The notes under the pieces: generated by a model
What the model was told of the DNA's origin: nothing
Database searches by the model: none
What the model saw: only the letters and a program-made list of their open reading frames with translations
Part shown: piece by piece, positions 1 to 64,000 of the stretch
Numbering within the stretch: the first letter of the stretch is position 1
Layout of the letters: every line of letters starts with the position of its first letter
Source of the DNA: Ornithinicoccus hortensis
Lineage (GTDB): Bacteria > Actinomycetota > Actinomycetes > Actinomycetales > Dermatophilaceae
Assembly (NCBI RefSeq): GCF_006716185.1
Contig: NZ_VFOP01000001.1
Span: forward strand, 3,658,001 to 3,722,000
Length of the DNA stretch: 64,000 nt
Direction: 5' to 3'
Made by a program: the position numbers and the translations under genes

Positions 1-278
1 GGTCGGGTCAGCCCGGCCAGCTCGGAGGCACCGACGAGGTCACCGGTGCTGACGGTGAGTGTCCCGTCGGAGGAGATGTCAGGTAGCTCCGCGAGCGCCC
101 CGAGGACGGAGTAGTCCTCCCCTGCCGCCAGCCCGGTCGTCCGCGACTCCTCGGCTGTCCCGGTCTCCTCGGTTGTCCCGTTCGCCGACTCCGTGGACGA
201 ACCTCCGTCCCCACACGCCACGAGGGTCAGGGCCAGCGCGAGCACGGTAGCCGCGGTGAGTGATCGGTGAAGCCCCAT
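1..278 (-). CDS. Putative secreted lipoprotein (5' part only, runs off window)
   Basis: The first 92 codons of a gene whose 3' end lies beyond the window. The ATG at 278 opens a classical lipoprotein signal: basic start (MGLHRS), a hydrophobic stretch of Ala, Leu, Thr and Val, then lipobox LVAC with the lipidated Cys at residue 22. A Gly/Ser/Thr/Glu-rich linker follows, typical of an exported protein tethered to the outer face of the membrane. Residues about 60-92 look like the start of a folded domain, but too little is visible to name it. The upstream neighbour on the same strand ends 33 bp away, so the two may be co-transcribed. Function unknown; substrate-binding or cell-envelope lipoprotein are both possible. 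Confidence 0.75.
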   Translation of the reverse strand, partial: MGLHRSLTAATVLALALTLVACGDGGSSTESANGTTEETGTAEESRTTGLAAGEDYSVLGALAELPDISSDGTLTVSTGDLVGASELAGLTR

Positions 279-310
279 GGCAGTGAAACTCCCAGTCGTG
301 TGGTGATCGG

Positions 311-1951
311 TCATCGTTGGATGTGCCGCTGTGACGCGGTCCGACCTGAGTCCGTTCCCGCGCCCTGCCACAGCATCCCAGCCGTGACCAGCTCGGTGAC
401 CAGGTCCACGCCCTGTCGCAGCACCGCGTCGGGATCGGCATCGAGCAGGCCGGCGATCGCCTGCAGCGCCTGACGGGCGGTGAGTTCACCGTCACAGACC
501 CCGACCAGCGCCGCCCCCAGGGTGTCGAGCCGCACGGTGCGCCGCAGCCCTCCACCCTGCCGCAGCTGGATGACCGCGGGGTCGGGGGCTCCGGGCCGCC
601 CGACGCGTTCCTCCGTGACGTCGTCGGCGACCTCCCAGGCGATGTCGAGCAGTTCGTCCGGCGACCGCTCGGCCAGCCAGTTCCGGGCCCACACGCCGGA
701 CAGGACGCTCGGCCCCATCGGCGTCGCGACCGGTCCCGGTGACTCGACGAGGTCCCGCCACGGGTCCCGGGGCGTGGCGGGTTTGTGCAGCGTGACCACC
801 CCGAGTCCGATGGTGGCCACCCCGCGCGCGGCGAAGTCGTCGAGCCAGGCATCGTGCAGCGCCTCGAACTCCGGCGAGCCGGGCAGGTGGCCGCCGTCGC
901 GCACCCAGGTCTCGGCATACTCCGCAGGGTCCTGTTGGTCCCGCTGGATGACCCAGGCGTCCAGGCCGGTCCCCTCCAGCCATCCGCCGACCCGGTCGCG
1001 CCAGTCCTCCCCCGCACGGCTCTCCCAGTTGCCCAGGAAGTGCGCGATCCCGCCCGGGGTGAGGTAGTCACCCACCGAGCGCACCAGGCCGGCCACGATG
1101 CCGTCGCCCCGCGCCCCGCCGTCCCGGTAAGTGTATTGCGGCACGCCCTCGGCCCGTGGCGTGATCACGAAGGGCGGGTTGGACACGATCAGGTCGAACT
1201 GTTCGCCGACCACCGGCTCGAACAGGGAGCCTGCGCGCAGGTCGAGGTCCATCCCGTTGAGGGCCGCGTTGAACGCGGCATAGGCCAGGGCCCGGTCCGA
1301 GATGTCGGTCGCCGTCACGGACCCCACATGGGTCGACAGGTGCAGGGCCTGCACGCCACACCCGGTACCCAGGTCCAGCGCACGTTCGACCTGGGGCCTC
1401 GGTGTCCAGCTCGACAGGGTCGTCGATGCGCCACCGACACCCAGGACGTGGTCGACCGGCAGCGGCCCGTGTGTCACGGTCTCCCCGTGGTCGGACGCCA
1501 CCCACCAGGTATGCGTCTCGTCACCGTAGGGGCGCAGGTCGCACCCGGCCGATCCGTCGGCGCCGAGCAAGCCCATGGCCCGCAGGCCCGCCGCCCCCGT
1601 CCTCGGCAACGCCGCGTCCAGGGTGTCGTCGTCCACCGGTCGGCCGAGGGCCCAGAGCCGGATGAGTGGTGCGCACCCCTCCCCGGACGCCGTGGCCCGC
1701 ATGGCCGGACCGGTGTGACCACGGTGCAACGCGGCAGCGGCGACCGGGCCCAGGATCTCCTCGACCCCCTCCACGGTGTAGCCAGCGTCGCTCAGGTCCG
1801 CCCGGAGCCCAGCCACCTGGTCGGCGCCGGCACGGGGCGGGTCAGCGGACGGCCGGTCAGCGGACCGCGGCTCGGCGGACGGCCGGTCAGCGGACGGCGG
1901 GTCGGCGGACGGTGCTGGGTGAGGAGCGGTCGCGGGGTCCACGCGGCCCAC
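311..1951 (-). CDS. SAM-dependent methyltransferase with PrmC/HemK-like N6 motif
   Basis: A 546-residue protein with a class I methyltransferase core. The SAM-binding loop DLGTGCGVQ is at about 193-201 and the catalytic SNPPF motif at about 257-261; (N/D)PPF is the signature of enzymes methylating amide or exocyclic nitrogens (PrmC glutamine, RlmG/RsmC guanine, N6-adenine). An N-terminal domain of about 150 residues and a C-terminal domain of about 170 residues flank it, as in a larger actinobacterial family of uncharacterised methyltransferases. The target (ribosomal protein, rRNA or DNA) cannot be read from the sequence. Residues about 15-40 are a low-complexity repeat of P-S-A-D-R/P units, so the true start may lie downstream of the first ATG. 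It sits 27 bp beyond the stop of the HNH gene on the same strand. Confidence 0.82.
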   Translation of the reverse strand: MGRVDPATAPHPAPSADPPSADRPSAEPRSADRPSADPPRAGADQVAGLRADLSDAGYTVEGVEEILGPVAAAALHRGHTGPAMRATASGEGCAPLIRLWALGRPVDDDTLDAALPRTGAAGLRAMGLLGADGSAGCDLRPYGDETHTWWVASDHGETVTHGPLPVDHVLGVGGASTTLSSWTPRPQVERALDLGTGCGVQALHLSTHVGSVTATDISDRALAYAAFNAALNGMDLDLRAGSLFEPVVGEQFDLIVSNPPFVITPRAEGVPQYTYRDGGARGDGIVAGLVRSVGDYLTPGGIAHFLGNWESRAGEDWRDRVGGWLEGTGLDAWVIQRDQQDPAEYAETWVRDGGHLPGSPEFEALHDAWLDDFAARGVATIGLGVVTLHKPATPRDPWRDLVESPGPVATPMGPSVLSGVWARNWLAERSPDELLDIAWEVADDVTEERVGRPGAPDPAVIQLRQGGGLRRTVRLDTLGAALVGVCDGELTARQALQAIAGLLDADPDAVLRQGVDLVTELVTAGMLWQGAGTDSGRTASQRHIQR

Positions 1952-1978
1952 CGTAGCCGGACGTGCGGGGCGGTCCGC

Positions 1979-4387
1979 TCAGAACGGCGGGTCCTCGGTG
2001 GGCGGGTGCTCGAAGGGCCGCTCGGTCTCGGCATCGCACCCGGTCGGCCGGTCACCGAGAGCGGCGAGGATCTCCTCCGGGGTGAGCTGCCCGAGCGGGG
2101 GTCCGCTGCGGCGCCGACCACCCGGCCCACCGATCCGGTGACGCAGCCTGATCGGCGCGCGCTCGTGCAACAGGTGCCGTTCCCTGGCGTCCAACTCGTA
2201 CTCGGGGTGGTCCTCGTCGGCGGCGAGCCGCCCGTCGGTGTCCCGGAAGCAGAGTGCTGCGTAGATCAAACGGTCCTGGAGGTCGCCGTCACCCACCGCG
2301 GACGACAGGCCCGGGATCGCTTCGGAGTCCTCCCCCGGCGTCGTGGTGGGAGTCGTGGTGGGAGTCGGGGTGGAACCCGGCGACTGGCTGTAGACACGGT
2401 AGTCGTGCGCCCGGGTCACGTAGCACCGGCCGAACAGGGTCCGCCAGGTCACCCGACGTGTTGCGTCCATCTCGGATTTCCAGACCTCCCAGGTCTTGAA
2501 CTGGTGGTGCGGCTTGTGCTTGCCATCGACATTGATCTCCGAGGTCAACCCTCCCCGCACGCCGTCCACGTACGGCACCTCGTGGTCCTTCTCGCACCTG
2601 TCGAACGGCACCCGGCACCCCGGCGCCCGACAGAACACGTCGGCGGCACGGATCTGGGCGCGCATCCGGGCATCCGGGCGGTAGGCGGTGATGGATCGCT
2701 CCACCACTCGACCGTCCAGGGGGTCGGTCACCAGGCGGTGGAAAACCCCGCCGGCCTGGGTCGCGAGTTCGCGGACGTGCTCGGGCGTCAGGTACCCCCG
2801 GCCGGGGACGGCACCCACCCCTGGGGCCTCGGGGTCGAGCAGCGCCTCCAGCGGGACGATGACCTCGAAGTTCACGGACGGTCGACCCTCCAGGATCCGG
2901 GCGATCCCCTCGTCGACCATGCCCAGCAGGCCCGGCTGTTCCGGATCGAGGGACTCATCGGGGCTCTCTGGACCGGGGGGCCGATCATGCGCGTCCGGGT
3001 CTGGAGGTCCACCGTCACCGTCGTGATCAGGAGGTCCGGAGTGGGAGTCGCCCTTCTTGACTCCGCCCGTCTTCGAGCCGCCCGTCTTCGAGCCGCGCTC
3101 CTTCGAGCCGGGCGTCGTCGTCGTGCCGTGGACCAGCAGGGACATCGCGATGTCCGAGCGCAGCTGGGACAGGGTCCGTTCGTCACCGGCCGCCTTGACG
3201 GCGCGGGCCACCTGATCGATCCGGTCGATGGCCGCGACGACCGAACTGGTCCCGGCGTTGATCGACAGGCAGCCGATGCCGTTGTCCTCGAGCTCGGCGT
3301 AGACGTCCCTCCGTGCCAGCGCGGCCCTCCGGGACTCACGCGCCGCCTTGGGGTCCTCGCCCATCAGCGCAGTCACGAGGCGGGCCAGCGTGTCCTTGGT
3401 CTCACCCAGCGAGGGCCGGGCCTGGTGCTCCGGGGCGATCCCGGAGTCCCGGGCCGACCGTGCCCGGTCCGAGTCGGGACCGAACATCCGGGCCGCTACC
3501 TCGGCAGCTACCTCGACCGGCATCCGACGGCATGCCTGCCACCAGGCCCTGACCTGGGACCAGCCCACCTCACCCGAGGCGAGAGCAGCCAGCGGGATGG
3601 ACGCCGCCTGGCGCGGTGCCACCGCGAAGCCCACCCGGTCGTGGCAGTCCTGGATGCCCCAACCGGTCAACAGCTGGAGTTCGTGGGCCAAGGTCGACTT
3701 CGTCCTCGCCCGCCAGTCCTCGCGCGCTGTCTTGGAGAGCTCGTCGGGCGATGCCACACGCTTGCGGGCGAGGAACTCCTCACCGGTGACCTCCATGAGG
3801 TCGACCGCCACCCCGGACAGTGCGGCCTCGGACCAACGCTGAAGGACCACGAGCCCGTCGACGGCAGCGGTCAACTCCTCGGCACTGGCCCGTCGCTCTG
3901 CTCGGGTCCGGCTCCCTGCTGGGGTCTCGCTACCCGCCGGGGTCGCGCTCTCCCCACGGGTCCGGAGCACCGTGGACACGGCGCAGAGGTGCCGCACCAC
4001 GTGCTCGGGGAATCCGGAGTCCGCCAGGACGCGGGCCAGCTCCTGCTCGCGCTCCCCGACGTGGTCAGGCTCGACCTCCTCCGGCTCCCGCACGACCTCG
4101 AGCGGAAGTCCCTGGATGCGGCCCGTGTGCCGGTCGAGCCGGACGCTCGGCGTCGAGTGCGCCGATCCGGCAGGCAGCAGCTCGGGGGGCAGCCCTCCGC
4201 CAGGCAGCGCCTCGGCAGGCAGTCCTCCGCCAGGCAGCGTTCCGGCAGGCAGCGATCCGCTGGGCAGCACCCCGGTGCGGAGGAACCACTCCTCGGCCGC
4301 GGAATACCCGTGTCCCCGCCGGGGAGACCCGTCGCCGCCGAGGGGCAACTCGGGCCCACCGTTCCCGGACACTGCTCCGCGATCCAC
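1979..4387 (-). CDS. DUF222 / HNH endonuclease domain protein (13E12-like)
   Basis: About 802 residues from a GTG at 4387, chosen because AGGAGAGG lies about 10 bases upstream; a GTG at 4372 is the alternative. The middle (about 100-480) has the helical DUF222 look common in multi-copy actinobacterial 13E12-type proteins. The C-terminal part has an HNH nuclease motif at about 580-640: CRAPGC and CEKDHEVPYV followed by HKPHHQFK, with two Cys pairs that could bind zinc. Two compositional oddities are present: a run of L-P-x-G-x pentads near residues 35-70 and a KTGG/KERGS segment near 430. These proteins are often linked to mobile or repetitive gene families, but no IS or phage gene is adjacent. 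Nuclease activity is inferred from the motif only. Confidence 0.82.
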   Translation of the reverse strand: MDRGAVSGNGGPELPLGGDGSPRRGHGYSAAEEWFLRTGVLPSGSLPAGTLPGGGLPAEALPGGGLPPELLPAGSAHSTPSVRLDRHTGRIQGLPLEVVREPEEVEPDHVGEREQELARVLADSGFPEHVVRHLCAVSTVLRTRGESATPAGSETPAGSRTRAERRASAEELTAAVDGLVVLQRWSEAALSGVAVDLMEVTGEEFLARKRVASPDELSKTAREDWRARTKSTLAHELQLLTGWGIQDCHDRVGFAVAPRQAASIPLAALASGEVGWSQVRAWWQACRRMPVEVAAEVAARMFGPDSDRARSARDSGIAPEHQARPSLGETKDTLARLVTALMGEDPKAARESRRAALARRDVYAELEDNGIGCLSINAGTSSVVAAIDRIDQVARAVKAAGDERTLSQLRSDIAMSLLVHGTTTTPGSKERGSKTGGSKTGGVKKGDSHSGPPDHDGDGGPPDPDAHDRPPGPESPDESLDPEQPGLLGMVDEGIARILEGRPSVNFEVIVPLEALLDPEAPGVGAVPGRGYLTPEHVRELATQAGGVFHRLVTDPLDGRVVERSITAYRPDARMRAQIRAADVFCRAPGCRVPFDRCEKDHEVPYVDGVRGGLTSEINVDGKHKPHHQFKTWEVWKSEMDATRRVTWRTLFGRCYVTRAHDYRVYSQSPGSTPTPTTTPTTTPGEDSEAIPGLSSAVGDGDLQDRLIYAALCFRDTDGRLAADEDHPEYELDARERHLLHERAPIRLRHRIGGPGGRRRSGPPLGQLTPEEILAALGDRPTGCDAETERPFEHPPTEDPPF

Positions 4388-4538
4388 CGGACTCGCCCCC
4401 TCTCCTCGACGACCCGCCCCGACAGCCCTCCCGACCACCAGGATCCTTGCTGAAAACCACGCTAGGGCACACCACCGACAGAGCGGCTGACCTGCAGAAA
4501 TACCCCACCCGAGCCCCCGTAGCCCGATCGTCCCGACG

Positions 4539-5453
4539 TCACCAGTGCCAGGTGAACCCGACGACCGTCGCCTCGACATCGGTGAGCGCCTTGTGCACCG
4601 AGTGGTCCGGACGCAGCACGACCGGCTCGACCGAGACGGGGTCGTCCTCGAGCCCCTCCCACCGGGCATACCCGACCTCGGCGGGCGGTCGGTCGGGGTG
4701 GAACTGCACCTCCAGGGCTACCGAACCCACCCGCCGGGACACGCCCCGGCGGAAGACGGTCGGGGGAGGTTCGTCATACCGGAAGACCGTGTGGTACTCC
4801 AACGTGGTCGACTCCCCCGGGGTCAGCTCCCGCGCGAAGTGGATGTCCACCGCGAAGAGGCCGTCGCCGAGCGGGTGCACCCGGCCCGCGCGACCCCCGC
4901 GCGCGACCTCGATCGAGGCCGCGGAGGTGTCGAACTGGTAGGTGTAGTAGGAGATCGACTCGATCGCCTCGATCACCTGGATGGTCGTGTGCCGGAGCGG
5001 CAGGCCGTCCCTACCGATGACGTGGTGTTCGTTGAGCGCCCGGGTGATGTAGTGGCTCGCGGGCAACGGTCGGTAGGCCTTGGTATGCAGGGGGCTGGGT
5101 TCTTCCCGGTCCGCCCGCATCTGCTCCCACAACTGGGTCTGGTGCGACTCGGTGAACCCGAAGGCCTGGATGAACCACTCCAGGGTGCGCCGCGAGATCA
5201 CCCGGCCGGTGAGGGCCCGGCCGACGGGGTCCTTCAGCCGTCGCGGCAGCCGTTCGTCGGCCTCGTCGGCCTCACCGTTGTCCCAGAGATACTCCGCGAT
5301 GACCATGGCCACCGCCCCCCGGTGGACCGCCTCGTTTCCGCCCCGGAGCACGTGCCTGCGCCACTGCCGGCGGTAGGGCTCGTACTCGGCCAGCAGCGTT
5401 CGGAGTAGCAGCCCGGTCCCGGGTGCGCTCGGACGTTCGGCGGACGTGCTCAT
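4539..5453 (-). CDS. Hypothetical protein, helical N-terminus and beta-rich C-terminus
   Basis: 304 residues from the ATG at 5453; longer upstream starts would read through the hppA terminator and are rejected. I do not recognise a named family. The first about 110 residues are Arg-rich and helical and include a segment (SRRTLEWFIQAFGFTESHQ) that looks like a small DNA-binding-type helix-turn-helix. After a conserved-looking HYITRALNEHHVIGRDGLPL stretch, residues about 150-304 alternate in a beta-like way. There is no signal peptide or membrane segment. It is preceded by the hppA terminator and followed by a 150-bp gap, so it is probably its own transcription unit. A cytoplasmic regulator is possible but unproven. 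Confidence 0.6.
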   Translation of the reverse strand: MSTSAERPSAPGTGLLLRTLLAEYEPYRRQWRRHVLRGGNEAVHRGAVAMVIAEYLWDNGEADEADERLPRRLKDPVGRALTGRVISRRTLEWFIQAFGFTESHQTQLWEQMRADREEPSPLHTKAYRPLPASHYITRALNEHHVIGRDGLPLRHTTIQVIEAIESISYYTYQFDTSAASIEVARGGRAGRVHPLGDGLFAVDIHFARELTPGESTTLEYHTVFRYDEPPPTVFRRGVSRRVGSVALEVQFHPDRPPAEVGYARWEGLEDDPVSVEPVVLRPDHSVHKALTDVEATVVGFTWHW

Positions 5454-5535
5454 GGGTGTCCTTGGCTGGAGGGTCGTGATGCACGTTACCAAGACCTGGA
5501 CCCACTCCACGGACGCTGCCCGACAGCAGAACAGA

Positions 5536-5566
5536 CCGACCCCCGGCCGGAGCGGCCGGGGGTCGG
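5536..5566 (-). terminator. Intrinsic terminator of hppA
   Basis: A perfect 14-bp stem (CCGACCCCCGGCCG with its complement at 5553-5566) and a 3-base loop. Read on the minus strand it is followed by a T-rich stretch (TCTGTTCTGCTGT). It lies 38 bp after the hppA stop and just upstream of the next gene's start, so it should insulate that gene from hppA transcription. Confidence 0.85.
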
Positions 5567-5604
5567 TTCGTGCTGCGGCGACGGGGCCGCCGGGAGGGTC
5601 GGGA

Positions 5605-7953
5605 TCAGGCCTGGGGCGTGCCCGCGTCCGCCGTCTCCTCGACGTCGCCACCGATGGCCAGGTCGCGCCGCTTGCTGATCCAGACTGCGGCGACGATGAC
5701 GGCCATGGCAACCAGGGCGATCAGCCACCGGAGCAGCCCGTTCGCGTCGTCGCCGATGGACAGCGCCACGACCGCGGGGGCGATCAGCAGCGCGACCAGG
5801 TTCATCACCTTGAGCAGCGGGTTGATGGCCGGGCCGGCGGTGTCCTTGAACGGGTCCCCGACGGTGTCACCGATGACGGTCGCCTCGTGGGCCGCAGTGC
5901 CCTTGCCGCCGTGGTGACCGTCCTCGACGATCTTCTTGGCGTTGTCCCAGGCACCACCGGAGTTGGCCAGGAAGACGGCCATCAGCACACCGGTGCCGAT
6001 CGCGCCGGCCAGGTAGCCGGCCAGCGCACCGACCCCGAGGGCGAAGCCGACGGCGATGGGGGCGAAGATCGCCAGCAGACCCGGGGTGGCCAGCTCCCGC
6101 AGCGAGTCCTTGGTGCAGATGTCGACGACGCGGGCATACTCCGGCTTCTGGGTGTAGTTCATGATGCCGGGCATCTCGCGGAACTGGCGACGCACCTCGA
6201 AGACGATGGCACCGGCCGCCCGGGTGACCGCGTTGATGGCCAGACCGGAGAACAGGAAGACCACTGCGCCACCCAGCAGGACGCCGACCAGCGCCCGCGG
6301 GTCGAAGACCATGTAGGACTGCAGCAGCGAGCTGACCTCGTCGGCACTCACCGACGTACCGTCGTCGACCATGCCGCGCAGCGACTCCACGATGGCGTCC
6401 AGGTAGGAGCCGAAGAGCGCCGTCGCGGCCAGCACCGCGGTCGCGATCGCGATGCCCTTGGTGATCGCCTTGGTGGTGTTGCCGACCGCGTCCAGCTCGG
6501 TCAGGATCTGAGCGCCCTCGCCGTCCACGTCGCCGGACATCTCGGCGATGCCCTGGGCGTTGTCGGAGACCGGGCCGAAGGTGTCCATGGCGACGATGAC
6601 GCCGACCGTGGTAAGCACGCCGCACCCGGCGAGCGCCACGAAGAACAGCGACAGGATCAACGAGCCGCCACCGAGCAGGTAGAGCAGGTAGACCGCCGCG
6701 GCGATGGTGGCCGAGGTGTAGACGGCCGACTCCAGGCCGACGCCGATGCCGGAGAGCACGACGGTGGCCGGACCGGTCAGCGAAGTGCGGGCCACGTCCT
6801 TGGTCGGGCGGTCCTCGGTGCCGGTGAAGTAGCCGGTGAGCCACAGGATGAACGCGGCCAGGACGATGCCGATGAGGACCGCCGCCGCCGCGTGGACCGC
6901 GGGGTTGAAGTCCAGCTCCGGGGTGGTGAGGCCGAACAGCGCCATCGGGTCATTGACCTCGATGTCGTCAAAGTCCCACGGCAGGAAGACGAACGCGGCG
7001 AGGGCCGAGGCACCCGCGGCGATGAGCGCGGAGACGTAGAACCCGCGGTTGATGGCGGTCAGGGCACTCTCGTCCGGGCGGGCCTTGGTGATATAGACGC
7101 CCAGCATGGCGGTCAGCGCGCCGATGGCCGGGATGATCAGCGGGAAGGTCAACCCGCTCACGCCGAGCGCCGCGGTGCCCAGGATGAGCGCGGCGACCAG
7201 CGTCACGGCATACGACTCGAAGAGGTCCGCGGCCATCCCGGCGCAGTCGCCCACGTTGTCGCCGACGTTGTCGGCGATGGTGGCGGCGTTGCGGGGGTCG
7301 TCCTCGGGGATGCCGGCCTCGACCTTGCCGACCAGGTCGGCGCCGACGTCGGCGGCCTTGGTGAAGATGCCGCCGCCGACCCGCATGAACATGGCCAGCA
7401 GGGCGGCGCCGAAGCCGAATCCCTCGAGCACCTTGGGCGCGTCGCCCTGGTAGATCAGCACCACCAGCGAGGCACCGAGGAGGCCGAGGCCCACGGTGAA
7501 CATGCCGACGGTGCCACCGGTGCGGAACGCGATCCGCATCCCCAGGTCGCGCCCGGAGGTGCGTGCCGACTCGGCGACGCGCATGTTGGCCTCGGTCGCC
7601 AGGCTCATCCCCAGGTAGCCGATGGCGGCCGAGGACGCAGCACCGAGGAGGAAGAACAGCGAGCGGCCGATCCGGACACCGGTGTCGTCGGCCGGGAGTG
7701 CCATCAGGAGGAAGAAGGCCAGGACGGCGAAGATGCCGAGCGTCTTGAACTGTCGTCGCAAGAACGCCTGGGCCCCCTCCTGGACCGCGGCACCGATCTG
7801 CTTCATCGAGTCCGTGCCGGGCGAGGTGGCCAACACCTCCTGCCGGAACTTCCACCCCATAATCAGGGCAGCGATCGAGATCAGCAGCACGACCACGACG
7901 ATGGAGTACTCCCCACCGCCGAGGTCGATGTCACGCGTCAAAACTGGCGTCAT
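5605..7953 (-). CDS. hppA: Membrane-bound H+-translocating pyrophosphatase, K+-independent type
   Basis: 782 residues from the ATG at 7953, preceded by AGGAGG at ideal spacing. The protein hydrolyses pyrophosphate and pumps protons across the cytoplasmic membrane. About 15-16 hydrophobic segments are visible. The substrate-binding signature DVGADLVGKVE is present, followed by the acidic/Asn motif DNVGDNVGDCAG, and a second acidic motif (GDTVGDPFKDTAGP) lies near the C-terminus. The sequence GNTTKAITKG carries Lys (where K+-dependent enzymes have Ala) and Thr three residues later, the pattern of K+-independent H+-pumps. It is divergent from the helicase gene, with about 110 bp between the starts, and ends at a strong hairpin terminator. 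Identity is very secure; ion specificity is inferred from the motif. Confidence 0.97.
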   Translation of the reverse strand: MTPVLTRDIDLGGGEYSIVVVVLLISIAALIMGWKFRQEVLATSPGTDSMKQIGAAVQEGAQAFLRRQFKTLGIFAVLAFFLLMALPADDTGVRIGRSLFFLLGAASSAAIGYLGMSLATEANMRVAESARTSGRDLGMRIAFRTGGTVGMFTVGLGLLGASLVVLIYQGDAPKVLEGFGFGAALLAMFMRVGGGIFTKAADVGADLVGKVEAGIPEDDPRNAATIADNVGDNVGDCAGMAADLFESYAVTLVAALILGTAALGVSGLTFPLIIPAIGALTAMLGVYITKARPDESALTAINRGFYVSALIAAGASALAAFVFLPWDFDDIEVNDPMALFGLTTPELDFNPAVHAAAAVLIGIVLAAFILWLTGYFTGTEDRPTKDVARTSLTGPATVVLSGIGVGLESAVYTSATIAAAVYLLYLLGGGSLILSLFFVALAGCGVLTTVGVIVAMDTFGPVSDNAQGIAEMSGDVDGEGAQILTELDAVGNTTKAITKGIAIATAVLAATALFGSYLDAIVESLRGMVDDGTSVSADEVSSLLQSYMVFDPRALVGVLLGGAVVFLFSGLAINAVTRAAGAIVFEVRRQFREMPGIMNYTQKPEYARVVDICTKDSLRELATPGLLAIFAPIAVGFALGVGALAGYLAGAIGTGVLMAVFLANSGGAWDNAKKIVEDGHHGGKGTAAHEATVIGDTVGDPFKDTAGPAINPLLKVMNLVALLIAPAVVALSIGDDANGLLRWLIALVAMAVIVAAVWISKRRDLAIGGDVEETADAGTPQA

Positions 7954-8065
7954 CGTTCCTCCTGGGCACGTCGGCATCGACGCACGGACCGTAATGGTGT
8001 CGCCGCAACTCTAGGGGGTGGTCCCGGCGACTCACGCGCGACCCACGGCATACGGTGGCCGGAGG

Positions 8066-10387
8066 ATGACGGACACCCCCACCCGGACCGGCCGGTTCGA
8101 CCCCGCCAGCATGCTCGCGCAGCTCTCCCGAGGCGACGAGCGGCTGATCCATGTGCACCGGGTCTCGGCCCGCGAGGCGGTCACCGCACCGTGGCCGGAC
8201 TGGGTCGATCCGACGGTGTATGCCGCATGGTCGGGTCGCGGGATCACCCACCTGTGGCGGCACCAGGCCGAGGTCGCGGCGCTAGCGCGCGAGGGACGGC
8301 ATGCGGTGTGCGCGACCGGGACCGCCTCCGGAAAGTCGCTGGGCTACCTGCTGCCGGTTCTCTCGGCGCTGGCGGAGGGGACGGCCGCGCCGACGGGGCG
8401 GGGCGCGACGGCCCTCTACCTGGCACCCACGAAGGCCCTGGCGGGCGACCAACTGTCCGGGCTCGAGTCGCTGGCCCTGCCCGGGGTGCGGTGCGCGACC
8501 TACGACGGGGACACCGCCCCCGAGGAACGGCGCTGGATCCGCGACCACGCGCACTACGTGCTGACCAACCCCGACCTGGTGCACCACTCGCTGCTGCCGG
8601 GCCACCCGCAGTGGGCGCCCTTCCTGCGGGCCCTGCGGTTCGTGGTGGTCGACGAGTGCCACGTCTACCGGGGCGTATTCGGGGCGCACGTCTCCGCGGT
8701 GCTGCGGCGGCTGTTGCGGGTGGCGGCCCGCTACCGCGCCCGACCGACGGTCTTGCTCGCCTCGGCGACCGTGGCCGACCCCGCGGGGCACGCCTCGCGG
8801 CTGGTGGGGCAGGACGTGGTGGCGGTCACCGAGGACGCCTCTCCCCGCGAGGCCACGACGTTCGGGCTCTGGGAGCCCCCGTTGACGACCGAGGGCACCC
8901 GTCGCAGCGCCGTCGCCGAGACGGCCGACCTGCTGGCCGATCTCGTGGTGCGCGACGTGCAGACCGTGGCCTTCGCCCGGTCGAGGGTGGGGGTCGAGGT
9001 CGTGGCGCAGGCGGCCCGGCGGGGGCTGGAGCCAGTGGACGCGGGGCTCGCGCGGAGGGTGGCGGCATACCGGGGTGGCTACCTGCCGGAGGAGCGGCGC
9101 GAGCTCGAGGAGCAGCTGCGGTCGCGGACCCTGCTCGGGCTGGCGGCCACCACCGCCCTGGAGCTCGGGATCGACATCGAGGGGCTGGACGCCGCGCTGC
9201 TGGCCGGGTGGCCCGGCACCCGCGCCTCGTTCTGGCAGCAGGCGGGGCGGGCGGGGCGCTCCGGCGCCGAGTCGCTGGCCGTGCTCGTCGCGGGGGACGA
9301 CCCGCTCGACACCTACCTGGTGCACCACCCGGAGGCGATCTTCCGGGCGCCCGTCGAGTCCAGCGTGATCGACCCGGCGAATCCCCAGGTGCTCGCCCCG
9401 CACCTGGCCGCGGCCGCCGCGGAACTGCCGCTCACCGAGGAGGACACGGCGTGGTTCGGTCCGTCGGTGCCCGAGCTGGCCGAGGCCTTGGTGGCCGGTG
9501 GGGTGCTGCGCCGCCGCCCCAAGGGGTGGTACTGGGCCCGCCCGGACCGGGCCGCCGACCACGTGCGGCTGCGTGGCATCGGCCAGCAGGTCCGGATCGT
9601 GGACTCCGGCACCGGCGGGGTGCTCGGCACCGTCGACGAGCCGCGCGCCCCTTCGGTGGTGCACACCGGAGCGGTCTACGTGCACCAGGGACAGCCGTAT
9701 GTCGTGACCGGGCTCGACCTGTCCGACGGCAGCGCCCTCGTGGTCCCGGGGGACCCCGGGTGGAGCACGCAGGCGAGGTCGGTGAGCGAGTTCGTCGTCA
9801 CCGGGGTCCGCGAGGAGGTGGCCTGGGGACCGGTGCGGTTGCACCTGGGGTCGGTGCGGGTGACCAGCCAGGTGACCTCGTTCCTGCGCAGGCTGCCGTC
9901 CGGGGAGGTGATCGGCGAGCACCCGCTGGACCTGCCTCCCTCCTCGCTGGACACGAGCGCCGTCTGGTGGACGATCCCCGAGGCGGAGCTGGCGCGGGCC
10001 GGCGTCGAGGAGGGCGACGTGCCCGGCGCCCTGCACGCTGCCGAGCACGCCTCGATCGGGCTGCTCCCGCTCATCGCGACCTGCGACCGGTGGGACATCG
10101 GCGGGGTCTCGACGGCACTGCACCCGGACACTGGCCTGCCGACGGTGATGGTCTACGACGGGTATCCGGGTGGTGCCGGATTCGCCGAGCGGGGCTTCCA
10201 CCGTGCCGCCGAGTGGCTGACGGCCACGCTGCAGGCGATCGACTCGTGCGGGTGCGCCACCGGGTGCCCGTCCTGCGTACAGTCCCCCAAGTGCGGCAAC
10301 GGGAACAACCCGTTGGACAAGGCGGGAGCGGCGGCGGTCCTGCGACACGTCCTGCTCGGTACCCCGCCTGACGCGACCGGACCCTGA
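8066..10387 (+). CDS. YprA/MrfA-like DEAH-box DNA helicase with DUF1998 domain
   Basis: 773 residues. An SF2 helicase core has ATGTASGKS (Walker A, about 83-91), DECH (about 196-199) and a C-terminal helicase half with QQAGRAGRSG. The last 150 residues form a DUF1998-type domain with the four-cysteine signature C-x5-C-x2-C-x5-C (GCATGCPSCVQSPKCGNGN). In Bacillus MrfA this zinc-like module is needed for mitomycin-lesion repair, so a DNA repair role is likely. The ATG at 8066 has GGAGG abutting it, which is unusually close; a GTG at 8018 is an alternative start. Homologues sit upstream of Tad clusters in many actinobacteria (Rv3649 in M. tuberculosis), as here. Confidence 0.9.
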   Translation: MTDTPTRTGRFDPASMLAQLSRGDERLIHVHRVSAREAVTAPWPDWVDPTVYAAWSGRGITHLWRHQAEVAALAREGRHAVCATGTASGKSLGYLLPVLSALAEGTAAPTGRGATALYLAPTKALAGDQLSGLESLALPGVRCATYDGDTAPEERRWIRDHAHYVLTNPDLVHHSLLPGHPQWAPFLRALRFVVVDECHVYRGVFGAHVSAVLRRLLRVAARYRARPTVLLASATVADPAGHASRLVGQDVVAVTEDASPREATTFGLWEPPLTTEGTRRSAVAETADLLADLVVRDVQTVAFARSRVGVEVVAQAARRGLEPVDAGLARRVAAYRGGYLPEERRELEEQLRSRTLLGLAATTALELGIDIEGLDAALLAGWPGTRASFWQQAGRAGRSGAESLAVLVAGDDPLDTYLVHHPEAIFRAPVESSVIDPANPQVLAPHLAAAAAELPLTEEDTAWFGPSVPELAEALVAGGVLRRRPKGWYWARPDRAADHVRLRGIGQQVRIVDSGTGGVLGTVDEPRAPSVVHTGAVYVHQGQPYVVTGLDLSDGSALVVPGDPGWSTQARSVSEFVVTGVREEVAWGPVRLHLGSVRVTSQVTSFLRRLPSGEVIGEHPLDLPPSSLDTSAVWWTIPEAELARAGVEEGDVPGALHAAEHASIGLLPLIATCDRWDIGGVSTALHPDTGLPTVMVYDGYPGGAGFAERGFHRAAEWLTATLQAIDSCGCATGCPSCVQSPKCGNGNNPLDKAGAAAVLRHVLLGTPPDATGP

Positions 10388-10438
10388 CTCGGCAGTAGTG
10401 TCGGGGCGTCCTGATTTCTACCGCACCGAGGTGGTTCC

Positions 10439-10915
10439 ATGCTCGTCATCGGCTTGATCCTCGTCCTGATCGCCCTCGTGGTGGTCGGGTTCATGGCCTT
10501 CGGCACCGCCAACCTCGACAAGGTCGAGATCGACCTGGGCGTGCTGACGGCCAACCTCAACCCCCTGGAGATCTTCGGCCTGGGTGCCCTGTGCATCGTG
10601 GTCCTGGTGCTCGGGCTGCTCCTGATGTTCACCGGTCTGCGCCGGCAGCGACGCAAGCGCAAGGAGCTGCAGGAGCTCCGGCAGAAGGCCGACCTGGCCG
10701 AGCGCGCCGCACCGCGCCAGGACGCCCGCCCCGAGACGCGTCCCCAGACCCGGCCCCAGGCACGGCCCGAGGCCCGACCCCAGGCACGGCCCGAGAGCGG
10801 GGCACCCCAGCAGAGTCTGCCCAGCGACCGGGCGGTCCGGCGCGACCCCGGGACGCCCCCGGACGGCGACCGGATCGTGACCGACCGCCCTGGAGGTCCC
10901 GACGGCTCCCGCTAG
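10439..10915 (+). CDS. Small two-TM membrane protein with charged Arg/Pro tail (LapA-like)
   Basis: 158 residues, ATG with GAGGTGG upstream. Two hydrophobic helices (about 2-22 and 42-66) are separated by a short loop (DKVEIDLGVLTANL), the layout of LapA/DUF1049-type membrane proteins. After the second helix comes a basic stretch (RRQRRKRKELQELRQK) that could be coiled, then a low-complexity tail of repeated R-P-E/Q-A/T units. The tail is predicted to be cytoplasmic. It follows the helicase by about 50 bp and its end overlaps the end of the convergent pilus gene by 4 bp. Function unknown. Confidence 0.75.
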   Translation: MLVIGLILVLIALVVVGFMAFGTANLDKVEIDLGVLTANLNPLEIFGLGALCIVVLVLGLLLMFTGLRRQRRKRKELQELRQKADLAERAAPRQDARPETRPQTRPQARPEARPQARPESGAPQQSLPSDRAVRRDPGTPPDGDRIVTDRPGGPDGSR

Positions 10916-11343
10916 GGATCCTGGAGCGGCACGCCACCCGCCCGCGCCCGCGCCTGTGCTGCGCCCAGCCCGGTGACGCGGTGCTCGACCTCGACGAGAA
11001 CGGTGATGCTCGGGCCGAGGTCGCCGCTGCCGGCCGCGGTGCGGCACTCGGTGAGCCTGGCCCCGTTGCGGTCGGCGACCACCCCGGCCCGGTCACACGC
11101 GGCCGATCCACTGGCCCCCTGCAAGAGTTGACCCGCGCCCGCCAGTGCCGACAGGTCGGCGGCGGATCGTGCCGCACCGGCCGCCGACAGCGCCGCGCCG
11201 ACGGCGAGCAACAACCCCAGGAGGACCAGGCTCACCGTCGCTATGCCCAGACCGAGGACCGTGGCGGAGCCGCGGTCCCGGGACTCCCCTGGACACAGGA
11301 GACGGCCCTCGCTGCGCGGGTCACCCCGCCCACCCCCGGACAT
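10912..11343 (-). CDS. Rv3654c-like TadE/TadG-type pilus-associated protein
   Basis: 143 residues. After a charged leader comes RDRGSATVLGLG, the prepilin-like junction of the Rv3654c family, then one hydrophobic helix (about 28-50) and a small Ala-rich extracytoplasmic domain with two Cys (about 84 and 100) that could pair. Such proteins are minor pilin-like components of the actinobacterial Tad/Flp system. The start ATG shares one base with the stop of the upstream TadE-like gene (TGATG), implying translational coupling. It is the last gene of the small-pilin half-cluster and converges on the LapA-like gene. Confidence 0.8.
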   Translation of the reverse strand: MSGGGRGDPRSEGRLLCPGESRDRGSATVLGLGIATVSLVLLGLLLAVGAALSAAGAARSAADLSALAGAGQLLQGASGSAACDRAGVVADRNGARLTECRTAAGSGDLGPSITVLVEVEHRVTGLGAAQARARAGGVPLQDP

Positions 11344-11705
11344 CAGCGACCAGCGGGAGCAGCGCCGGGCTCGAGGTCCGCCGCTGCCCGCGAACGGGCC
11401 GCAGGCCCGCCGAACAGCAGCTTGCGGGCGGGCGCCGTCACCTCCACCACGACCTCACCGCCCCCGACGTCGATGTCGATCCGGGACCCCTCCGGCGCGA
11501 CCCGTGCGGCAGCATCCCTCGCCTCCCCCACGGCATCACCGCGGGACGCGGCCCGTGCCGCGACACGGGCCGCGTCCGCGCACCGGACCTGGTCGGCGGC
11601 CAGTCCGAGGCCGGCCAGACAGAGCGCGAGCACCACGAGCACGGCCGGGATGACGACCGCCAGCTCGGCCGTGGCCATCCCGCGCTCGGCGCGGTGCCCG
11701 CGCAT
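11343..11705 (-). CDS. TadE-family minor pilin
   Basis: 120 residues from the ATG at 11705. MRGHRAERGMATAELAVVIP is a textbook TadE start: a short basic leader, Gly before a hydrophobic helix, and Glu five residues into the mature protein. The prepilin peptidase would cut after the Gly. The remainder is a small Ala/Arg/Val-rich periplasmic-side domain. The family forms minor pilins of the Tad (tight adherence) secretion/pilus machine. It sits 2 bp downstream of the DUF4244 gene and is coupled to the next gene by a one-base overlap. Confidence 0.87.
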   Translation of the reverse strand: MRGHRAERGMATAELAVVIPAVLVVLALCLAGLGLAADQVRCADAARVAARAASRGDAVGEARDAAARVAPEGSRIDIDVGGGEVVVEVTAPARKLLFGGPAARSRAAADLEPGAAPAGR

Positions 11706-11707
11706 GG

Positions 11708-11929
11708 TCACAGCGCGACCGACAGCGCAGTCGTGATGACGGTCGTGACGAGTTCGGTAATCCCCCCGGACTTCACGATCGCCAACAGCACCGCGGCGAA
11801 GGCGCACGCGGCCAGCGTGCCCACGGCATACTCCGCCGTCGACATGCCTGCCTCGCGCGCCGCCGCCGCTGCCGCCACCGCTGCACCCAGCCGGCGCCAC
11901 CCGTGGCGCCGCTCCAGTGATTTCCTCAT
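11708..11929 (-). CDS. DUF4244 protein, Flp-type major pilin candidate
   Basis: 73 residues from the ATG at 11929, with GGAGA upstream. The centre reads REAGMSTAEYAVGTLAACA: Gly followed by a Met-Ser-Thr-Ala-Glu-Tyr start of a hydrophobic helix is the Flp prepilin pattern, with Glu5 and Tyr6 in place. The helix continues to about residue 52, followed by a short Thr/Val tail. In actinobacterial Tad clusters this DUF4244 gene occupies the position of the structural pilin. It leads the operon DUF4244-tadE-Rv3654c-like. Upstream, the palindromes at 11948-11964 and 12045-12058 are possible control elements. Confidence 0.82.
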   Translation of the reverse strand: MRKSLERRHGWRRLGAAVAAAAAAREAGMSTAEYAVGTLAACAFAAVLLAIVKSGGITELVTTVITTALSVAL

Positions 11930-11947
11930 GGTTGTCTCCTCCCTGAC

Positions 11948-11964
11948 GGGAACCCGTTGTTCCC
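11948..11964 (-). promoter_or_regulatory. Short hairpin in the pilin gene leader
   Basis: GGGAAC-ccgtt-GTTCCC, a 6-bp stem with a 5-base loop, lies 19 bases upstream of the DUF4244 start and next to its ribosome-binding site. In the transcript it could influence access to the site. It is too short to be a terminator. Role is inference. Confidence 0.3.
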
Positions 11965-12044
11965 TCTGGGTGAGACTCACTCCGCGGGCGGTCGTACCGA
12001 CAGACCCCGGGTCGCTTCTGTGGACGGGTGGCCGGCGGATCCCA

Positions 12045-12058
12045 CGTTGTGCACAACG
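12045..12058. promoter_or_regulatory. Perfect 14-bp palindrome upstream of the pilin operon
   Basis: CGTTGTGCACAACG is a perfect dyad, flanked by CC/GG that extend the symmetry imperfectly. It lies about 115 bp upstream of the DUF4244 start, between this operon and the gene ending at 12133. A transcription-factor operator is plausible. No regulator is assigned. Confidence 0.35.
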
Positions 12059-12132
12059 GGGTCGTTCCGCACGACGTGGTTGCCGGCAGACGGGTGATCG
12101 GCGGGGTCAGCGACCGGCCGTTGCGGCGGTGC

Positions 12133-12531
12133 TCAGCCGTGGATCAGCTGGTCACTGGGCAGCGCGGTGATCAGCCGGGTGACGCCGTCGGGCTGGGTGA
12201 CCCCGAGACGGGCGCTGGCACCGGGGAGGACCCAGACCTTGGGGCTCTCGGTGGAGGCCGCGGTGCCCTCGGGAAGCCACTCGCCGGTCCAGCCGGTGAG
12301 GGCATCGGTCAGGGCGCAGCGTCCGGGGCGGGTCTGCAGGCTGTTCACCTGGACGCGTGCCGGGGCCACCAGGCGCAGGGCGTCGTCGTCCGGGAGGTCG
12401 GTCCCGGTGTTGATGTAGACCTGACCGTAGGCGTCCGCGGGCAGGTCGAGCAGGACCTGCTGGGCGGCCAGCCGGTCGCAGGCGTCAGCGAAGATGCACA
12501 CCCGGATGGAGGGTCCTCGCTGTCGGCTCAC
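12133..12531 (-). CDS. Iron-regulated SIP-like small protein
   Basis: 132 residues from a GTG. The pattern RVCIFADACDRLAAQQVLLD followed by LPADAYGQVYINTG resembles the C-terminal half of siderophore-interacting proteins (SIP domain: a small Rossmann-type fold with IARIL.LP..A....I), but the N-terminal FAD-binding half of SIP ferric reductases is absent. A near-consensus DtxR/IdeR box (12542-12560) sits 11 bp upstream of the start, so repression by iron is likely. A role in iron or siderophore handling is inferred mainly from that box plus weak sequence resemblance. It interrupts the Tad locus together with the dps gene next door. Confidence 0.6.
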   Translation of the reverse strand: MSRQRGPSIRVCIFADACDRLAAQQVLLDLPADAYGQVYINTGTDLPDDDALRLVAPARVQVNSLQTRPGRCALTDALTGWTGEWLPEGTAASTESPKVWVLPGASARLGVTQPDGVTRLITALPSDQLIHG

Positions 12532-12541
12532 GCTTGCGAGT

Positions 12542-12560
12542 GTAGGTTAGCCTAACCAAC
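12542..12560 (-). promoter_or_regulatory. DtxR/IdeR-type iron box
   Basis: GTAGGTTAGCCTAACCAAC matches the DtxR/IdeR consensus TTAGGTTAGSCTAACCTAA at 16 of 19 positions, with a perfect inner dyad AGGTTAGCCTAACC broken only at the flanks. It lies immediately upstream of the SIP-like gene, where bound Fe-regulator would block its promoter. Confidence 0.85.
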
Positions 12561-12607
12561 GCTGGCAACCGGGGCCAGAAGTCCGGTCTTCGTGACCTCT
12601 GACACGT

Positions 12608-12638
12608 CTGCCCCGGGTGCCAGCGGCGCCCGGGGCAG
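12608..12638 (-). terminator. Terminator downstream of dps
   Basis: A 14-bp stem with one G-U wobble: CTGCCCCGGGTGCC, loop agc, then the complement at 12625-12638. It begins 22 bp after the dps stop codon. No strong T-tract follows on the minus strand, common in high-GC genomes. Confidence 0.7.
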
Positions 12639-12660
12639 TGTGGTGGAGCGGATCAGTCGA

Positions 12661-13146
12661 TCAGCCGGCGATGTGCGCCTGCAGGAACCAGCGGTCCTTG
12701 ACCAGGCCCTGCTCGATGGCGATGGCGATGTCCTGGCTGGCGAGGTCGACCTCGTCCAGGCCCTTGATCGCCTCGCGGACGGTCACCAGCGCCGCGTCGA
12801 GCTGCGCGATGACCTGGGGGATCAACTCGGTGGACGAGGTGAAGCCCTCGGTGAGCGCGGGCAGCGTGTTCTTCGCGGCGACGGTCTCGATCCGCGAGTC
12901 GAGCGGCAGGCCCAGGGCGACGACGCGCTCGGCGGCGGTGTCGGCGAACTCCTGCGCGTGGGCGACCACGTCGTCGAGCAGCTCGTGGACCCCGACGAAG
13001 TTCGGGCCACGGACGTGCCAGTGGGCCTGCTTGCCGTCGACGACCAGGGCCTCCATGTCGATCACGACGGGGGTGAGCAGCTGGGCGGCGCCGGCGGCGA
13101 CCTCGGAGGAAGTGGAAAGGGCGTCAGCAGTACGGGTGCTGGTCAT
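12661..13146 (-). CDS. dps: Dps family DNA-binding/ferritin-like protein
   Basis: 161 residues from the ATG at 13146 with GGAGA upstream. Dps oligomers oxidise and store iron with H2O2 and protect DNA during stress. The inter-subunit ferroxidase ligands are all present in the usual spacing: His of KQAHWHVRG, His and Asp of VGVHELLDDVV, and Asp and Glu of EFADTAAER. Helices span about residues 15-155, matching the four-helix ferritin fold. The N-terminus (MTSTRTADALSTSSEVA) is short and not strongly basic, so tight DNA binding is uncertain. Upstream lie an inverted repeat (13252-13269) and a DtxR-like half site, so redox or iron control is likely. Own terminator downstream. Confidence 0.95.
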   Translation of the reverse strand: MTSTRTADALSTSSEVAAGAAQLLTPVVIDMEALVVDGKQAHWHVRGPNFVGVHELLDDVVAHAQEFADTAAERVVALGLPLDSRIETVAAKNTLPALTEGFTSSTELIPQVIAQLDAALVTVREAIKGLDEVDLASQDIAIAIEQGLVKDRWFLQAHIAG

Positions 13147-13251
13147 GGATTCTCCTAAACTTGTTGGTTCGGCCGCGCCGTGTTTCCCGCGGCCTACGAC
13201 CACTAATCTCCTCCATTCGAGACCCCTGTCGCAAGCAAGCCCAGGCTGACC

Positions 13252-13269
13252 TTAGCAACGCCTTGCTAA
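13252..13269. promoter_or_regulatory. Inverted repeat in the dps divergent promoter region
   Basis: TTAGCAACGCCTTGCTAA is a perfect 7-bp inverted repeat around 4 bases. Adjacent AAGGTCAGCCT (minus strand) resembles one half of a DtxR/IdeR box. It lies about 105 bp upstream of dps and 75 bp upstream of the divergent gene at 13344, so it could control either. Confidence 0.45.
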
Positions 13270-13343
13270 CACTGGAAAGCCTTACCTGACCTGCGATGAC
13301 GTAGCATCGTGCGGGCCGACACCGACCACGCCAGGGGGGCGCC

Positions 13344-13838
13344 ATGATCGACCACGTCAGGGTCTTCGCCGAGGACATCGCGGCCGGCCTGGATCCGGGA
13401 GAAAAGGCACTCTTCGCCGGGCAGGCGCACTACACCCACGGGCACGAGGATCTCGGGCGAACCGACCGGTCCGTGTCGTTCGACCCGCTGAACGGTGCGC
13501 AGTGGGAGCCGGCGAATTCGGCGGTCGAGCGGCTCGTCGGGGGCACCACGCTGATCGGCTTCCCGGGCTGCCTCGCGCAACGGCTCGCGGCCGCGGCACA
13601 CACCAACCTGGTCCTGACCGACCAGCGACTGCTGGTGGGTAGTTATGGCGATGGTCCCCTCCGGGTGGAGTGGGCTGCGCCCCGGACGGACCTGGTCGAG
13701 ATCGCGCACCGTCCGAGGTTCCTCCAGGTCGGGAGGGTCGAGGTGGGCTTCGCGGACGGGTCGGCTGTGCGACTCATGTTGGGCATGTTCTCCCCGCGCC
13801 CAGCGAAACGGCTGGTGGCAGCCTTCCGTGACGGCTGA
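13344..13838 (+). CDS. Hypothetical protein, PH-like fold possible
   Basis: 164 residues, ATG with AGGGGGG upstream. I do not recognise a family. Residues 1-30 are acidic and helical. From about 85 on the pattern TNLVLTDQRLLVGSYGDGPL, a hydrophobic strand, then FADGSAVRLMLG resembles bacterial PH-like domains (strand-rich with a final helix PRPAKRLVAAF). No signal peptide or membrane helix. It is divergent from dps across a region with a palindromic element, so it may share stress control with dps. It is the third gene of the block that separates the two Tad half-clusters. Confidence 0.6.
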   Translation: MIDHVRVFAEDIAAGLDPGEKALFAGQAHYTHGHEDLGRTDRSVSFDPLNGAQWEPANSAVERLVGGTTLIGFPGCLAQRLAAAAHTNLVLTDQRLLVGSYGDGPLRVEWAAPRTDLVEIAHRPRFLQVGRVEVGFADGSAVRLMLGMFSPRPAKRLVAAFRDG

Positions 13839-13909
13839 CCCCGAGCACGGCTGATCCGGGCACGGCTGATCGGTCCGCGACGGAGGGCCCGGTCGACCGA
13901 TGCGCTGGA

Positions 13910-14557
13910 TCAGGGGGACAGCAGCACCCCAGTGGCCAGGGCGAGGACGAGCGGGAGCACCGTCGTGAGGATGAAGGCCGGCAGGAAGAGCAGCCCGAGC
14001 GGTAGTACCAGGCGGACCCCGAGGCGCGCGGCGGCCGTCTCCAGCCGCGAGCACCGGTCGCGCCGCAGGTCCGCGGCCGCGGTCGTCAGCAGATCCGCGG
14101 GAGGCACCCCCGCCCGTTGGGCTAGGGCGAGCGCCCGGTGGACGGGCTCCCACTCGGCACCGGCCGCCTCCCAGGCCCGGTCGTCGTAGCCCCAGGCGAG
14201 GGCGGCGGCGACCCGGGCCAGGTCCGTCTCCCGGCGCCCGCCCAGGACCTCGGCGACACCCTCGACCGCTGGGACGACCGCTGATCCGGTGGCGATCGCG
14301 AGCGCAATGAGCTCCATGGCCTCGGTCACGCCGACCTCGGGTGGGGAGCGGCGACGCAGTGGCCGGCCCCGACGCCCCCGCCACGGTGCGCCTCCGCCCC
14401 AGACGTCGCTGAGGCCCCCTACTCCCCCGCGGCGCCGGGGTTCCCAGGCAGCGTTCCTGCGGCCCATGGGTCCCCATGCGAGGAAGACGGCCAGACCGAG
14501 GAGCGCCCCTGGAAGCACCTCCAGGAGGACCGGGGGCAGCAGCTCGGGACCCATCAT
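13910..14557 (-). CDS. TadC-like pilus assembly membrane protein (type II secretion F domain)
   Basis: 215 residues from the ATG pair at 14557/14554, which overlaps the tadB stop (ATGA). The protein begins with a membrane helix (about 14-30), has a cytoplasmic helical region including ELIALAIATGSAVVPAVEGV and LAQRAGVPPADLL (the T2SSF domain), and ends with two close membrane helices (about 180-213). TadB and TadC form the inner-membrane platform on which TadA drives pilus assembly. Residues 36-72 are an unusually Arg/Gly/Trp-rich insert. It is the last gene of the ssd-tadA-tadB-tadC run, all coupled by overlaps. Confidence 0.85.
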   Translation of the reverse strand: MMGPELLPPVLLEVLPGALLGLAVFLAWGPMGRRNAAWEPRRRGGVGGLSDVWGGGAPWRGRRGRPLRRRSPPEVGVTEAMELIALAIATGSAVVPAVEGVAEVLGGRRETDLARVAAALAWGYDDRAWEAAGAEWEPVHRALALAQRAGVPPADLLTTAAADLRRDRCSRLETAAARLGVRLVLPLGLLFLPAFILTTVLPLVLALATGVLLSP

Positions 14558-15324
14558 TCGTCCTCGGTGACCCTGGCCACCATCCGCCGCACGACGACCC
14601 GGCCGAGGAGCAGGGTGACGAGCCCGACGCCAAGGCTCGCCTGCGCGAACGCCGTGCCATACAACGCGCCGGGCGACACCCCCAGCAACATCCCGACGCC
14701 CATCCCACCGACCGGCAGCAGCGTCAGCAAGGTCGAGGTCGCCCGCGCCCCCGCCGTCGCTGCCTCGACCCGTCGCTCCTGTTCGAGCCGGGCCCGCGCG
14801 ACGGTCGCGGCCGTCGTGAGGGCGTCCGCGAGCGGGGCGCCGGTCCGTTCGCTGAGCGCCCAGGCCCGACCGAGCGCCGCCAGGTCGGGGTCGCCACTCC
14901 GACGGGCGATCTTCTGCCAGACGGGGGCCACGGCACGGCCTTCCTGCGCTGCCTGCACGACCGGGACGACGACCTCGTGCCGGACCCGGTCGGACACCGC
15001 CGCACCGGCGACATCGAGGGCCTCGACCGTCGGAAGCCCCGTACGCAGCGCGGCTGCCGCGGAGTCCAGGAGGGTCAGCACGGACCCTTCCCGGGGACGG
15101 TGGATCCTCGGGAGCAGGCCGGACACCCAGCGCGCCACCCCCGAGTCGCGCCACGTCCCGCCGGGGAGCCGGTCTGCCCGACCTGGCGCCGGCGCCCCGA
15201 CCAGCGGGTCCACCATCCCTAACCCAACGGCCGCCCCTAACCCGACGGCTGCTGAGCGCGCCCGCAGCGACCGGCGCGAGGGCCAGCAGAGCACCGCGAG
15301 GCACAGCAGGATGCCGGCGGTCAC
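14554..15324 (-). CDS. TadB-like pilus assembly membrane protein
   Basis: 256 residues. Membrane helices at about 2-40 and near 200-245 bracket a cytoplasmic T2SSF domain (LLDSAAAALRTGLPTVEALD ... ALSERTGAPLADALTTAAT), the paired-helix repeat of secretion F proteins. Forms the Tad inner-membrane platform with TadC. Start ATG overlaps the tadA stop by four bases (ATGA), stop overlaps tadC, so the whole set is translated from one mRNA. Confidence 0.87.
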   Translation of the reverse strand: MTAGILLCLAVLCWPSRRSLRARSAAVGLGAAVGLGMVDPLVGAPAPGRADRLPGGTWRDSGVARWVSGLLPRIHRPREGSVLTLLDSAAAALRTGLPTVEALDVAGAAVSDRVRHEVVVPVVQAAQEGRAVAPVWQKIARRSGDPDLAALGRAWALSERTGAPLADALTTAATVARARLEQERRVEAATAGARATSTLLTLLPVGGMGVGMLLGVSPGALYGTAFAQASLGVGLVTLLLGRVVVRRMVARVTEDE

Positions 15325-16469
15325 GGTGACCCCGGGGGCAGATCCAGCCGTCGGGCCAGGACCGGCCAGCCGCTGTCCTGCGTATGGCCGGCGGCGTGCA
15401 CCGTCATCGCGGGTTCCACCCGCACCCTCTCGTCCTCCCCACGGGTGAGGACGGCCACCTCGCGCACGTAGCGGCGCCCGCGGTCCCGCGCCAGGTGCAC
15501 GACGACGTCCAGCGCGCTACCGACCTGGGCATGCACCGCGGGCGGCCCGAGGCCAGCCAGCGCACCGAGCGCCTCGAACCGGCTCACCACGTCGGCACTG
15601 GCGTTGGCGTGCAGCGTGCCACAGCCGCCCTCGTGCCCGGTATTGAGCGCCGCGAGGAGTTCCCGGACCTCCGGGCCGCGGACCTCTCCCACCACGAGCC
15701 GGTCGGGTCGCATCCGCAGGGACTGCCGGACGAGCGTGGTGAGCGTGATCTCGCCCCGTCCCTCGATGTTCGGCGGACGACCCTGGAGCCGGATGACGTG
15801 GGGGTGCTGGATGGCCAGTTCACGCACGTCCTCGACCACGACGATCCGTTCGTCCCCGGCGACCCGACCGAGCATCGCCCCCAGGAGGGTGGTCTTGCCG
15901 GTGCCGGTGCCCCCGGTCACGACGAACGCCAGCCGCTGGGCCACCACGGCGGCCAGGACGGCGGCCACCTCCGACGGACACATCCCCAACCGCTGCAGCT
16001 CGGCGAGGTCGGGGGCGAGTCTGCGCGGCACCCGCAGGCTCAGGTGCGCCCCGCCCTCCACCAGGGGCGGGAGGACCGCGTGCAGCCTGATGCCGCCGGG
16101 CAGCAGCCCGTCCACCGCGGGGTTGGCATCGTCCAGTCGCTTGCCGGCGAGGGCGGACAACCGCACCGCCAGCCGCCGGGCGGCCTCCTCCGCGAGCGGG
16201 CGCCCGTCCGCCCTGCGCAGTCCCTCGCCGGCATCGACCCAGATGCCGGACGCGCCGTTGACCAGGATGTCGGTGACGGTCTCGTCGGCCAACAGGTCCT
16301 GCAGCGGGCCCAGCCCCAGCACGGAGCGGTGCAGCTCCTCGCGAAGCCCGGCGGCACCGTCCTCGCCCAGTCGCCCGAGCTGGGTGTGGGCGACCTCCTC
16401 GACCCCCTGCTCCGACGGTCCGCGCCCGGCCCGGACCTGCCGCCAGACGGCCTCGTCCGTCGAGGGCAT
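15321..16469 (-). CDS. TadA/CpaF-type pilus assembly ATPase
   Basis: 382 residues. It is a secretion ATPase of the GspE/VirB11 superfamily powering Tad/Flp pilus assembly. The N-terminal domain carries DETVTDILVNGASGIWVD, typical for CpaF. Walker A TGGTGTGKTT is near 185-194, the Asp box VVVEDVREL follows, and the Walker B-like LVVGEVRGPEV and the His box GHEGGCGTLHAN are all in order. No zinc tetracysteine, as usual for CpaF. The start shares one base with the ssd stop (TGATG) and the stop overlaps tadB. Confidence 0.95.
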   Translation of the reverse strand: MPSTDEAVWRQVRAGRGPSEQGVEEVAHTQLGRLGEDGAAGLREELHRSVLGLGPLQDLLADETVTDILVNGASGIWVDAGEGLRRADGRPLAEEAARRLAVRLSALAGKRLDDANPAVDGLLPGGIRLHAVLPPLVEGGAHLSLRVPRRLAPDLAELQRLGMCPSEVAAVLAAVVAQRLAFVVTGGTGTGKTTLLGAMLGRVAGDERIVVVEDVRELAIQHPHVIRLQGRPPNIEGRGEITLTTLVRQSLRMRPDRLVVGEVRGPEVRELLAALNTGHEGGCGTLHANASADVVSRFEALGALAGLGPPAVHAQVGSALDVVVHLARDRGRRYVREVAVLTRGEDERVRVEPAMTVHAAGHTQDSGWPVLARRLDLPPGSP

Positions 16470-17260
16470 CAGTCCGCGCTCCCCGTGATCGGTCCGTCGG
16501 TCCCTGCGGTGGCCGCCGGCATCAGGTCGGCGAGCAGTCGCTCGGCCACCCGGGCCACCTGCCCCTTGCTGCCGACGGGCCGCCCCCGGAGCAGGTCGGC
16601 GGCGACCGACCGGTCCTCCCCCAGCTCGGCCAGGACCGGCAGCCCGAGCCAGGCCTGGATCCAGTCCGGATCCACCCCGACGGCAGCGGTCCGGACCACC
16701 GTCCCGACGAAGTCACCCCTGCCCTCGACCATCCCCCGGGCGGCGCGCAGCGTGTCCAGCCCGGCGCCGACCAGCAGGACGACGTCGTCGCAGGAGTCCA
16801 GCCATTCCTGCCACGACTCGCACCCCGGCGGGGGGAGGTCGATCAGGACCACGTCCCGACAGGACCCCAGGGCCGGAATGACCGACCAGGGCTTCGGGAC
16901 CGCCACGGGAGGCGCGGGCGTCCAGGACAGCACCGCCAGCGAGCCCGCCGCGTCACCTCCGGTCCTGGGGAGCTCGGCCAGCAGCGCCTCACCACGGGGG
17001 GCACGCATGGTCGCCAGGTCCGGCCACCGCGCACCGGGCTCCGGGTCCAGCCCCACCAAGAGGTCGAGCCCACCACCCCACGGGCAGGCATCGACGAGAC
17101 CGACGTCCAGGCCGGCTGCTGCGGCGCGGACCGCAAGTCCGGCCGTCAGGACGCTCGCCCCGACCCCGCCGGAGGCCCCCTGCACGCCCAGCACCCAGCC
17201 CGACCGTCCCGGTGTGGTCGACGAGGTCCGCGTGGTCGGCAAGGTCCGTGTGGTCGTCAT
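16469..17260 (-). CDS. Ssd/CpaE-like MinD-superfamily protein
   Basis: 263 residues from the ATG at 17260; no clear ribosome-binding site, so the start is uncertain. This is the septum-site-determining-protein (Rv3660c) family: a MinD/ParA fold without a response-regulator half. The P-loop is degenerate, GVQGASGGVGAS in place of KGGxGKT, so ATP hydrolysis may be weak or lost. DVVLIDLPPPG marks the Walker B strand and DDVVLLVGAG the next. In Tad systems such proteins position the assembly machine at the pole or septum. It is first in the tadA-B-C operon and is preceded by a 6C-type RNA, an association known for this RNA class. Confidence 0.85.
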   Translation of the reverse strand: MTTTRTLPTTRTSSTTPGRSGWVLGVQGASGGVGASVLTAGLAVRAAAAGLDVGLVDACPWGGGLDLLVGLDPEPGARWPDLATMRAPRGEALLAELPRTGGDAAGSLAVLSWTPAPPVAVPKPWSVIPALGSCRDVVLIDLPPPGCESWQEWLDSCDDVVLLVGAGLDTLRAARGMVEGRGDFVGTVVRTAAVGVDPDWIQAWLGLPVLAELGEDRSVAADLLRGRPVGSKGQVARVAERLLADLMPAATAGTDGPITGSAD

Positions 17261-17401
17261 GGGGACCAGCCAACGCCGCGACGGCAGCCGGGACGAGGGG
17301 CAGGCCGGATCTGTGGACCGCGCAGTCCGCGCGCCACCGTTGTGGATAGACGATGGGCGGACGACCGCACGAGACGGCGCGAGAACTGGCCGGAGAAAGG
17401 G

Positions 17402-17465
17402 GACGGCCCCCGCGGGGGGAGCGGGGGCCGTCGACGTCACAGGTCAGGGGGGGATGACCCGTGAC
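17402..17465 (-). ncRNA. 6C RNA (two C-loop hairpins) upstream of ssd
   Basis: Read on the minus strand there are two adjacent hairpins. The first has an 11-bp stem GTCACGGGTCA/TGACCTGTGAC (one G-U pair) with loop TCCCCCCC. A 3-base spacer follows, then a perfect 12-bp stem GACGGCCCCCGC with loop TCCCCCC and its complement. Two hairpins whose loops hold six or more consecutive C are the defining feature of the actinobacterial 6C RNA class, known near partition/pilus genes, exactly as here. The second hairpin can act as the terminator (CCCCTTTCT follows). It probably forms the 3' end of a small RNA, as in mycobacteria. Confidence 0.85.
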
Positions 17466-17501
17466 GCCCGCGCTCAACCCTTTCGGGGAGCGCATGCATT
17501 A

Positions 17502-17530
17502 AGTATGGCCCCTGACAGGGGCCGATGCAA
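17502..17530 (-). promoter_or_regulatory. Candidate promoter of the 6C RNA with dyad in the spacer
   Basis: On the minus strand TTGCAT (17530-17525) and CATACT (17507-17502) are 17 bp apart, acceptable -35/-10 hexamers. The spacer is largely a near-perfect dyad GGCCCCTGTCAGGGGCC (17507-17523). A start about 30 bases upstream of the first C-loop hairpin would give an RNA of about 95 bases. The dyad could be an operator. Confidence 0.45.
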
Positions 17531-17629
17531 CTCGTGCGAGGCACTTCGGCGCGGCGCGGCCACGCGATCATGACGTTTCCGCAGATGGCAGTCTCTTGAC
17601 GAGTTGATCGATTGATCTTTGCCGAACAC

Positions 17630-17830
17630 TTACCTTTGCTCGTGGGGGCCGATCTGCCGCACAGATGGCCTCGGGCCACCGCAGATGCGGGAGGTGGTGC
17701 GGTGACCGTCCGAACGAACAGAGCGTGCAATGCGTATGTCGGCTCGGGGCAAGCCCCGGTCTCGACCGGTCCAACCAGTGGACTGCCCGCGCGTGGGTGC
17801 TCGGACGGTCACCGCCGAGGCGATCGCCAT
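17630..17830 (-). CDS. Possible small Arg-rich protein (doubtful)
   Basis: A 66-codon open frame starting ATG at 17830 behind a good GGAGGAG. The product is basic (MAIASAVTVRAPTRGQSTGW then many Arg/Ser/Thr) and unlike anything I know. Codon use fits the genome in the first 12 codons but becomes poor afterwards, with TAT-less but A/T-ending codons. It overlaps the left arm of a 15-bp inverted repeat. A leader peptide or a non-coding structured RNA is equally likely. Confidence 0.25.
   Translation of the reverse strand: MAIASAVTVRAPTRGQSTGWTGRDRGLPRADIRIARSVRSDGHRTTSRICGGPRPSVRQIGPHEQR
17699..17815. repeat. 15-bp inverted repeat enclosing a structured 87-base segment
   Basis: GCGGTGACCGTCCGA at 17699-17713 is repeated inverted and perfectly at 17801-17815. 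The enclosed segment can form further stems (CGGGG-CAAG-CCCCG and GTCC-AACCAGT-GGAC). As RNA this gives a multi-branched domain closed by a 15-bp helix. It lies between the Fic-like gene and the 6C RNA. Unknown function. Confidence 0.55.
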
Positions 17831-17852
17831 CGCGCTCTCCTCCGGATCATTT

Positions 17853-18800
17853 CTACTCCTCCCGGAGACTCTTGGGAAGACCTCGACCGTCCGCGCCGGG
17901 ACGGCCGACAGAGGCCGGTGGGGCACCGGTCGTGATGCGTCCGGCCAGCACCGCGTCCGCGATCCGGGTCCCCTCCGCACAGGCCGTCTCGATCCCCTCG
18001 GCGCAGTGCTGCAACCAGAGCCGGACCCCGTCGACGCCGCCCTGCCCGTATGCCGTGAGCGCACCCCGGTAGTCCGCGCCCGCCTTGGCGCTGTGGCCGG
18101 CCTCGACGACGGCCACCCCCGTGGGGTCCAGCCCACCGGCCCGCACGACCGCCCGCTCCAGGGCACGGGCCACGATGAAGTTGCCCCGCACGAACGGTCG
18201 GACGGTGACGATCTCGGCGTGGACCAGGGCGGCGACGAGCAGGCTGGACGCCCCGGAGTCCAGCGCCCGCAGCAGCATTGCGACCTGCCCCATCCGGTCC
18301 GCCACCTCGCCGGCATCCGGCGCCGGTCCGAGCTCGGCCATCTCGCGGCAGTCCTCCCCCGGCACCCGGGGGCGCCCGACCTGCTCGGCGGGCAGCAGGT
18401 CCGCACCGGCCGCGACGTGCAGCCGGGCCAGCACCTGCGCCGGCGAGCGCAGCGCGACGGCGTCGACGAACTCGGTCGCCGCGGTCGCCTGGACGACCGC
18501 CTTGGCGGTGCGCTCAACCGGCCCGAGGGTGTCGGGCCAGGTCCCCGCGCCGCGCATGATGTCCCGCAGCACGGCCAGGCTCCCCTGCGAACCGGCCACC
18601 TCGGCCCCCTCCAGCAGCGCGGAGGCGGCAGCCCCCCGCACGCGGGACTCCGCGGCCGCCTCGGGGATCCGACGCCGCAGCGCCTGGTGCCAGCGCAGTT
18701 CGGTGCAGGCGGCGCGGGCCCGGTCGACGGACTCCCCCACCCCGGGTAGCTCGAGCAGTGCGCCCAGCTGTCCCGCGACCGACTCCTGACCCGTGCTCAC
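17853..18800 (-). CDS. Fic-fold protein with degenerate catalytic motif
   Basis: 315 residues. The C-terminal half aligns by eye with Fic domains: AALVHAEIVTVRPFVRGNF then ARALERAVVRAG, followed by the YRGALTAYGQGG/VRLWLQHCAEG region. The canonical HxFx(D/E)GNGRxxR motif reads RPFVRGN-FIVAR, so the catalytic His and the acidic residue are both Arg and the GNGR turn is lost. Nucleotide transfer (AMPylation) is therefore not expected. The N-terminal 150 residues are helical and include LRDIMRGAG. Homologues of this type occur beside ssd/tad genes in other actinobacteria, often misnamed oxidoreductase. It lies upstream of ssd on the same strand, about 590 bp away, and is divergent from the AMIN-like gene. 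Confidence 0.75.
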   Translation of the reverse strand: MSTGQESVAGQLGALLELPGVGESVDRARAACTELRWHQALRRRIPEAAAESRVRGAAASALLEGAEVAGSQGSLAVLRDIMRGAGTWPDTLGPVERTAKAVVQATAATEFVDAVALRSPAQVLARLHVAAGADLLPAEQVGRPRVPGEDCREMAELGPAPDAGEVADRMGQVAMLLRALDSGASSLLVAALVHAEIVTVRPFVRGNFIVARALERAVVRAGGLDPTGVAVVEAGHSAKAGADYRGALTAYGQGGVDGVRLWLQHCAEGIETACAEGTRIADAVLAGRITTGAPPASVGRPGADGRGLPKSLREE

Positions 18801-18934
18801 CGGCTCACCCTATGCACCGCCCGGTCCCCCGGTGGCCACGGATGCCCAACCGGCCCGGCGGCTGCGACGTCTCACCAGGTGTGACGCCACCCGCGCCGCA
18901 CGGCAGGGGCACCGCCCCGAGCAAGGAGGACACC

Positions 18935-19570
18935 ATGAGCACGAACCGACGCCGGCACTGGTCGGCCCTGATCGCGGCACTGGCACTGGGCGTGGCGGTC
19001 CCGGCCAGCATCCCTGCGGCGAACAGCGCGCAGCCCCAGCCCACGGCATACGCCAACGGCGCGGTGGCCGGCGCGCGGTCCGGCACCTTCACCCCCGCCA
19101 GCTACTGCGGGATCGTGTGGGGGTCGTTGGCCAGGCACAACGCGGTGAGCTACACCACGGGCACGGTGGCCAACGTCCGGTCCGGACGCCACGCCTGCTA
19201 CGACCGGCTCGTCGTCGACGTCGCCCACGTCCCGGAGTCGCTGAGCTACGACGTCCGCTACGTCGACGCGGTGCGCCGCCCCGGCTCGGGCACGAAACTC
19301 TCCCTCAACGGCGGGGCCGACCTGCAGATCGAGCTCCGGGCGCCCGCCTACGACGGCTCGGGGAAGGCGACCTACCAGCCCGCGGACCCGATGCACCTGG
19401 TCGCGGTCGGCAGCTACGACACCTTCCGCCAGGTGGCGATGGCCGGCAGCTTCGAGGGATCGACGACCTTCGGGCTCGGGGTACGGGCCCGGCTGCCCTT
19501 TCGGGTGCTGGTGCTCGACGGCCCGGGGTCGGGAGCACGGCTGGTCATCGACGTGGCGCACCGCTGGTAG
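18935..19570 (+). CDS. Secreted AMIN-like domain protein
   Basis: 211 residues from the ATG at 18935, with AAGGAGG upstream. A Sec signal peptide is obvious: NRRRHW, a hydrophobic core, and a likely cut after SIPAANSAQ near residue 32. The mature part has the beta-rich pattern of AMIN-like (DUF3298/AMIN) modules: [29 protein letters not shown], and the final [11 protein letters not shown]. Two Cys (CGIVWG and HACYD) could form a disulphide outside the cell. Such domains commonly sit at the cell wall; no catalytic residues are apparent. It is monocistronic and precedes acs. Confidence 0.72.
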
Positions 19571-19635
19571 CCGCGGATCCTGCCGCCCGCAGCCTCGTCC
19601 GCCCCGCTCGTCGATCCGGGGCGGGCGACGCTTGC

Positions 19636-19658
19636 CCAACACCCAGTGGCAGTGTTGG
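19636..19658. promoter_or_regulatory. Inverted repeat upstream of acs
   Basis: CCAACAC and GTGTTGG (7 bp each) are separated by 9 bases and end 33 bp before the acs start codon. An operator for a carbon-source regulator is possible; nothing more can be said. Confidence 0.35.
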
Positions 19659-19691
19659 CTGGAGGAAACCACCCCTGATCGAGGAGGCATT

Positions 19692-21677
<1,986 letters not shown>

Positions 21678-21704
21678 TCCCTGACTGACCGCCAGGAGCG
21701 GTGA

Positions 21705-21740
21705 CGGAAGGCCCGGGAGCGCCCGCTCCCGGGCCTTCCG
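21705..21740 (+). terminator. Terminator of acs
   Basis: A 16-17-bp perfect stem CGGAAGGCCCGGGAGC with its complement ending at 21740 and a tiny loop. It begins 27 bp after the acs stop. Symmetrical enough to work in both directions. Confidence 0.88.
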
Positions 21741-21905
21741 CGAGCACCTTCCGACCACTGGTGAAGTCTTTGCCAAACTCTTAATCAAAGGGGGAGTGCG
21801 GACGAGCTAACGACCGGCAGACTAGGGGTCATCGACAGTGCGGCCGTGTACCTCTCCCTCGGACGCAGGCCCGCACCGGCTGTCACGGGACCGGTGAAGT
21901 CGAAG

Positions 21906-21948
21906 CAGTGCCCACCCGGCACAAACAGGGGGTGCCGGGTGGGCACTG
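21906..21948 (+). terminator. Orphan intrinsic terminator, end of a possible small RNA
   Basis: A perfect 17-bp stem (CAGTGCCCACCCGGCAC and complement, 9-base loop) in the gap between acs and the holin-X gene. The acs terminator already ends 165 bp upstream and no gene lies between, so this hairpin should end a separate transcript from within 21741-21905. That segment has an AT-rich patch (TTTGCCAAACTCTTAATCAAA, 21770-21789) that could be a promoter. No protein-coding frame with a ribosome site is visible there. Confidence 0.55.
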
Positions 21949-22045
21949 TCATGTCCGGGGGTCGTTCGGGCCACACACCACGCTGACCACGTCCCACCCT
22001 GCCTCGAGTCGGCGAACGAGACGGCGGTTCGCTACAGTCGCCCCT

Positions 22046-22495
22046 ATGTCTACGACTGGGAACCAGACTCCCGACCGCACCCTGGGACAGCTCGTCTCCG
22101 ACGCCACCGCCGACGTGTCGGCCGTCGTCCGCAACGAGATCGAGCTGGCCACGGCCGAGATCAAGGCCGACGTGACCAACGCCGGCAAGGGCGCCGGATT
22201 CTTCGTCGGCGCCGGCGTGCTCGCCGCGTACGGTTTCGGGGTCGCGCTGCTGGCCGGGGCGTGGGGCCTGGTCGCCGCCGGACTGCCCGAGTGGGCCGGG
22301 CACCTGATCGTCGCGGGCGTGCTGTTCCTCATCGCCGCCATCCTCGGCTTCATCGGCCTGCGCAACGTGAAGAAGGTCGAGGGCAAGCCCAAGCGGGCCA
22401 TCGACAACGCCCAGCTCACCGTCGCGGCGGTCAAGCCCTCCCCCAAGCCGGGTGCCAAGCCGGCCGCGAAGCCCGGTTCCAAGCCGGCCGCCTGA
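22046..22495 (+). CDS. Actinobacterial holin-X family membrane protein
   Basis: 149 residues. The start ATG has no ribosome-binding site but a -10-like TACAGT seven bases upstream, so the mRNA is probably leaderless. An amphipathic N-terminal segment (DATADVSAVVRNEIELATAE) precedes two membrane helices (about 50-75 and 85-105), the pattern of the putative holin-X (phage-holin superfamily III) family. The tail is a basic Lys/Pro/Ala repeat (KPGAKPAAKPGSKPAA). Despite the family name no phage genes are near; these are chromosomal proteins of unknown role next to acs/nth in actinobacteria. Confidence 0.8.
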   Translation: MSTTGNQTPDRTLGQLVSDATADVSAVVRNEIELATAEIKADVTNAGKGAGFFVGAGVLAAYGFGVALLAGAWGLVAAGLPEWAGHLIVAGVLFLIAAILGFIGLRNVKKVEGKPKRAIDNAQLTVAAVKPSPKPGAKPAAKPGSKPAA

Positions 22496-22504
22496 GACAG
22501 CCGC

Positions 22505-23206
22505 TCAGGGCAGCTCGCGGTAGACCGAGGGGTCCCAGGGCATGTCGAGACCGGCCAACCGCAGGGTGGCGTCGAGCAGCCCGGCGGTGAACCCCCACAC
22601 CACCAACCCGTGGGCGTCGAAGGCCGGCCCGACGTAGCCGCTCGGGTGCCGCACCGAGAACCGGTGGGCCGGGTCCAGCAGGTGCGGCAGGCCGACCTGG
22701 ACGACCCGCTCCACCTCGGCCGGGTCGCGCACCCCGACCGGCCCCGGCTCACGCCACCACCCGACGACGGGCAGCACGTCGTGGTCGCTCACCGGCAGGT
22801 GCAGCACCGGCAGGGTGGTGACCACTTCGACCGACGCCGGGACCAACCCGATCTCTTCCTCCGCCTCCCGGAGCGCGGTGGCGATGAGGTCGCGGTCCTG
22901 CGGCTCGCGACGTCCGCCCGGGAAGGCCGCCTGGCCGGCGTGCGAGCGCATCGTGTGGGCCCGCTCGGTGACCACCAGCTCGACACCCTCCGGCCCCGCA
23001 CCTGGGGCACCGGGGGCGCCGTGGCCGGGGCCGGCACTGGGCCCGGGGCCGAACAGGATCAGCACGGCCGATTCCTTGGCGTCGCTGTGCTCGTGCGCCA
23101 GGAACCGGCTGAACTCGTGCTCCGGCACCCGTGCGGCACGCTCGGGCAACTCGGCCAGCCAGTCGGGCATCCCCTCGTGGCCGGGCGGCCGGGTGTCGGC
23201 ACTCAT
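22505..23206 (-). CDS. NUDIX hydrolase, CoA pyrophosphatase type
   Basis: 233 residues from the ATG at 23206. The Nudix box is [20 protein letters not shown] followed by AEEEIGL, the variant found in CoA diphosphatases (NudL/NUDT7 group), which cut CoA and acyl-CoA to 3',5'-ADP and phosphopantetheine. An [11 protein letters not shown] motif upstream of the box is characteristic of this group. A Gly/Pro/Ala-rich insertion lies at residues 54-72. The start overlaps the nth stop by four bases (ATGA), so nth and this gene form one operon. Confidence 0.87.
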
Positions 23207-23925
23207 CGTGGGGGTCCCGTCTTGACCAGTGCTGCGGCCTTCTCCGGGTCGGTCACCCCGGTCCCGTAGCTCGGGCACAGCCGGGCCACCGGACACGCCC
23301 CACAGGCCGGGCGGCGGGCGTGGCAGGTGCGGCGGCCGTGGAAGATCAGGGTGTGGGACAGCTGGGTCCACTCCTTGCGCGGGAACAGCGCCCCGACCGC
23401 GTGCTCGACCTTGACCGGGTCCTCCTCCGCGGTCCAGCCGAAGCGCCGCACCAGCCGCCCGAAGTGGGTGTCCACCGTGATCCCGGGCACCCCGAAGGCG
23501 TTGCCGAGCACGACGTTGGCGGTCTTGCGCCCCACGCCGGGCAACGTCACCAGGTCCTTGAGGCGGCCCGGGACCTGCCCGTCGTAGCGCTCCACCAGCG
23601 CGGCGCCCAGCTTCAGCAGCGAGTCGGACTTGGCGCGGAAGAAGCCGGTCGGCTGGACGATCGTCTCGAGCTCGGTGCGGTCCGCCCCCGCCAGGGCCGT
23701 GGCGTCGGGGAACCGGGCGAACAGGGTGGGCGTGATCGAGTTGACGCGCACGTCCGTGGTCTGCGCGGACAGGACGGTGGCGACCAGCAGCTGGTAGGGG
23801 TCCTGGAAGTCCAGCTCGCAGTGCGCGTCGGGGTAGCGTCCGGCGAGGATCTTGGCCATGCGACGGGCCCGCCGGGTGAGGGCGAGGGGGGTCTCGCCGG
23901 TCGGTGTTGCGGTATCGGGAGTCAC
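23203..23925 (-). CDS. nth: Endonuclease III (base-excision repair)
   Basis: About 240 residues from the GTG at 23925 (a TTG six bases earlier is possible). It removes oxidised pyrimidines and nicks DNA. The helix-hairpin-helix [12 protein letters not shown] carries the catalytic Lys, and [10 protein letters not shown] holds the catalytic Asp. The [4Fe-4S] cluster Cys follow the C-x6-C-x2-C-x5-C rule ([17 protein letters not shown]). A -10-like TAGGGT lies seven bases upstream of the GTG, suggesting a leaderless transcript. Divergent from crp. Confidence 0.95.
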
Positions 23926-24001
23926 CCCCAAACCCTAGACACGCTGGCCGACAGTGCTCCCACCCTGCCCTGACCAGCGCAACAGTGGCAGACTGGCCAG
24001 C

Positions 24002-24679
24002 GTGGACCACCACCATGTGATGAAGACACCGTTGTTCGCCGCACTTGATGAGACCTCTGCACAGCGGCTCATGGAGTCGATGCAGCGCACCCAGCTCCAC
24101 CGGAGCGAGACGGTGTTCAACGAGGGCGACCCGGGCGACTCGCTCTACATCATCCTCACCGGCAAGGTGAAGCTCGCCCGCACCAGCGGCGACGGCCGGG
24201 AGAGCCTGATGTCGGTGCTCGGCCCCGGCGAGATGTTCGGCGAGCTGAGCCTGTTCGACCCGGGTCCCCGGCTGAGCAGCGCCATCGCCGTGGCGGACAC
24301 CAAGCTGATCTCGCTCGGCCACCAGGACCTCACCGAGTTCCTCACCGCCCACCCCGAGGTCTCGATGCAGATGCTGGCGGGCATGGCGCACCGGCTGCGC
24401 CGCACCAACGAGGGCATCTCCGACCTGGTGTTCACCGACGTGCCCGGCCGCGTCGCCAAGGCCCTGCTGGACCTCTCCCGCAGGTTTGGCCAGCGCAGCG
24501 AGCAGGGCGTCCAGGTGGACCACGGGCTCACCCAGGAGGAGCTGGCCCAACTGGTCGGTGCCTCCCGGGAGACCGTCAACAAGGCCCTGGCCGACTTCGC
24601 CGGGCGCGGGTGGCTGGTGCTGGGCGCCAAGTCGGTGACGCTGATCGACCTGGACCGGTTGCGGCGCCGCTCCCGCTGA
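24002..24679 (+). CDS. crp: Crp/Fnr family transcriptional regulator
   Basis: 225 residues from the GTG at 24002, close to typical CRP starts (DHHHVMKTPLFAAL). The cyclic-nucleotide-binding domain (about 10-125) contains the phosphate cassette GEMFGELSLFDPGPRLSSA, with Glu and Arg placed to bind cAMP. After the dimer helix, the winged HTH shows TQEELAQLVGASRETVNKAL, the classical recognition helix. This is the actinobacterial Crp/GlxR orthologue by context (next to nth, NUDIX and MBL genes, as Rv3676). It is expected to bind TGTGA-N6-TCACA sites. Transcribed divergently from nth. Confidence 0.93.
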   Translation: MDHHHVMKTPLFAALDETSAQRLMESMQRTQLHRSETVFNEGDPGDSLYIILTGKVKLARTSGDGRESLMSVLGPGEMFGELSLFDPGPRLSSAIAVADTKLISLGHQDLTEFLTAHPEVSMQMLAGMAHRLRRTNEGISDLVFTDVPGRVAKALLDLSRRFGQRSEQGVQVDHGLTQEELAQLVGASRETVNKALADFAGRGWLVLGAKSVTLIDLDRLRRRSR

Positions 24680-24700
24680 GTCAGCGGGTCAGGGTCAGGG

Positions 24701-25546
24701 TCAGGACAGACCCAGGTAGTCCAGCTGCGCCAGCACGCTGTTGCGGGCGGCCGGCCACACCGTGCGCGGCACATCGGCATACACCGTCTGCACGACCAGG
24801 TCCGCGAGATCCGGCTCCTCCCCCGTGCCCTCGGCACGCGGGGCCGGCGCGGCGCCCTCGGCCCGCAGCGCGGCCACCGCGTCGCCCACCTGCTGCAGCC
24901 GCTCCTGCCGGTGGTCCAGGTAGTAGCGCAGCCACTGCTCCGCCTCGGCGACGACCGGGCCGTGGCCCGGCGCGATGGTGCCCACCGACCCGTCGGACGC
25001 GAGCCCGTGCATCCGCCGGGTGCTCCCCAGGTAGGCCTCGATCGAACCGTCGGGATGGTTGACGACGGTCGTGCCGCGGCCCAGGACCATGTCGCCGGTG
25101 AACAGCACGCCCTCGGTCGGCAGCAGGAAGCTCACCGAATCGCGGGTGTGGCCGGGGGTCAGCAGGGCCCGGAGCCCGATCCCGTCCACCCCGACCTCCT
25201 CGCCGTCGGTGAACGGCTCGCCGCGACCGGCACCGCGCACCGGTGCCCCGGTGAGCTCGGCGAACCGCTCGGCCGAGCCGGTGTGGTCGTCGTGCCAGTG
25301 CGTCAGCAGGGCCAGCCCGACCCGTTGGCCGCGGGCCGTGACCCGGGCCAGGACGGACTCCAGGTGCCCCTCGTCCAGGGGGCCGGCGTCGATCACCACG
25401 GCCTCGGCCGAGCCGGGGTTGGACAGGATCCAGGTGTTGGTCCCGTCCAGGGTCATCGGCCCGGGGTTCGGGCAGACCTGGCACCAGACCCGGTCGCCCA
25501 GGGGGCCGCCGGTCCAGGGGGCGTCGCCGCCGGTGACGTCGATCAT
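24701..25546 (-). CDS. MBL-fold metallo-hydrolase (LACTB2/Rv3677c-like)
   Basis: 281 residues. Metal ligands are clear: THWHDDHTGS (HxHxDH), LLTPGHTRDS, FTGDMVLG and APGHGP. PNPGPMTLDGTNTWIL at the N-terminus is typical of the LACTB2/endoribonuclease-like subgroup, which may act on RNA or hydrolyse thioesters. The C-terminal helical part (about 215-281) corresponds to the winged-helix tail of this group. It converges on crp with about 20 bp between stops and heads a minus-strand gene set with the NUDIX, RidA and DUF4177 genes. Confidence 0.88.
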   Translation of the reverse strand: MIDVTGGDAPWTGGPLGDRVWCQVCPNPGPMTLDGTNTWILSNPGSAEAVVIDAGPLDEGHLESVLARVTARGQRVGLALLTHWHDDHTGSAERFAELTGAPVRGAGRGEPFTDGEEVGVDGIGLRALLTPGHTRDSVSFLLPTEGVLFTGDMVLGRGTTVVNHPDGSIEAYLGSTRRMHGLASDGSVGTIAPGHGPVVAEAEQWLRYYLDHRQERLQQVGDAVAALRAEGAAPAPRAEGTGEEPDLADLVVQTVYADVPRTVWPAARNSVLAQLDYLGLS

Positions 25547-25559
25547 GGCTGCTCCTCGG

Positions 25560-26450
25560 TCAGGTGGTGCGGGGTCGTATGCCGTGTCCCGCCGCGTCGA
25601 TCGGCGCCCGCATCCACATCTGGTCGCTGTGCTCGACGGGCCAGGGCATGACGGGCCAGAGCGGGACGGGGGTCGCCAGGAGCGCCTCCACAGAGGGGGC
25701 CGCCGTCAGGTGCTCGAGCATCTGCACGGTCGGTGGCAGCATCCGCTCCCTGCCGGCCGCGAAGTCGGCCAGCGCCTGCTGGGGCGTCACCCAGTCCGCC
25801 CGCACGGCCTCGCTGGTCCGGTCGTCGGCGCGCTGCCCCTCGGGCATCCGGGCGGCGAAGAACCGGGTGGTGTAGCGCCGCGGCTCCGCCTCGGGCGTGA
25901 TCCAGTGCGCCCGGGCCTGCAGCAGGTCGCTGCGCAGCACGAGCCGGCGCCGGATGAGCAGTTCCCCGAAGGACTGCTCCCGGGCCAGCAGCTCGTCCCG
26001 CTCGCGGTCCCAGGCCGGGTCGGTGAGGTCGGCCACGACCGAGTCCTGGTCGGGGCCGGCGAGCAGCACGCCGCACTCCTCGAAGACCTCGCGCGCGGCG
26101 GCGATGACCAGCTCCCGGGCGGCCACCTCGTCGGTATGCAGCGTGCTGGCCCACTCCTGCGCCGTCGGTCCCGCCCACGGGACCCCGGGGTCGGCGTCGC
26201 GGGCATCGACCCCGCCGCCGGGGAAGACCACGGCGCCCGGGGCGAACGGCATCGTGCTGGTGCGACGCAGCACGAAGACCTCCAGCGCCGCGGCGGTCTG
26301 GCCGGTGTCCCGCAGCAGCATCACCGTCGCCGACGGCTTGGGCACGACGGGCTCGCCCGAGGAGTCCTCCAGCCAGGCGCGGGCGTGGCCCACGAGGTTC
26401 TCCGGCATCAGGAAGTCGCGGTAGGGCGCGTCCGGCCCGTCGGTCGTCAT
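25560..26450 (-). CDS. NUDIX hydrolase, NUDT19-like
   Basis: 296 residues. The Nudix fold starts with VMLLRDTG and the box is split: PGGGVDARD is followed by a 35-residue insert before AAREVFEECGVLLAG, the extended arrangement of NUDT19-type CoA/acyl-CoA diphosphatases. The C-terminal third contains ADWVTPQQALADFAAG. The substrate is inferred only by family. Ends 13 bp before the MBL gene start, co-oriented with RidA and DUF4177, and probably part of the same operon. Confidence 0.85.
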   Translation of the reverse strand: MTTDGPDAPYRDFLMPENLVGHARAWLEDSSGEPVVPKPSATVMLLRDTGQTAAALEVFVLRRTSTMPFAPGAVVFPGGGVDARDADPGVPWAGPTAQEWASTLHTDEVAARELVIAAAREVFEECGVLLAGPDQDSVVADLTDPAWDRERDELLAREQSFGELLIRRRLVLRSDLLQARAHWITPEAEPRRYTTRFFAARMPEGQRADDRTSEAVRADWVTPQQALADFAAGRERMLPPTVQMLEHLTAAPSVEALLATPVPLWPVMPWPVEHSDQMWMRAPIDAAGHGIRPRTT

Positions 26451-26466
26451 GGTCGGCCGGGGTCGG

Positions 26467-26949
26467 TCAGGAACGGACGGAGACGGTGATCTCGACCTCG
26501 ACGGGGGTGTCCATCGGCAGGACCGCCACGCCGACCGCGGAGCGCGCGTGCGTCCCCGCCTCGCCGAACGCCTGCCCGAGCAGCTCGCTGGCGCCGTTGA
26601 TCACGCCCGGCTGCCCGGTGAACGACGGGTCGCTGGCGACGAAGCCGACGACCTTCACCACCCGGGTCACCCGGTCCAGGTCGCCCACGACCGACTTCAC
26701 CGCGGCGATCGCGTTGAGCGCGCACAGGCCGGCCAGCTGCTTGGCCTGGTCGGCCGGCACAAGGCCGGGGCCGTCGCCGACCTTGCCGGTGGCCGGCAGG
26801 TCACCGTCGACGAACGGGAGCTGTCCGGAGGAGAAGACGAGGTCGCCCTCCTGGATCGCCGGCACGTAGGCCGCGACGGGCGGGACCACCTCAGGGACGG
26901 AGAACCCCAGCTCGGCCAGCCGCTGCTCGACCGCGGATCCGCTGCTCAT
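26467..26949 (-). CDS. RidA family (YjgF/Rv3678c-like) protein
   Basis: 160 residues from the ATG at 26949, which overlaps the DUF4177 stop and has AGGGAGAAGGG upstream. RidA-type proteins hydrolyse reactive enamines/imines from PLP enzymes. The motif HARSAVGVAVLPMDTPVEVE has the conserved Arg and Glu of the active cleft; DLVFSSGQLP is the other signature. The length exceeds classical RidA (about 128), as in the actinobacterial Rv3678c subgroup, through an N-terminal extension. Confidence 0.88.
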   Translation of the reverse strand: MSSGSAVEQRLAELGFSVPEVVPPVAAYVPAIQEGDLVFSSGQLPFVDGDLPATGKVGDGPGLVPADQAKQLAGLCALNAIAAVKSVVGDLDRVTRVVKVVGFVASDPSFTGQPGVINGASELLGQAFGEAGTHARSAVGVAVLPMDTPVEVEITVSVRS

Positions 26950-27101
26950 CCCTTCTCCCTCTTCAGGTAGGCGACCAGGCTCGTCCCGTCGGGTCCGGGG
27001 ACCACCTGGACGAGCTCCCAGCCGTCCTCGCCCCACTGGTCGAGGATCTGCTTGGTCGCGTGGACGATCAGCGGCACCGTTGCGTACTCCCACTTAGGCA
27101 T
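26946..27101 (-). CDS. DUF4177 small protein
   Basis: 51 residues: MPKWEYATVPLIV, GEDGWELVQVV and a Lys/Arg-rich end. This is the DUF4177 pattern (W-E-Y at the start, W-E-L-V in the middle), known as a tiny conserved gene between the RidA and ArsA genes in actinobacteria (Rv3678A). Its stop overlaps the RidA start (ATGA), so the two are translationally coupled. No function is known. Confidence 0.85.
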   Translation of the reverse strand: MPKWEYATVPLIVHATKQILDQWGEDGWELVQVVPGPDGTSLVAYLKREKG

Positions 27102-27137
27102 GCGGGCACCATACGCCCCCGGTGTCCCGCGCGGGTC

Positions 27138-28418
27138 TTACCGGGTGGGTGACAGCGGCCCGAGGGCCTCCGGCCGCACGCCGGTCGTCATCTGCTCGAC
27201 CAGCAGTTTCGCGGTGGCCGGGCCCTGGCACATGCCCCACATGCCGTGGCCGCCGTGCACCCAGACGCCCGGCAACCGGGTGGCCCCGACGAGGGGCAAC
27301 CCGTCCACCGTGACCGGTCGGGAGCCGACCCACTCGTCCTGCCGCGAGTCCAGGTCGAGCCCGGTGAGCAACGGACGGGCGCTGGCCACGATCGAGGCGA
27401 TCCGCTGGGGGTCCAGCGGCTCGTCGGCGCCCCGGAACTCCATCGTCCCGCCGACCCGGACCCGTTCCGCCAGGGGCGTGCAGATGACCCGCTCGTGCGG
27501 GAAGTAGACCGGGGTCTGCACCTGCTCCTGGCCGTCCACGAGCGGCTGCGGCACGGAGAAGGAGTAGCCGCGGCCGGGGCGCAGCGTGGTGCGCACGCCG
27601 TACTGCCGGGCCAGCTGCGGCAACCAGGCGCCGGTGGCCAGGACGACGGCGTCCGCCAGGACGGGGGGTGCCCCGACGACGTCGACCGCGACCCCGCCAG
27701 GGCCGTGCCGCAGGCCGCGCACCTCCGCGCCCTCGCGCAGGTCGGCGCCCCTGGCGCGGACCGCCTCACCCAGCGCCGCGACATACCGCCCGGGGTCCAG
27801 GAAGCGCTGACCGTCGATCCGGATGGCCCGCCGCACGGACGGGGTGATGACGGGGGCCGCCTCCCGCATCGCCGCCAGGTCGATCTCGGCGTGCTCGATC
27901 TGCAGGCCCGCCTCGCGGATGTGCTCGAACTCGGTGAGCAGTCCGTCGGCGTGCTCGTGCTCCCGGAACGCGGCGATGAACGGCCCGGAGGTGCTGCGCG
28001 CCGACAACCCCGGGTCCGCCTCGATCTCGTCGTAGGCGTCCAGCGCCATCCGGTTGAGCGGGACCAGCGCGGCCATCGTGCGGCGCCACTGCGGCATGGT
28101 GCACCGGGCGGCGAACCGGAGCAGGAAGCTCCACAGGCCGGGGTCGGGGGTGATCGGGACGTGCAGGGGAGCGGCGGGGTCGAGGACCGCCTTGATCCCG
28201 TAGCGGAGCACGGAGGGCTCGGCCAGCGGGATCGCCATGCCCGGGGTCAGCCAGCCGGCGTTGCCCCACGAGGAGCCGGCGGCCACCGCCGATCGCTCCA
28301 GGACGGTGACGCGCACCCCCTGTTGCTGGAGGAACCAGGCCGTGGAGAGGCCGACGATGCCGGCTCCCACGACGACGACGTGTTCGGGCGGGGCGAAGTG
28401 ATCCGGCGACGGTGCCAT
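27138..28418 (-). CDS. DadA-like FAD-dependent D-amino-acid dehydrogenase/oxidase
   Basis: 426 residues from the ATG at 28418. The dinucleotide-binding start VVVVGAGIVGLSTAWFLQQQ and VTVLER define the DAO fold. WGNAGWLTPGMAIPLAEP is typical of DadA, which oxidises D-amino acids to keto acids and ammonia with electrons to the respiratory chain. The C-terminal FAD contact is VWVHGGHGMWGMCQGPATA. The substrate cannot be fixed; a glycine/sarcosine-type oxidase is the alternative. A RidA gene, which would clear the imine product, lies next door, a sensible pairing. Divergent from the hydrolase at 28492. Confidence 0.88.
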   Translation of the reverse strand: MAPSPDHFAPPEHVVVVGAGIVGLSTAWFLQQQGVRVTVLERSAVAAGSSWGNAGWLTPGMAIPLAEPSVLRYGIKAVLDPAAPLHVPITPDPGLWSFLLRFAARCTMPQWRRTMAALVPLNRMALDAYDEIEADPGLSARSTSGPFIAAFREHEHADGLLTEFEHIREAGLQIEHAEIDLAAMREAAPVITPSVRRAIRIDGQRFLDPGRYVAALGEAVRARGADLREGAEVRGLRHGPGGVAVDVVGAPPVLADAVVLATGAWLPQLARQYGVRTTLRPGRGYSFSVPQPLVDGQEQVQTPVYFPHERVICTPLAERVRVGGTMEFRGADEPLDPQRIASIVASARPLLTGLDLDSRQDEWVGSRPVTVDGLPLVGATRLPGVWVHGGHGMWGMCQGPATAKLLVEQMTTGVRPEALGPLSPTR

Positions 28419-28491
28419 GGGCTGACCGTACCAACGGCCGATCCGGCCCCGGGCTTGCCCCGGACCCGGCCAGGGCGTAGACACTGGGACT

Positions 28492-29265
28492 GTGGCCGAT
28501 GACCCCCGCGAGGTGCTGACCCGACCCGCCCCCGACCCGGACCGCTCCGTCGCGTTCGGCCCGGGTGCCCACGAGGTCTACGAGGTGTACGCGGCCGCCT
28601 CCGACCCCGGTGGCACGGCGGGCGACCCGGGACGCTGGCTGGTCCTCGTGCACGGGGGTTTCTGGCGCAGCGGGTACGACCGCACCCACCTGCGGCCGCT
28701 GGCGGCGGCGCTGGCCCGGGACGGTCACCAGGTGGCGCTGCTGGAGTACCGCGGGACCGGCGCCCAGGGCGGGGGCTGGCCCACCACCTTCGAGGACGTG
28801 CGCGCGGGGCTGGCGGCGCTGCATACCGGGCAGATGGTGCGCGAGATGCTGCTCGTGGGCCACTCCGCGGGTGGCCACCTCGCCGTCCTGCTGGCGCACC
28901 ACCACCCCCGGGGCGTGACCGGGGTGGTGTCCCTGGCCGGCTGCCTGGACCTGCGGATGACGGCCGAGCTGGGCCTCGGGGACCGGGCGGCGCAGGCCCT
29001 GCTCGGCGGGGAGCCGGACGACCTGCCGGACCGGTATGCCGAGGCGGACCCGGTCGCGCTCGGCGCGCCTCCCGTGCCGGTCCGGTTGGTCCACGGGGCG
29101 GACGACGACCGGGTGCCGGTCGGGGTCTCCCGGTCGTGGATGGACCGCGTCGGCCGACCCGGGACGGACCGGTTGGTGGAGCTGCCCGACTGCGAGCACT
29201 TCGGGCTGATCGACCCGCTCCGTCCGGCATACGCCGTGCTGACCGAGCAGGTCGCGGCGTGGTGA
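28492..29265 (+). CDS. Alpha/beta hydrolase, kynurenine-formamidase-like
   Basis: 257 residues from a GTG. Oxyanion-hole motif LVHGGFWRSGYD (HGGxW) is typical of kynurenine formamidase/esterase-like hydrolases. Nucleophile elbow GHSAGGH, acid VHGADDDRVP and the final His of CEHFGLIDP complete a Ser-Asp-His triad. No signal peptide. The gene ends in a GTGA overlap with the ArsA-family gene, so it is in the arsA operon. Substrate unknown. Confidence 0.87.
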   Translation: MADDPREVLTRPAPDPDRSVAFGPGAHEVYEVYAAASDPGGTAGDPGRWLVLVHGGFWRSGYDRTHLRPLAAALARDGHQVALLEYRGTGAQGGGWPTTFEDVRAGLAALHTGQMVREMLLVGHSAGGHLAVLLAHHHPRGVTGVVSLAGCLDLRMTAELGLGDRAAQALLGGEPDDLPDRYAEADPVALGAPPVPVRLVHGADDDRVPVGVSRSWMDRVGRPGTDRLVELPDCEHFGLIDPLRPAYAVLTEQVAAW

Positions 29266-30305
29266 GGGCGGACGACGCGGCGTCCTGGCACGGCGGGAGC
29301 GGGCGACCCCGGCTGCACGTGGTGACGGGCAAGGGCGGGACCGGCAAGACGACCGTCGCCGCGGCGCTGGCGCTGGCCCTGGCCGGGGCGGGACAGCGCG
29401 CGCTGCTCTGCGAGGTCGAGGAGCGGCAGGGGATCAGCCAGGTGCTGGACGTCGCGCCGCTCGGTGACCTGGAGCAGCCGGTCACCGCCGGGCTGGACGG
29501 CGGCGAGGTGATCGGCCTGTCGGCGCAGGCCGGCACCGCCCTGGTCGAGTACCTCCGGCTGTTCTACAAGCTCGGCCGGGCCGGGGACCTGCTGCGCAAG
29601 ATGGGCGCGATCGACTTCGCGACGACCATCGCCCCCGGCGTGCGGGACGTGCTGCTCGGCGGCAAGATCTACGAGGCCAGCCGGCGGACCCGCGGCGGCA
29701 GGCACACCCGTCCGGGCGCGGCGGGGTCCGCGGATCCGCACGAGTACGACGCGATCGTGCTGGACGCGCCGCCGACGGGCCGGGTCGGCCGGTTCCTCAA
29801 CGTCACCGAGCACCTGGCGGACCTGGCCCGGGTCGGGCCGATCCGGGCCCAGGCCGACAGCATCAGCGAGCTGCTGCACTCCCCCGCCACCGCCGTCCAC
29901 CTGGTGACCCTGTTGGAGCAGATGCCGGTCCAGGAGACCGCGGACGCCCTCACCGAGCTCACCGGGACCGGGCTGCACCCCGGAGCCGTCATCGTCAACC
30001 AGGTGCGGGCGACCGAGGCCGCCGCCCCGCTGGCGCTGCTGCGCGAGGACGGGCAGCCGGATCCCGAGGTGCTCACCGACCAGCTGGCCTCGGTCGGGAT
30101 CCGTCCGGGTCCGGCGACGGTGCGCGGGCTGCTGCAGACCGGCCGGGAGGCGCTGGACCGGTGGGAGCTGGAGCAGGCCCTGCACACCGAGGTCGAGGCG
30201 ATGGGGCGTCCGGTGCTGTCGCTGCCCCACCTGCCCGAGGGCATCGGTCCGGACGCGGTGCTGCGCCTGGCGTGGGCGCTGCGCGACCAGGGGGTGGCGC
30301 CGTGA
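29262..30305 (+). CDS. ArsA-family ATPase, first of a pair (Rv3679-like)
   Basis: 347 residues from the GTG at 29262. The P-loop LHVVTGKGGTGKTTVAAALA is at the N-terminus and the switch DAIVLDAPPTGRVGRFLN follows at about 165. This is the ArsA/GET3 superfamily of deviant Walker ATPases. No metal-binding Cys triplet typical of arsenite ATPases is visible, and no ars genes are near, so arsenic transport is unlikely. The M. tuberculosis pair (Rv3679/Rv3680) forms a heterodimer linked to envelope stress. Coupled to both neighbours by GTGA overlaps. Confidence 0.9.
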   Translation: MRADDAASWHGGSGRPRLHVVTGKGGTGKTTVAAALALALAGAGQRALLCEVEERQGISQVLDVAPLGDLEQPVTAGLDGGEVIGLSAQAGTALVEYLRLFYKLGRAGDLLRKMGAIDFATTIAPGVRDVLLGGKIYEASRRTRGGRHTRPGAAGSADPHEYDAIVLDAPPTGRVGRFLNVTEHLADLARVGPIRAQADSISELLHSPATAVHLVTLLEQMPVQETADALTELTGTGLHPGAVIVNQVRATEAAAPLALLREDGQPDPEVLTDQLASVGIRPGPATVRGLLQTGREALDRWELEQALHTEVEAMGRPVLSLPHLPEGIGPDAVLRLAWALRDQGVAP

Positions 30306-31540
30306 GCGGCACCACCGGGGCGCCCGGGCTCGACCTGGGCGCCGTGCTGGCCGATCCCGCGGTCCAGGTCGTGGTCTGTTGCGGCTCCGGCGGGGTCGGC
30401 AAGACCACGACGGCGGCGGCGCTGGCGCTGCGGGCGGCCGAGCACGGCAGGCGGGTGGTGGTGCTCACCATCGACCCGGCCCGGCGGCTGGCCCAGTCGC
30501 TGGGTCTGGTCGAGCTGGACAACACCCCCCGCCCGGTCGCCGGGGTGGACACCAGCGCGGGCGGCTCGCTGGACGCGATGATGCTCGACATGAAGCGCAC
30601 CTTCGACGAGGTGGTGCTCACCCACGCCTCGCCGGAGGCGGCCCAGGAGATCCTCGACAACCCGGTCTACCAGGCCGTCTCCTCATCCTTCGCCGGCACC
30701 CAGGAGTACATGGCGATGGAGCGGCTCGGGCAGCTGCGCGCCCAGGCGGAGGCCGAGGGCCGGTGGGACCTCATCGTCGTCGACACCCCGCCGTCGCGCT
30801 CCGCCCTCGACTTCCTGGACGCCCCGGCCCGGCTCGGCTCCTTCCTGGATGGCCGCTTCATCCGGCTGCTCACCGCCCCGGCACGGGTCGGTGGCCGGGC
30901 CTCGCTGAAGCTCTTCGGCACCGGGATGTCCGTGGTCAACGCCACGCTGGGCCGGCTGCTGGGCCGGGAGTTGCTGCGCGACGTGCAGACCTTCGTGCTG
31001 GCGATGGACACCGTCTTCGGGGGCTTCCGGGCCCGGGCCGACACCACCTATGCGCTGCTGCAGGACGACGCCACCCGGTTCGTCGTGGTCGCGACGCCGG
31101 AGCGGGACGCGCTGCGGGAGGCCGGCTACTTCGTGCAGCGGCTGGCCACCGACCGGATGCCGTTGGCCGGCCTGGTGCTGAACCGGGTCACCGTCGCCGC
31201 GGCGCCGCTGTCCTCGGCCCGCGCCACGGCCGCGGCGGAGGCGCTGGACGAGGCCGACCCGGCGGCCGAGGGAGGGCCCACCCACGACGCCGGCGAGGGA
31301 CCGGCGTGGGCTCCCCGGCATACGGCCGCCCTGTTGCGCACCCACGCGGACCGGGCCGAGGTGGCCGCCCGGCAACGGCAGCTGATCCAGGGCTTCACCG
31401 CCGGCCACCCCCGCCTGCCGGCCGTCCAGGTGCCGGCCGCGGCCGCGGACATCGCCGACCTGGACGGGCTCCGCCTGGTCGGCTCCGCCCTCGCCGGAGG
31501 GCCCGGGACGGACGGGTCGGCGCCGCTCGCACAGACCTGA
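30302..31540 (+). CDS. ArsA-family ATPase, second of a pair (Rv3680-like)
   Basis: 412 residues from the GTG at 30302. P-loop VVCCGSGGVGKTTTAAALAL, then VVVLTIDPARRLAQSLGL (the ArsA A-loop) and LIVVDTPPSRSALDFLDAP. A helical insert (about 110-150) includes RTFDEVVLTHA-like positions (KRTFDEVVLTHAS). The end lies 31 bp before the PBP start. In many actinobacteria a WhiB-family gene separates these two, but not here. The partner is the preceding gene; together they probably form one functional complex. Confidence 0.9.
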   Translation: MSGTTGAPGLDLGAVLADPAVQVVVCCGSGGVGKTTTAAALALRAAEHGRRVVVLTIDPARRLAQSLGLVELDNTPRPVAGVDTSAGGSLDAMMLDMKRTFDEVVLTHASPEAAQEILDNPVYQAVSSSFAGTQEYMAMERLGQLRAQAEAEGRWDLIVVDTPPSRSALDFLDAPARLGSFLDGRFIRLLTAPARVGGRASLKLFGTGMSVVNATLGRLLGRELLRDVQTFVLAMDTVFGGFRARADTTYALLQDDATRFVVVATPERDALREAGYFVQRLATDRMPLAGLVLNRVTVAAAPLSSARATAAAEALDEADPAAEGGPTHDAGEGPAWAPRHTAALLRTHADRAEVAARQRQLIQGFTAGHPRLPAVQVPAAAADIADLDGLRLVGSALAGGPGTDGSAPLAQT

Positions 31541-31571
31541 TTCCCAGGGTCCACCCGTTACGCTGGTATCC

Positions 31572-34154
31572 ATGCGTCTCGCCACAGCCCTCGCCAAGGT
31601 CACCTCCCTCCTGGGGGCGTTCGTGGCGATCGCCATCCTGATGGGTCTGATCGGCGCCGGTCTGCTGCTGCCCGTCGTGGGGGCGACCGGGACGGCCGCC
31701 CGGGAGGGCGTGGGCATGTTCGAGCAGCTGCCCGGCGACCTGGAGCGCCAGCCGCTGGCCCAGCGGTCCCGCATCCAGACTGCCGACGGCAAGCTGATCT
31801 CCAACCCCGCCCAGGAGAACCGGATCATCGTCGACCTCGACGACATCTCCGAGGAGATGCAGATGGCCCAGGTCGCCATCGAGGACGAGCGGTTCTACTC
31901 CCACGGCGGCCTGGACCCCCAGGGCCTGGCGCGGGCGCTGGCCTCCAACGCCACCTCCGACACCACCCAGGGTGGGTCCACGCTGACCCAGCAGTACGTC
32001 AAGCTGATGCAGCAGGAGGAGGCGCGGCGCAACGAGGACTCCGAGGCCCTGCAGCAGCTGGCCGCGCGCAGCGGCATGGAGGGCTACGTCCGCAAGCTGC
32101 GCGAGCTGAAGTACGCGGTGACCCTGGAGCAGCGCCTGTCCAAGGACGAGATCCTCGAGGGCTACCTGAACCTGGCGTTCTACGGTGACAACGCCTACGG
32201 CGTGGAGGCGGCCGCCCAGCACTACTTCGGGGTGAAGGCCAAGAACCTCAACCTGCCGCAGGCGGCGACCCTGGCCGGCGTGGTCCGGGCCCCCGGGGTT
32301 ACCGACCCGGTGCACAACCCCGAGGCGGCGGTGGCCCGGCGCAACGTCGTGCTCGACAAGATGTACGAGCAGGAGCTGATCTCGGAGAAGGCCTGGCGCG
32401 AGGCCCGCGAGTCCGAGCTGGAGTTGGAGGTCCACGAGACCCGCCGCTCCTGCATGAGCTCGGCCCACCCCTACTTCTGCGACTACGTCACCGAGTGGCT
32501 GCTGCAGAACGACGCGCTCGGGGCGACCCGCGAGGAGCGGGAGCAGCTGCTGACCACGGGGGGTCTCACCGTGACCACCACCCTGGACGACGAGCTGTCC
32601 AAGTTCGTGCGCAACACCACCAAGGACTTCACCCCCCGCGGCAACGACTACCGGCTCGCGTCCGCGGCGGCCATCGTCGAGCCCGGCACCGGCCACGTGC
32701 TGGCCATCGGGCAGAGCTCGCAGTACGACATCCAGGAGTCCAGCGACCGGATCTCCAAGACCTCGGTGAACTGGAGCGTCGACTACGCCTACGGCGGCAG
32801 CGAGGGCTTCCAGATCGGCTCGGTCGCCAAGGCCTACACGGTCGTCGAGGCCCTGGAGAAGGGCGTCCCGATGGAGAGCAACATCTCGGTCCGCCGCGCC
32901 GTCCAGGTCGACGCCAACGGCAACTGGAACAACCCGGAGGAGCCCGGCTCGCGCCCGGTGGGTACCACCCACCCGGCGGCGATCTTCACCCCCGACGACT
33001 TCCAGGAGGGCTGCACCCTGGGCCAGCCCGAGTGGGCCGTGCGCAACGCCGAGGACGCCAACCACGAGCGACAGATCAGCCTGCGCAAGGCGGTCGGCTG
33101 GTCGGTGAACACCGCCTTCGCGACGCTGGCCTCCCAGGTCGGCACCTGCGACATCCGCGACACGATGGCCGCGATGGGGCTCAACTCCGGTGACGGCGAC
33201 GAGTACGGCGCCGGCCAGGCCGGCGTGCCGCCCACCTTCGTGCTGGGCGCGGACAACGCCAGCCCGCTGACCGTGGCCAGCTCCCTGGCCACGATCGCCG
33301 CCGGTGGCCTCTACTGCCCGCCGATCCCGGTGCTCAAGATCGAGGACGCCAACGGCGACGAGATCCCGCTGGCGGACACCCAGTGCGAGCAGGTCATCGA
33401 CCCGGACGTCGCCGCCGGCACCGCGGCCCTGATGAGCGAGGTGATCGACCCCAACGGGTCCGGCTCGCTGGCCCAGCTGGCCGACGGCCGCGAGGCCGCG
33501 GGCAAGACCGGCACCGCCGACGAGAGCAAGCACACCTGGTTCGCCGGGTTCACCCCGAACATGTCGGCGGCGGTCTGGATCGGCTCCCCCTACGAGAAGT
33601 ACGACGGCGACCTGAAGGACCTGACGCTGGGCGACCACCGGGTCAACGGCTGGCTCTACGGCTCCAAGCTCGCGGCCCCGATGTGGAAGCAGCTGATGGA
33701 CCGCGCGCTGGACGGCGAGGAGATCGAGGAGTTCGACGAGCCCTCGCAGAAGATGCAGTACGGCGAGGACAAGCCGGTGCCCGACGTCACGGGGATGACC
33801 GTCGAGGAGGCCATCTACGAGCTCGGCAAGGAGGGCCTGGCCGCCCAGGAGGTCCGGGTCTCCTCCAGTGCTCCGGTCGGGACCGTCGTGGCCACCAGCC
33901 CGGGTGCGGGCAGCACCGTCAAGGCCGGCACGACCATCCGGCTCAGCGTGTCCGGTGGCTACACCCCGCCGCGCAGCAGCCCGCCCCCGAGCGCCCCACC
34001 GGCCGACGACCCGCCCGAGGACGACCCGCCGGAGGACGAGGACCCGCCGGAGGACGAGGATCCCCCGGAGGATGACGAGCCCAGGTTCGGTCCCGGGGCG
34101 ACGGACGAGTCCGCCGACACCGGGGTCGACGCCGCCGACGGCACCGAGGGCTGA
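31572..34154 (+). CDS. Class A penicillin-binding protein with PASTA domain (PonA2-like)
   Basis: 860 residues. A membrane anchor lies at 12-36. The glycosyltransferase domain (GT51) shows EDERFYSHGG (about 104-113) and QGGSTLTQQYVK. The transpeptidase has SVAK (about 417), SVN and AGKTGTAD (about 643). A single PASTA repeat (VPDVTGMTVEEAIYELGKEG) follows, as in mycobacterial PonA2, and the tail is a Pro/Asp/Glu repeat (DDPPEDDPPEDEDPPEDEDP) of unknown role, probably in the wall. It polymerises and crosslinks peptidoglycan. Follows the ArsA pair and precedes the metallophosphoesterase in the conserved order. Confidence 0.96.
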   Translation: MRLATALAKVTSLLGAFVAIAILMGLIGAGLLLPVVGATGTAAREGVGMFEQLPGDLERQPLAQRSRIQTADGKLISNPAQENRIIVDLDDISEEMQMAQVAIEDERFYSHGGLDPQGLARALASNATSDTTQGGSTLTQQYVKLMQQEEARRNEDSEALQQLAARSGMEGYVRKLRELKYAVTLEQRLSKDEILEGYLNLAFYGDNAYGVEAAAQHYFGVKAKNLNLPQAATLAGVVRAPGVTDPVHNPEAAVARRNVVLDKMYEQELISEKAWREARESELELEVHETRRSCMSSAHPYFCDYVTEWLLQNDALGATREEREQLLTTGGLTVTTTLDDELSKFVRNTTKDFTPRGNDYRLASAAAIVEPGTGHVLAIGQSSQYDIQESSDRISKTSVNWSVDYAYGGSEGFQIGSVAKAYTVVEALEKGVPMESNISVRRAVQVDANGNWNNPEEPGSRPVGTTHPAAIFTPDDFQEGCTLGQPEWAVRNAEDANHERQISLRKAVGWSVNTAFATLASQVGTCDIRDTMAAMGLNSGDGDEYGAGQAGVPPTFVLGADNASPLTVASSLATIAAGGLYCPPIPVLKIEDANGDEIPLADTQCEQVIDPDVAAGTAALMSEVIDPNGSGSLAQLADGREAAGKTGTADESKHTWFAGFTPNMSAAVWIGSPYEKYDGDLKDLTLGDHRVNGWLYGSKLAAPMWKQLMDRALDGEEIEEFDEPSQKMQYGEDKPVPDVTGMTVEEAIYELGKEGLAAQEVRVSSSAPVGTVVATSPGAGSTVKAGTTIRLSVSGGYTPPRSSPPPSAPPADDPPEDDPPEDEDPPEDEDPPEDDEPRFGPGATDESADTGVDAADGTEG

Positions 34155-34184
34155 CGCCTCCCGCGCCGCCGGTGCGACCCGGTC

Positions 34185-34649
34185 CTACTGCAGGGCGCGC
34201 TTGACCGCGGCGGCCACGCGACCGCCCTCGGCCTGCCCGGCGACCCTGGGCTGCAAGACCTTCATGACCTGGCCCATCTGCGCCATCCCGGTGGCGCCCA
34301 CCTCGGCCACGGCCTCGGTCGCCATCCGGTCCAACTCGGCGTCCTCCAGCTGGGCCGGCAGGTAGGCCTCCAGGATCGCCAGCTCGGCGTTCTCCTGGGC
34401 GGCCAGCTCCTCCCGTCCCGCGTCGGCGAAGGCCGCCGCGGACTCCCGACGCTTCTTGCCCTCCTTGGTGAGCACCGCGAGGACCTCGTCGTCGGACAGG
34501 GTCCGGGCCTGCGTGCCGGAGACCTCGGCGTTGGACACCGCCGTCAGCACCATCCGCAGGGTCGCCGAGCGCACCTTGTCCTGCGCCCTGATGGATTCCT
34601 GGAGGTCGTGCTGGAGGGTGGCCTTGAGACCGGTCGTGGGTGCAGTCAT
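34185..34649 (-). CDS. GatB/YqeY domain protein
   Basis: 154 residues. The sequence is entirely helical, with SIRAQDKVRSATLRMVLTAV, DDEVLAVLTKEGKKRRESA and a final GQVMKVLQPRVAG. This is YqeY, related to the tRNA-binding tail of GatB; its role is unclear, perhaps in tRNA or stress biology. Lies between the PBP (convergent) and the metallophosphoesterase (divergent), a known actinobacterial neighbour set. Confidence 0.93.
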   Translation of the reverse strand: MTAPTTGLKATLQHDLQESIRAQDKVRSATLRMVLTAVSNAEVSGTQARTLSDDEVLAVLTKEGKKRRESAAAFADAGREELAAQENAELAILEAYLPAQLEDAELDRMATEAVAEVGATGMAQMGQVMKVLQPRVAGQAEGGRVAAAVKRALQ

Positions 34650-34711
34650 GGCCCCATCCTCTCACCGGGGGTCGGCACGGCCGCGCAGATTCCTGTGGCA
34701 TCGTTTCGCCT

Positions 34712-35653
34712 ATGCATCCGGTATGGCGTGTCGGCGGTTCACTGGTCGGGGCCGGGCTGGGGGTGCTCGGCTGGAGCACGCTGGTCGAGCCCCGGGCGTT
34801 CGCGCTGCGCCGGTTCGACGTGCCGGTGCTGCCCGCCGGCTCCCGGCCGCTGCGGGTCCTGCACCTGTCCGACCTGCACCTGCTCCCCAGCCAGCGCTAC
34901 CGGATCGACTGGGTCCGCGGTCTGGCCGCCCTCGCGCCCGACCTGGTGGTCACCACCGGGGACAACCTGGCGGGACCCGACGCGGTGCCCGCGGTCCTGG
35001 ACGCCTACCGGGACCTGCTCGGCATACCCGGGGTCTTCGTCCTCGGCTCCAACGACTACTTCCCGCCGACCTACAAGAACCCGCTGCGCTACTTCAACGA
35101 CAGCCACGCCCGGGGCGAGCACCTCACGCCCCATCGGCTGCCCACGCAGGACCTGGTCGACGGGTTCACGGCGGCGGGCTGGGTGGACCTGGACAACGCC
35201 CGGACCCGGTTGACCGTGGGCGGGCTGGACCTCGAGTTCGTCGGCGTGGACGACCCCCACCTGGAGTACGACGACTACGCCTCGATCGCCGGCCCGGCCG
35301 ACCCGGCCGCCGACCTGATGATCGGCGTCACCCACGCGCCCTACCAGCGCATCCTGGACCCGATGGCCGCCGACGGGGCGCGGCTGCTGCTGGCCGGCCA
35401 CACCCACGGCGGCCAGGTCTGCGTCCCCGGCCACGGGGCGCTGGTGACCAACTGCGACCTGGACACCAGCCGCGCCAAGGGGCTGTCCCGGTGGTGGCCC
35501 GGGGCCGCCCGTGCCAAGCCCCGGGCGATGCCCCCGGAGGGCGCGGCCTACCTGCACGTCTCGGCCGGCCTCGGTGCCGCCCCGACCTCGCCGTTCCGTC
35601 TCGCCTGCCGCCCGGAGGCCTCGTTGCTGACCCTCCGCGAGGCCCGCCGATAG
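34712..35653 (+). CDS. Metallophosphoesterase, membrane-anchored (YkuE/Rv3683-like)
   Basis: 313 residues from the ATG at 34712; no ribosome site is evident and the transcript may be leaderless. An N-terminal helix (8-24) could anchor it. The calcineurin-like motifs are HLSDLHLLP (D-x-H), TTGDNL (GD), GSNDYFPP (GN-type replaced by GSND), VTHAPY and GHTHGGQVC. The second motif has S-N-D where most members have G-N-H-D. Substrate unknown. Follows PBP/YqeY in the conserved order and precedes tRNA-Pro. Confidence 0.9.
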   Translation: MHPVWRVGGSLVGAGLGVLGWSTLVEPRAFALRRFDVPVLPAGSRPLRVLHLSDLHLLPSQRYRIDWVRGLAALAPDLVVTTGDNLAGPDAVPAVLDAYRDLLGIPGVFVLGSNDYFPPTYKNPLRYFNDSHARGEHLTPHRLPTQDLVDGFTAAGWVDLDNARTRLTVGGLDLEFVGVDDPHLEYDDYASIAGPADPAADLMIGVTHAPYQRILDPMAADGARLLLAGHTHGGQVCVPGHGALVTNCDLDTSRAKGLSRWWPGAARAKPRAMPPEGAAYLHVSAGLGAAPTSPFRLACRPEASLLTLREARR

Positions 35654-35738
35654 CCCGTCCGGGCCCGCTCCGCGGGCGGACCGTCCCCGTGACCGGGGCG
35701 CGCGGCACCCGGATTCGTTGCGCGGGCGGAGCGTGGGC

Positions 35739-35744
35739 TATTCT
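35739..35744 (+). promoter_or_regulatory. -10 element of tRNA-Pro
   Basis: TATTCT about 34 bp upstream of the mature tRNA, with CGTTGC 17 bp further upstream as a weak -35. The 13-base string TATTCTTGCCGTC recurs at the flavoprotein promoter at 37131. Confidence 0.55.
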
Positions 35745-35777
35745 TGCCGTCGCTGCGTGCCGCAAGGCACCAGCCAC

Positions 35778-35853
<76 letters not shown>

Positions 35854-35875
35854 CTGTGATGTCTCAGGACATCGC

Positions 35876-35912
35876 GGAGGGCCGAACCCACGAGATGTGG
35901 GTTCGGCCCTCC
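35876..35912 (+). terminator. Terminator of tRNA-Pro
   Basis: A perfect 15-bp stem GGAGGGCCGAACCCA / complement, 7-base loop, followed by TTCGTTTC. It starts 25 bp after the tRNA 3' end. Confidence 0.9.
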
Positions 35913-35996
35913 TTCGTTTCAGTCCTGCGTCCCGGTAGCGCTGGATGTGTCGGGCTTCAGCTCGCGAACCAGTTCCTGATTCGACACCAGAGGGGC

Positions 35997-36019
35997 AATA
36001 TGTACATGATGTACATATT
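35997..36019. promoter_or_regulatory. Perfect 23-bp AT-rich palindrome (operator candidate)
   Basis: Arms AATATGTACAT and ATGTACATATT flank a single G. The A+T content stands out sharply from the surrounding DNA. The core TGTACATGATGTACA resembles operators of GntR/FCD-type repressors, and such a regulator gene begins 340 bp downstream. Could also control a gene now lost. Role is inference. Confidence 0.6.
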
Positions 36020-36054
36020 CCGCTAGGAAGCAGGACGTCATGGCACCCCCGCTG

Positions 36055-36117
36055 TGTCAGCGCGCCGACGCAGGCACGGTTCCCGGCGGCACGCTGCAAC
36101 GCGGTCAGGTCCCCCAT
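36055..36117 (-). pseudogene. Remnant with LQRxAGNRA motif
   Basis: From an ATG at 36117 the minus strand reads MGDLTALQRAAGNRACVGAL then loses sense into the palindrome. LxxLQRxAGNRAVxxLL is a short motif seen repeatedly in actinobacterial extracellular-contractile-injection-associated and other secreted proteins. Only this piece is recognisable, no ribosome site precedes it, and the downstream codons look non-coding. A chance match cannot be excluded. Confidence 0.3.
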
Positions 36118-36357
36118 CACACCAACTCGTGCGGAGGGAACCGTTTCCAAGGCACCGCCAGGAGCCGCAACTTTCTGCGGACCCGCCGGCTTCCGGAGCC
36201 TCATCCACAGCATGGTAGCCACGCCCGAATCACTTCGGTACCCATCGAGGCCCCCAGCTCCGGGCGATCGTCACGTATGACGTGGCAGGAGAGAATGCCC
36301 TCATAGGCGCCAAGAGGAATGGCGACACCGGGACGATCGGGCGCGACGAGGGAGACG

Positions 36358-37050
36358 ATGGTGAGTAACGACGAGGTGCGACCAGCGGGATTGACGGTCG
36401 ACCTCACGGCACGTGTCGGTGACCAAGTCTTCCGAGCGCTGCGGACAGCCATCGTGAACGGTGAGCTTCCGGAGGGCTACCGCCTCCGGATCCGTGACCT
36501 CGCCGACGAGCTCGGCACGAGCGTGATGCCGGTCAGGGAGGCCATCCGGCGGCTCGAGGAGATCGGGCTGGCGGAGGCCGTCCCGTACCGCGGCGCGGTC
36601 GTCAAGCAGCTCACCGGGGAGGAGTTGCTGAACATCTACGGGGTGCGCCGCCTGCTCGAGGTAGAGGCGGCCCGCGCCGGGGTCCCCCACGTCGACGGGG
36701 CCACGCTGGAGGCCGCCGAGTCCGAGTTCACCGCCCTGGAGCTGGCCATCACCGAGCAGCGGGCCGTGGACTACCTCGACCGCGACGAGGCGCTGCTCAC
36801 CCTGCTGTACGGCGCATCGGGCAACCCCGTGCTGGTCGAGACGATCACCGCGCTGTGGCTGCGCTGCCGCAACTACAAGATCGTGGGAGCTACCCAGGAG
36901 CTCACCGCCGGTCACCCGGAGAACCTGTCGCTCTACCAGCGACAACTCCTCGACGCCGTGGCGTCGGGCGACGCCGACGCGGCGGGCGAGGTCACCGCGG
37001 CCTCCATCGACGCCGCCATCGAGCGGATCCGGACGGCCTTCGCCGGCTGA
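36358..37050 (+). CDS. GntR family regulator, FCD subfamily
   Basis: 230 residues from the ATG at 36358, preceded by GAGGGAG. The N-terminal winged helix (about 15-80) has RALRTAIVNGELPEGYRLRI and ELGTSVMPVREAIRRLEEIGL, the GntR recognition helix. The C-terminal FCD domain holds metal/effector residues including DEALLTLLYGASGNPVL and a final QLLDAVASGDADAA. The usual His ligands of FCD (F-H-x-x-L) are replaced here (D-E-A-L-L-T-L-L), so metal use is doubtful. It probably regulates the cluster that follows, through the TGTGATCACA site at 37118. The 122-bp gap to the flavoprotein gene contains that site. Confidence 0.9.
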   Translation: MVSNDEVRPAGLTVDLTARVGDQVFRALRTAIVNGELPEGYRLRIRDLADELGTSVMPVREAIRRLEEIGLAEAVPYRGAVVKQLTGEELLNIYGVRRLLEVEAARAGVPHVDGATLEAAESEFTALELAITEQRAVDYLDRDEALLTLLYGASGNPVLVETITALWLRCRNYKIVGATQELTAGHPENLSLYQRQLLDAVASGDADAAGEVTAASIDAAIERIRTAFAG

Positions 37051-37107
37051 GCCCACGGCATACCCCCCTCGCACCCCATCCCCCGCCCGAGACGGTCGCG
37101 CCGCATC

Positions 37108-37136
37108 TTGTGTGATTTGTGATCACATCCTATTCT
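37108..37136 (+). promoter_or_regulatory. Promoter of the flavoprotein cluster with operator in the spacer
   Basis: TTGTGT (37108-37113) and TATTCT (37131-37136) are separated by exactly 17 bp. The spacer contains the perfect palindrome TGTGATCACA (37118-37127), extended TTGTGATCACAT. A repressor bound there would block RNA polymerase. The GntR protein encoded just upstream is the obvious candidate. The start of transcription would be near 37143, 29 bases before the ATG. Confidence 0.7.
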
Positions 37137-37171
37137 TGCCGTCATCACTGACCACAGAAGGGACCGGTGCC

Positions 37172-38563
37172 ATGAGGGACGCCGTGATCGTCGGCGGAGG
37201 GCTCGCCGGGTTGACCGCGGCGTGGCGCCTGCGGTTCTGGGACATCGAGCTGCTCGAGGAGAGTCCCCGGATCGGCGGCCGCATCCGCTCGGAGACGCGC
37301 GGCCGGTACTTCATGAACTGGGGCGGTCACGTGTTCGCCGGGGCCGGCTCGTCGACGGACACCCTGCTCCGCGAGACCGGGACCAGGACGGTCGAGGTGC
37401 CCGGTGCGCTGAGCGGTCTGGCGATGAACGGGCGCCTGATCACCTCCGGGTGGATCCCGACCTACCCGTTCCGCATCCCGATGCCCGGCTCCTCGCGGGC
37501 CGCCCTGCTCAGAGCCGGGGCCCGGATCAGCCTCGACGTGCTGCGGTATGCCCGGGCGTCCCGGCTCCGACCCGGCGAGACGGGCGCGACGCGCCAGCAG
37601 CGCATCTACGACTTCGAGAACGACCGCTCGTTCGCGGACTACATCGGGGAGCTGCCCGAGGACGCCGAGGCCCTGTTCCGGCCGACCGTCTCCCGCTCGG
37701 CCGGGGACCCCGACGAGCTGTCGGCGGGGGCCGGCATCGGCTACTTCAACCTGGTGTGGAACATCGGCCAGGGACTGAACCGCAGCATCCTGGGCGGGCC
37801 GTCCACCCTCACCGAGACCCTCGCGGCGGCCCTGGGCGACCGGGTGCAGACCCGGACCCGGGTCGAGGAGGTCGTCCAGCACCCCGACCACGTGGTCGTC
37901 CGGTTCACCCGCGACGGGGTGTCGCAGCAGGTGCGGGCCAGGACGGTCGTGCTGGCCACGCCCGCGCCGGTCAGCCACCGGATCGGGGTGGACCTGCCCG
38001 AGGACGTCCGGGACGCCCTGTCCAAGGTCGCCTACGGCTCCTACGTGAGCGCCGCCTTCCTGACCGGCGAGACCACCCGCAAACCGTGGGACGACACCTA
38101 CGGGATCGCGACCCCCAAGCGGTCCTTCAGCGTCGCCCTGAACATGGGCAACGTGGTCCACGGCCTGAGCCGCGAGCGGCACCCCGGCGGCAGCCTGATG
38201 ACCTTCTCCCCCGCCGGGCTCGCCCGGCAGCTGATCGGACGCACTGACGAGGAGATCACCGCCACCTACCTGCGGGACCTGGACGGGTTCCTGCCCGGCT
38301 TCTCGGAGGACGTCGTGGAGGCGCGGGTGCAGCGCTGGGAGCTCGGGGCGCCCTACTGCTTCCCGGGGCGCGGGGCCCTGCAGCCGGTGCTGACCAGGGC
38401 CGGGTCCCGGGTCCACCTGGCGGGCGACTACCTCGGCACGCTGTATACCGAGACCGCCATCGAGTCCGCGTACACCGCTGCCCAGGCGATCCGCAGCACC
38501 CTGGCCTCCGAGCGCCAGGTGGCCGCGGTCGCGGACCGCCGGTCCGTGGCGGAGCACGTCTGA
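37172..38563 (+). CDS. FAD-dependent amine oxidase/PPOX-superfamily oxidoreductase
   Basis: 463 residues from the ATG at 37172, with AGAAGGGA upstream. AVIVGGGLAGLTAAWRLRF binds the FAD ADP part, ELLEESPRIGGRIRSE is the second fingerprint, and HLAGDYLGTLYTETAIESAY is the C-terminal FAD contact. This belongs with protoporphyrinogen-oxidase/monoamine-oxidase-like flavoproteins. Haem synthesis is unlikely as no hem genes are near. It is coupled to the DapA-like gene (TGATG overlap), so the two likely act in one pathway on an amine or amino-acid-like compound. The substrate is unknown. Confidence 0.85.
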   Translation: MRDAVIVGGGLAGLTAAWRLRFWDIELLEESPRIGGRIRSETRGRYFMNWGGHVFAGAGSSTDTLLRETGTRTVEVPGALSGLAMNGRLITSGWIPTYPFRIPMPGSSRAALLRAGARISLDVLRYARASRLRPGETGATRQQRIYDFENDRSFADYIGELPEDAEALFRPTVSRSAGDPDELSAGAGIGYFNLVWNIGQGLNRSILGGPSTLTETLAAALGDRVQTRTRVEEVVQHPDHVVVRFTRDGVSQQVRARTVVLATPAPVSHRIGVDLPEDVRDALSKVAYGSYVSAAFLTGETTRKPWDDTYGIATPKRSFSVALNMGNVVHGLSRERHPGGSLMTFSPAGLARQLIGRTDEEITATYLRDLDGFLPGFSEDVVEARVQRWELGAPYCFPGRGALQPVLTRAGSRVHLAGDYLGTLYTETAIESAYTAAQAIRSTLASERQVAAVADRRSVAEHV

Positions 38564-39468
38564 TGGCCACCCCGCTCGGCGGCGTCCTGACCGCCCTCGC
38601 CACGCCCTTCGACTCCTCCGGGGAGATCGACGCCGGCCTGCTGGCCCGGGTCGTCGACCGCTCCGTCTCCGCCGGGGTCGGCGGGGTGGTGGCCGGCGGC
38701 TCCACCGGCGAGTTCGCCGCGCTGGACCACGACGAGCGCCTCCGGTTGGTGGAACTGGTGACCGAGCAGACCGCCGGGCGGGTCCCGGTGGTGGCCCAGA
38801 CCGGCGCCACCTCGACCCGGGAGGCCATCAAACTCTCCCGGGCGGCCGAGCGGGCCGGCGCCGACGTCCTCATGCTGGTGACCCCCTACTACGAGCCGCT
38901 GTCCGTGGCCGAGACGGTGGCGTATCTCAAGGACGTGTGTGCCGCGGTCGACCTGCCGGTCATGCTCTACAACATCCCGGCCGCGACCGGCGTGGCGCTC
39001 GACCTGGAGACCGTGGCCGCGCTGGCCGAGGAGGTCGACACGATCCGGTACGTCAAGGACTCGAGCGCGAACTGGGAGTTCGGGCTCCAGCTGATCCACC
39101 ACCTCGGCCCGCGGGTCGGGACCTTCATCGGGTGGGACGCCTACGCCTACAGCGCGTTGGCCGAGGGTGCCACCGGCGTCCTGGCCGGGACGGCCAACGT
39201 GGTCCCGGAACACCTGGTCGCCCTGCACCGCGCGGTCCGGGACGGGGACCACGACCGGGCCCGCCGGATCTGGGGCGACCTCTACCCCGCGATCGACGCC
39301 ATGCTGTCCCAGCCGTTCGTCGCCGCCGTCAAGGACGGGCTGCGGTTGACCGGGCTCGATGTCGGGCTCCCCCGCCCCCCGGTCGCCCCGCTGGACGGCG
39401 GGGCCTCGGCGGTCCTGCAGCGGGCGCTGGAGCAGCTCCCGCCCGTCGCACCCACCGCCGCGACCTGA
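38563..39468 (+). CDS. DapA-family lyase/aldolase (dihydrodipicolinate-synthase-like)
   Basis: 301 residues. A (beta/alpha)8 class I aldolase of the DHDPS/NAL superfamily: GGSTGEFAAL (substrate carboxylate loop, about 45-54), Tyr136 in LYNIPAATG, and Schiff-base Lys165 in RYVKDSSAN. True DapA is unlikely in this setting; family members also act as N-acetylneuraminate lyase, keto-deoxy-sugar-acid dehydratase or 4-hydroxyproline-pathway deaminase. The start shares a base with the stop of the flavoprotein, and the permease follows 80 bp downstream. Confidence 0.88.
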   Translation: MATPLGGVLTALATPFDSSGEIDAGLLARVVDRSVSAGVGGVVAGGSTGEFAALDHDERLRLVELVTEQTAGRVPVVAQTGATSTREAIKLSRAAERAGADVLMLVTPYYEPLSVAETVAYLKDVCAAVDLPVMLYNIPAATGVALDLETVAALAEEVDTIRYVKDSSANWEFGLQLIHHLGPRVGTFIGWDAYAYSALAEGATGVLAGTANVVPEHLVALHRAVRDGDHDRARRIWGDLYPAIDAMLSQPFVAAVKDGLRLTGLDVGLPRPPVAPLDGGASAVLQRALEQLPPVAPTAAT

Positions 39469-39548
39469 CGGCGCGCCGCGGCCCGGGTATCGCCCCGGGC
39501 GGCCCGGGACTATCGTGTGGCTGCCGAAGGACGCGATGGAGGGTCGAC

Positions 39549-40955
39549 GTGGAAGTTCAGTGGTGGAGCATCTTGCCATTCGTCACCATGCTCGGGTGCA
39601 TCGCCGTGCTCCCGCTGATCGAGGCGACCTCCCACTACTGGGAGAAGCAGCGCGTCCAGCTGCTCATCGCGTTGCTGCTCGGGGTCCCGGTGGCCCTGTG
39701 GTTCATCATCGGCGGGGACAGCTCGGCCGTGGTGCACGCGCTGATCGAGTACGTCCAGTTCATCTGCCTGCTGCTCGCCCTGTTCGTGGTCTCCGGGGGA
39801 ATCTTCCTCAAGGGCGACATCCAGGCCAACCCCCGCAACAACACCATCTTCCTGGGCTTCGGCGCGGTGATCGCCTCGTTCATCGGCACCACGGGCGCGG
39901 CGATGCTGCTGATCCGGCCGCTGCTGAACACCAACGCCGAGCGGAAGTTCCGCACGCACACGGTGCTGTTCTGCATCTTCATCGTGGCCAACTGTGGTGG
40001 CCTGCTCACCCCGCTGGGTGACCCACCGCTGTTCCTGGGGTTCCTCCGCGGGGTGCCGTTCACCTGGACCTTCGGGCTGTGGCCGATGTGGCTGTTCGTC
40101 AACGCGGTCCTGCTGGTCACCTACTACGCCCTGGACAAGAAGTTCTACGCCCAGGAGCGCCCGGAGGACGTCGCGCTCGACACCTCCTCGATCACGCCGC
40201 TGGGCGTCAAGGGCCGGGTCAACCTGATCTACCTGGCGATCATCGTCGCCGCGGTCGCCTTCGCCCCGTCGATCGACATCCACAACATCGAGGCCGGGCA
40301 CGCGGCCTTCCTCGACTGGATCCCGGTCCGGGAGATCATCATGCTCACCGTGGCCACGGTCTCGTTCACGACCGGCGACAAGGTCGCGCGGTTCGTGGAC
40401 AACAACTTCAAGTGGGGCCCGATCCTGGAGGTCGCGGCCCTGTTCATCGGCATCTTCCTGACGATGATCCCGGCCCTGAAGTACCTCGGCCAGATCGCCC
40501 CGAACCTGCCGTTGAACGAGGTCACCTTCTTCATCTTCACCGGCGGCCTGTCCTCGATGCTCGACAACGCCCCGACCTACGTCACGTTCTTCGAGATGGC
40601 CCGCGAGCTGGGTGGGGAACCGGCCGTGGCCGGCGTCTTCGAGCCCTACCTGGTCGCGATCAGTCTCGGCGCGGTGTTCTGCGGGGCGATCACCTACATC
40701 GGCAACGGCCCGAACTTCATGGTCAAGGCGGTCGCCGACAGCGTGGGCGTCAAGATGCCCTCCTTCGGCGGCTACGTCGTGCAGGCCTTCACCTACCTGG
40801 TGCCGACCCTGGTCGCCATGGTCTGCATCTTCATCGCGGACTCCACCTGGGCGTTGGTCCTCGGCCTGGTGCTCACCCTGGGCCTGCTCCTCCGGGCCGT
40901 CCTGGCGGTCCGGGCTCACGACGACCCGGTCGAGCAAGAGTCCGCGGCGGACTGA
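39549..40955 (+). CDS. Sodium:proton antiporter/ion-transporter-family permease
   Basis: 468 residues from the GTG at 39549, with GGAGGG upstream. About 11-13 membrane segments. Two similar halves show the family's re-entrant motif: IGTTGAAMLLIRPLL and, later, GGLSSMLDNAPTYVTFFEMA. NCGGLLTPLGDPPLFLGFLRG is characteristic of the NhaD/citrate-transporter-like (IT) superfamily. Either Na+/H+ exchange or uptake of an organic acid is possible; the last place in the GntR cluster favours uptake of the pathway substrate. Confidence 0.83.
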   Translation: MEVQWWSILPFVTMLGCIAVLPLIEATSHYWEKQRVQLLIALLLGVPVALWFIIGGDSSAVVHALIEYVQFICLLLALFVVSGGIFLKGDIQANPRNNTIFLGFGAVIASFIGTTGAAMLLIRPLLNTNAERKFRTHTVLFCIFIVANCGGLLTPLGDPPLFLGFLRGVPFTWTFGLWPMWLFVNAVLLVTYYALDKKFYAQERPEDVALDTSSITPLGVKGRVNLIYLAIIVAAVAFAPSIDIHNIEAGHAAFLDWIPVREIIMLTVATVSFTTGDKVARFVDNNFKWGPILEVAALFIGIFLTMIPALKYLGQIAPNLPLNEVTFFIFTGGLSSMLDNAPTYVTFFEMARELGGEPAVAGVFEPYLVAISLGAVFCGAITYIGNGPNFMVKAVADSVGVKMPSFGGYVVQAFTYLVPTLVAMVCIFIADSTWALVLGLVLTLGLLLRAVLAVRAHDDPVEQESAAD

Positions 40956-41021
40956 GCCGGACGTCGGCGGCCGCCGGGGCCGGGTCCCCCCCCCCGGTGT
41001 GGTTCACGCCCGGTGGGTGGT

Positions 41022-41630
41022 TCAGGAGTTGAGCGGATCGGACTCGGCGTGGAGCGCGGCCATCTCGGCCTCCATCACCATCTCCTCGTCGGCGTCCAGC
41101 CGGACGTGGGAGAGCAGGCTGTGCAGCACCCGGACGGCCGCGGCGCACCGCTCGCCCCAGGCCGACAGGTAGCTGAACTGCCACCACCACAGGGCCTCCA
41201 GGATCCGCCCGTCGGTGAAGTGGCTCCAGCCGTAGTCCAGGTCGGCGGCGACCGCCGTCAGGTCGTCCGCGAGGGACCCGGGCACCACCTCCCCGGAGAG
41301 CACGGGGTCCTCCACGTCGACGTAGTCGTCGACCCCACCGAGCATCTGGCGCAGCCCGGTCCGCACCGCCTCCAGGTCGGTGTCGGGTCCGGGGTCGGGC
41401 TCGAAGCGTTCCTGGGGCACCACGTCGACCATCGCCCCCAGCCGGGCGCCGGCCAGCTGCATCTGTGAGGCGGCCAGCAACAGGACGGGCAGGGCGGTGT
41501 CGGCGCTCTGGCCGGCGGCGACCTCCCGGATCGTGGCCAGGTAGCGCTGGACCTCGAGCCCGGTGTCGGAGGCCAACTCGGCCACGGCCGTGTCGGTTCC
41601 GGTCTCGGCGGCCCCGGATGGGTCGGTCAT
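41022..41630 (-). CDS. DUF5063 domain protein
   Basis: 202 residues from the ATG at 41630 (a GTG is directly before it), with GAGGAGAGCAGGA upstream. An acidic, helical protein with DLDYGWSHFTDGRILEALWW, typical of DUF5063 proteins, which regularly follow recR in actinobacteria. No catalytic motif, membrane helix or signal. The gene ends 66 bp from the convergent permease gene, where a C10 tract lies. Confidence 0.83.
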   Translation of the reverse strand: MTDPSGAAETGTDTAVAELASDTGLEVQRYLATIREVAAGQSADTALPVLLLAASQMQLAGARLGAMVDVVPQERFEPDPGPDTDLEAVRTGLRQMLGGVDDYVDVEDPVLSGEVVPGSLADDLTAVAADLDYGWSHFTDGRILEALWWWQFSYLSAWGERCAAAVRVLHSLLSHVRLDADEEMVMEAEMAALHAESDPLNS

Positions 41631-41673
41631 CACGTCCTGCTCTCCTCGGCGGAGCCCGCGGCGCGGGGACGCC

Positions 41674-42273
41674 TCAGGCCTCGATCAGCCGTCGACCCTC
41701 GAACGCCCTGCCGAGGGTGACCTCGTCGGCATACTCCAAGTCTCCACCCACCGGCAGTCCGCTGGCTAGCCGACTGAGCTGCAGCCCCATCGGTTTGAGC
41801 AGCCGCGCCAGGTAGGTGGCCGTCGCCTCCCCCTCGAGGTTCGGGTCGGTCGCGATGATGATCTCGGTGATCGCGCCGTCGGACAGCCGGGTCATCAGCT
41901 CCTTGACCCGCAGGTCGTCGGGTCCGATCCCCTCGATCGGGCTGATCGACCCACCCAGCACGTGGTAACGGCCGCGGAACTCGCGGGTCCGTTCGATCGC
42001 CACCACGTCCTTGGCCTCCTCGACCACGCAGAGCAGGGCGGGGTCGCGGCGGGGGTCCAGGCAGATCCGGCACTGCTCGGCCTCCGCGACGTTGCCGCAC
42101 ACCGTGCAGAAGCGCACCTTGTCCTTGACCTCCGACAGCGCCCGCGCCAGGCGGTCGACGTCATCGGGGTCCGCGCTCAACAGGTGGAACGCGATGCGCT
42201 GCGCACTCTTCGGCCCGATGCCGGGCAACCGGCCGAGCTCATCGATCAGGTCCTGGACCACACCTTCATACAC
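41674..42273 (-). CDS. recR: Recombination protein RecR
   Basis: 199 residues from a GTG. The N-terminal HhH ([20 protein letters not shown]), the C4 zinc finger ([16 protein letters not shown]) and the Toprim domain ([15 protein letters not shown] ... [15 protein letters not shown]) are all present. With RecF/RecO it loads RecA at gaps. Located after a HAD-phosphatase gene and before DUF5063; dnaX lies 1.5 kb upstream, consistent with the common dnaX-recR neighbourhood. Confidence 0.97.
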
Positions 42274-42318
42274 AATGCTCCGACTGTATGCCGTGAGGTG
42301 CCGTTCGGACGACAGGAC

Positions 42319-43026
42319 TCACCCGGGAGGGGTCTTGGGTGGGTCGACCCGGTCCGCTCGGCCCGGGAGGAGCACCGCGCGCAGTGCGCGGGTGTCCGCG
42401 ACCACCTCGACGTGCGGCTCGGCCCGCAGTGCGGCCGATTCGCCGGCGCCCCAGGTGACCCCGATCCCGTCCATCCCCGCCGCGGCCGCCGCCTGCAGGT
42501 CCACGACGGCATCCCCCACGTAGACGCAGTCCGCCGGGTCCACGCCGAGCCGGTCCACGGCATACGCCAGCGGGGCGGGGTCCGGCTTGTGCCTGGCGGT
42601 GTGCTCCAGCGCGGCCAGCACCGGCAGCGCGCCCTCCAGCCCCAGCGCCCGCAGCCCGAGGTGGACCGTGTCCTCGCCCTTGGAGGAGACCACGCCCGCC
42701 CTCACCCCGGCTGCGTCGAGGTCGGTCAGCAGGTCCGCCATGCCGTCGACCTGGCGGATCTGGTCGTCGTGGTTGGCCAGGTTCCAGTGCCGGTAGGTGG
42801 TGATCAGCTCGTCGGCCCGTTCGGGGTACCTCTCGGCGAAGACGGCGCGCAACGACCGGCCGATCCAGGACCGGATCTCCGCCTCGGGCGACGAGATGCC
42901 CAGCACCTCGTGCAGCGTGTGGTGGAAGGAGTTGATGATCAGCGGGATGGTATCGCCGAGGGTGCCGTCGAAGTCGAACAGCACGACCGGCCAGCGGGGT
43001 GCGGGGGTCACGGCCACCAGGGTCAC
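42319..43026 (-). CDS. HAD-family phosphatase (PGP/beta-PGM-like)
   Basis: 235 residues from the GTG at 43026, which overlaps the acyltransferase stop (GTGA). Motif [11 protein letters not shown], motif II VVSSK, motif III Lys in RHKPDPAP and motif [14 protein letters not shown] are all in order with the type-1 cap between I and II. Substrate unknown; phosphoglycolate or a sugar phosphate is usual for this subgroup. Confidence 0.9.
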
Positions 43027-43700
43027 ACGGACGGGTGGTCGGGCCGGCGCTGGTTGTACTCCCCGGCGAGTTCCTGGCCGGACATGGCGTGGATCGCCGC
43101 CATGATCTCGTCGGTCGCCTCGCGCCGGGCCCGACCGGCCGGGACGCCGTCGAACCGCCCGGTGAAGTCGATCGGCGTGCCGAACTCCACCCGGAACTTG
43201 GTGATCCGCGGGAACTTCGCCCCCACCGGCTGGATCTTGTCGGTGCCGGACAGGGCGACCGGGACCACCGGGCAGCCGGCGGTCAGCGCCAGCCACGCCA
43301 CCCCGGTGCGGCCCTTGTAGAGCCGGCCGTCCCGGGAGCGGGTGCCCTCGGGGTAGATCCCGAACGCCCCGCCGCCGCGCAGGTGCTCCAGGGCCAGGTC
43401 GAGGGACTCCTGGGCGGCCCGGGTGTTGTCCCGGTCCACGGGGATGCTGCCGATCGCGGTGAACCAGGTCCGGCTGAGCCACCCCTTGGGGCCGCTCCCG
43501 GTGAAGTAGTCGGCCTTGGCCAGGAAGGAGACCTGCCGGGGCGCGGTCAGCGGGATGACCACGCTGTCGGCGAAGGACAGGTGGTTGCTGGCCAGGATGA
43601 CCGGACCGTCCAGGGGCACCCGCTCGGCCCCGACGACGTCGGGGCGCCAGAGCGCGAGCCCGGTCGGTCGGGCGACCACGTGCAGCAGCCGATACAGCAT
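43023..43700 (-). CDS. 1-acyl-sn-glycerol-3-phosphate acyltransferase (PlsC family)
   Basis: 225 residues. The catalytic H-x4-D motif is in SNHLSFADS, the phosphate-binding [10 protein letters not shown] follows, and PVVPVALSG is the fourth block. One hydrophobic membrane-associated segment lies at the N-terminus. It acylates lysophosphatidic acid in phospholipid synthesis. Translationally coupled to the HAD phosphatase downstream, 25 bp after dnaX. Confidence 0.9.
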
Positions 43701-43725
43701 CAGTCCTCCTCGCGGATCCTCGCCT

Positions 43726-46002
43726 CTAGCGAGAGTATTCCTCGTCGATCGCGATCACGGTGCCGCCGAGCACGGATTCCACGACCGGTTGTCCGACCGC
43801 TCCGGAGGTCTCCAGGTCCTCGTCGTCGTCGTCGGGCACATCACCGCCCGGCACCGGGACCGGTGCGGCGGGTGCCGCGGTGACTCCGGCGGCCGGTGCG
43901 GCCGGACCCCCGGCGGCCGGTGCGCCCGGATCCGCGGCGGCCGTCTCGCCCCCGGAGTTCCTGTCCCGGGGGGTCCGGTCGATAGATCGCTGGTCGTCGG
44001 CGCGCTGGTCCCCGGAGCCGCGCGGATCCGCCTCCACGTCCGTCGCCGGACCGGGGGGCTGCGGCCCACCGGGGCCCTGGGTCGCCCATGCCGGGGCCCC
44101 CTCGGCACCCGAGCGGGCCGACCAGTCCGGTGGCGCTGGCTCGCCCGCGGTCGGGCGGCCCCGGGAGGCGTGGCCGCCGGGGGCGCCCAACTGCTCGGCC
44201 ATGCTCGGATCGGCCCCACGACCTTGCCCTTCCGGCTCTCCCTGCCCTGCGGGCGCGGGTGGGCCGCCGGACGGTCCGCCGGGGCCGGAGCTACCGGGCC
44301 CAGTGCCGGGGCCGCCACAGTTGTCCATGGGGACTCCCTCGACCCTGGTGTCCAGGCCGATCGCCTCGATCAGGGCCTGCCGGACCACCTCGGCGTGGTG
44401 CCCCTGGCTGAAGGTGTTGGCCAGTCCGGCGGTCCCGATCCCGAGCAGCAACCGCTGGCCGTCGAAGTCGAGCACGCGGCTGTTCACCGACACGAAGGTC
44501 CAGGTGACCTTGCGGATGTCCTTGATCCGGTCCAGCACCTCCGGCCACGCCCGCCGCACTGCATCAGTGTCGAGCGACCCCGGGGCGCGACCGGCGGAGG
44601 CCTGGGCGGGTGGCTCCTGAACTGGTTGTTCTTGTGCCCGTTGCTGCTGCGGCGGTTGTTCCTCGGCGGCCGGCGGCCGCGACCCGCGCTGCTCCCGGGA
44701 TCCTGCGGTTCCGTCGGGCTCGGCTGGCGACTGGGCGTCCGAGGGTTCCGGTCGGGACTGCGGCGCGGAGGGACCGGTCGGTGGCCCGGACGGGGCCGCA
44801 ACCGGTGCGCTGGCAGGGCCCGCCGGGGCAGGCACCCCGGAGCCGGCCGCGAGGCGCCGCTCGATGCGGTCCAGCCGTGCGGCGTGGCCGGACTCCCCCT
44901 CGGCAGCGGGCAGCAGCAGGCGGGCGCAGATCAGCTCCAGGTGCATCCGGGAGGACACCGCCCCCGTCATCTCCGACAGGCCCCGGCTGACCACGTCGGC
45001 GCTGCGGGTCAGCGCCGACGGGCCGTAGGCGCCGGCCTGCTGGCGCAACCTGGCCACCTGGTCCTCGGGGAGCCCGCGGAGCAACCCCCCGGTCCGGTCG
45101 CCGACGGCCGCGACCACGATCAGGTCGCGGTACCGCTCCAGCAGGTCCTCGACGAAGCGCCGCGGGTCGTGCCCGGACTCCATCACCTTGTTGACCTGGC
45201 TGAACACGCTGGCGGCGTCGGCGGCCGCGACCGCGTCGACCACGGCGTCCAGCAGCTCGACGTCGGTGAAACCGAGCAGCGAGGCGGTGCGCTCGTAGGT
45301 GAGCCCCTCGTCACCCGCCCCCGCCATCAGCTGGTCCAGCACCGACAGCGAGTCGCGGACCGAGCCGCCCCCGGCGCGCGTCACGAAGGACAGGACGCCC
45401 TGCTCGAGGGCGACGCCCTCCGCCTCGCACAGCTCCTCCAGGTAGGCGGTCAGCCGCTGGGGCGGCACGAGGTGGAACGGGTAGTGGTGGGTCCGGGACC
45501 GGATCGTGGAGAGGACCTTCTCCGGCTCGGTCGTGGCGAAGATGAACTTCACGTGCTCCGGTGGCTCCTCGACGACCTTGAGCAGGGCGTTGAAGCCGTG
45601 GGGCGTCACCATGTGCGCCTCGTCGATGATGTAGACCTTGTAGCGCGACTGGGCCGGTCCGAAGGCGGCCCGTTCGCGCAGGTCCCGGGCGTCGTCGACG
45701 CCGCCGTGGCTGGCCGCGTCGATCTCGATGACGTCGACCGACCCAGGCCCACCCCGGGCCAGCGACACGCACGACTCGCACGTGCCGCACGGATCGGGGG
45801 TCGGCCCCTGCTCGCAGTTCAGGCAGCGCGCCAGGATCCGGGCGCTGGTGGTCTTGCCGCAGCCGCGGGGGCCGCTGAACAGATAGGCGTGGTTCACGCG
45901 ACCGCTCCGCAGGGCCTGCATCAGCGGCTCGGTGACGTGTTCCTGGCCGATCACGTCGGCGAAGGTCTCCGGGCGGTAGCGGCGGTAGAGCGCTGTGGTC
46001 AC
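43726..46002 (-). CDS. dnaX: DNA polymerase III subunits gamma/tau
   Basis: 758 residues from a GTG. The clamp-loader AAA+ module has [13 protein letters not shown] (about 42-54), a zinc module with Cys at about 63, 72, 75 and 78, DEAHMVT near 127 and the sensor 1 region [11 protein letters not shown]. Domain III ends about residue 365. The remaining nearly 400 residues are Pro/Gly/Glu/Gln-rich with one ordered island (about 470-550), standing for the tau-like C-terminus. No obvious A-rich frameshift signal, as expected in high-GC actinobacteria. Conserved near recR. Confidence 0.96.
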
Positions 46003-46066
46003 CCGATGACCTTAACGGCCGGGACCGACGTCCCCCACCGGCTGTCCACCGGACCGGTCGCCGCCC

Positions 46067-48301
46067 TCAGCGCACCTGCAGGACGTGCATCCGGTGCGCG
46101 GCCCTGGTGAGCACGACATACAGGATGCGGGCGCCGCCGGGTGCGGTGCGCACGATCTCCTCCGGGTCGACCACCACGGTCGCGTCGTACTCCAAGCCCT
46201 TGGTCGACAACGGGTCGATGACCAGGACGCGTCCGTCGTGCTCGCCCTCCAGCCCGGCGAGCGCATCCCGCCACTTCTCCGGGGTGATGACCGCGATCGA
46301 CCCGTCGACCTGGGCCCCCAGCTCCGCCACGGCGGCGGTGACCCCGGCTGCGACGTCGGCCTGGGCGACCGTCTGCTCGACCGGGTCGACGCCGGTGTCG
46401 CGGACCGCGTCCGGGATGTCCGCGTCCGGCACGTACTGCCGGATCAGCCGCGCCGCGTAGTCGAAGATCTCCTTGGCGTTGCGGTAGTTGGTGGTCATGT
46501 GGAAGCTGCGCCTGGGCGCCCGGCCGAACGCCTCCTCCCGTGCGCGGGCGGACTCCTCGAGGTCCGGCCAGGAGCTCTGCGCGTCGTCACCGACCACCGT
46601 CCAGGACGCCCAGTTGCCGCGCCGCCCGATCATCCGCCACTGCATGGGCGACAGGTCCTGCGCCTCGTCGACGAGGACGTGTGCGTACTCGTCGCCGGCG
46701 GTGATGCTGCCGGCCAGCAGCCGCTCCATCGGGTCCTGGACGACGCGCTGGTATGCCGTCCGCTCGCCCTGGGGGGTCACCGCCAGGTCCGCGGTGTCCC
46801 GGCCCAGCTTGATCGCCGAGACCCCGTACTGGGAGACGTCGTCCAGCTCGTCGATCTCGTAGAAGCCGCGTTCCTCCGAGGGCAGGTCCACCACCTGTCC
46901 GAGGCGGGCGGCGAGGTCGTCGATGAGGGCGACGTCGGCCACGCTCCACTCCCCGGTCGAGGTCGCGACGGTCAGCGACTCCGCCAGCGCGTCGGCCTCC
47001 TCCTCGGACAGCACGCCCTTGCCGAGCCGGCGGGCGGTGTCCCGGTCGGCCAGCCAGAGCAGCACCTCACGCGGGTCGACCGGTCGCCACCACTCGCGGG
47101 CGAACGCCTCGACGTCGCCGGAGTCGCCGAACTTGTCCAGGAACTCCTCGCGCTCGCCCTGCCGCACCTGTATCCAGGCCGCCTCACCGAGGGCCACCAG
47201 GGCGGCCTCGAACGAGCTGTTGCGGTGGTGGTGGCGCAGTACCTGCCGGCGCACCGACGCGAGCTGCGGCGGGTCGAGGCGCACCGCGTGCCCGGCGACG
47301 AACACCCGCAGCGTGTCGGGCGCACCCGGGATCGGCTCGCGGGCCGCCCGGCCCAGCACGGTGCGGATCCGCAGCGAGCCCTTCAGCGCCGCCGCCTCCT
47401 GGGAGTCGAACCGGGTGGCCGTGACGCCCCCGACCACGTCACCCAGCGAGCGCAGCGTGACGGTGTCCTCGCCGAGGCTGGGCAGCACCCGCTCGATGTA
47501 GGCGGTGTAGGCGGCGGAGGGGCCCACCACGAGGACCCCGCCGGACTCGAACCGGCGACGGTCGGCATACAGCAGGTAGGCGGCGCGGTGCAGCGCGACC
47601 ACGGTCTTACCGGTGCCCGGCCCGCCGGTGATCGTGGTGACCCCCGCGGCCTTGGCGCGGATCGCCTCGTCCTGGTGCTGCTGGATGGTGGCGACGATGT
47701 CACGCATCCGCGCGCCGCGGCTGCGGGTGAGCGCGGCCATCAGCGCCCCGTCGCCGACCACGACGATGTCCTCGGGGGCCTCCGGCACCATCAGGTCGTC
47801 CTCGACGCCGATGACCTCCTCGCCGCGGCAGCGCAGCACCCGGCGCCGGATGACGCCCTGCGGGTCGGCCGGTGTGGCGCGGTAGAAGGGCGCGGCGGCG
47901 GGTGCCCGCCAGTCGATCACCAGCGGTTCGTACTCGTCGTCCCGGACGCCCAGCCGGCCGACGTAGCGGACCTCCCGGTCCGCGGCGTCCGACCCGTCGC
48001 CGGAGCCGTGGTCGAGGTCGAGGCGGCCGAAGACGAGACCCTCGTGCTGGTACTCCAGGGAGGCCCGTCGCTTGGAGGCGTTGTAGACGAGGGCGTCGCG
48101 CTCGAACAACCCGGCGAGCTCCTCCTCGCGCGGGTCGCCGGTGCCCTTGCGGTCGGTCTGTCCCCGAGCCATCCCCTCGGCGTGCACGAGTTCCACCCGG
48201 GCAGCGGCCTTCGCGAGCTCGGCATAGACCCGGTCGACATGGTCCTGCTCACGCGCGATCTCGGCAGCCACGATGTCGTGGGTTGCTGCGGTCACCAGCA
48301 T
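46067..48301 (-). CDS. helD: HelD-like RNA-polymerase-associated UvrD-family ATPase
   Basis: 744 residues from the ATG at 48301. The N-terminal coiled coil (EQDHVDRVYAELAKAAARVE) matches HelD, which pushes into the RNA polymerase channel to recycle stalled or hibernating polymerase. UvrD-type motifs follow: TGGPGTGKTVVALHRAAYLLY (about 222-240), HVLVDEAQDLSPMQW, HMTTNYRNAKEIF, and KGLEYDATVVVDPEE near the end with LYVVLTRAAHRM. Both the arm region and ATPase are complete. It could be the class II HelD of actinobacteria. It follows a regulator gene about 107 bp upstream, co-oriented. Confidence 0.9.
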   Translation of the reverse strand: MLVTAATHDIVAAEIAREQDHVDRVYAELAKAAARVELVHAEGMARGQTDRKGTGDPREEELAGLFERDALVYNASKRRASLEYQHEGLVFGRLDLDHGSGDGSDAADREVRYVGRLGVRDDEYEPLVIDWRAPAAAPFYRATPADPQGVIRRRVLRCRGEEVIGVEDDLMVPEAPEDIVVVGDGALMAALTRSRGARMRDIVATIQQHQDEAIRAKAAGVTTITGGPGTGKTVVALHRAAYLLYADRRRFESGGVLVVGPSAAYTAYIERVLPSLGEDTVTLRSLGDVVGGVTATRFDSQEAAALKGSLRIRTVLGRAAREPIPGAPDTLRVFVAGHAVRLDPPQLASVRRQVLRHHHRNSSFEAALVALGEAAWIQVRQGEREEFLDKFGDSGDVEAFAREWWRPVDPREVLLWLADRDTARRLGKGVLSEEEADALAESLTVATSTGEWSVADVALIDDLAARLGQVVDLPSEERGFYEIDELDDVSQYGVSAIKLGRDTADLAVTPQGERTAYQRVVQDPMERLLAGSITAGDEYAHVLVDEAQDLSPMQWRMIGRRGNWASWTVVGDDAQSSWPDLEESARAREEAFGRAPRRSFHMTTNYRNAKEIFDYAARLIRQYVPDADIPDAVRDTGVDPVEQTVAQADVAAGVTAAVAELGAQVDGSIAVITPEKWRDALAGLEGEHDGRVLVIDPLSTKGLEYDATVVVDPEEIVRTAPGGARILYVVLTRAAHRMHVLQVR

Positions 48302-48408
48302 CTTCCCTTCAGCCCTGCATGCCTCGGTCACGGGTGTGGCACAAATGGGTCAGACGACTTTACCCGGTCGGGCGGCCGGGCACGGTCACCCGGGACGGGC
48401 GTGCCCCC

Positions 48409-49404
48409 TCAGAACCAGCCGCGGCGGGCGGCCTGCACGCCCGCCTGGAAGCGGGTGCCGCCTCCCAGGTGCTCCATCAGGAACCGGATCCGCCGCTCCA
48501 CCGTGCGGGTGGACACCCCGATGCTGCGGGCGATCATCTGGTCGGTGGCACCGGCCGCGAGCAGGCCCAGGATGCGCACGTCCCGGTCATCCAGCGGCAT
48601 GCCCTTGCGTCCGCCCTTCTCCCCGGGCCGGGGGGTGAGCGGGACCCCGCGCGTGTTGCCTACCTCGACGAGGGCCCGCAACCCGGCGAGGACCGCAGCC
48701 CGGCGGATCAGGAACGACCCGCCACCCTGCTCGTCGTGCTGGCTCAGGTCGACCAGCGCCGCGGTGTGGTCGGCGATGACCACCCCGAACGGCACGGCCC
48801 CCATCACTTTCACGGACGCCCCTGCCGCCGACTGCCGTTCCAGCTCGGCGAGGACGCCCGGCTCGCCCAGCAGCGCCCGGTCGACCACCATCGCGACCGT
48901 GTCCGCGCGCCGCTCGAGGCGCTCCGTGGTGTCGGCCCGGTCCAGCCAGACCCGGGCGGCCGGACTGTCGGCGACCATCATCAGCAGCTCGCGGTGCGCC
49001 ATGCCCTCGACCGACCGCATGCCGGCCGCGGCATCGTCCGGGATACCCAGGCCCTCGATCCCGCCCATCCCCACCTCGGCGTCGGGGGCGCCCTCCCGGC
49101 TCTGCCGCCAGATCACCCCGAGCTCGGAGGCGAACGACCGGGAGAACCGGGCCCGGGCCTCCAACAGGGCCGCGAGCCGGGGCAGGCTCTCCTCGGGAGG
49201 TTGGATCTCCCAGCGGCCGGGACCGTCCTCGGTGATCAGCCCGCGGCCGACAAGTTCCTTGCCCACCCGCCGCACGTCGTCGGGGTGGTATCCCTCCAGC
49301 TCGAGCCCTTCCTGTGTCGGCGTCCCGAGCCGGATCATCGTCATATAGACCCGGGAGAGGTAGTCCTCGAACTCCGGACCGTGCAGCTCTGCCAACCTGC
49401 TCAT
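48409..49404 (-). CDS. TrmB/LuxR-like transcriptional regulator
   Basis: 331 residues. The N-terminal about 80 residues form a TrmB-type winged helix (EDYLSRVYMTMIRLGTPTQE). The middle holds a phospholipase-D-like fold with GASVKVMGAVPFGVVIADHTAALVDL. The C-terminus is a LuxR-type HTH: DDRDVRILGLLAAGATDQMI, then RTVERRIRFLMEHLGGGTRF. Actinobacteria carry several such TrmB-LuxR fusions of unknown signal. A paralogue lies at 59030-60001. A 10-bp inverted repeat at 49454-49498 lies 50 bp upstream and may be its operator. Confidence 0.83.
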   Translation of the reverse strand: MSRLAELHGPEFEDYLSRVYMTMIRLGTPTQEGLELEGYHPDDVRRVGKELVGRGLITEDGPGRWEIQPPEESLPRLAALLEARARFSRSFASELGVIWRQSREGAPDAEVGMGGIEGLGIPDDAAAGMRSVEGMAHRELLMMVADSPAARVWLDRADTTERLERRADTVAMVVDRALLGEPGVLAELERQSAAGASVKVMGAVPFGVVIADHTAALVDLSQHDEQGGGSFLIRRAAVLAGLRALVEVGNTRGVPLTPRPGEKGGRKGMPLDDRDVRILGLLAAGATDQMIARSIGVSTRTVERRIRFLMEHLGGGTRFQAGVQAARRGWF

Positions 49405-49453
49405 CGCGCTCCCTCCAGCGGTAATACCTGCAGGTCAGACCGGGTTCACCGGC

Positions 49454-49498
49454 CGTTAACCCGCCCGTCACCCTGGCGGGCGCTCTGACGGGTTAACG
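49454..49498. promoter_or_regulatory. 10-bp inverted repeat between regulator and 6C RNA
   Basis: CGTTAACCCG (49454-49463) and CGGGTTAACG (49489-49498) are perfect inverted copies with 25 bases between. The right arm falls in the spacer of the plus-strand candidate promoter, and the left arm is 50 bp upstream of the TrmB/LuxR gene. A divergent operator recognised by that regulator is plausible. Confidence 0.55.
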
Positions 49499-49512
49499 AC
49501 AATGACTATAAG
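49484..49512 (+). promoter_or_regulatory. Candidate promoter for the second 6C RNA
   Basis: TCTGAC (49484-49489) and TATAAG (49507-49512) are 17 bp apart. A start near 49519 would give an RNA of about 165 bases ending at the hairpin at 49683. A closer start cannot be excluded. Confidence 0.45.
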
Positions 49513-49593
49513 CCGCCACGCGCTCAAGATGACATGTCCGGTCAGGTCGTGTCATGGTGTGTCTACGGCTTCGGCCGGCGCGGGGACGTGCGA

Positions 49594-49683
49594 GTCGTTG
49601 GTATCCCCCCCACCAACTGACCCTGCTCCGCGCATCGTGGCCCTCCTGGGAGAACACCCCCCCTGCCTCCCAGGAGGGCCACG
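49594..49683 (+). ncRNA. Second 6C-type RNA (two C-loop hairpins)
   Basis: First hairpin: GTC-GTTGGT, loop ATCCCCCCC, ACCAAC-(T)-GAC. Second: a perfect 16-bp stem CGTGGCCCTCCTGGGA with a 16-base loop containing seven consecutive C, and its complement ending at 49683. Two consecutive hairpins with at least six C in each loop match the 6C class, and the long second stem can terminate transcription. No protein-coding gene ends here, so the terminator belongs to this RNA itself. It lies between the TrmB/LuxR gene and purD. Confidence 0.75.
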
Positions 49684-49759
49684 AACCATTTCCAGCCCCG
49701 TTCACCCCGCCCCGCCCCCCACCCCCACCACGACCGGACGCGTCACCGGGCGGTCCCAC

Positions 49760-49817
49760 CCCGCCACCGGACGCACGAGCGGGCGGCCACAGCCCGCCAC
49801 CGGACGCACGACCGGGC
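49760..49817. repeat. Direct repeat upstream of purD
   Basis: A 25-base unit starting CCCGCCACCGGACGCACGA occurs at 49760-49784 and 49793-49817 with one mismatch, and a partial third copy (GACCGGACGCGTCACCGGGC) precedes it. The second copy ends 26 bases before purD. Tandem protein-binding sites or simple slippage are both possible. Confidence 0.5.
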
Positions 49818-49842
49818 AAAGTCGCCCACTATCGTGGCCGCC

Positions 49843-51120
49843 GTGAAGGTCTTGGTGATCGGCTCAGGTGCCCGCGAGCACGCCATCGTCCGCGCCCTGG
49901 CAGCCGACCACGCCGTGGACGCCGTGCTGGCCGCACCGGGCAACCCCGGGATCGACCTCATCGCCCGGTGCCTGCCCGACTGCGGCCCGATCACCGACCC
50001 GGACGCCATGGCGGAGCTGGCCACCGAGGTGGGTGCCGACCTGGTGGTGGTCGGCCCCGAGGCGCCGCTGGTGGCCGGGGTCGCCGACGCGATCCGCGCG
50101 GCCGGCATCCCGTGCTTCGGGCCGTCGGCCGCGGCGGCCGAGCTGGAGGGCAGCAAGGCCTTCGCCAAGGACGTCATGGCCGCGGCCGGAGTGCCGACCG
50201 CCATGGCGCACGTGTGCTCCGACGCCGATCAGGTCGCCCGCGCCCTAGAGGCGACCGGCGCCCCCTACGTCGTCAAGGAGGACGGTCTCGCGGCGGGCAA
50301 GGGTGTGGTCGTCACCGACGACATGGACGAGGCCACCGCCCACGCCCGCACCTGCCTGGCCAAGGCCGGAGGGCGCGTCGTCGTCGAGGAGTTCCTCGAC
50401 GGCCCCGAGGTCTCCCTGTTCTGCATCACCGATGGCAGCACCGTCCTGCCGCTCGCGCCGGCGCAGGACTTCAAGCGGATCGGCGATGGCGACACCGGCC
50501 CGAACACCGGCGGCATGGGCGCCTACAGCCCGTTGCCGTGGGCCCCGGACGGGCTCGTCGAGGACGTCCTGGAACGGGTGGCCCGCCCGACGGTCGCCGA
50601 GATGCAACGCCGCGGCACCCCGTTCGCGGGGATCCTCTACGTCGGGCTGGCCCTGACCTCGCGCGGGCCGCGGGTGGTCGAGTTCAATGCCCGCTTCGGC
50701 GACCCCGAGACCCAGGTCGTGCTCGCCCGGTTGCGCACCCCCCTGGGCCAACTGCTCCGCGCCGCGGCGGAGGGGCACCTCGAGGAGATCCCCGACCTGC
50801 AGTGGCACGACCGGTCCGCGGTCACCGTAGTCGTGGCCGCCGACGGCTACCCGCAGGCCCCGGTGACCGGGTCGCCGGTGACCGGCCTGGAGGACGTGGC
50901 CGCGCTCGAGGACGTGCACGTGCTGCACGCGGGCACCCGGGCCGCCCCCGAGGGGGTCCTCGCCTCGGGCGGGCGCGTCCTGTCCGTGGTCGGCCTCGGC
51001 CCCGACCTGGCGGCGGCCAGGGACCGCGCGTATGCCGGGGTGCAGCTCATCGGTCTGGCCGGGGGCCAGCACCGCACCGACATCGCCGACCGCGCCATCC
51101 GAGGAGAGATCCGGCTGTGA
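49843..51120 (+). CDS. purD: Phosphoribosylamine-glycine ligase
   Basis: 425 residues from the GTG at 49843 ([14 protein letters not shown]). A -10-like TATCGT seven bases upstream suggests a leaderless mRNA; the GTG at 49834 is an alternative. ATP-grasp enzyme of step two of purine synthesis. Motifs: [42 protein letters not shown] and [12 protein letters not shown]. First gene of the pur operon; the stop overlaps the purC start (GTGA). Confidence 0.96.
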
Positions 51121-52100
51121 CGACGACCCCCGACCGACTGCCCGGTGACCTCCCGGGCCACGTGGCGATCTACTCCGGCAAGGTGCGCGAGCTCTACGCG
51201 CCCCTCGACCCGGACACCGGCTTGGTCGACGAGAGCCGGCTGCTGCTGGTGGCCTCGGACCGGATCTCCGCCTACGACTACGTGATCGACAGCCCGATCC
51301 CGGACAAGGGCGCGGTGCTGACCCAGCTGTCCCTGTGGTGGTTCGAGCAGCTCGCCGACCTGGTCGACAACCACGTGGTCTCCACCGCGGTGCCGGACGC
51401 CGTCGCGGGCCGGGCGATCTATGTGCGCCGGTTGCGCATGCTGCCGGTGGAGTGCATCGCCCGCGCCTACCTCACCGGCGGCGGGCTGGCCGAGTACCGC
51501 GACGGGGGCACCGTCAGCGGCGTCCGGCTGCCCGCCGGCCTGGAGGACGGCTCCCGGCTGCCGGAGCCGGTGTTCACGCCGACCACGAAGGCGCCCCTCG
51601 GCGAGCACGACCTGCCGATGACCTACGAGGAGGTCGTGGCCCAGCTCGGGCCAGCGCTGGCCGAGCGGGTGCGCGAACTGACCGTGCAGATCCTGTCCCG
51701 CGGCAACGAGATCGCGGCCGAGCGCGGCATCCTGATCGCCGACACCAAGGTGGAGTTCGGGGTCGATCCGGCCGCCGTGGGGGTGGGCCCGGACGACGAG
51801 GTCGACTGGACCTCCCTCGACCCCGACAGCCTGCAGGTCGTGCTGGCCGACGAGGTCCTCACCCCCGACTCCTCCCGCTTCTGGCGGGCCGACGAGTGGG
51901 CGCCGGGTCGGGCCCAGACCTCCTACGACAAGCAGGTCCTGCGGGACTGGCTGACCTCGGCGGCCAGCGGGTGGGACCGGTCCTCGGGCCAGGCCCCGCC
52001 ACCGCTGCCCGAGGAGGTCGTGGCGCTCACCCGGGACCGCTACGTGGAGGCCTACCAGGCGCTGACCGGTGAGCGGTTCGCCCCGCCTACAATCGACTGA
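51117..52100 (+). CDS. purC: SAICAR synthetase
   Basis: 327 residues from the GTG at 51117, which overlaps the purD stop and has GAGGAGAG upstream. [47 protein letters not shown] and [10 protein letters not shown] are the standard SAICAR-synthetase motifs. The length (bacterial long form, about 300-330) is normal. Catalyses the joining of CAIR and aspartate. Confidence 0.96.
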
Positions 52101-52130
52101 CCGACCCAACACCCCCGTCAGGAGCGCCCC

Positions 52131-52415
52131 GTGGGCACCGTGATCGTCGACGTCATGCCGAAGCAGGAGATCCTCGACCCCCAGGGCCAGGCCGTCGCCG
52201 GCGCCCTCGCCCGACTCGGCCTCGGCCGGTTCACCGACGTGCGCCAGGGCAAGCGGTTCACCCTGACCGTGGAGGAGGAGGTCACCGAGGAGGTGCTCGC
52301 CGCGGCCCGCGAGGCGGCCGAGACGTTGCTGAGCAACCCGGTGATCGAGGACGTGGTGTCGGTCCGGGCGCAGCAGGACGTCGACTCGGTCCGGGCGGCG
52401 GAGGACGCCCGGTGA
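52131..52415 (+). CDS. purS: FGAM synthase subunit PurS
   Basis: 94 residues from a GTG (AGGAGCGCCCC upstream). [20 protein letters not shown] followed by LG and [10 protein letters not shown] is the PurS pattern. It bridges PurQ and PurL in the three-part formylglycinamidine synthase. The end overlaps purQ (GTGA). Confidence 0.95.
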
Positions 52416-53083
52416 GGGTCGGGGTCGTCACCTTCCCCGGGTCGCTGGACGACCACGACGCCCAGCGGGCAGTCCGGCTGGCCGGCGGGGAGCCGGTCGC
52501 GCTCTGGCACGCGGACGCCGACCTGCACGGGGTGGACGCCGTCGTGCTCCCGGGCGGCTTCTCCTACGGCGACTACCTGCGCTGCGGGGCGATCGCCCGG
52601 TTCGCCCCGGTGATGGACCTGCTCGTGCCGGCCGCCGAGGGCGGGTTGCCGGTGCTGGGCATCTGCAACGGCTTCCAGGTGCTGTGCGAGTCCCACCTGC
52701 TGCCGGGGGCCCTGGTGCGCAACGACCACCAGCAGTTCGTATGCCGTGACCAGCGGTTGCGCATCGAGCGCGCGGACACCGCGTGGACCCGTGACTACGG
52801 GCAGGGGCAGGAGATCGTGGTGGCCCTGAAGAACGGCGAGGGCGGCTACGTCGCGGACGAGGCGACCCTGGACGAGCTCGAGGGCGAGGGCCGGGTGGTC
52901 GCCCGCTACCTGGAGGTCAACCCCAACGGCTCGTTCCGCGACATCGCCGGGGTGAGCAACGCCCGCGGCAACGTGGTCGGCCTGATGCCGCACCCCGAGC
53001 ACGCGGTCGAGCCCGGCTTCGGGCCCTCCCTCGACGGGCTCGGCTTCTTCACCTCCGTCCTGCACCAGGTGGTGAACGCGTGA
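52412..53083 (+). CDS. purQ: FGAM synthase subunit PurQ (glutaminase)
   Basis: 223 residues from a GTG. A class I glutamine amidotransferase: catalytic Cys in GICNGFQVL, His and Glu in [10 protein letters not shown], oxyanion site in [11 protein letters not shown]. Supplies ammonia to PurL. Starts in purS and ends in purL by four-base overlaps. Confidence 0.96.
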
Positions 53084-55374
53084 GCACCACCCAGCCCACG
53101 GCATACCGCACCGACACCGTCACCGACGCCCAGGGGAGCCCGGACGTGGTCCAGCCTTGGGCGGACCTGGGGCTCAAGGAGGACGAGTACGCCCGGATCC
53201 GGGAGATCCTGGACCGCCGGCCCACCAGCGCCGAGCTGGCCATGTACTCGGTGATGTGGTCCGAGCACTGCTCCTACAAGTCCTCCAAGGTGCACCTGCG
53301 CCAGTTCGGCGAGAAGACCACCGAGGCGATGCGCGAGCACCTGCTCGTCGGCATCGGCGAGAACGCGGGCGTCGTCGACATCGGCGACGGCTGGGCGGTT
53401 ACCTTCAAGATCGAGAGCCACAATCACCCCAGCTACGTCGAGCCCTACCAAGGGGCGGCGACCGGCGTGGGCGGGATCGTGCGCGACATCATGAGCATGG
53501 GCGCCCGCCCGATCGCCGTGATGGACCCGCTGCGGTTCGGCGCATTGGACCACCCGGACACCGCCCGCGTGCTGCCCGGCGTCGTGGCCGGGATCGGCGG
53601 ATACGGCAACTGCCTGGGCCTGCCCAACATCGGCGGCGAGGTCGTCTTCGACGCCTGCTACCAGGGCAACCCGCTGGTGAACGCCTTGTCCGTGGGCTCG
53701 ATGCGGGTGGAGGACATTCATCTTGCCAAGGCCTCCGGCGCAGGCAACCTGGTCATCCTGTTCGGTGCCAAGACCGGCGGCGACGGCATCGGCGGCGTGT
53801 CGGTGCTGGCCTCGGAGACCTTCGACGACGAGGGACCCAGCAAGCGACCGGCCGTGCAGGTCGGGGACCCGTTCGCCGAGAAGGTGCTCATCGAGTGCTG
53901 CCTGGACCTGTATGCCGCGGGCGTGGTGGACGGGATCCAGGACCTGGGTGGGGCCGGGCTGAGTTGTGCCACCAGCGAGCTGGCCTCCAACGGCGACGGG
54001 GGGATGCGGGTGCAACTGGACACGGTGCCGCTACGCGACGCCTCGCTGCGCCCGGAGGAGATCCTGATGTCGGAGTCCCAGGAGCGGATGATGGCCGTCG
54101 TCGAGCCGGGCCGGCTCGAGGAGTTCATGGCGATCGCCACGCGGTGGGACGTCGAGGCCACGGTGATCGGCGAGGTCACCGACGGCACGAACCTGGAGGT
54201 CTACTGGGGCGAAGACTTGATCGTCGACGTTCCGCCGCGCTCGGTGGCTCACGATGGCCCGGTGTATGAGCGGCCGTTGGCCCGGCCGGAGTACCTCGAC
54301 GACTTGCAGGCCGACGACACCGGGTCCCTGGAGCGTCCGGTGGACGGGGACGGGATCCGGGACGCCCTGCTGGCGGTGTTGGCCCATCCGAATATGGCCG
54401 ATCCCTCCTGGATCACCCGGCAGTACGACCGCTACGTGCGCGGCAACACCGCCCAGGCAATGCCCGACGACGCCGGTGTGGTGCGGGTCGACGAGGAGAC
54501 CGGCCGCGGCGTCGCCCTGTCCACCGACTGCAACGGCCGATTCACCAAACTCGACCCGTATGCCGGGGCGCAGCTCGCCCTAGCCGAGGCCTACCGCAAC
54601 GTCGCCGTCGCCGGCGCCCGTCCGCTCGCGGTCTCGGACTGTCTCAACTTCGGGTCCCCGGAGGACCCGGGCGTGATGTGGCAGTTCAGTCAGGCGGTCA
54701 CCGGCCTCGCCGACGGGTGCGTCGAGCTCGGCATCCCGGTGACCGGCGGCAACGTGTCCTTCTACAACCAGACCGGGGACGTGGCGATCCACCCGACCCC
54801 CGTCGTGTCGGTCCTCGGCGTGCTCGATGACGTGGCCGACCGGAACCGCTCCGGCTGGGACGCCGAGCGGCAGGCGTTGTTCCTGCTCGGCACCACCCGC
54901 GACGAACTGGACGGTTCGGTGTGGTCCGAGGTCGCCCACGGGCACCTGGGTGGCCTGCCGCCCACGGTCGACCTGGCCGCGGAGAGGCTGCTGGCCGACA
55001 CGGTGCTCGCGGCCACCGCCGCCGGCCTGGTCCGGGCGGCACACGACCTCTCCGAGGGCGGCCTCGCGGTGACCCTGGCCGAGGGCGTCCTGCGCGAGGG
55101 TGTCGGGGCGACCGTGTCCCTGGCGGAGTTGCGGGACCGGGACGGCGTGGACGATTTCACCGCACTCTTCAGCGAGTCCGCGGCACGGGCCGTGGTGGCC
55201 GTGGACGGCGAGGACGCGCAGGCCTTTGCCCGGTTGTGCGCCGAGCAGGGCCAACAGGTCATCCGGCTGGGCGACACCGGTGGCACGGATCTGCACGTCG
55301 ACGGACTGTTCCGACTCTCGACGGAAACGTTGCGGGAGGCGAACACCGGGGTGATCGAGGCGGCACTCGGCTAA
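53080..55374 (+). CDS. purL: FGAM synthase subunit PurL
   Basis: 764 residues from a GTG overlapping purQ. The small-type PurL of Gram-positive bacteria: [58 protein letters not shown], then the second half with [20 protein letters not shown]. It lacks a fused glutaminase, which is why purS and purQ are separate. Last gene of the operon. Confidence 0.97.
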
Positions 55375-55409
55375 GTCGCGGTGGTCCGGCTGCCGTCCGC
55401 GTCTGGTGC

Positions 55410-55880
55410 TCAGCCCAACAGGTCCACTCCGTAGGTGGCCAGCACCCCGAAGGCGACGCCCCACAGGATGATGGAGACCACCTGCCAACCGATCACCGCG
55501 TTGCGGGAAGCGCCGAAGGAGACCATGGCGCCGGACGTGATCTGGCTGGGCAGGATCGTCTGCCCCACCAGGCTCACGCCCGCCACGCCGTAGCGGTCGA
55601 AGGCGCGGCGCAGCTTCTGACGCTTGGGGGAACTCTGGTCCGGCTGCTCCCCCTTAACCCGCCCTCGCACCGCATGGGCGCCGAGCACGACGACCAGCAT
55701 GGAGGCGACATTGCCGAGCACGGCCGCTCCGACCGCGACAGGCAGCGGGAGCCCGGCGAGCACACCGACAACCGCACCGAGATAGGACTCCACGAACGGG
55801 ATCCCCCCGGCCGCGATGACGCCCAGCCACTGCAGCCAGCTCGGCAGCGACGCGGTGAATTCCTGGAGTGCCTCGATCAT
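55410..55880 (-). CDS. Small multi-drug-export-like membrane protein (COG2426 type)
   Basis: 156 residues with four to five hydrophobic helices (about 15-65 in two segments, 100-125, 130-155). The motif IAAGGIPFVESYLGAVVGVL resembles DedA/COG2426 small membrane proteins. A basic cytoplasmic loop lies near 70-95. The divergent TetR gene and the tandem dyads beside its start suggest it is repressed by that regulator and induced by a small molecule. The transported compound is unknown. Confidence 0.75.
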   Translation of the reverse strand: MIEALQEFTASLPSWLQWLGVIAAGGIPFVESYLGAVVGVLAGLPLPVAVGAAVLGNVASMLVVVLGAHAVRGRVKGEQPDQSSPKRQKLRRAFDRYGVAGVSLVGQTILPSQITSGAMVSFGASRNAVIGWQVVSIILWGVAFGVLATYGVDLLG

Positions 55881-55890
55881 GAATCGATGT

Positions 55891-55918
55891 TAGCACAGTG
55901 TACTAGCACAGCGTGCTA
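55891..55918. promoter_or_regulatory. Tandem TetR operators
   Basis: TAGCACAGTGTACTA (55891-55905) and TAGCACAGCGTGCTA (55904-55918) are two related 15-bp dyads offset by 13 bp, and a further half site GTGCTA lies at 55925-55930. They sit 10 bp upstream of the membrane-protein start and 44 bp upstream of the TetR start, so bound repressor would shut both. Confidence 0.75.
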
Positions 55919-55961
55919 TGCGACGTGCTAGATTTCGTGCTTCCAGGAGGAGGGTGCGGGC

Positions 55962-56552
55962 GTGAGTGACCGGCAGACGCAGATCGTGCAGGCCGCGCGG
56001 GCCATCGTGGCCGAGCGCGGGGTGGGCGCGCTGAGCGTGCGCAGCACCGCCGCCCGCGCGGGCATCGGGGCCAGCACGCTCCGGCACTACTTCCCGACCC
56101 AGCAGGCGCTGTTCGACGCGGTGGTGGGCGCCGCCTTCCACGACGAGCTGGACGATCTGCGCATCGCGGACACCCGGGTCCCGGCCGGCCAACGGCTGAC
56201 GGAGTGCATGGCGCAGTTCCTGCCCCCGAGCGAGAACGACATCCCGGGTCTGCTCAACTGGCTCACCATGTACACCGCCGCACTGGGGCCGGAGCGGACG
56301 GAACAGGGCACCCGGGCGCTGACCAGCCTGACCGCCCTGGGCCGGCAGCGGGTGCACGGGTGGCTCGAGGTGCTGCACGCCGACGACCTGCTGCGGCATG
56401 CGGACCTGTCCCGGCACACGACCGTGCTGATGACCTACCTGGACGGGCTCTGCCTGGCCCTGCTCGCGCCCGGGCCAGGCGGCATCACCGTCGAACAGGC
56501 GAGGGGGCACCTGAGGGAACTCATCGACGCGATGGTGGTGGCTCCCTCGTGA
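55962..56552 (+). CDS. TetR family regulator
   Basis: 196 residues from a GTG (AGGAGGAGGG upstream). The HTH at about 8-52 reads IVQAARAIVAERGVGALSVR and AGIGASTLRHYFPTQQALF. The C-terminal ligand domain is helical (TECMAQFLPPSENDIPGLLN). Divergent from the membrane protein across tandem operators, the usual repressor-exporter pair. The 3' end overlaps the convergent GNAT gene by 32 bp. Confidence 0.92.
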   Translation: MSDRQTQIVQAARAIVAERGVGALSVRSTAARAGIGASTLRHYFPTQQALFDAVVGAAFHDELDDLRIADTRVPAGQRLTECMAQFLPPSENDIPGLLNWLTMYTAALGPERTEQGTRALTSLTALGRQRVHGWLEVLHADDLLRHADLSRHTTVLMTYLDGLCLALLAPGPGGITVEQARGHLRELIDAMVVAPS

Positions 56553-57087
56553 TCCCGTACAGCTCGCAGTCCACGTTGTAGTACCGGCCCGTGGCGCCGC
56601 GGTGCTCCATCCCCAGCCGACGGCATACGGCCTGTGACGCCGTGTTCCCGAGGTGGGTGACGGCCAGGATCTCCGCCAACCCGCCGGCCCAGCCGTGCTC
56701 CATGATCCGGGCCGCGGCCTCGGTCGCGTATCCCTGGCCCTGGGCGTCGGGGTGCAGGTGCCAGCCGATCTCGACCTCACCGGAGGGCTGCAACGGCTCC
56801 GGGCCCGACGCGGGCAGTTCCTTGAGCAGGACCGACCCGACCGGGGTGGCGAGGCCGTGGGGGACGATCGCCCAGACGCCGTAGAGCGGGTGGTTCAACG
56901 ACGACAGGCGCTCCAAGGCACCTCGTGACTCGTCGGGCGACTCCAGGGCGCGCGGACGGGCCCCCAGGAATTGGGCCACCTCCCACCGGGAGTAGATGTC
57001 GAAGTGCGCCGTGACGTCACTCGTGCGCCACCCCCGCAGGTCGAGACGATGCGTCGTGAAGGTCTGCACCGCACCATTCTTGTTCAC
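56521..57087 (-). CDS. GNAT family N-acetyltransferase (RimJ-like)
   Basis: 188 residues from a GTG. FTTHRLDLRGWRTSDVTAHF starts the RimJ/RimL-type domain; acetyl-CoA loop HPDAQGQGYATEAAARIM and LGNTASQAVCRRLGMEHRG complete it. A small-molecule or N-terminal acetyltransferase; substrate unknown. Overlaps the TetR gene end by 32 bp in convergent orientation. Confidence 0.88.
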   Translation of the reverse strand: MNKNGAVQTFTTHRLDLRGWRTSDVTAHFDIYSRWEVAQFLGARPRALESPDESRGALERLSSLNHPLYGVWAIVPHGLATPVGSVLLKELPASGPEPLQPSGEVEIGWHLHPDAQGQGYATEAAARIMEHGWAGGLAEILAVTHLGNTASQAVCRRLGMEHRGATGRYYNVDCELYGITREPPPSRR

Positions 57088-57164
57088 CGTGTCGATTCCG
57101 GAGAGGGTGGGACGTCATCAGGGTGACCGGGCGCAGGGCCCGGCGCGACGCAGAGGAGCAACTC

Positions 57165-57557
57165 ATGAGCGAGAGCACGCCCGCACCGCTGAACACCGTC
57201 ACGTGGTGGGAGATCCCCACCACCGACCTGGCGGCCGGGAAGACGTTCTACGCCGCCGTACTGGGATGGAGTTTCACCTCGTTCGGCGACGACGAGAACT
57301 ACGCCGGCATCCTCAACGGGGAGGAGTTGGTCGGCGGGTTGTACCGGGTCGAGCCCGACACCCCGACCACCTCGCCGGTGCGGATCTACGTCAACGTCCC
57401 CGACCTCGAAGCGACCCTGGCCGCGGCCGAAGCCGCCGGAGGGTCCGTGCTGACCCCTCGCGAGGAGGTCGGTGGCGACATGGGCTGGTGGGCCGAGATC
57501 GCCGACCCCGACGGCCGCTGGCTCGGGCTCTGCACCGGGAGCCCGGCCGCCGGCTGA
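57165..57557 (+). CDS. VOC family protein (glyoxalase-like)
   Basis: 130 residues from the ATG at 57165 with GAGGAGC upstream. Paired beta-alpha-beta-beta-beta modules: WWEIPTTDLAAGKTFYAAVL with GWSFTSFG, then VRIYVNVPDLEATLAAAEAA with GGSVLTPREEVGG and IADPDGRWLGL. This belongs to the glyoxalase/bleomycin-resistance fold; a few acidic residues may bind metal. Substrate unknown. Confidence 0.87.
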   Translation: MSESTPAPLNTVTWWEIPTTDLAAGKTFYAAVLGWSFTSFGDDENYAGILNGEELVGGLYRVEPDTPTTSPVRIYVNVPDLEATLAAAEAAGGSVLTPREEVGGDMGWWAEIADPDGRWLGLCTGSPAAG

Positions 57558-57560
57558 AGG

Positions 57561-57618
57561 TCAGACGTCGTCCAGCGCGGCCTGCACCTCCCCCTCCGAC
57601 AGGGCCGGCCTTGGTCAT
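57561..57618 (-). pseudogene. Possible phhB 5' remnant with frameshift
   Basis: From an ATG at 57618 the minus strand gives Met-Thr, then in the +1 frame RPALSEGEVQAALDDV and a stop. The pattern x-LSxxEVxxAL is typical of the first helix of pterin-4a-carbinolamine dehydratase. 58 bases, one more than a whole number of codons, so a single-base change separates start from the rest. The remaining gene is absent. Short and could be chance. Confidence 0.3.
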
Positions 57619-57681
57619 CGGTCCATCCTGTCGAGTGTGGACCGGCGGCCGGCTTGGAAATTTCGGCGCTGCCGCCCGGCG

Positions 57682-58974
57682 TCAGTCCTGGCCCAGCAGG
57701 TCGAACCGCTGGATCGTCTCGTCGCGACCGGGACCCACGCCGATCGCGGAGACTCGCGCGCCGATGAGTTCCTCGAGACGCAACACGTAGTTCTGCGCGT
57801 TCTCGGGAAGCTCTTCGAAGGTGCGGCACTGGCTGATGTCCTCCCACCACCCTGGCAGCTCCTCGTAGATGGGCTTGGCGTGATGGAAGTCGGACTGGCT
57901 GACCGGCATCGTGTCGTGCCGGGTGCCCTGAACGTCGTAGGCGACGCAGACCGGCACCTTCTCCAGGCCGGTCAGGATGTCCAGCTTGGTGATCACGAAG
58001 TCGGTGACCCCGTTCATCCGTTGTGCGTAGCGACCGACGACCGCGTCGACCCAGCCGCAGCGGCGGGGACGGCCGGTGGTCACCCCGAACTCCCCACCGG
58101 TCTTGCGCAGGAACTCACCGTGCTCGTCGTTCAGTTCCGTGGGGAACGGGCCTTCGCCGACCCGGGTGGAGTACGCCTTCAAGATGCCGATCACCCGGTC
58201 GATCCGGGTCGGCGCGACCCCGGAGCCGGTGCAGGCACCGCCGGCGGTCGCGTTGGAGGAGGTCACGAACGGGTAGGTGCCATGGTCGACGTCGAGCAAG
58301 GTGGCCTGGCCGGCCTCGAAGAGCACGTTCTCGCCCCGGTCGAGCGCCTCGTTCAGCACCAGCGCTGTGTCGGTGACCATCGGCCGGATCCGCTCGGCGT
58401 GGCGCAGCAACTCCTCCATGACCTCGTCGACCTCGACGGCGCGACGGTTGTAGATCTTGGCCAACACCTGGTTCTTGACATCCAACGCCGCGGTGACCTT
58501 CTGGCGAAGGATCGACTCGTCATACAAGTCCTGGATCCGGATCCCCACCCGGTTCATCTTGTCCGCGTAGGTCGGCCCAATCCCGCGCCCCGTCGTGCCG
58601 AGTCTGCGGCTGCCGAGGAACCGCTCGGTGACCTTGTCCAGCACCCGGTTGTAGGGCGGGATCACGTGCGCGTTGGCGCTGATCACGAGCTTGGAGGTAT
58701 CCACGCCGCGGGCCTCGAGCCCGTCCAGCTCCTCGATCAGCACGGAGAGGTCGACCACCACGCCGTTGCCGATGACGGGAGTGCACCCCGGGGTGAGGAT
58801 GCCGCTGGGGAGCAGGTGCAGCGCATACTTCTGGTCGCCGATCACCACGGTGTGGCCGGCGTTGTTGCCGCCGTTGAACTTCACCACGTAGTCGACGCGG
58901 CTGCCGAGGAGATCGGTCGCCTTGCCCTTCCCCTCGTCGCCCCACTGGGCGCCGATCAGGACGATTGCAGGCAT
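57682..58974 (-). CDS. purA: Adenylosuccinate synthetase
   Basis: 430 residues. [19 protein letters not shown] (GTP loop), [14 protein letters not shown] (IMP and aspartate binding), [14 protein letters not shown], and the [20 protein letters not shown] and [10 protein letters not shown] blocks. First committed step of AMP synthesis. Located 2.3 kb from the pur operon on the opposite strand, with no shared promoter. Confidence 0.98.
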
Positions 58975-59029
58975 TCGAGGATCCTTGTCATGGAGGGGAC
59001 CGGACCGGGACAGCCTACCGAGCCACGGG

Positions 59030-60001
59030 TCAGCTCCCGATGATGCCTCGCCTGGCCACCGCCAGGCCCAGCTGGAACCGGGTCTCCACCCCGTGCTCGG
59101 TCATCATCGCCGCGATCCGCCGGCGCAGGGTGCGCAGCCCCAGCCCGAGGTGCCGGGCGATCGCCTCGTCCTTGAACCCGAGGGCGAGCAGCTCCAGGAC
59201 CTTCACGTCGACCTCGGCGGTCTCCCCGTCGTGCACCGCCTCCGCCCGCCGCCAGATCGACTCGAAGAGCACCGTCACCATCGCGACCAGCGACGGCAAC
59301 CGGATGAGCAGGTAGTCGTCGTCCTCGCCGCCGGGGTCGAGCAGCACGGCGGAGGTCCCGAACACGGCGAACTCCAGGGGCACCTCCCCCAGATAGCGCT
59401 GCACCTCCCCCTCCGCCGCACGGCGCTCGGCGAAGGAGTGCCAGTGTGGGTCGGTGAGCACCGCCAGCGGGTAGATCGAGCGGTACTCCCGTCCCGTGGC
59501 CAGGTTCTCCCGCCGGTTCCGCTGCACGCCGCTCTCGTGCCCGGGGCCGGCCTGGACGTGGGCGGTGATGGCCAGGACGGGACCGGTCGAGCTCTGCAAC
59601 AGCAGCTCCACCATGGCCGGCGCCTCCGCCCGCGGCACCTCCTCCAGCGCCGGCAGCCGCGGACCCGTGAGCTGCAGCCCGCGGCGGTAGTCGGCCTCGA
59701 ACACCGAGATCGCCTGGCGCAGGTCGAGCAGCTGGGCCCGGCGTTCGTCCAGCAACGCCTCCTCGGTGGCCAGCAACCGACCCAGGCTCCCCCGGGGGTC
59801 GTCGGCCCGCAGCAACCGGTCGTCGGTGCGGCGCACCAGACGCAGCCGGATCAGTTCGCCGAGCAGGTGCCCGGCCCGCGCCGAGCTCCACCCGAGCTCC
59901 TCGGCGTGCTGCTCCAGGGTCGCCGGCAGTTCCCGCAGGACACGACGGAACAGCAGCTCCGCCCCGGGGCTCAGGACGGCGCCGGATCGTTGATCATTCA
60001 C
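59030..60001 (-). CDS. TrmB/LuxR-like transcriptional regulator (second copy type)
   Basis: 323 residues from a GTG. Same plan as the regulator at 48409: an N-terminal winged helix (about 15-70), a middle domain with [19 protein letters not shown], and a C-terminal HTH with [20 protein letters not shown] and [21 protein letters not shown]. The end motif ([14 protein letters not shown]) matches its paralogue (GTRFQAGVQAARRG). A dyad (60012-60032) precedes it, perhaps autoregulatory. It reads away from purA, whose start lies just past its stop. Confidence 0.82.
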
Positions 60002-60011
60002 ACGTGGCAGG

Positions 60012-60032
60012 TTAGTGCCACTGGCAGACTAA
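60012..60032. promoter_or_regulatory. Dyad upstream of the second TrmB/LuxR-like gene
   Basis: TTAGT-GCCA-C-TGGC-AG-ACTAA: matching outer and inner arms around a central C, with two unpaired bases. Starts 11 bp before the start codon of the regulator. Autoregulatory operator is a guess. Confidence 0.4.
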
Positions 60033-60186
60033 TGTCAGCCTTGGGCTGTTCTGCACGACATAGTAGTTGTCGATTCGGGCATGTCGACAGGGGACGCGAA
60101 CGCCTGATGATTGGGGGGTGCGGCCGAGGCCGGTGGCTCTCCAGCACCGGCATCGGCCGCCCTCCAACTTCTCCGCGGCTAACTCC

Positions 60187-60594
60187 CTACAGCCCGAGCG
60201 CCTCGGCCGCCTCCGGCGAGGAGTCCCGCAGGAACGAGGCGCACCGCTGCTGCTCGTCGGTCTCGCCGATCGTGCCGGCGGCACGGCTCAGCGCGGCGAG
60301 CGCCCGCAGGAATCCCTGGTTCGGCTCGTGCGACCACGGGACGGGGCCCTGACCCTTCCAGCCGGCACGCCGCAGCGAGTCCAGCCCGCGGTGGTAGCCG
60401 GTCCGGGCGAACGCATACGCCTCGAGCACGTCGTCCTCGCCCAGCGCGTCCTCGGCCAGCACCGCCCACACCAGGCTGGAGGTGGGCACCCGGGGCGCGA
60501 CCTCGCGCGGGTCGACGCCCTGGGCCAGCGGGGCGCTGGCCGGGTCCTCCGGGAGCAGCGTCTCCGGGATGCCGAGCAGGTTGCCCCCGCTCAC
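60187..60594 (-). CDS. DUF3151 domain protein
   Basis: 135 residues from a GTG overlapping the fbaA stop (GTGA). A helical protein with LVWAVLAEDAL, AYAFARTGYHRGLDSLRRAG and HEPNQGFLRAL, the DUF3151 signature, a conserved actinobacterial family next to fba. No function known; the tight coupling to aldolase suggests a glycolysis-related or regulatory role. Confidence 0.88.
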   Translation of the reverse strand: MSGGNLLGIPETLLPEDPASAPLAQGVDPREVAPRVPTSSLVWAVLAEDALGEDDVLEAYAFARTGYHRGLDSLRRAGWKGQGPVPWSHEPNQGFLRALAALSRAAGTIGETDEQQRCASFLRDSSPEAAEALGL

Positions 60595-61619
60595 TGGTGC
60601 TTTCCGGCCGAGCGCAGGTTCTCGCAGGCCTCCACCACGCGGGCCGCCATCGAGGCCTCGGCCTCCTTGCCCCAGGTGCGCGGGTCATACATCTTCTTGT
60701 TGCCGACCTCGCCGTCGATCTTGAGCACGCCGTCGTAGTTGGCCAGCATGAACCCGGCGACCGGCCGGGTGAAGGCGTACTGGGTGTCGGTGTCGACGTT
60801 CATCTTCACCACGCCGTAGTCCACCGCGTCGCTGATCTCCTGGGCACTGGAGCCCGATCCCCCGTGGAAGACCAGGTCGAACGGCAGCGACCCCGCGTCG
60901 AGTCCCTTGGCCTGCACGACCGCCTCCTGGGCGGCCTTGAGGATCTCCGGGCGCAGCTTGACCCCGCCGGGCTTGTAGACGCCGTGCACGTTGCCGAAGG
61001 TCAGCGCCGTCAGGTAGCGGCCCTTCTCCCCCAGCCCGAGCGCCTCCACGGTCGCCAACGCGTCCTCCGGCGTGGTGTAGAGCTTGTCGTTGATCTCGTT
61101 CGCGACGCCGTCTTCCTCGCCGCCGACCACCCCGATCTCGACCTCGAGGATGATGTTGGCCGCGGCCGCCTGCTCCAGCAGCTCCTGGCCGATCTGCAGG
61201 TTCTCCTCGAGCTCGACCGCGGAGCCGTCCCACATGTGCGACTGGAAGTAGGGCAGGCCGCCGTTCTTCACCCGCTCGGCCGAGGCCTCGATCAGCGGCC
61301 GGACGAACCCGTCGAGCTTGTCCTTGGGGCAGTGGTCGGTGTGCAGCGCGATGTGCACGTCATAGCTCTTGGCGACCTCGGCCGCGTAGGCGGCGAAGGC
61401 CAGCGACCCGGTCACCATGTTCTTCACGGACGGGCCGGACAGGTACTCCGCGCCTCCGGTGGAGACCTGCACGATGCCGTCGCTCCCGGCGTCGGCGAAG
61501 CCCCGGATGGCGGCGTTCAGGGTCTGGCTCGAGGTGACGTTGATCGCCGGGTAGGCGAACGAACCGGCCTTGGCCCGGTCCAGCATGTCGGCGTAAACCT
61601 CGGGGGTGGCGATGGGCAT
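60591..61619 (-). CDS. fba: Class II fructose-bisphosphate aldolase
   Basis: 342 residues. A metal-dependent FBP aldolase: HIALHTDHCPKDK (catalytic Asp and Zn His), GGLPYFQSHMWDG, ANIILEVEIGVVGGEEDG (Zn ligand Glu), FGNVHGVYKPG, LVFHGGSGSS and VVKMNVDTDTQYA all match the actinobacterial FbaA. Catalyses reversible cleavage of fructose-1,6-bisphosphate. Followed immediately by DUF3151. Confidence 0.97.
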   Translation of the reverse strand: MPIATPEVYADMLDRAKAGSFAYPAINVTSSQTLNAAIRGFADAGSDGIVQVSTGGAEYLSGPSVKNMVTGSLAFAAYAAEVAKSYDVHIALHTDHCPKDKLDGFVRPLIEASAERVKNGGLPYFQSHMWDGSAVELEENLQIGQELLEQAAAANIILEVEIGVVGGEEDGVANEINDKLYTTPEDALATVEALGLGEKGRYLTALTFGNVHGVYKPGGVKLRPEILKAAQEAVVQAKGLDAGSLPFDLVFHGGSGSSAQEISDAVDYGVVKMNVDTDTQYAFTRPVAGFMLANYDGVLKIDGEVGNKKMYDPRTWGKEAEASMAARVVEACENLRSAGKHQ

Positions 61620-61678
61620 GGATCCTCCTCGATCACGTCGCCGGGTGGCGACTCACCGGCGGTGGCGCTACGTGGCCC

Positions 61679-62362
61679 TCATGCTTCCACACCCTGGCCG
61701 AAGACGTGCTGGCGCACCCAGGCGTGCATCGCGATCGCCGCGGCGGCCCCCGCGTTCATCGACCGGGTCGAGCCGAACTGGGCGATCTCCAGCACGGTGT
61801 CGCAGGCGCGGACCGCCTCCTCCGACAGGCCCGGACCCTCCTGCCCGAAGAGCAGGACGCACTGCCTCGGCAGCGTGGTCGTCTCGAGGGGAACCGCGCC
61901 GGGGACGTTGTCCAGCCCGATGATGGGTATGCCGTGGCCGTCCGCCTGCCCGTCGGCCCAGCTGCGCAGGTGGGCCACGTCGGGGTGGTGGTGCTCGTGC
62001 TGGTAGCGGTCGGTGACCATCGCGCCGCGCCGGTTCCAGCGGCGCCGCCCGACGATGTGGAAGGCCGCGGCGTTGAACGCGTTGGCGGTGCGGATCACCG
62101 ACCCGATGTTGAAGTCGTGTCCCCAGTTCTCGACGGCCACGTGGAAGCCGTGCCGGCGGGTGTCGAGGTCGGCGACGACGGCCTCGTGCCGCCAGTAGCG
62201 GAACCGGTCGGTGACGTTGCGCCGGTCGCCCTCACGCAGCAGATCCGGGTCGAGGTGCCCGGGCAGCTCCCCGTCCGGGCCCACCGGCCAGGCGCCCTCC
62301 CACGGGCCGACGCCGACCCTCGGCATACCGTCGCCGTGCTGCGCCCCCTCGTCCGGGCTCAC
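61679..62362 (-). CDS. TrmH/SpoU-family RNA methyltransferase
   Basis: 227 residues from the GTG at 62362, which overlaps the DedA stop. A SPOUT fold with all three motifs: FNIGSVIRTANAF, CVLLFGQEGPGLSEE and STRSMNAGAAAAIAMHAW. Methylates a ribose or base in tRNA or rRNA; the target is not predictable. A unique N-terminal region of about 60 residues is acidic. Co-operonic with the DedA gene. Confidence 0.88.
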   Translation of the reverse strand: MSPDEGAQHGDGMPRVGVGPWEGAWPVGPDGELPGHLDPDLLREGDRRNVTDRFRYWRHEAVVADLDTRRHGFHVAVENWGHDFNIGSVIRTANAFNAAAFHIVGRRRWNRRGAMVTDRYQHEHHHPDVAHLRSWADGQADGHGIPIIGLDNVPGAVPLETTTLPRQCVLLFGQEGPGLSEEAVRACDTVLEIAQFGSTRSMNAGAAAAIAMHAWVRQHVFGQGVEA

Positions 62363-62994
62363 ACCGGCTCGGCCCGGCGCGAACGCAACCGGTTGACCAG
62401 CCACCAGGCGAGCAGCAGCACCACGACGACGATGACGACCTTCTGGAAGATGCCGGCGTAGTCCTCGACCAGGTGCCAGCGCTCCCCCAGGTGGTAGCCG
62501 GCGAAGACGAAGATGCTGTTCCAGACCAGGCTCCCGGCCAGGGTCAGCACGGTGAAGGTCAGGACCGGCATCCGTTCCACGCCGGCCGGGATCGAGATCA
62601 GGCTGCGGAAGATCGGGATCATCCGGCCGAAGAAGACGGCCTTGCGGCCGTGCCGCTCGAACCACGCCTCGGTGCGGTCCAGGTCGTTCATGTTGGTCAG
62701 CGGCAGCCGGGCCCAGATCGCCCGGAGCCGGTCCCGACCGAGGGCGACCCCGAGCGCATACAGCGCGAGCGCACCCACCACCGAGCCCGCCGTCGTCCAG
62801 AACAGTGCCTCGGCGACGCTGAACTGGTCCCCCCGGCTGGCGGTGAACCCGGCCAGCGGCAGGATCACCTCGCTGGGCAGCGGCGGGAAGAGGTTCTCCA
62901 GGGCGATCGCCAGGCCGGCCCCGGGACCGCCGAGGGTCTCCATCAGGTCGACGGCCCAGCCGGCGACGCCGGTGAGCTCCTCACCGTTGCTCAT
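62359..62994 (-). CDS. DedA-family membrane protein
   Basis: 211 residues from the ATG at 62994 with GGAG upstream. LFPPLPSEVILPLAGF, the amphipathic FGRMIPIFRSLISIPAGVERM and hydrophobic stretches (about 20-45, 50-75, 135-160, 175-200) are the DedA/SNARE-associated (VTT) signature. Such proteins flip undecaprenyl phosphate or other lipids. Its stop overlaps the TrmH-family gene. Confidence 0.92.
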   Translation of the reverse strand: MSNGEELTGVAGWAVDLMETLGGPGAGLAIALENLFPPLPSEVILPLAGFTASRGDQFSVAEALFWTTAGSVVGALALYALGVALGRDRLRAIWARLPLTNMNDLDRTEAWFERHGRKAVFFGRMIPIFRSLISIPAGVERMPVLTFTVLTLAGSLVWNSIFVFAGYHLGERWHLVEDYAGIFQKVVIVVVVLLLAWWLVNRLRSRRAEPV

Positions 62995-63347
62995 CACGTT
63001 CTCCAAGTGTGCGGGTGGTCAGTCTCGGTTCAGGGCAGGGTCAAGGTCGGCGCAAATCTTCGTCGGCACGCACGTCCGTCACAAGGACAAGACTAGGGAT
63101 CGACCGCGACCCCGGGCAGTGTGGCTGTCCCCCGGTTTCCCCGTGGGATGGCACCCTGCACCGGCTGGGCAACCCTGCCGACAACGGACGATGCCGGGCG
63201 GGGAGTTCCCCGCCGGGCCCCGTCAACCGTAGTCGGATCGGCGGATTCGCACTAACGTGAGTGACAGACGTGCCTCGACAGCTGTCGGGGGGCTCCTCGC
63301 GGCGGCGTCCCTGACGCTGCCGCCCGAGAGAAGAGGACGGAAGAGTT
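62995..63347. other. Divergent intergenic region
   Basis: No gene. It holds a short GC-rich hairpin (GGCGGGGA/TCCCCGCC, 63197-63214), the perfect dyad CGACAGCTGTCG (63276-63287), and on the minus strand a -10-like TAGTCT near 63093. Promoters for the DedA gene and for the gene at 63348 must lie here. Confidence 0.4.
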
Positions 63348-64000
63348 ATGGGCGATGTCACGTGGTGGCTCGTACTGGTCCTGCTGCTGGTGCTGATCGG
63401 CGTGGCCGTGTGGCTGTTGTTGCGGCGGCCGGCCGGGGGCGACTCCAGCAAGACCGGTGCCACTGAGTACCCCGACCAGCAGCACCAGGCCGGGCCCGCC
63501 GGCCACGGTGCAGGGGCGGCAGCCGGGCCGGACGCCGGCGCGAGCGGTGCCCCGCCCGCCGGGATGGGCACCCCCGCCTCGGCCGGGGCCGCCGGCGCGG
63601 CCGGTGCGCCGTACGACCAGGCGGCCGAGGACCAGGCTGGCGGGGACCAGACCTACGCGGAGCAGGACTACGGCCAGCAGGACTACGGCCAGCAGGACCA
63701 GGGACAGGACTACCCGCAGCAGGACTACGCGGGCCAGCAGGACTACGCGGGCCAGGAGGCGGAGGCCACCTACACCGACACCGCGACCGGCGAGGACGTG
63801 GCGGTCGGGCCGGAGGCCTCCTACGACGGGGGTCAGGACCACGAGGCTCCGCAGGGCGGGTACCAGCAGGACGACGTCCAGCAGGACGAGTTCCAGCCGG
63901 GCGACGCCCCACAGGATGACTTCCAGCAGGGCGAGACGCCGCAGGGCGACTACGCGCAGGACGCGGGGCAGCAGGACGCCGGGAGCGACCAGTGGGCCGC
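63348..64000 (+). CDS. Membrane-anchored Gln/Asp/Tyr-repeat protein (3' end beyond window)
   Basis: At least 217 codons, open to the window edge. One N-terminal membrane helix (WWLVLVLLLVLIGVAVWLLL, 6-25) is followed by a basic stop-transfer RR and a low-complexity tail. The tail begins Ala/Gly/Pro-rich, then shows repeats around QQDYGQQDYG, QQDYAGQ and later QQDDVQQDEFQPGD. No known domain is visible; it may appear further on. Possibly a disordered scaffold at the inner face of the membrane. GAAGAG gives a weak ribosome site. Confidence 0.7.
   Translation, partial: MGDVTWWLVLVLLLVLIGVAVWLLLRRPAGGDSSKTGATEYPDQQHQAGPAGHGAGAAAGPDAGASGAPPAGMGTPASAGAAGAAGAPYDQAAEDQAGGDQTYAEQDYGQQDYGQQDQGQDYPQQDYAGQQDYAGQEAEATYTDTATGEDVAVGPEASYDGGQDHEAPQGGYQQDDVQQDEFQPGDAPQDDFQQGETPQGDYAQDAGQQDAGSDQWA

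Follow-up and report, generated by a model that had tools for sequence, protein, structure and literature searches.

The closest described system is 6C/B11 (RF01066), a short actinobacterial RNA with two hairpins that each expose about six C. In Mycobacterium abscessus, B11 represses an mRNA with a six-G tract through its two C-rich loops, the eccB4 5′ UTR has six G, and repression stays when either C-loop alone is mutated, according to the available part of the report (PMC10470900). The Corynebacterium glutamicum 6C RNA is a transcript of ~100 nt with two runs of eight C, to which the accessible text assigns no function (PMC4046766). The Streptomyces RNAs scr5583 and scr1434 are expressed actinobacterial sRNAs with a C-rich terminal loop and are not termed 6C in the excerpt at hand (PMC3765725).

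The DNA analyzed here (the window) is a stretch of 64,000 nucleotides from Ornithinicoccus hortensis. A sequence-only reading of the window had proposed an RNA with two C-loop hairpins at 49594–49683, upstream of purD. Both hairpins are present, as GTTGGT-ATCCCCCCC-ACCAAC at 49597–49617 and CGTGGCCCTCCTGGGAG-AACACCCCCCCTGC-CTCCCAGGAGGGCCACG at 49636–49683. The terminator-like stem of the second hairpin and its seven C were read correctly, and the length given for the stem, 16 bp, is corrected to 17 perfect pairs by sequence (18 in the fold). The proposed extent covers hairpins B and C of a longer unit, which begins near 49564 and has an additional 5′ hairpin and outer stem. The locus contains the following features.

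48409–49404, minus strand: divergent regulator with a TrmB-like N-terminal part and a C-terminal LuxR/GerE HTH, the proposed controller of the RNA (Pfam, homologue profile)
49486–49518, no strand assigned: tandem palindromic operator TGNCGN6CGNCA-N-TGNCN6CCGNCA (pattern conserved in 51 of 52 loci, genome-wide pattern search)
49529–49558, plus strand: candidate promoter of the RNA, with −35-like ATGACA at 49529–49534 and weak −10-like CATGGT at 49553–49558 (consensus reading)
49564–49683, plus strand: the complete conserved C-loop small RNA (match to the covariance model over 120 nt at 102 bits; covariation in four helices across 52 loci)
49565–49578, plus strand: hairpin A, with a UUCG-type loop in this genome (helix 1, double changes in 5 of 5 pairs)
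49578–49633, plus strand: outer stem, 49578–49585 with 49626–49633, around hairpin B and a conserved internal loop (helix 2, double changes in 6 of 6 pairs)
49594–49621, plus strand: hairpin B, with a C-run in the loop at 49603–49611 (sequence, fold, helix 3, C-run counts)
49636–49683, plus strand: hairpin C, terminator-like, with seven C at 49657–49663 (sequence, fold, helix 4, C-run counts)
49830–49835, plus strand: purD −10 box TATCGT, 7 nt before the GTG at 49843 (comparison of 51 loci)
49843–51120, plus strand: purD, the downstream neighbor (protein match, start context)

The segment 49590–49690 folds with −51.2 kcal/mol (z = −7.5), a value equalled by none of 200 shuffles. The two C-loop hairpins are separated by an 18-nt linker, and the T-rich tail after hairpin C is weak (27–34% T in the first 10 nt versus 17–23% further on). 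A putative RNA of ~120 nt fits 49564–49683 on the plus strand, with a 5′ hairpin, a C-loop hairpin within an outer stem and a C-loop terminator-like hairpin.

Covariation analysis was used to examine the structure in 52 loci, 31 from the genus and 21 from other genera, aligned by fitting to a covariance model. The 36 pairs comprise 1822 pair cells, and 97.7% of these are paired compared to 77.2% in shuffles and 42–50% in slid versions of the alignment. Changes on both sides are found in 30 of the 36 pairs in this model-fitted alignment, and all four helices contain compensatory changes. An unfitted MAFFT alignment of the 31 genus sequences has double changes in 13 of 32 predicted pairs. There are more G-U than A-C cells on the model-fitted alignment (127 versus 13) and on the unfitted MAFFT alignment (71 versus 11), which places the RNA on the plus strand and rules out the opposite strand. 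The sequence-only reading had put forward conservation of the C-runs and stems in relatives as a check, and both are kept across the 52 loci: at least five C occur in the hairpin B region of all 52 and at least six C in loop C of 51. Loop C has the core CCCCCCUG, and in 15 of the 52 loci its sequence is ACCUCCCCCCUGA, a variant that we take to resemble the 16S anti-Shine-Dalgarno sequence. The internal loop GTGnGA / CCTG is conserved as strongly as the C-runs. These data establish a covarying structure, its coding strand and the conservation of its C-runs.

The label “6C-type” given to this RNA is not borne out. The Rfam 6C model has a single match in the window, a true 6C RNA at 17398–17468 on the minus strand (61.6 bits); the whole-window scan returned no 6C match at 49594–49683, and a local scan of 49400–49850 returned none at E 10. 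Membership was set at 47 bits or more with model RF01066, a score that the purD-side RNA does not reach. A search of the whole genome with this model places 17398–17468 alone above the cut-off, with five weak matches, among those listed, elsewhere. The model matches 105 of 149 family genomes at E 0.001, and none of the matches listed is the purD-side RNA, as judged by eye from the coordinates. In the reverse direction, a covariance model built from the 31 genus sequences of the purD-side RNA (R1) scores the true 6C locus at 14.2 bits (E 1.5). The purD-side RNA is short and actinobacterial like 6C and has two neighboring hairpins with about six C per loop, whereas the Rfam 6C consensus consists of two adjacent hairpins and no further conserved elements. 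The purD-side RNA adds a 5′ hairpin, an outer stem with an internal loop and a longer linker, and it is flanked by a TrmB/LuxR regulator gene and purD and preceded by a tandem operator. It is rejected as a 6C copy on the missing Rfam match, the low reverse score and the separate 6C gene. Of the “two copies” of one C-loop family that had been proposed, the second C-loop RNA exists and belongs outside 6C.

No Rfam family matches 49564–49683 in the whole-window scan, and the permissive scan of 49400–49850 yielded only matches far under the gathering scores of their families. A literature search for purD-associated RNAs, as far as the retrieved text of the sources extends, gave no description recognized as the purD-side RNA. 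For scr5583 and scr1434, which share the C-rich loop, the part of the source available describes one C-rich loop region and does not mention purD (PMC3765725); these RNAs are set apart by description, not by sequence. Judged from these comparisons, the purD-side RNA is a family of its own, without an Rfam match.

A DNA search with 49440–49700 matched all 31 genus genomes searched (this genome and 30 others), none of five genomes from other genera of the family, and 5 of 22 genomes from other families weakly, through short pieces (E 0.003–0.006). The genus alignment contains a conserved block spanning the operator through hairpin C, and the flanking sequence on either side is poorly conserved. 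R1 scores all 31 of its source sequences with at least 97 bits. A chance origin of the hairpins is excluded because they are conserved in every genus genome searched, by both measures. Beyond the genus, R1 matches 44 of 149 family genomes at E 0.1, representing 19 of 53 genera. A model built from the 52 loci (R2) matched 17 of 396 genomes of the order at E 0.1, with 15 below E 0.001 (13 in family f1 and two in family f5), and 7 of 296 genomes of the class, with six below E 0.001, every one already in the order list; many of the matched genomes are model members or their near kin, and the strict filters of these searches are prone to lose weak matches. The matched stretch in three marginal genomes (G438, G133 and G715) is without a run of five C. 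A further copy of the RNA, weaker at 49.5 bits, is present in one genus genome (G001, contig C9, locus L040, 1395–1521). This copy is without the operator (10/16), and purD and the regulator are not among the neighbors seen.

The gene divergent from the RNA encodes a regulator that joins a GerE HTH to a putative TrmB-like part. Its C terminus scores 25.4 bits as a GerE HTH against a Pfam cut-off of 23.5, and GerE is matched in 51 of 51 regulator homologues at E 1 or better. A profile of the 51 homologues matches TrmBL2 over columns 25–265 (E 1e-4) and NarL over columns 271–334 (E 1.5e-8). PF01978 (TrmB) is matched in 8 of the 51 at E 1 or better, and the window protein is not among the matches listed. 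In its profile the regulator resembles both TrmBL2 of the TrmB family and the NarL/GerE regulators, and it differs from them in joining the two parts in one protein that is divergent from an sRNA gene. A second, more distant homologue is encoded at 59045–59470 on the minus strand, ~10 kb from the first (36% identity over residues 175–329). The other neighbor of the regulator gene is a UvrD-like helicase gene at 46067–48331 on the minus strand, presumably HelD/HelR-like.

Regulator, operator and RNA are linked, with the operator at a fixed spacing. The regulator gene is adjacent and divergent in 42 of the 44 R1-positive family genomes, at 148–266 nt from the RNA in 33 genomes of other genera and 103–240 nt in nine genus genomes. 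The two remaining genomes are G086, where a contig end truncates the locus, and G075, which has no regulator match at E 1e-10. In all but one of the 52 loci, the operator begins 74–79 nt ahead of the RNA; it scores 16/16 in 33 loci, 15 in 10, 14 in six and 12 in two. The mean operator score is 15.3/16 versus 9.4 in mononucleotide shuffles of the 52 loci, a score that is not independent since the pattern was derived from the same loci; the informative parts of the result are the fixed spacing and the one exception, G075 (10/16). G075 is both the single R1-positive family genome without a regulator match and the one locus without the operator, and a homologue (66% identity) of the helicase on the regulator side of the window lies directly beside its RNA.

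The linkage was also followed into R1-negative genomes. A regulator match at E 1e-10 is found in 103 of 149 family genomes, 43 of which are R1-positive. The regulator regions of 33 R1-negative genomes were read, a set that leaves out 24 genomes with weaker regulator matches; an operator scoring at least 13/16 lies upstream in 23 of the 33, ten are without it, and 21 of the 23 have a C-run followed by TG 135–175 nt further on. Fifteen diverged regions were folded. The plan is clearly repeated, by eye, in all except L150 and L155, with at least five C in hairpin B in 11 and no such run in four. In two genomes of genus g28 (L126 and L134), C-loop hairpins are found upstream of the regulator and the tandem operator is missing, and control may have changed in this genus. 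The two f5 genomes have the RNA before purD with neither operator nor adjacent regulator. The f5 and g28 cases indicate that control of the RNA by the regulator is not universal. In the f5 genome G057, a 28%-identical regulator homologue is found ~3.6 kb upstream of the RNA and purD (L159, 482–1477), beside a gene that we take to be purA-like, hinting at a wider purine link.

The tandem operator was searched in the 31 genus genomes allowing one mismatch. It is found at the RNA site in 24 genomes, and the other seven score 12–14/16 there. Elsewhere there are 22 places, one of them perfect (in G022), versus 22 control matches; one of the sequences at these places recurs in five genomes and another in two. 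This search covered the tandem pattern with up to one mismatch, and a wider regulon may operate through single or looser sites. The operator was also considered as an RNA hairpin, which is ruled out since the free arm positions are complementary in just 13 and 10 of the 52 loci.

The −10 element of the RNA is a poor CANNNT that is preceded by TG, as in an extended −10, in 37 of 52 loci, and the RNA starts ~7 nt past it. The sequence-only reading had assigned the RNA its own promoter, TCTGAC-17-TATAAG, with an operator. The RNA does have a conserved candidate promoter and a conserved operator. The proposed promoter, at 49484–49512, is rejected: both hexamers fall in the half-sites of the operator at 49486–49518, and TATAA is kept in 8 of 31 genus loci. 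Regulation of the RNA was a sensible reading, and the neighboring regulator probably controls the RNA.

The placement of the RNA between the regulator (48409–49404, minus strand) and purD (plus strand) is as originally described. The purD start is most likely 49843. The ORFs that follow in the same direction (49843–55374, plus strand) are presumably purC, purS, purQ and purL, which puts the RNA at the head of a purine cluster. Forty purD upstream regions were inspected, five from R1-negative f1 genomes and 35 from 15 other families. C-loop hairpins are found in the two f1 regions with the regulator and in none of the three without it. The 35 regions from other families lack both a regulator match and a closely spaced pair of C-loop hairpins, and isolated low-scoring C-loop hairpins occur in seven of them.

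We consider it reasonably likely that the locus encodes a free-standing, regulated, trans-acting C-loop sRNA under the divergent regulator. From these comparisons we infer its transcription, the sign of its regulation, its pairing in trans and its targets. In the proposed mechanism, the TrmB/LuxR-type protein would bind the tandem palindrome, which spans approximately −78 to −45. From this class I-like position it would most likely activate the weak promoter at 49529–49558. The ~120-nt transcript would terminate at hairpin C. The two exposed C-runs would pair with G-rich stretches of mRNA, probably Shine-Dalgarno sites, and cause repression like the 6C/B11 C-loops, the analogy on which this step is based. 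The outer stem and conserved internal loop would keep hairpin B in place and may serve as a protein-binding site. A search for the loop C complement GGCAGGGGGG before start codons in six genomes found 15 places versus 23 in the control, which is not an enrichment, and no gene was shared among the places inspected; the search is small and says little about shorter pairing. One GGCAGGGGGG place in the O. hortensis genome seems to be inside the coding sequence of what is presumably mraY, and the remaining places are upstream of ORFs with lengths of 5 to 501 codons.

Four other explanations were weighed. A cis-acting purD leader or attenuator, in which hairpin C terminates transcription ahead of purD in the absence of an overriding signal, would account for the location of purD, which in 51 of 52 loci follows the RNA on its strand, and for the f5 genomes, where the RNA adjoins purD without an operator. 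It is very unlikely because purD has its own leaderless-type −10 box: TANNNT lies 6–8 nt ahead of the purD GTG in all 51 loci with a readable start, as is characteristic of a leaderless mRNA transcribed from a promoter of its own, and this favors a separately transcribed, leaderless purD mRNA. The gap between RNA and purD also ranges from 27 to 548 nt (51 loci), and in G026, which retains both RNA and regulator, no purD lies within 1.6 kb. A true 6C paralogue that has diverged past the reach of the Rfam model would explain the two C-loop hairpins and their similar order and size. We regard this as highly improbable given the absence of a 6C match at E 10, the 14.2-bit reverse comparison, the extra 5′ hairpin and outer stem, and the presence of 6C as a separate gene in the same genomes.

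The remaining two explanations accept the RNA as described and differ on how it is controlled or how it acts. If the regulator were a repressor or mainly controlled itself, RNA output would rise on ligand sensing. Two palindromes between divergent genes fit autoregulation, and G075, without the regulator, keeps the RNA without the operator, as expected if no activator is needed. The operator is upstream of the −35 element, though, not across the promoter, and the weak −10 is typical of activator-dependent promoters, so this form of control appears unlikely. Action by protein binding, with the C-runs or the internal loop as a protein site or sponge, would fit the internal loop GTGnGA / CCTG being conserved like the C-runs, but the analysis named no such protein, and C-loop pairing has a direct precedent in B11 in the available part of that report (PMC10470900). 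We judge this mode of action improbable.

To our knowledge, there are few actinobacterial sRNAs for which both the controller and the targets are known. The purD-side RNA looks like a regulated gene-silencing RNA, and its adjacent candidate regulator, sharply defined operator and strong covariation make the controller, the signal and the C-loop mechanism directly testable. That one genome contains two or more distinct families of RNA with paired C-run hairpins raises the question of how they divide their targets in G-rich genomes. We tentatively suggest a relay of one regulator and one small RNA, parallel to 6C and present in many genera of one actinobacterial family. The tandem operator of a TrmB/LuxR sensor would be present in essentially a single copy per genome, located at a C-loop sRNA promoter, and the sensed signal would reach the rest of the genome through RNA pairing alone.
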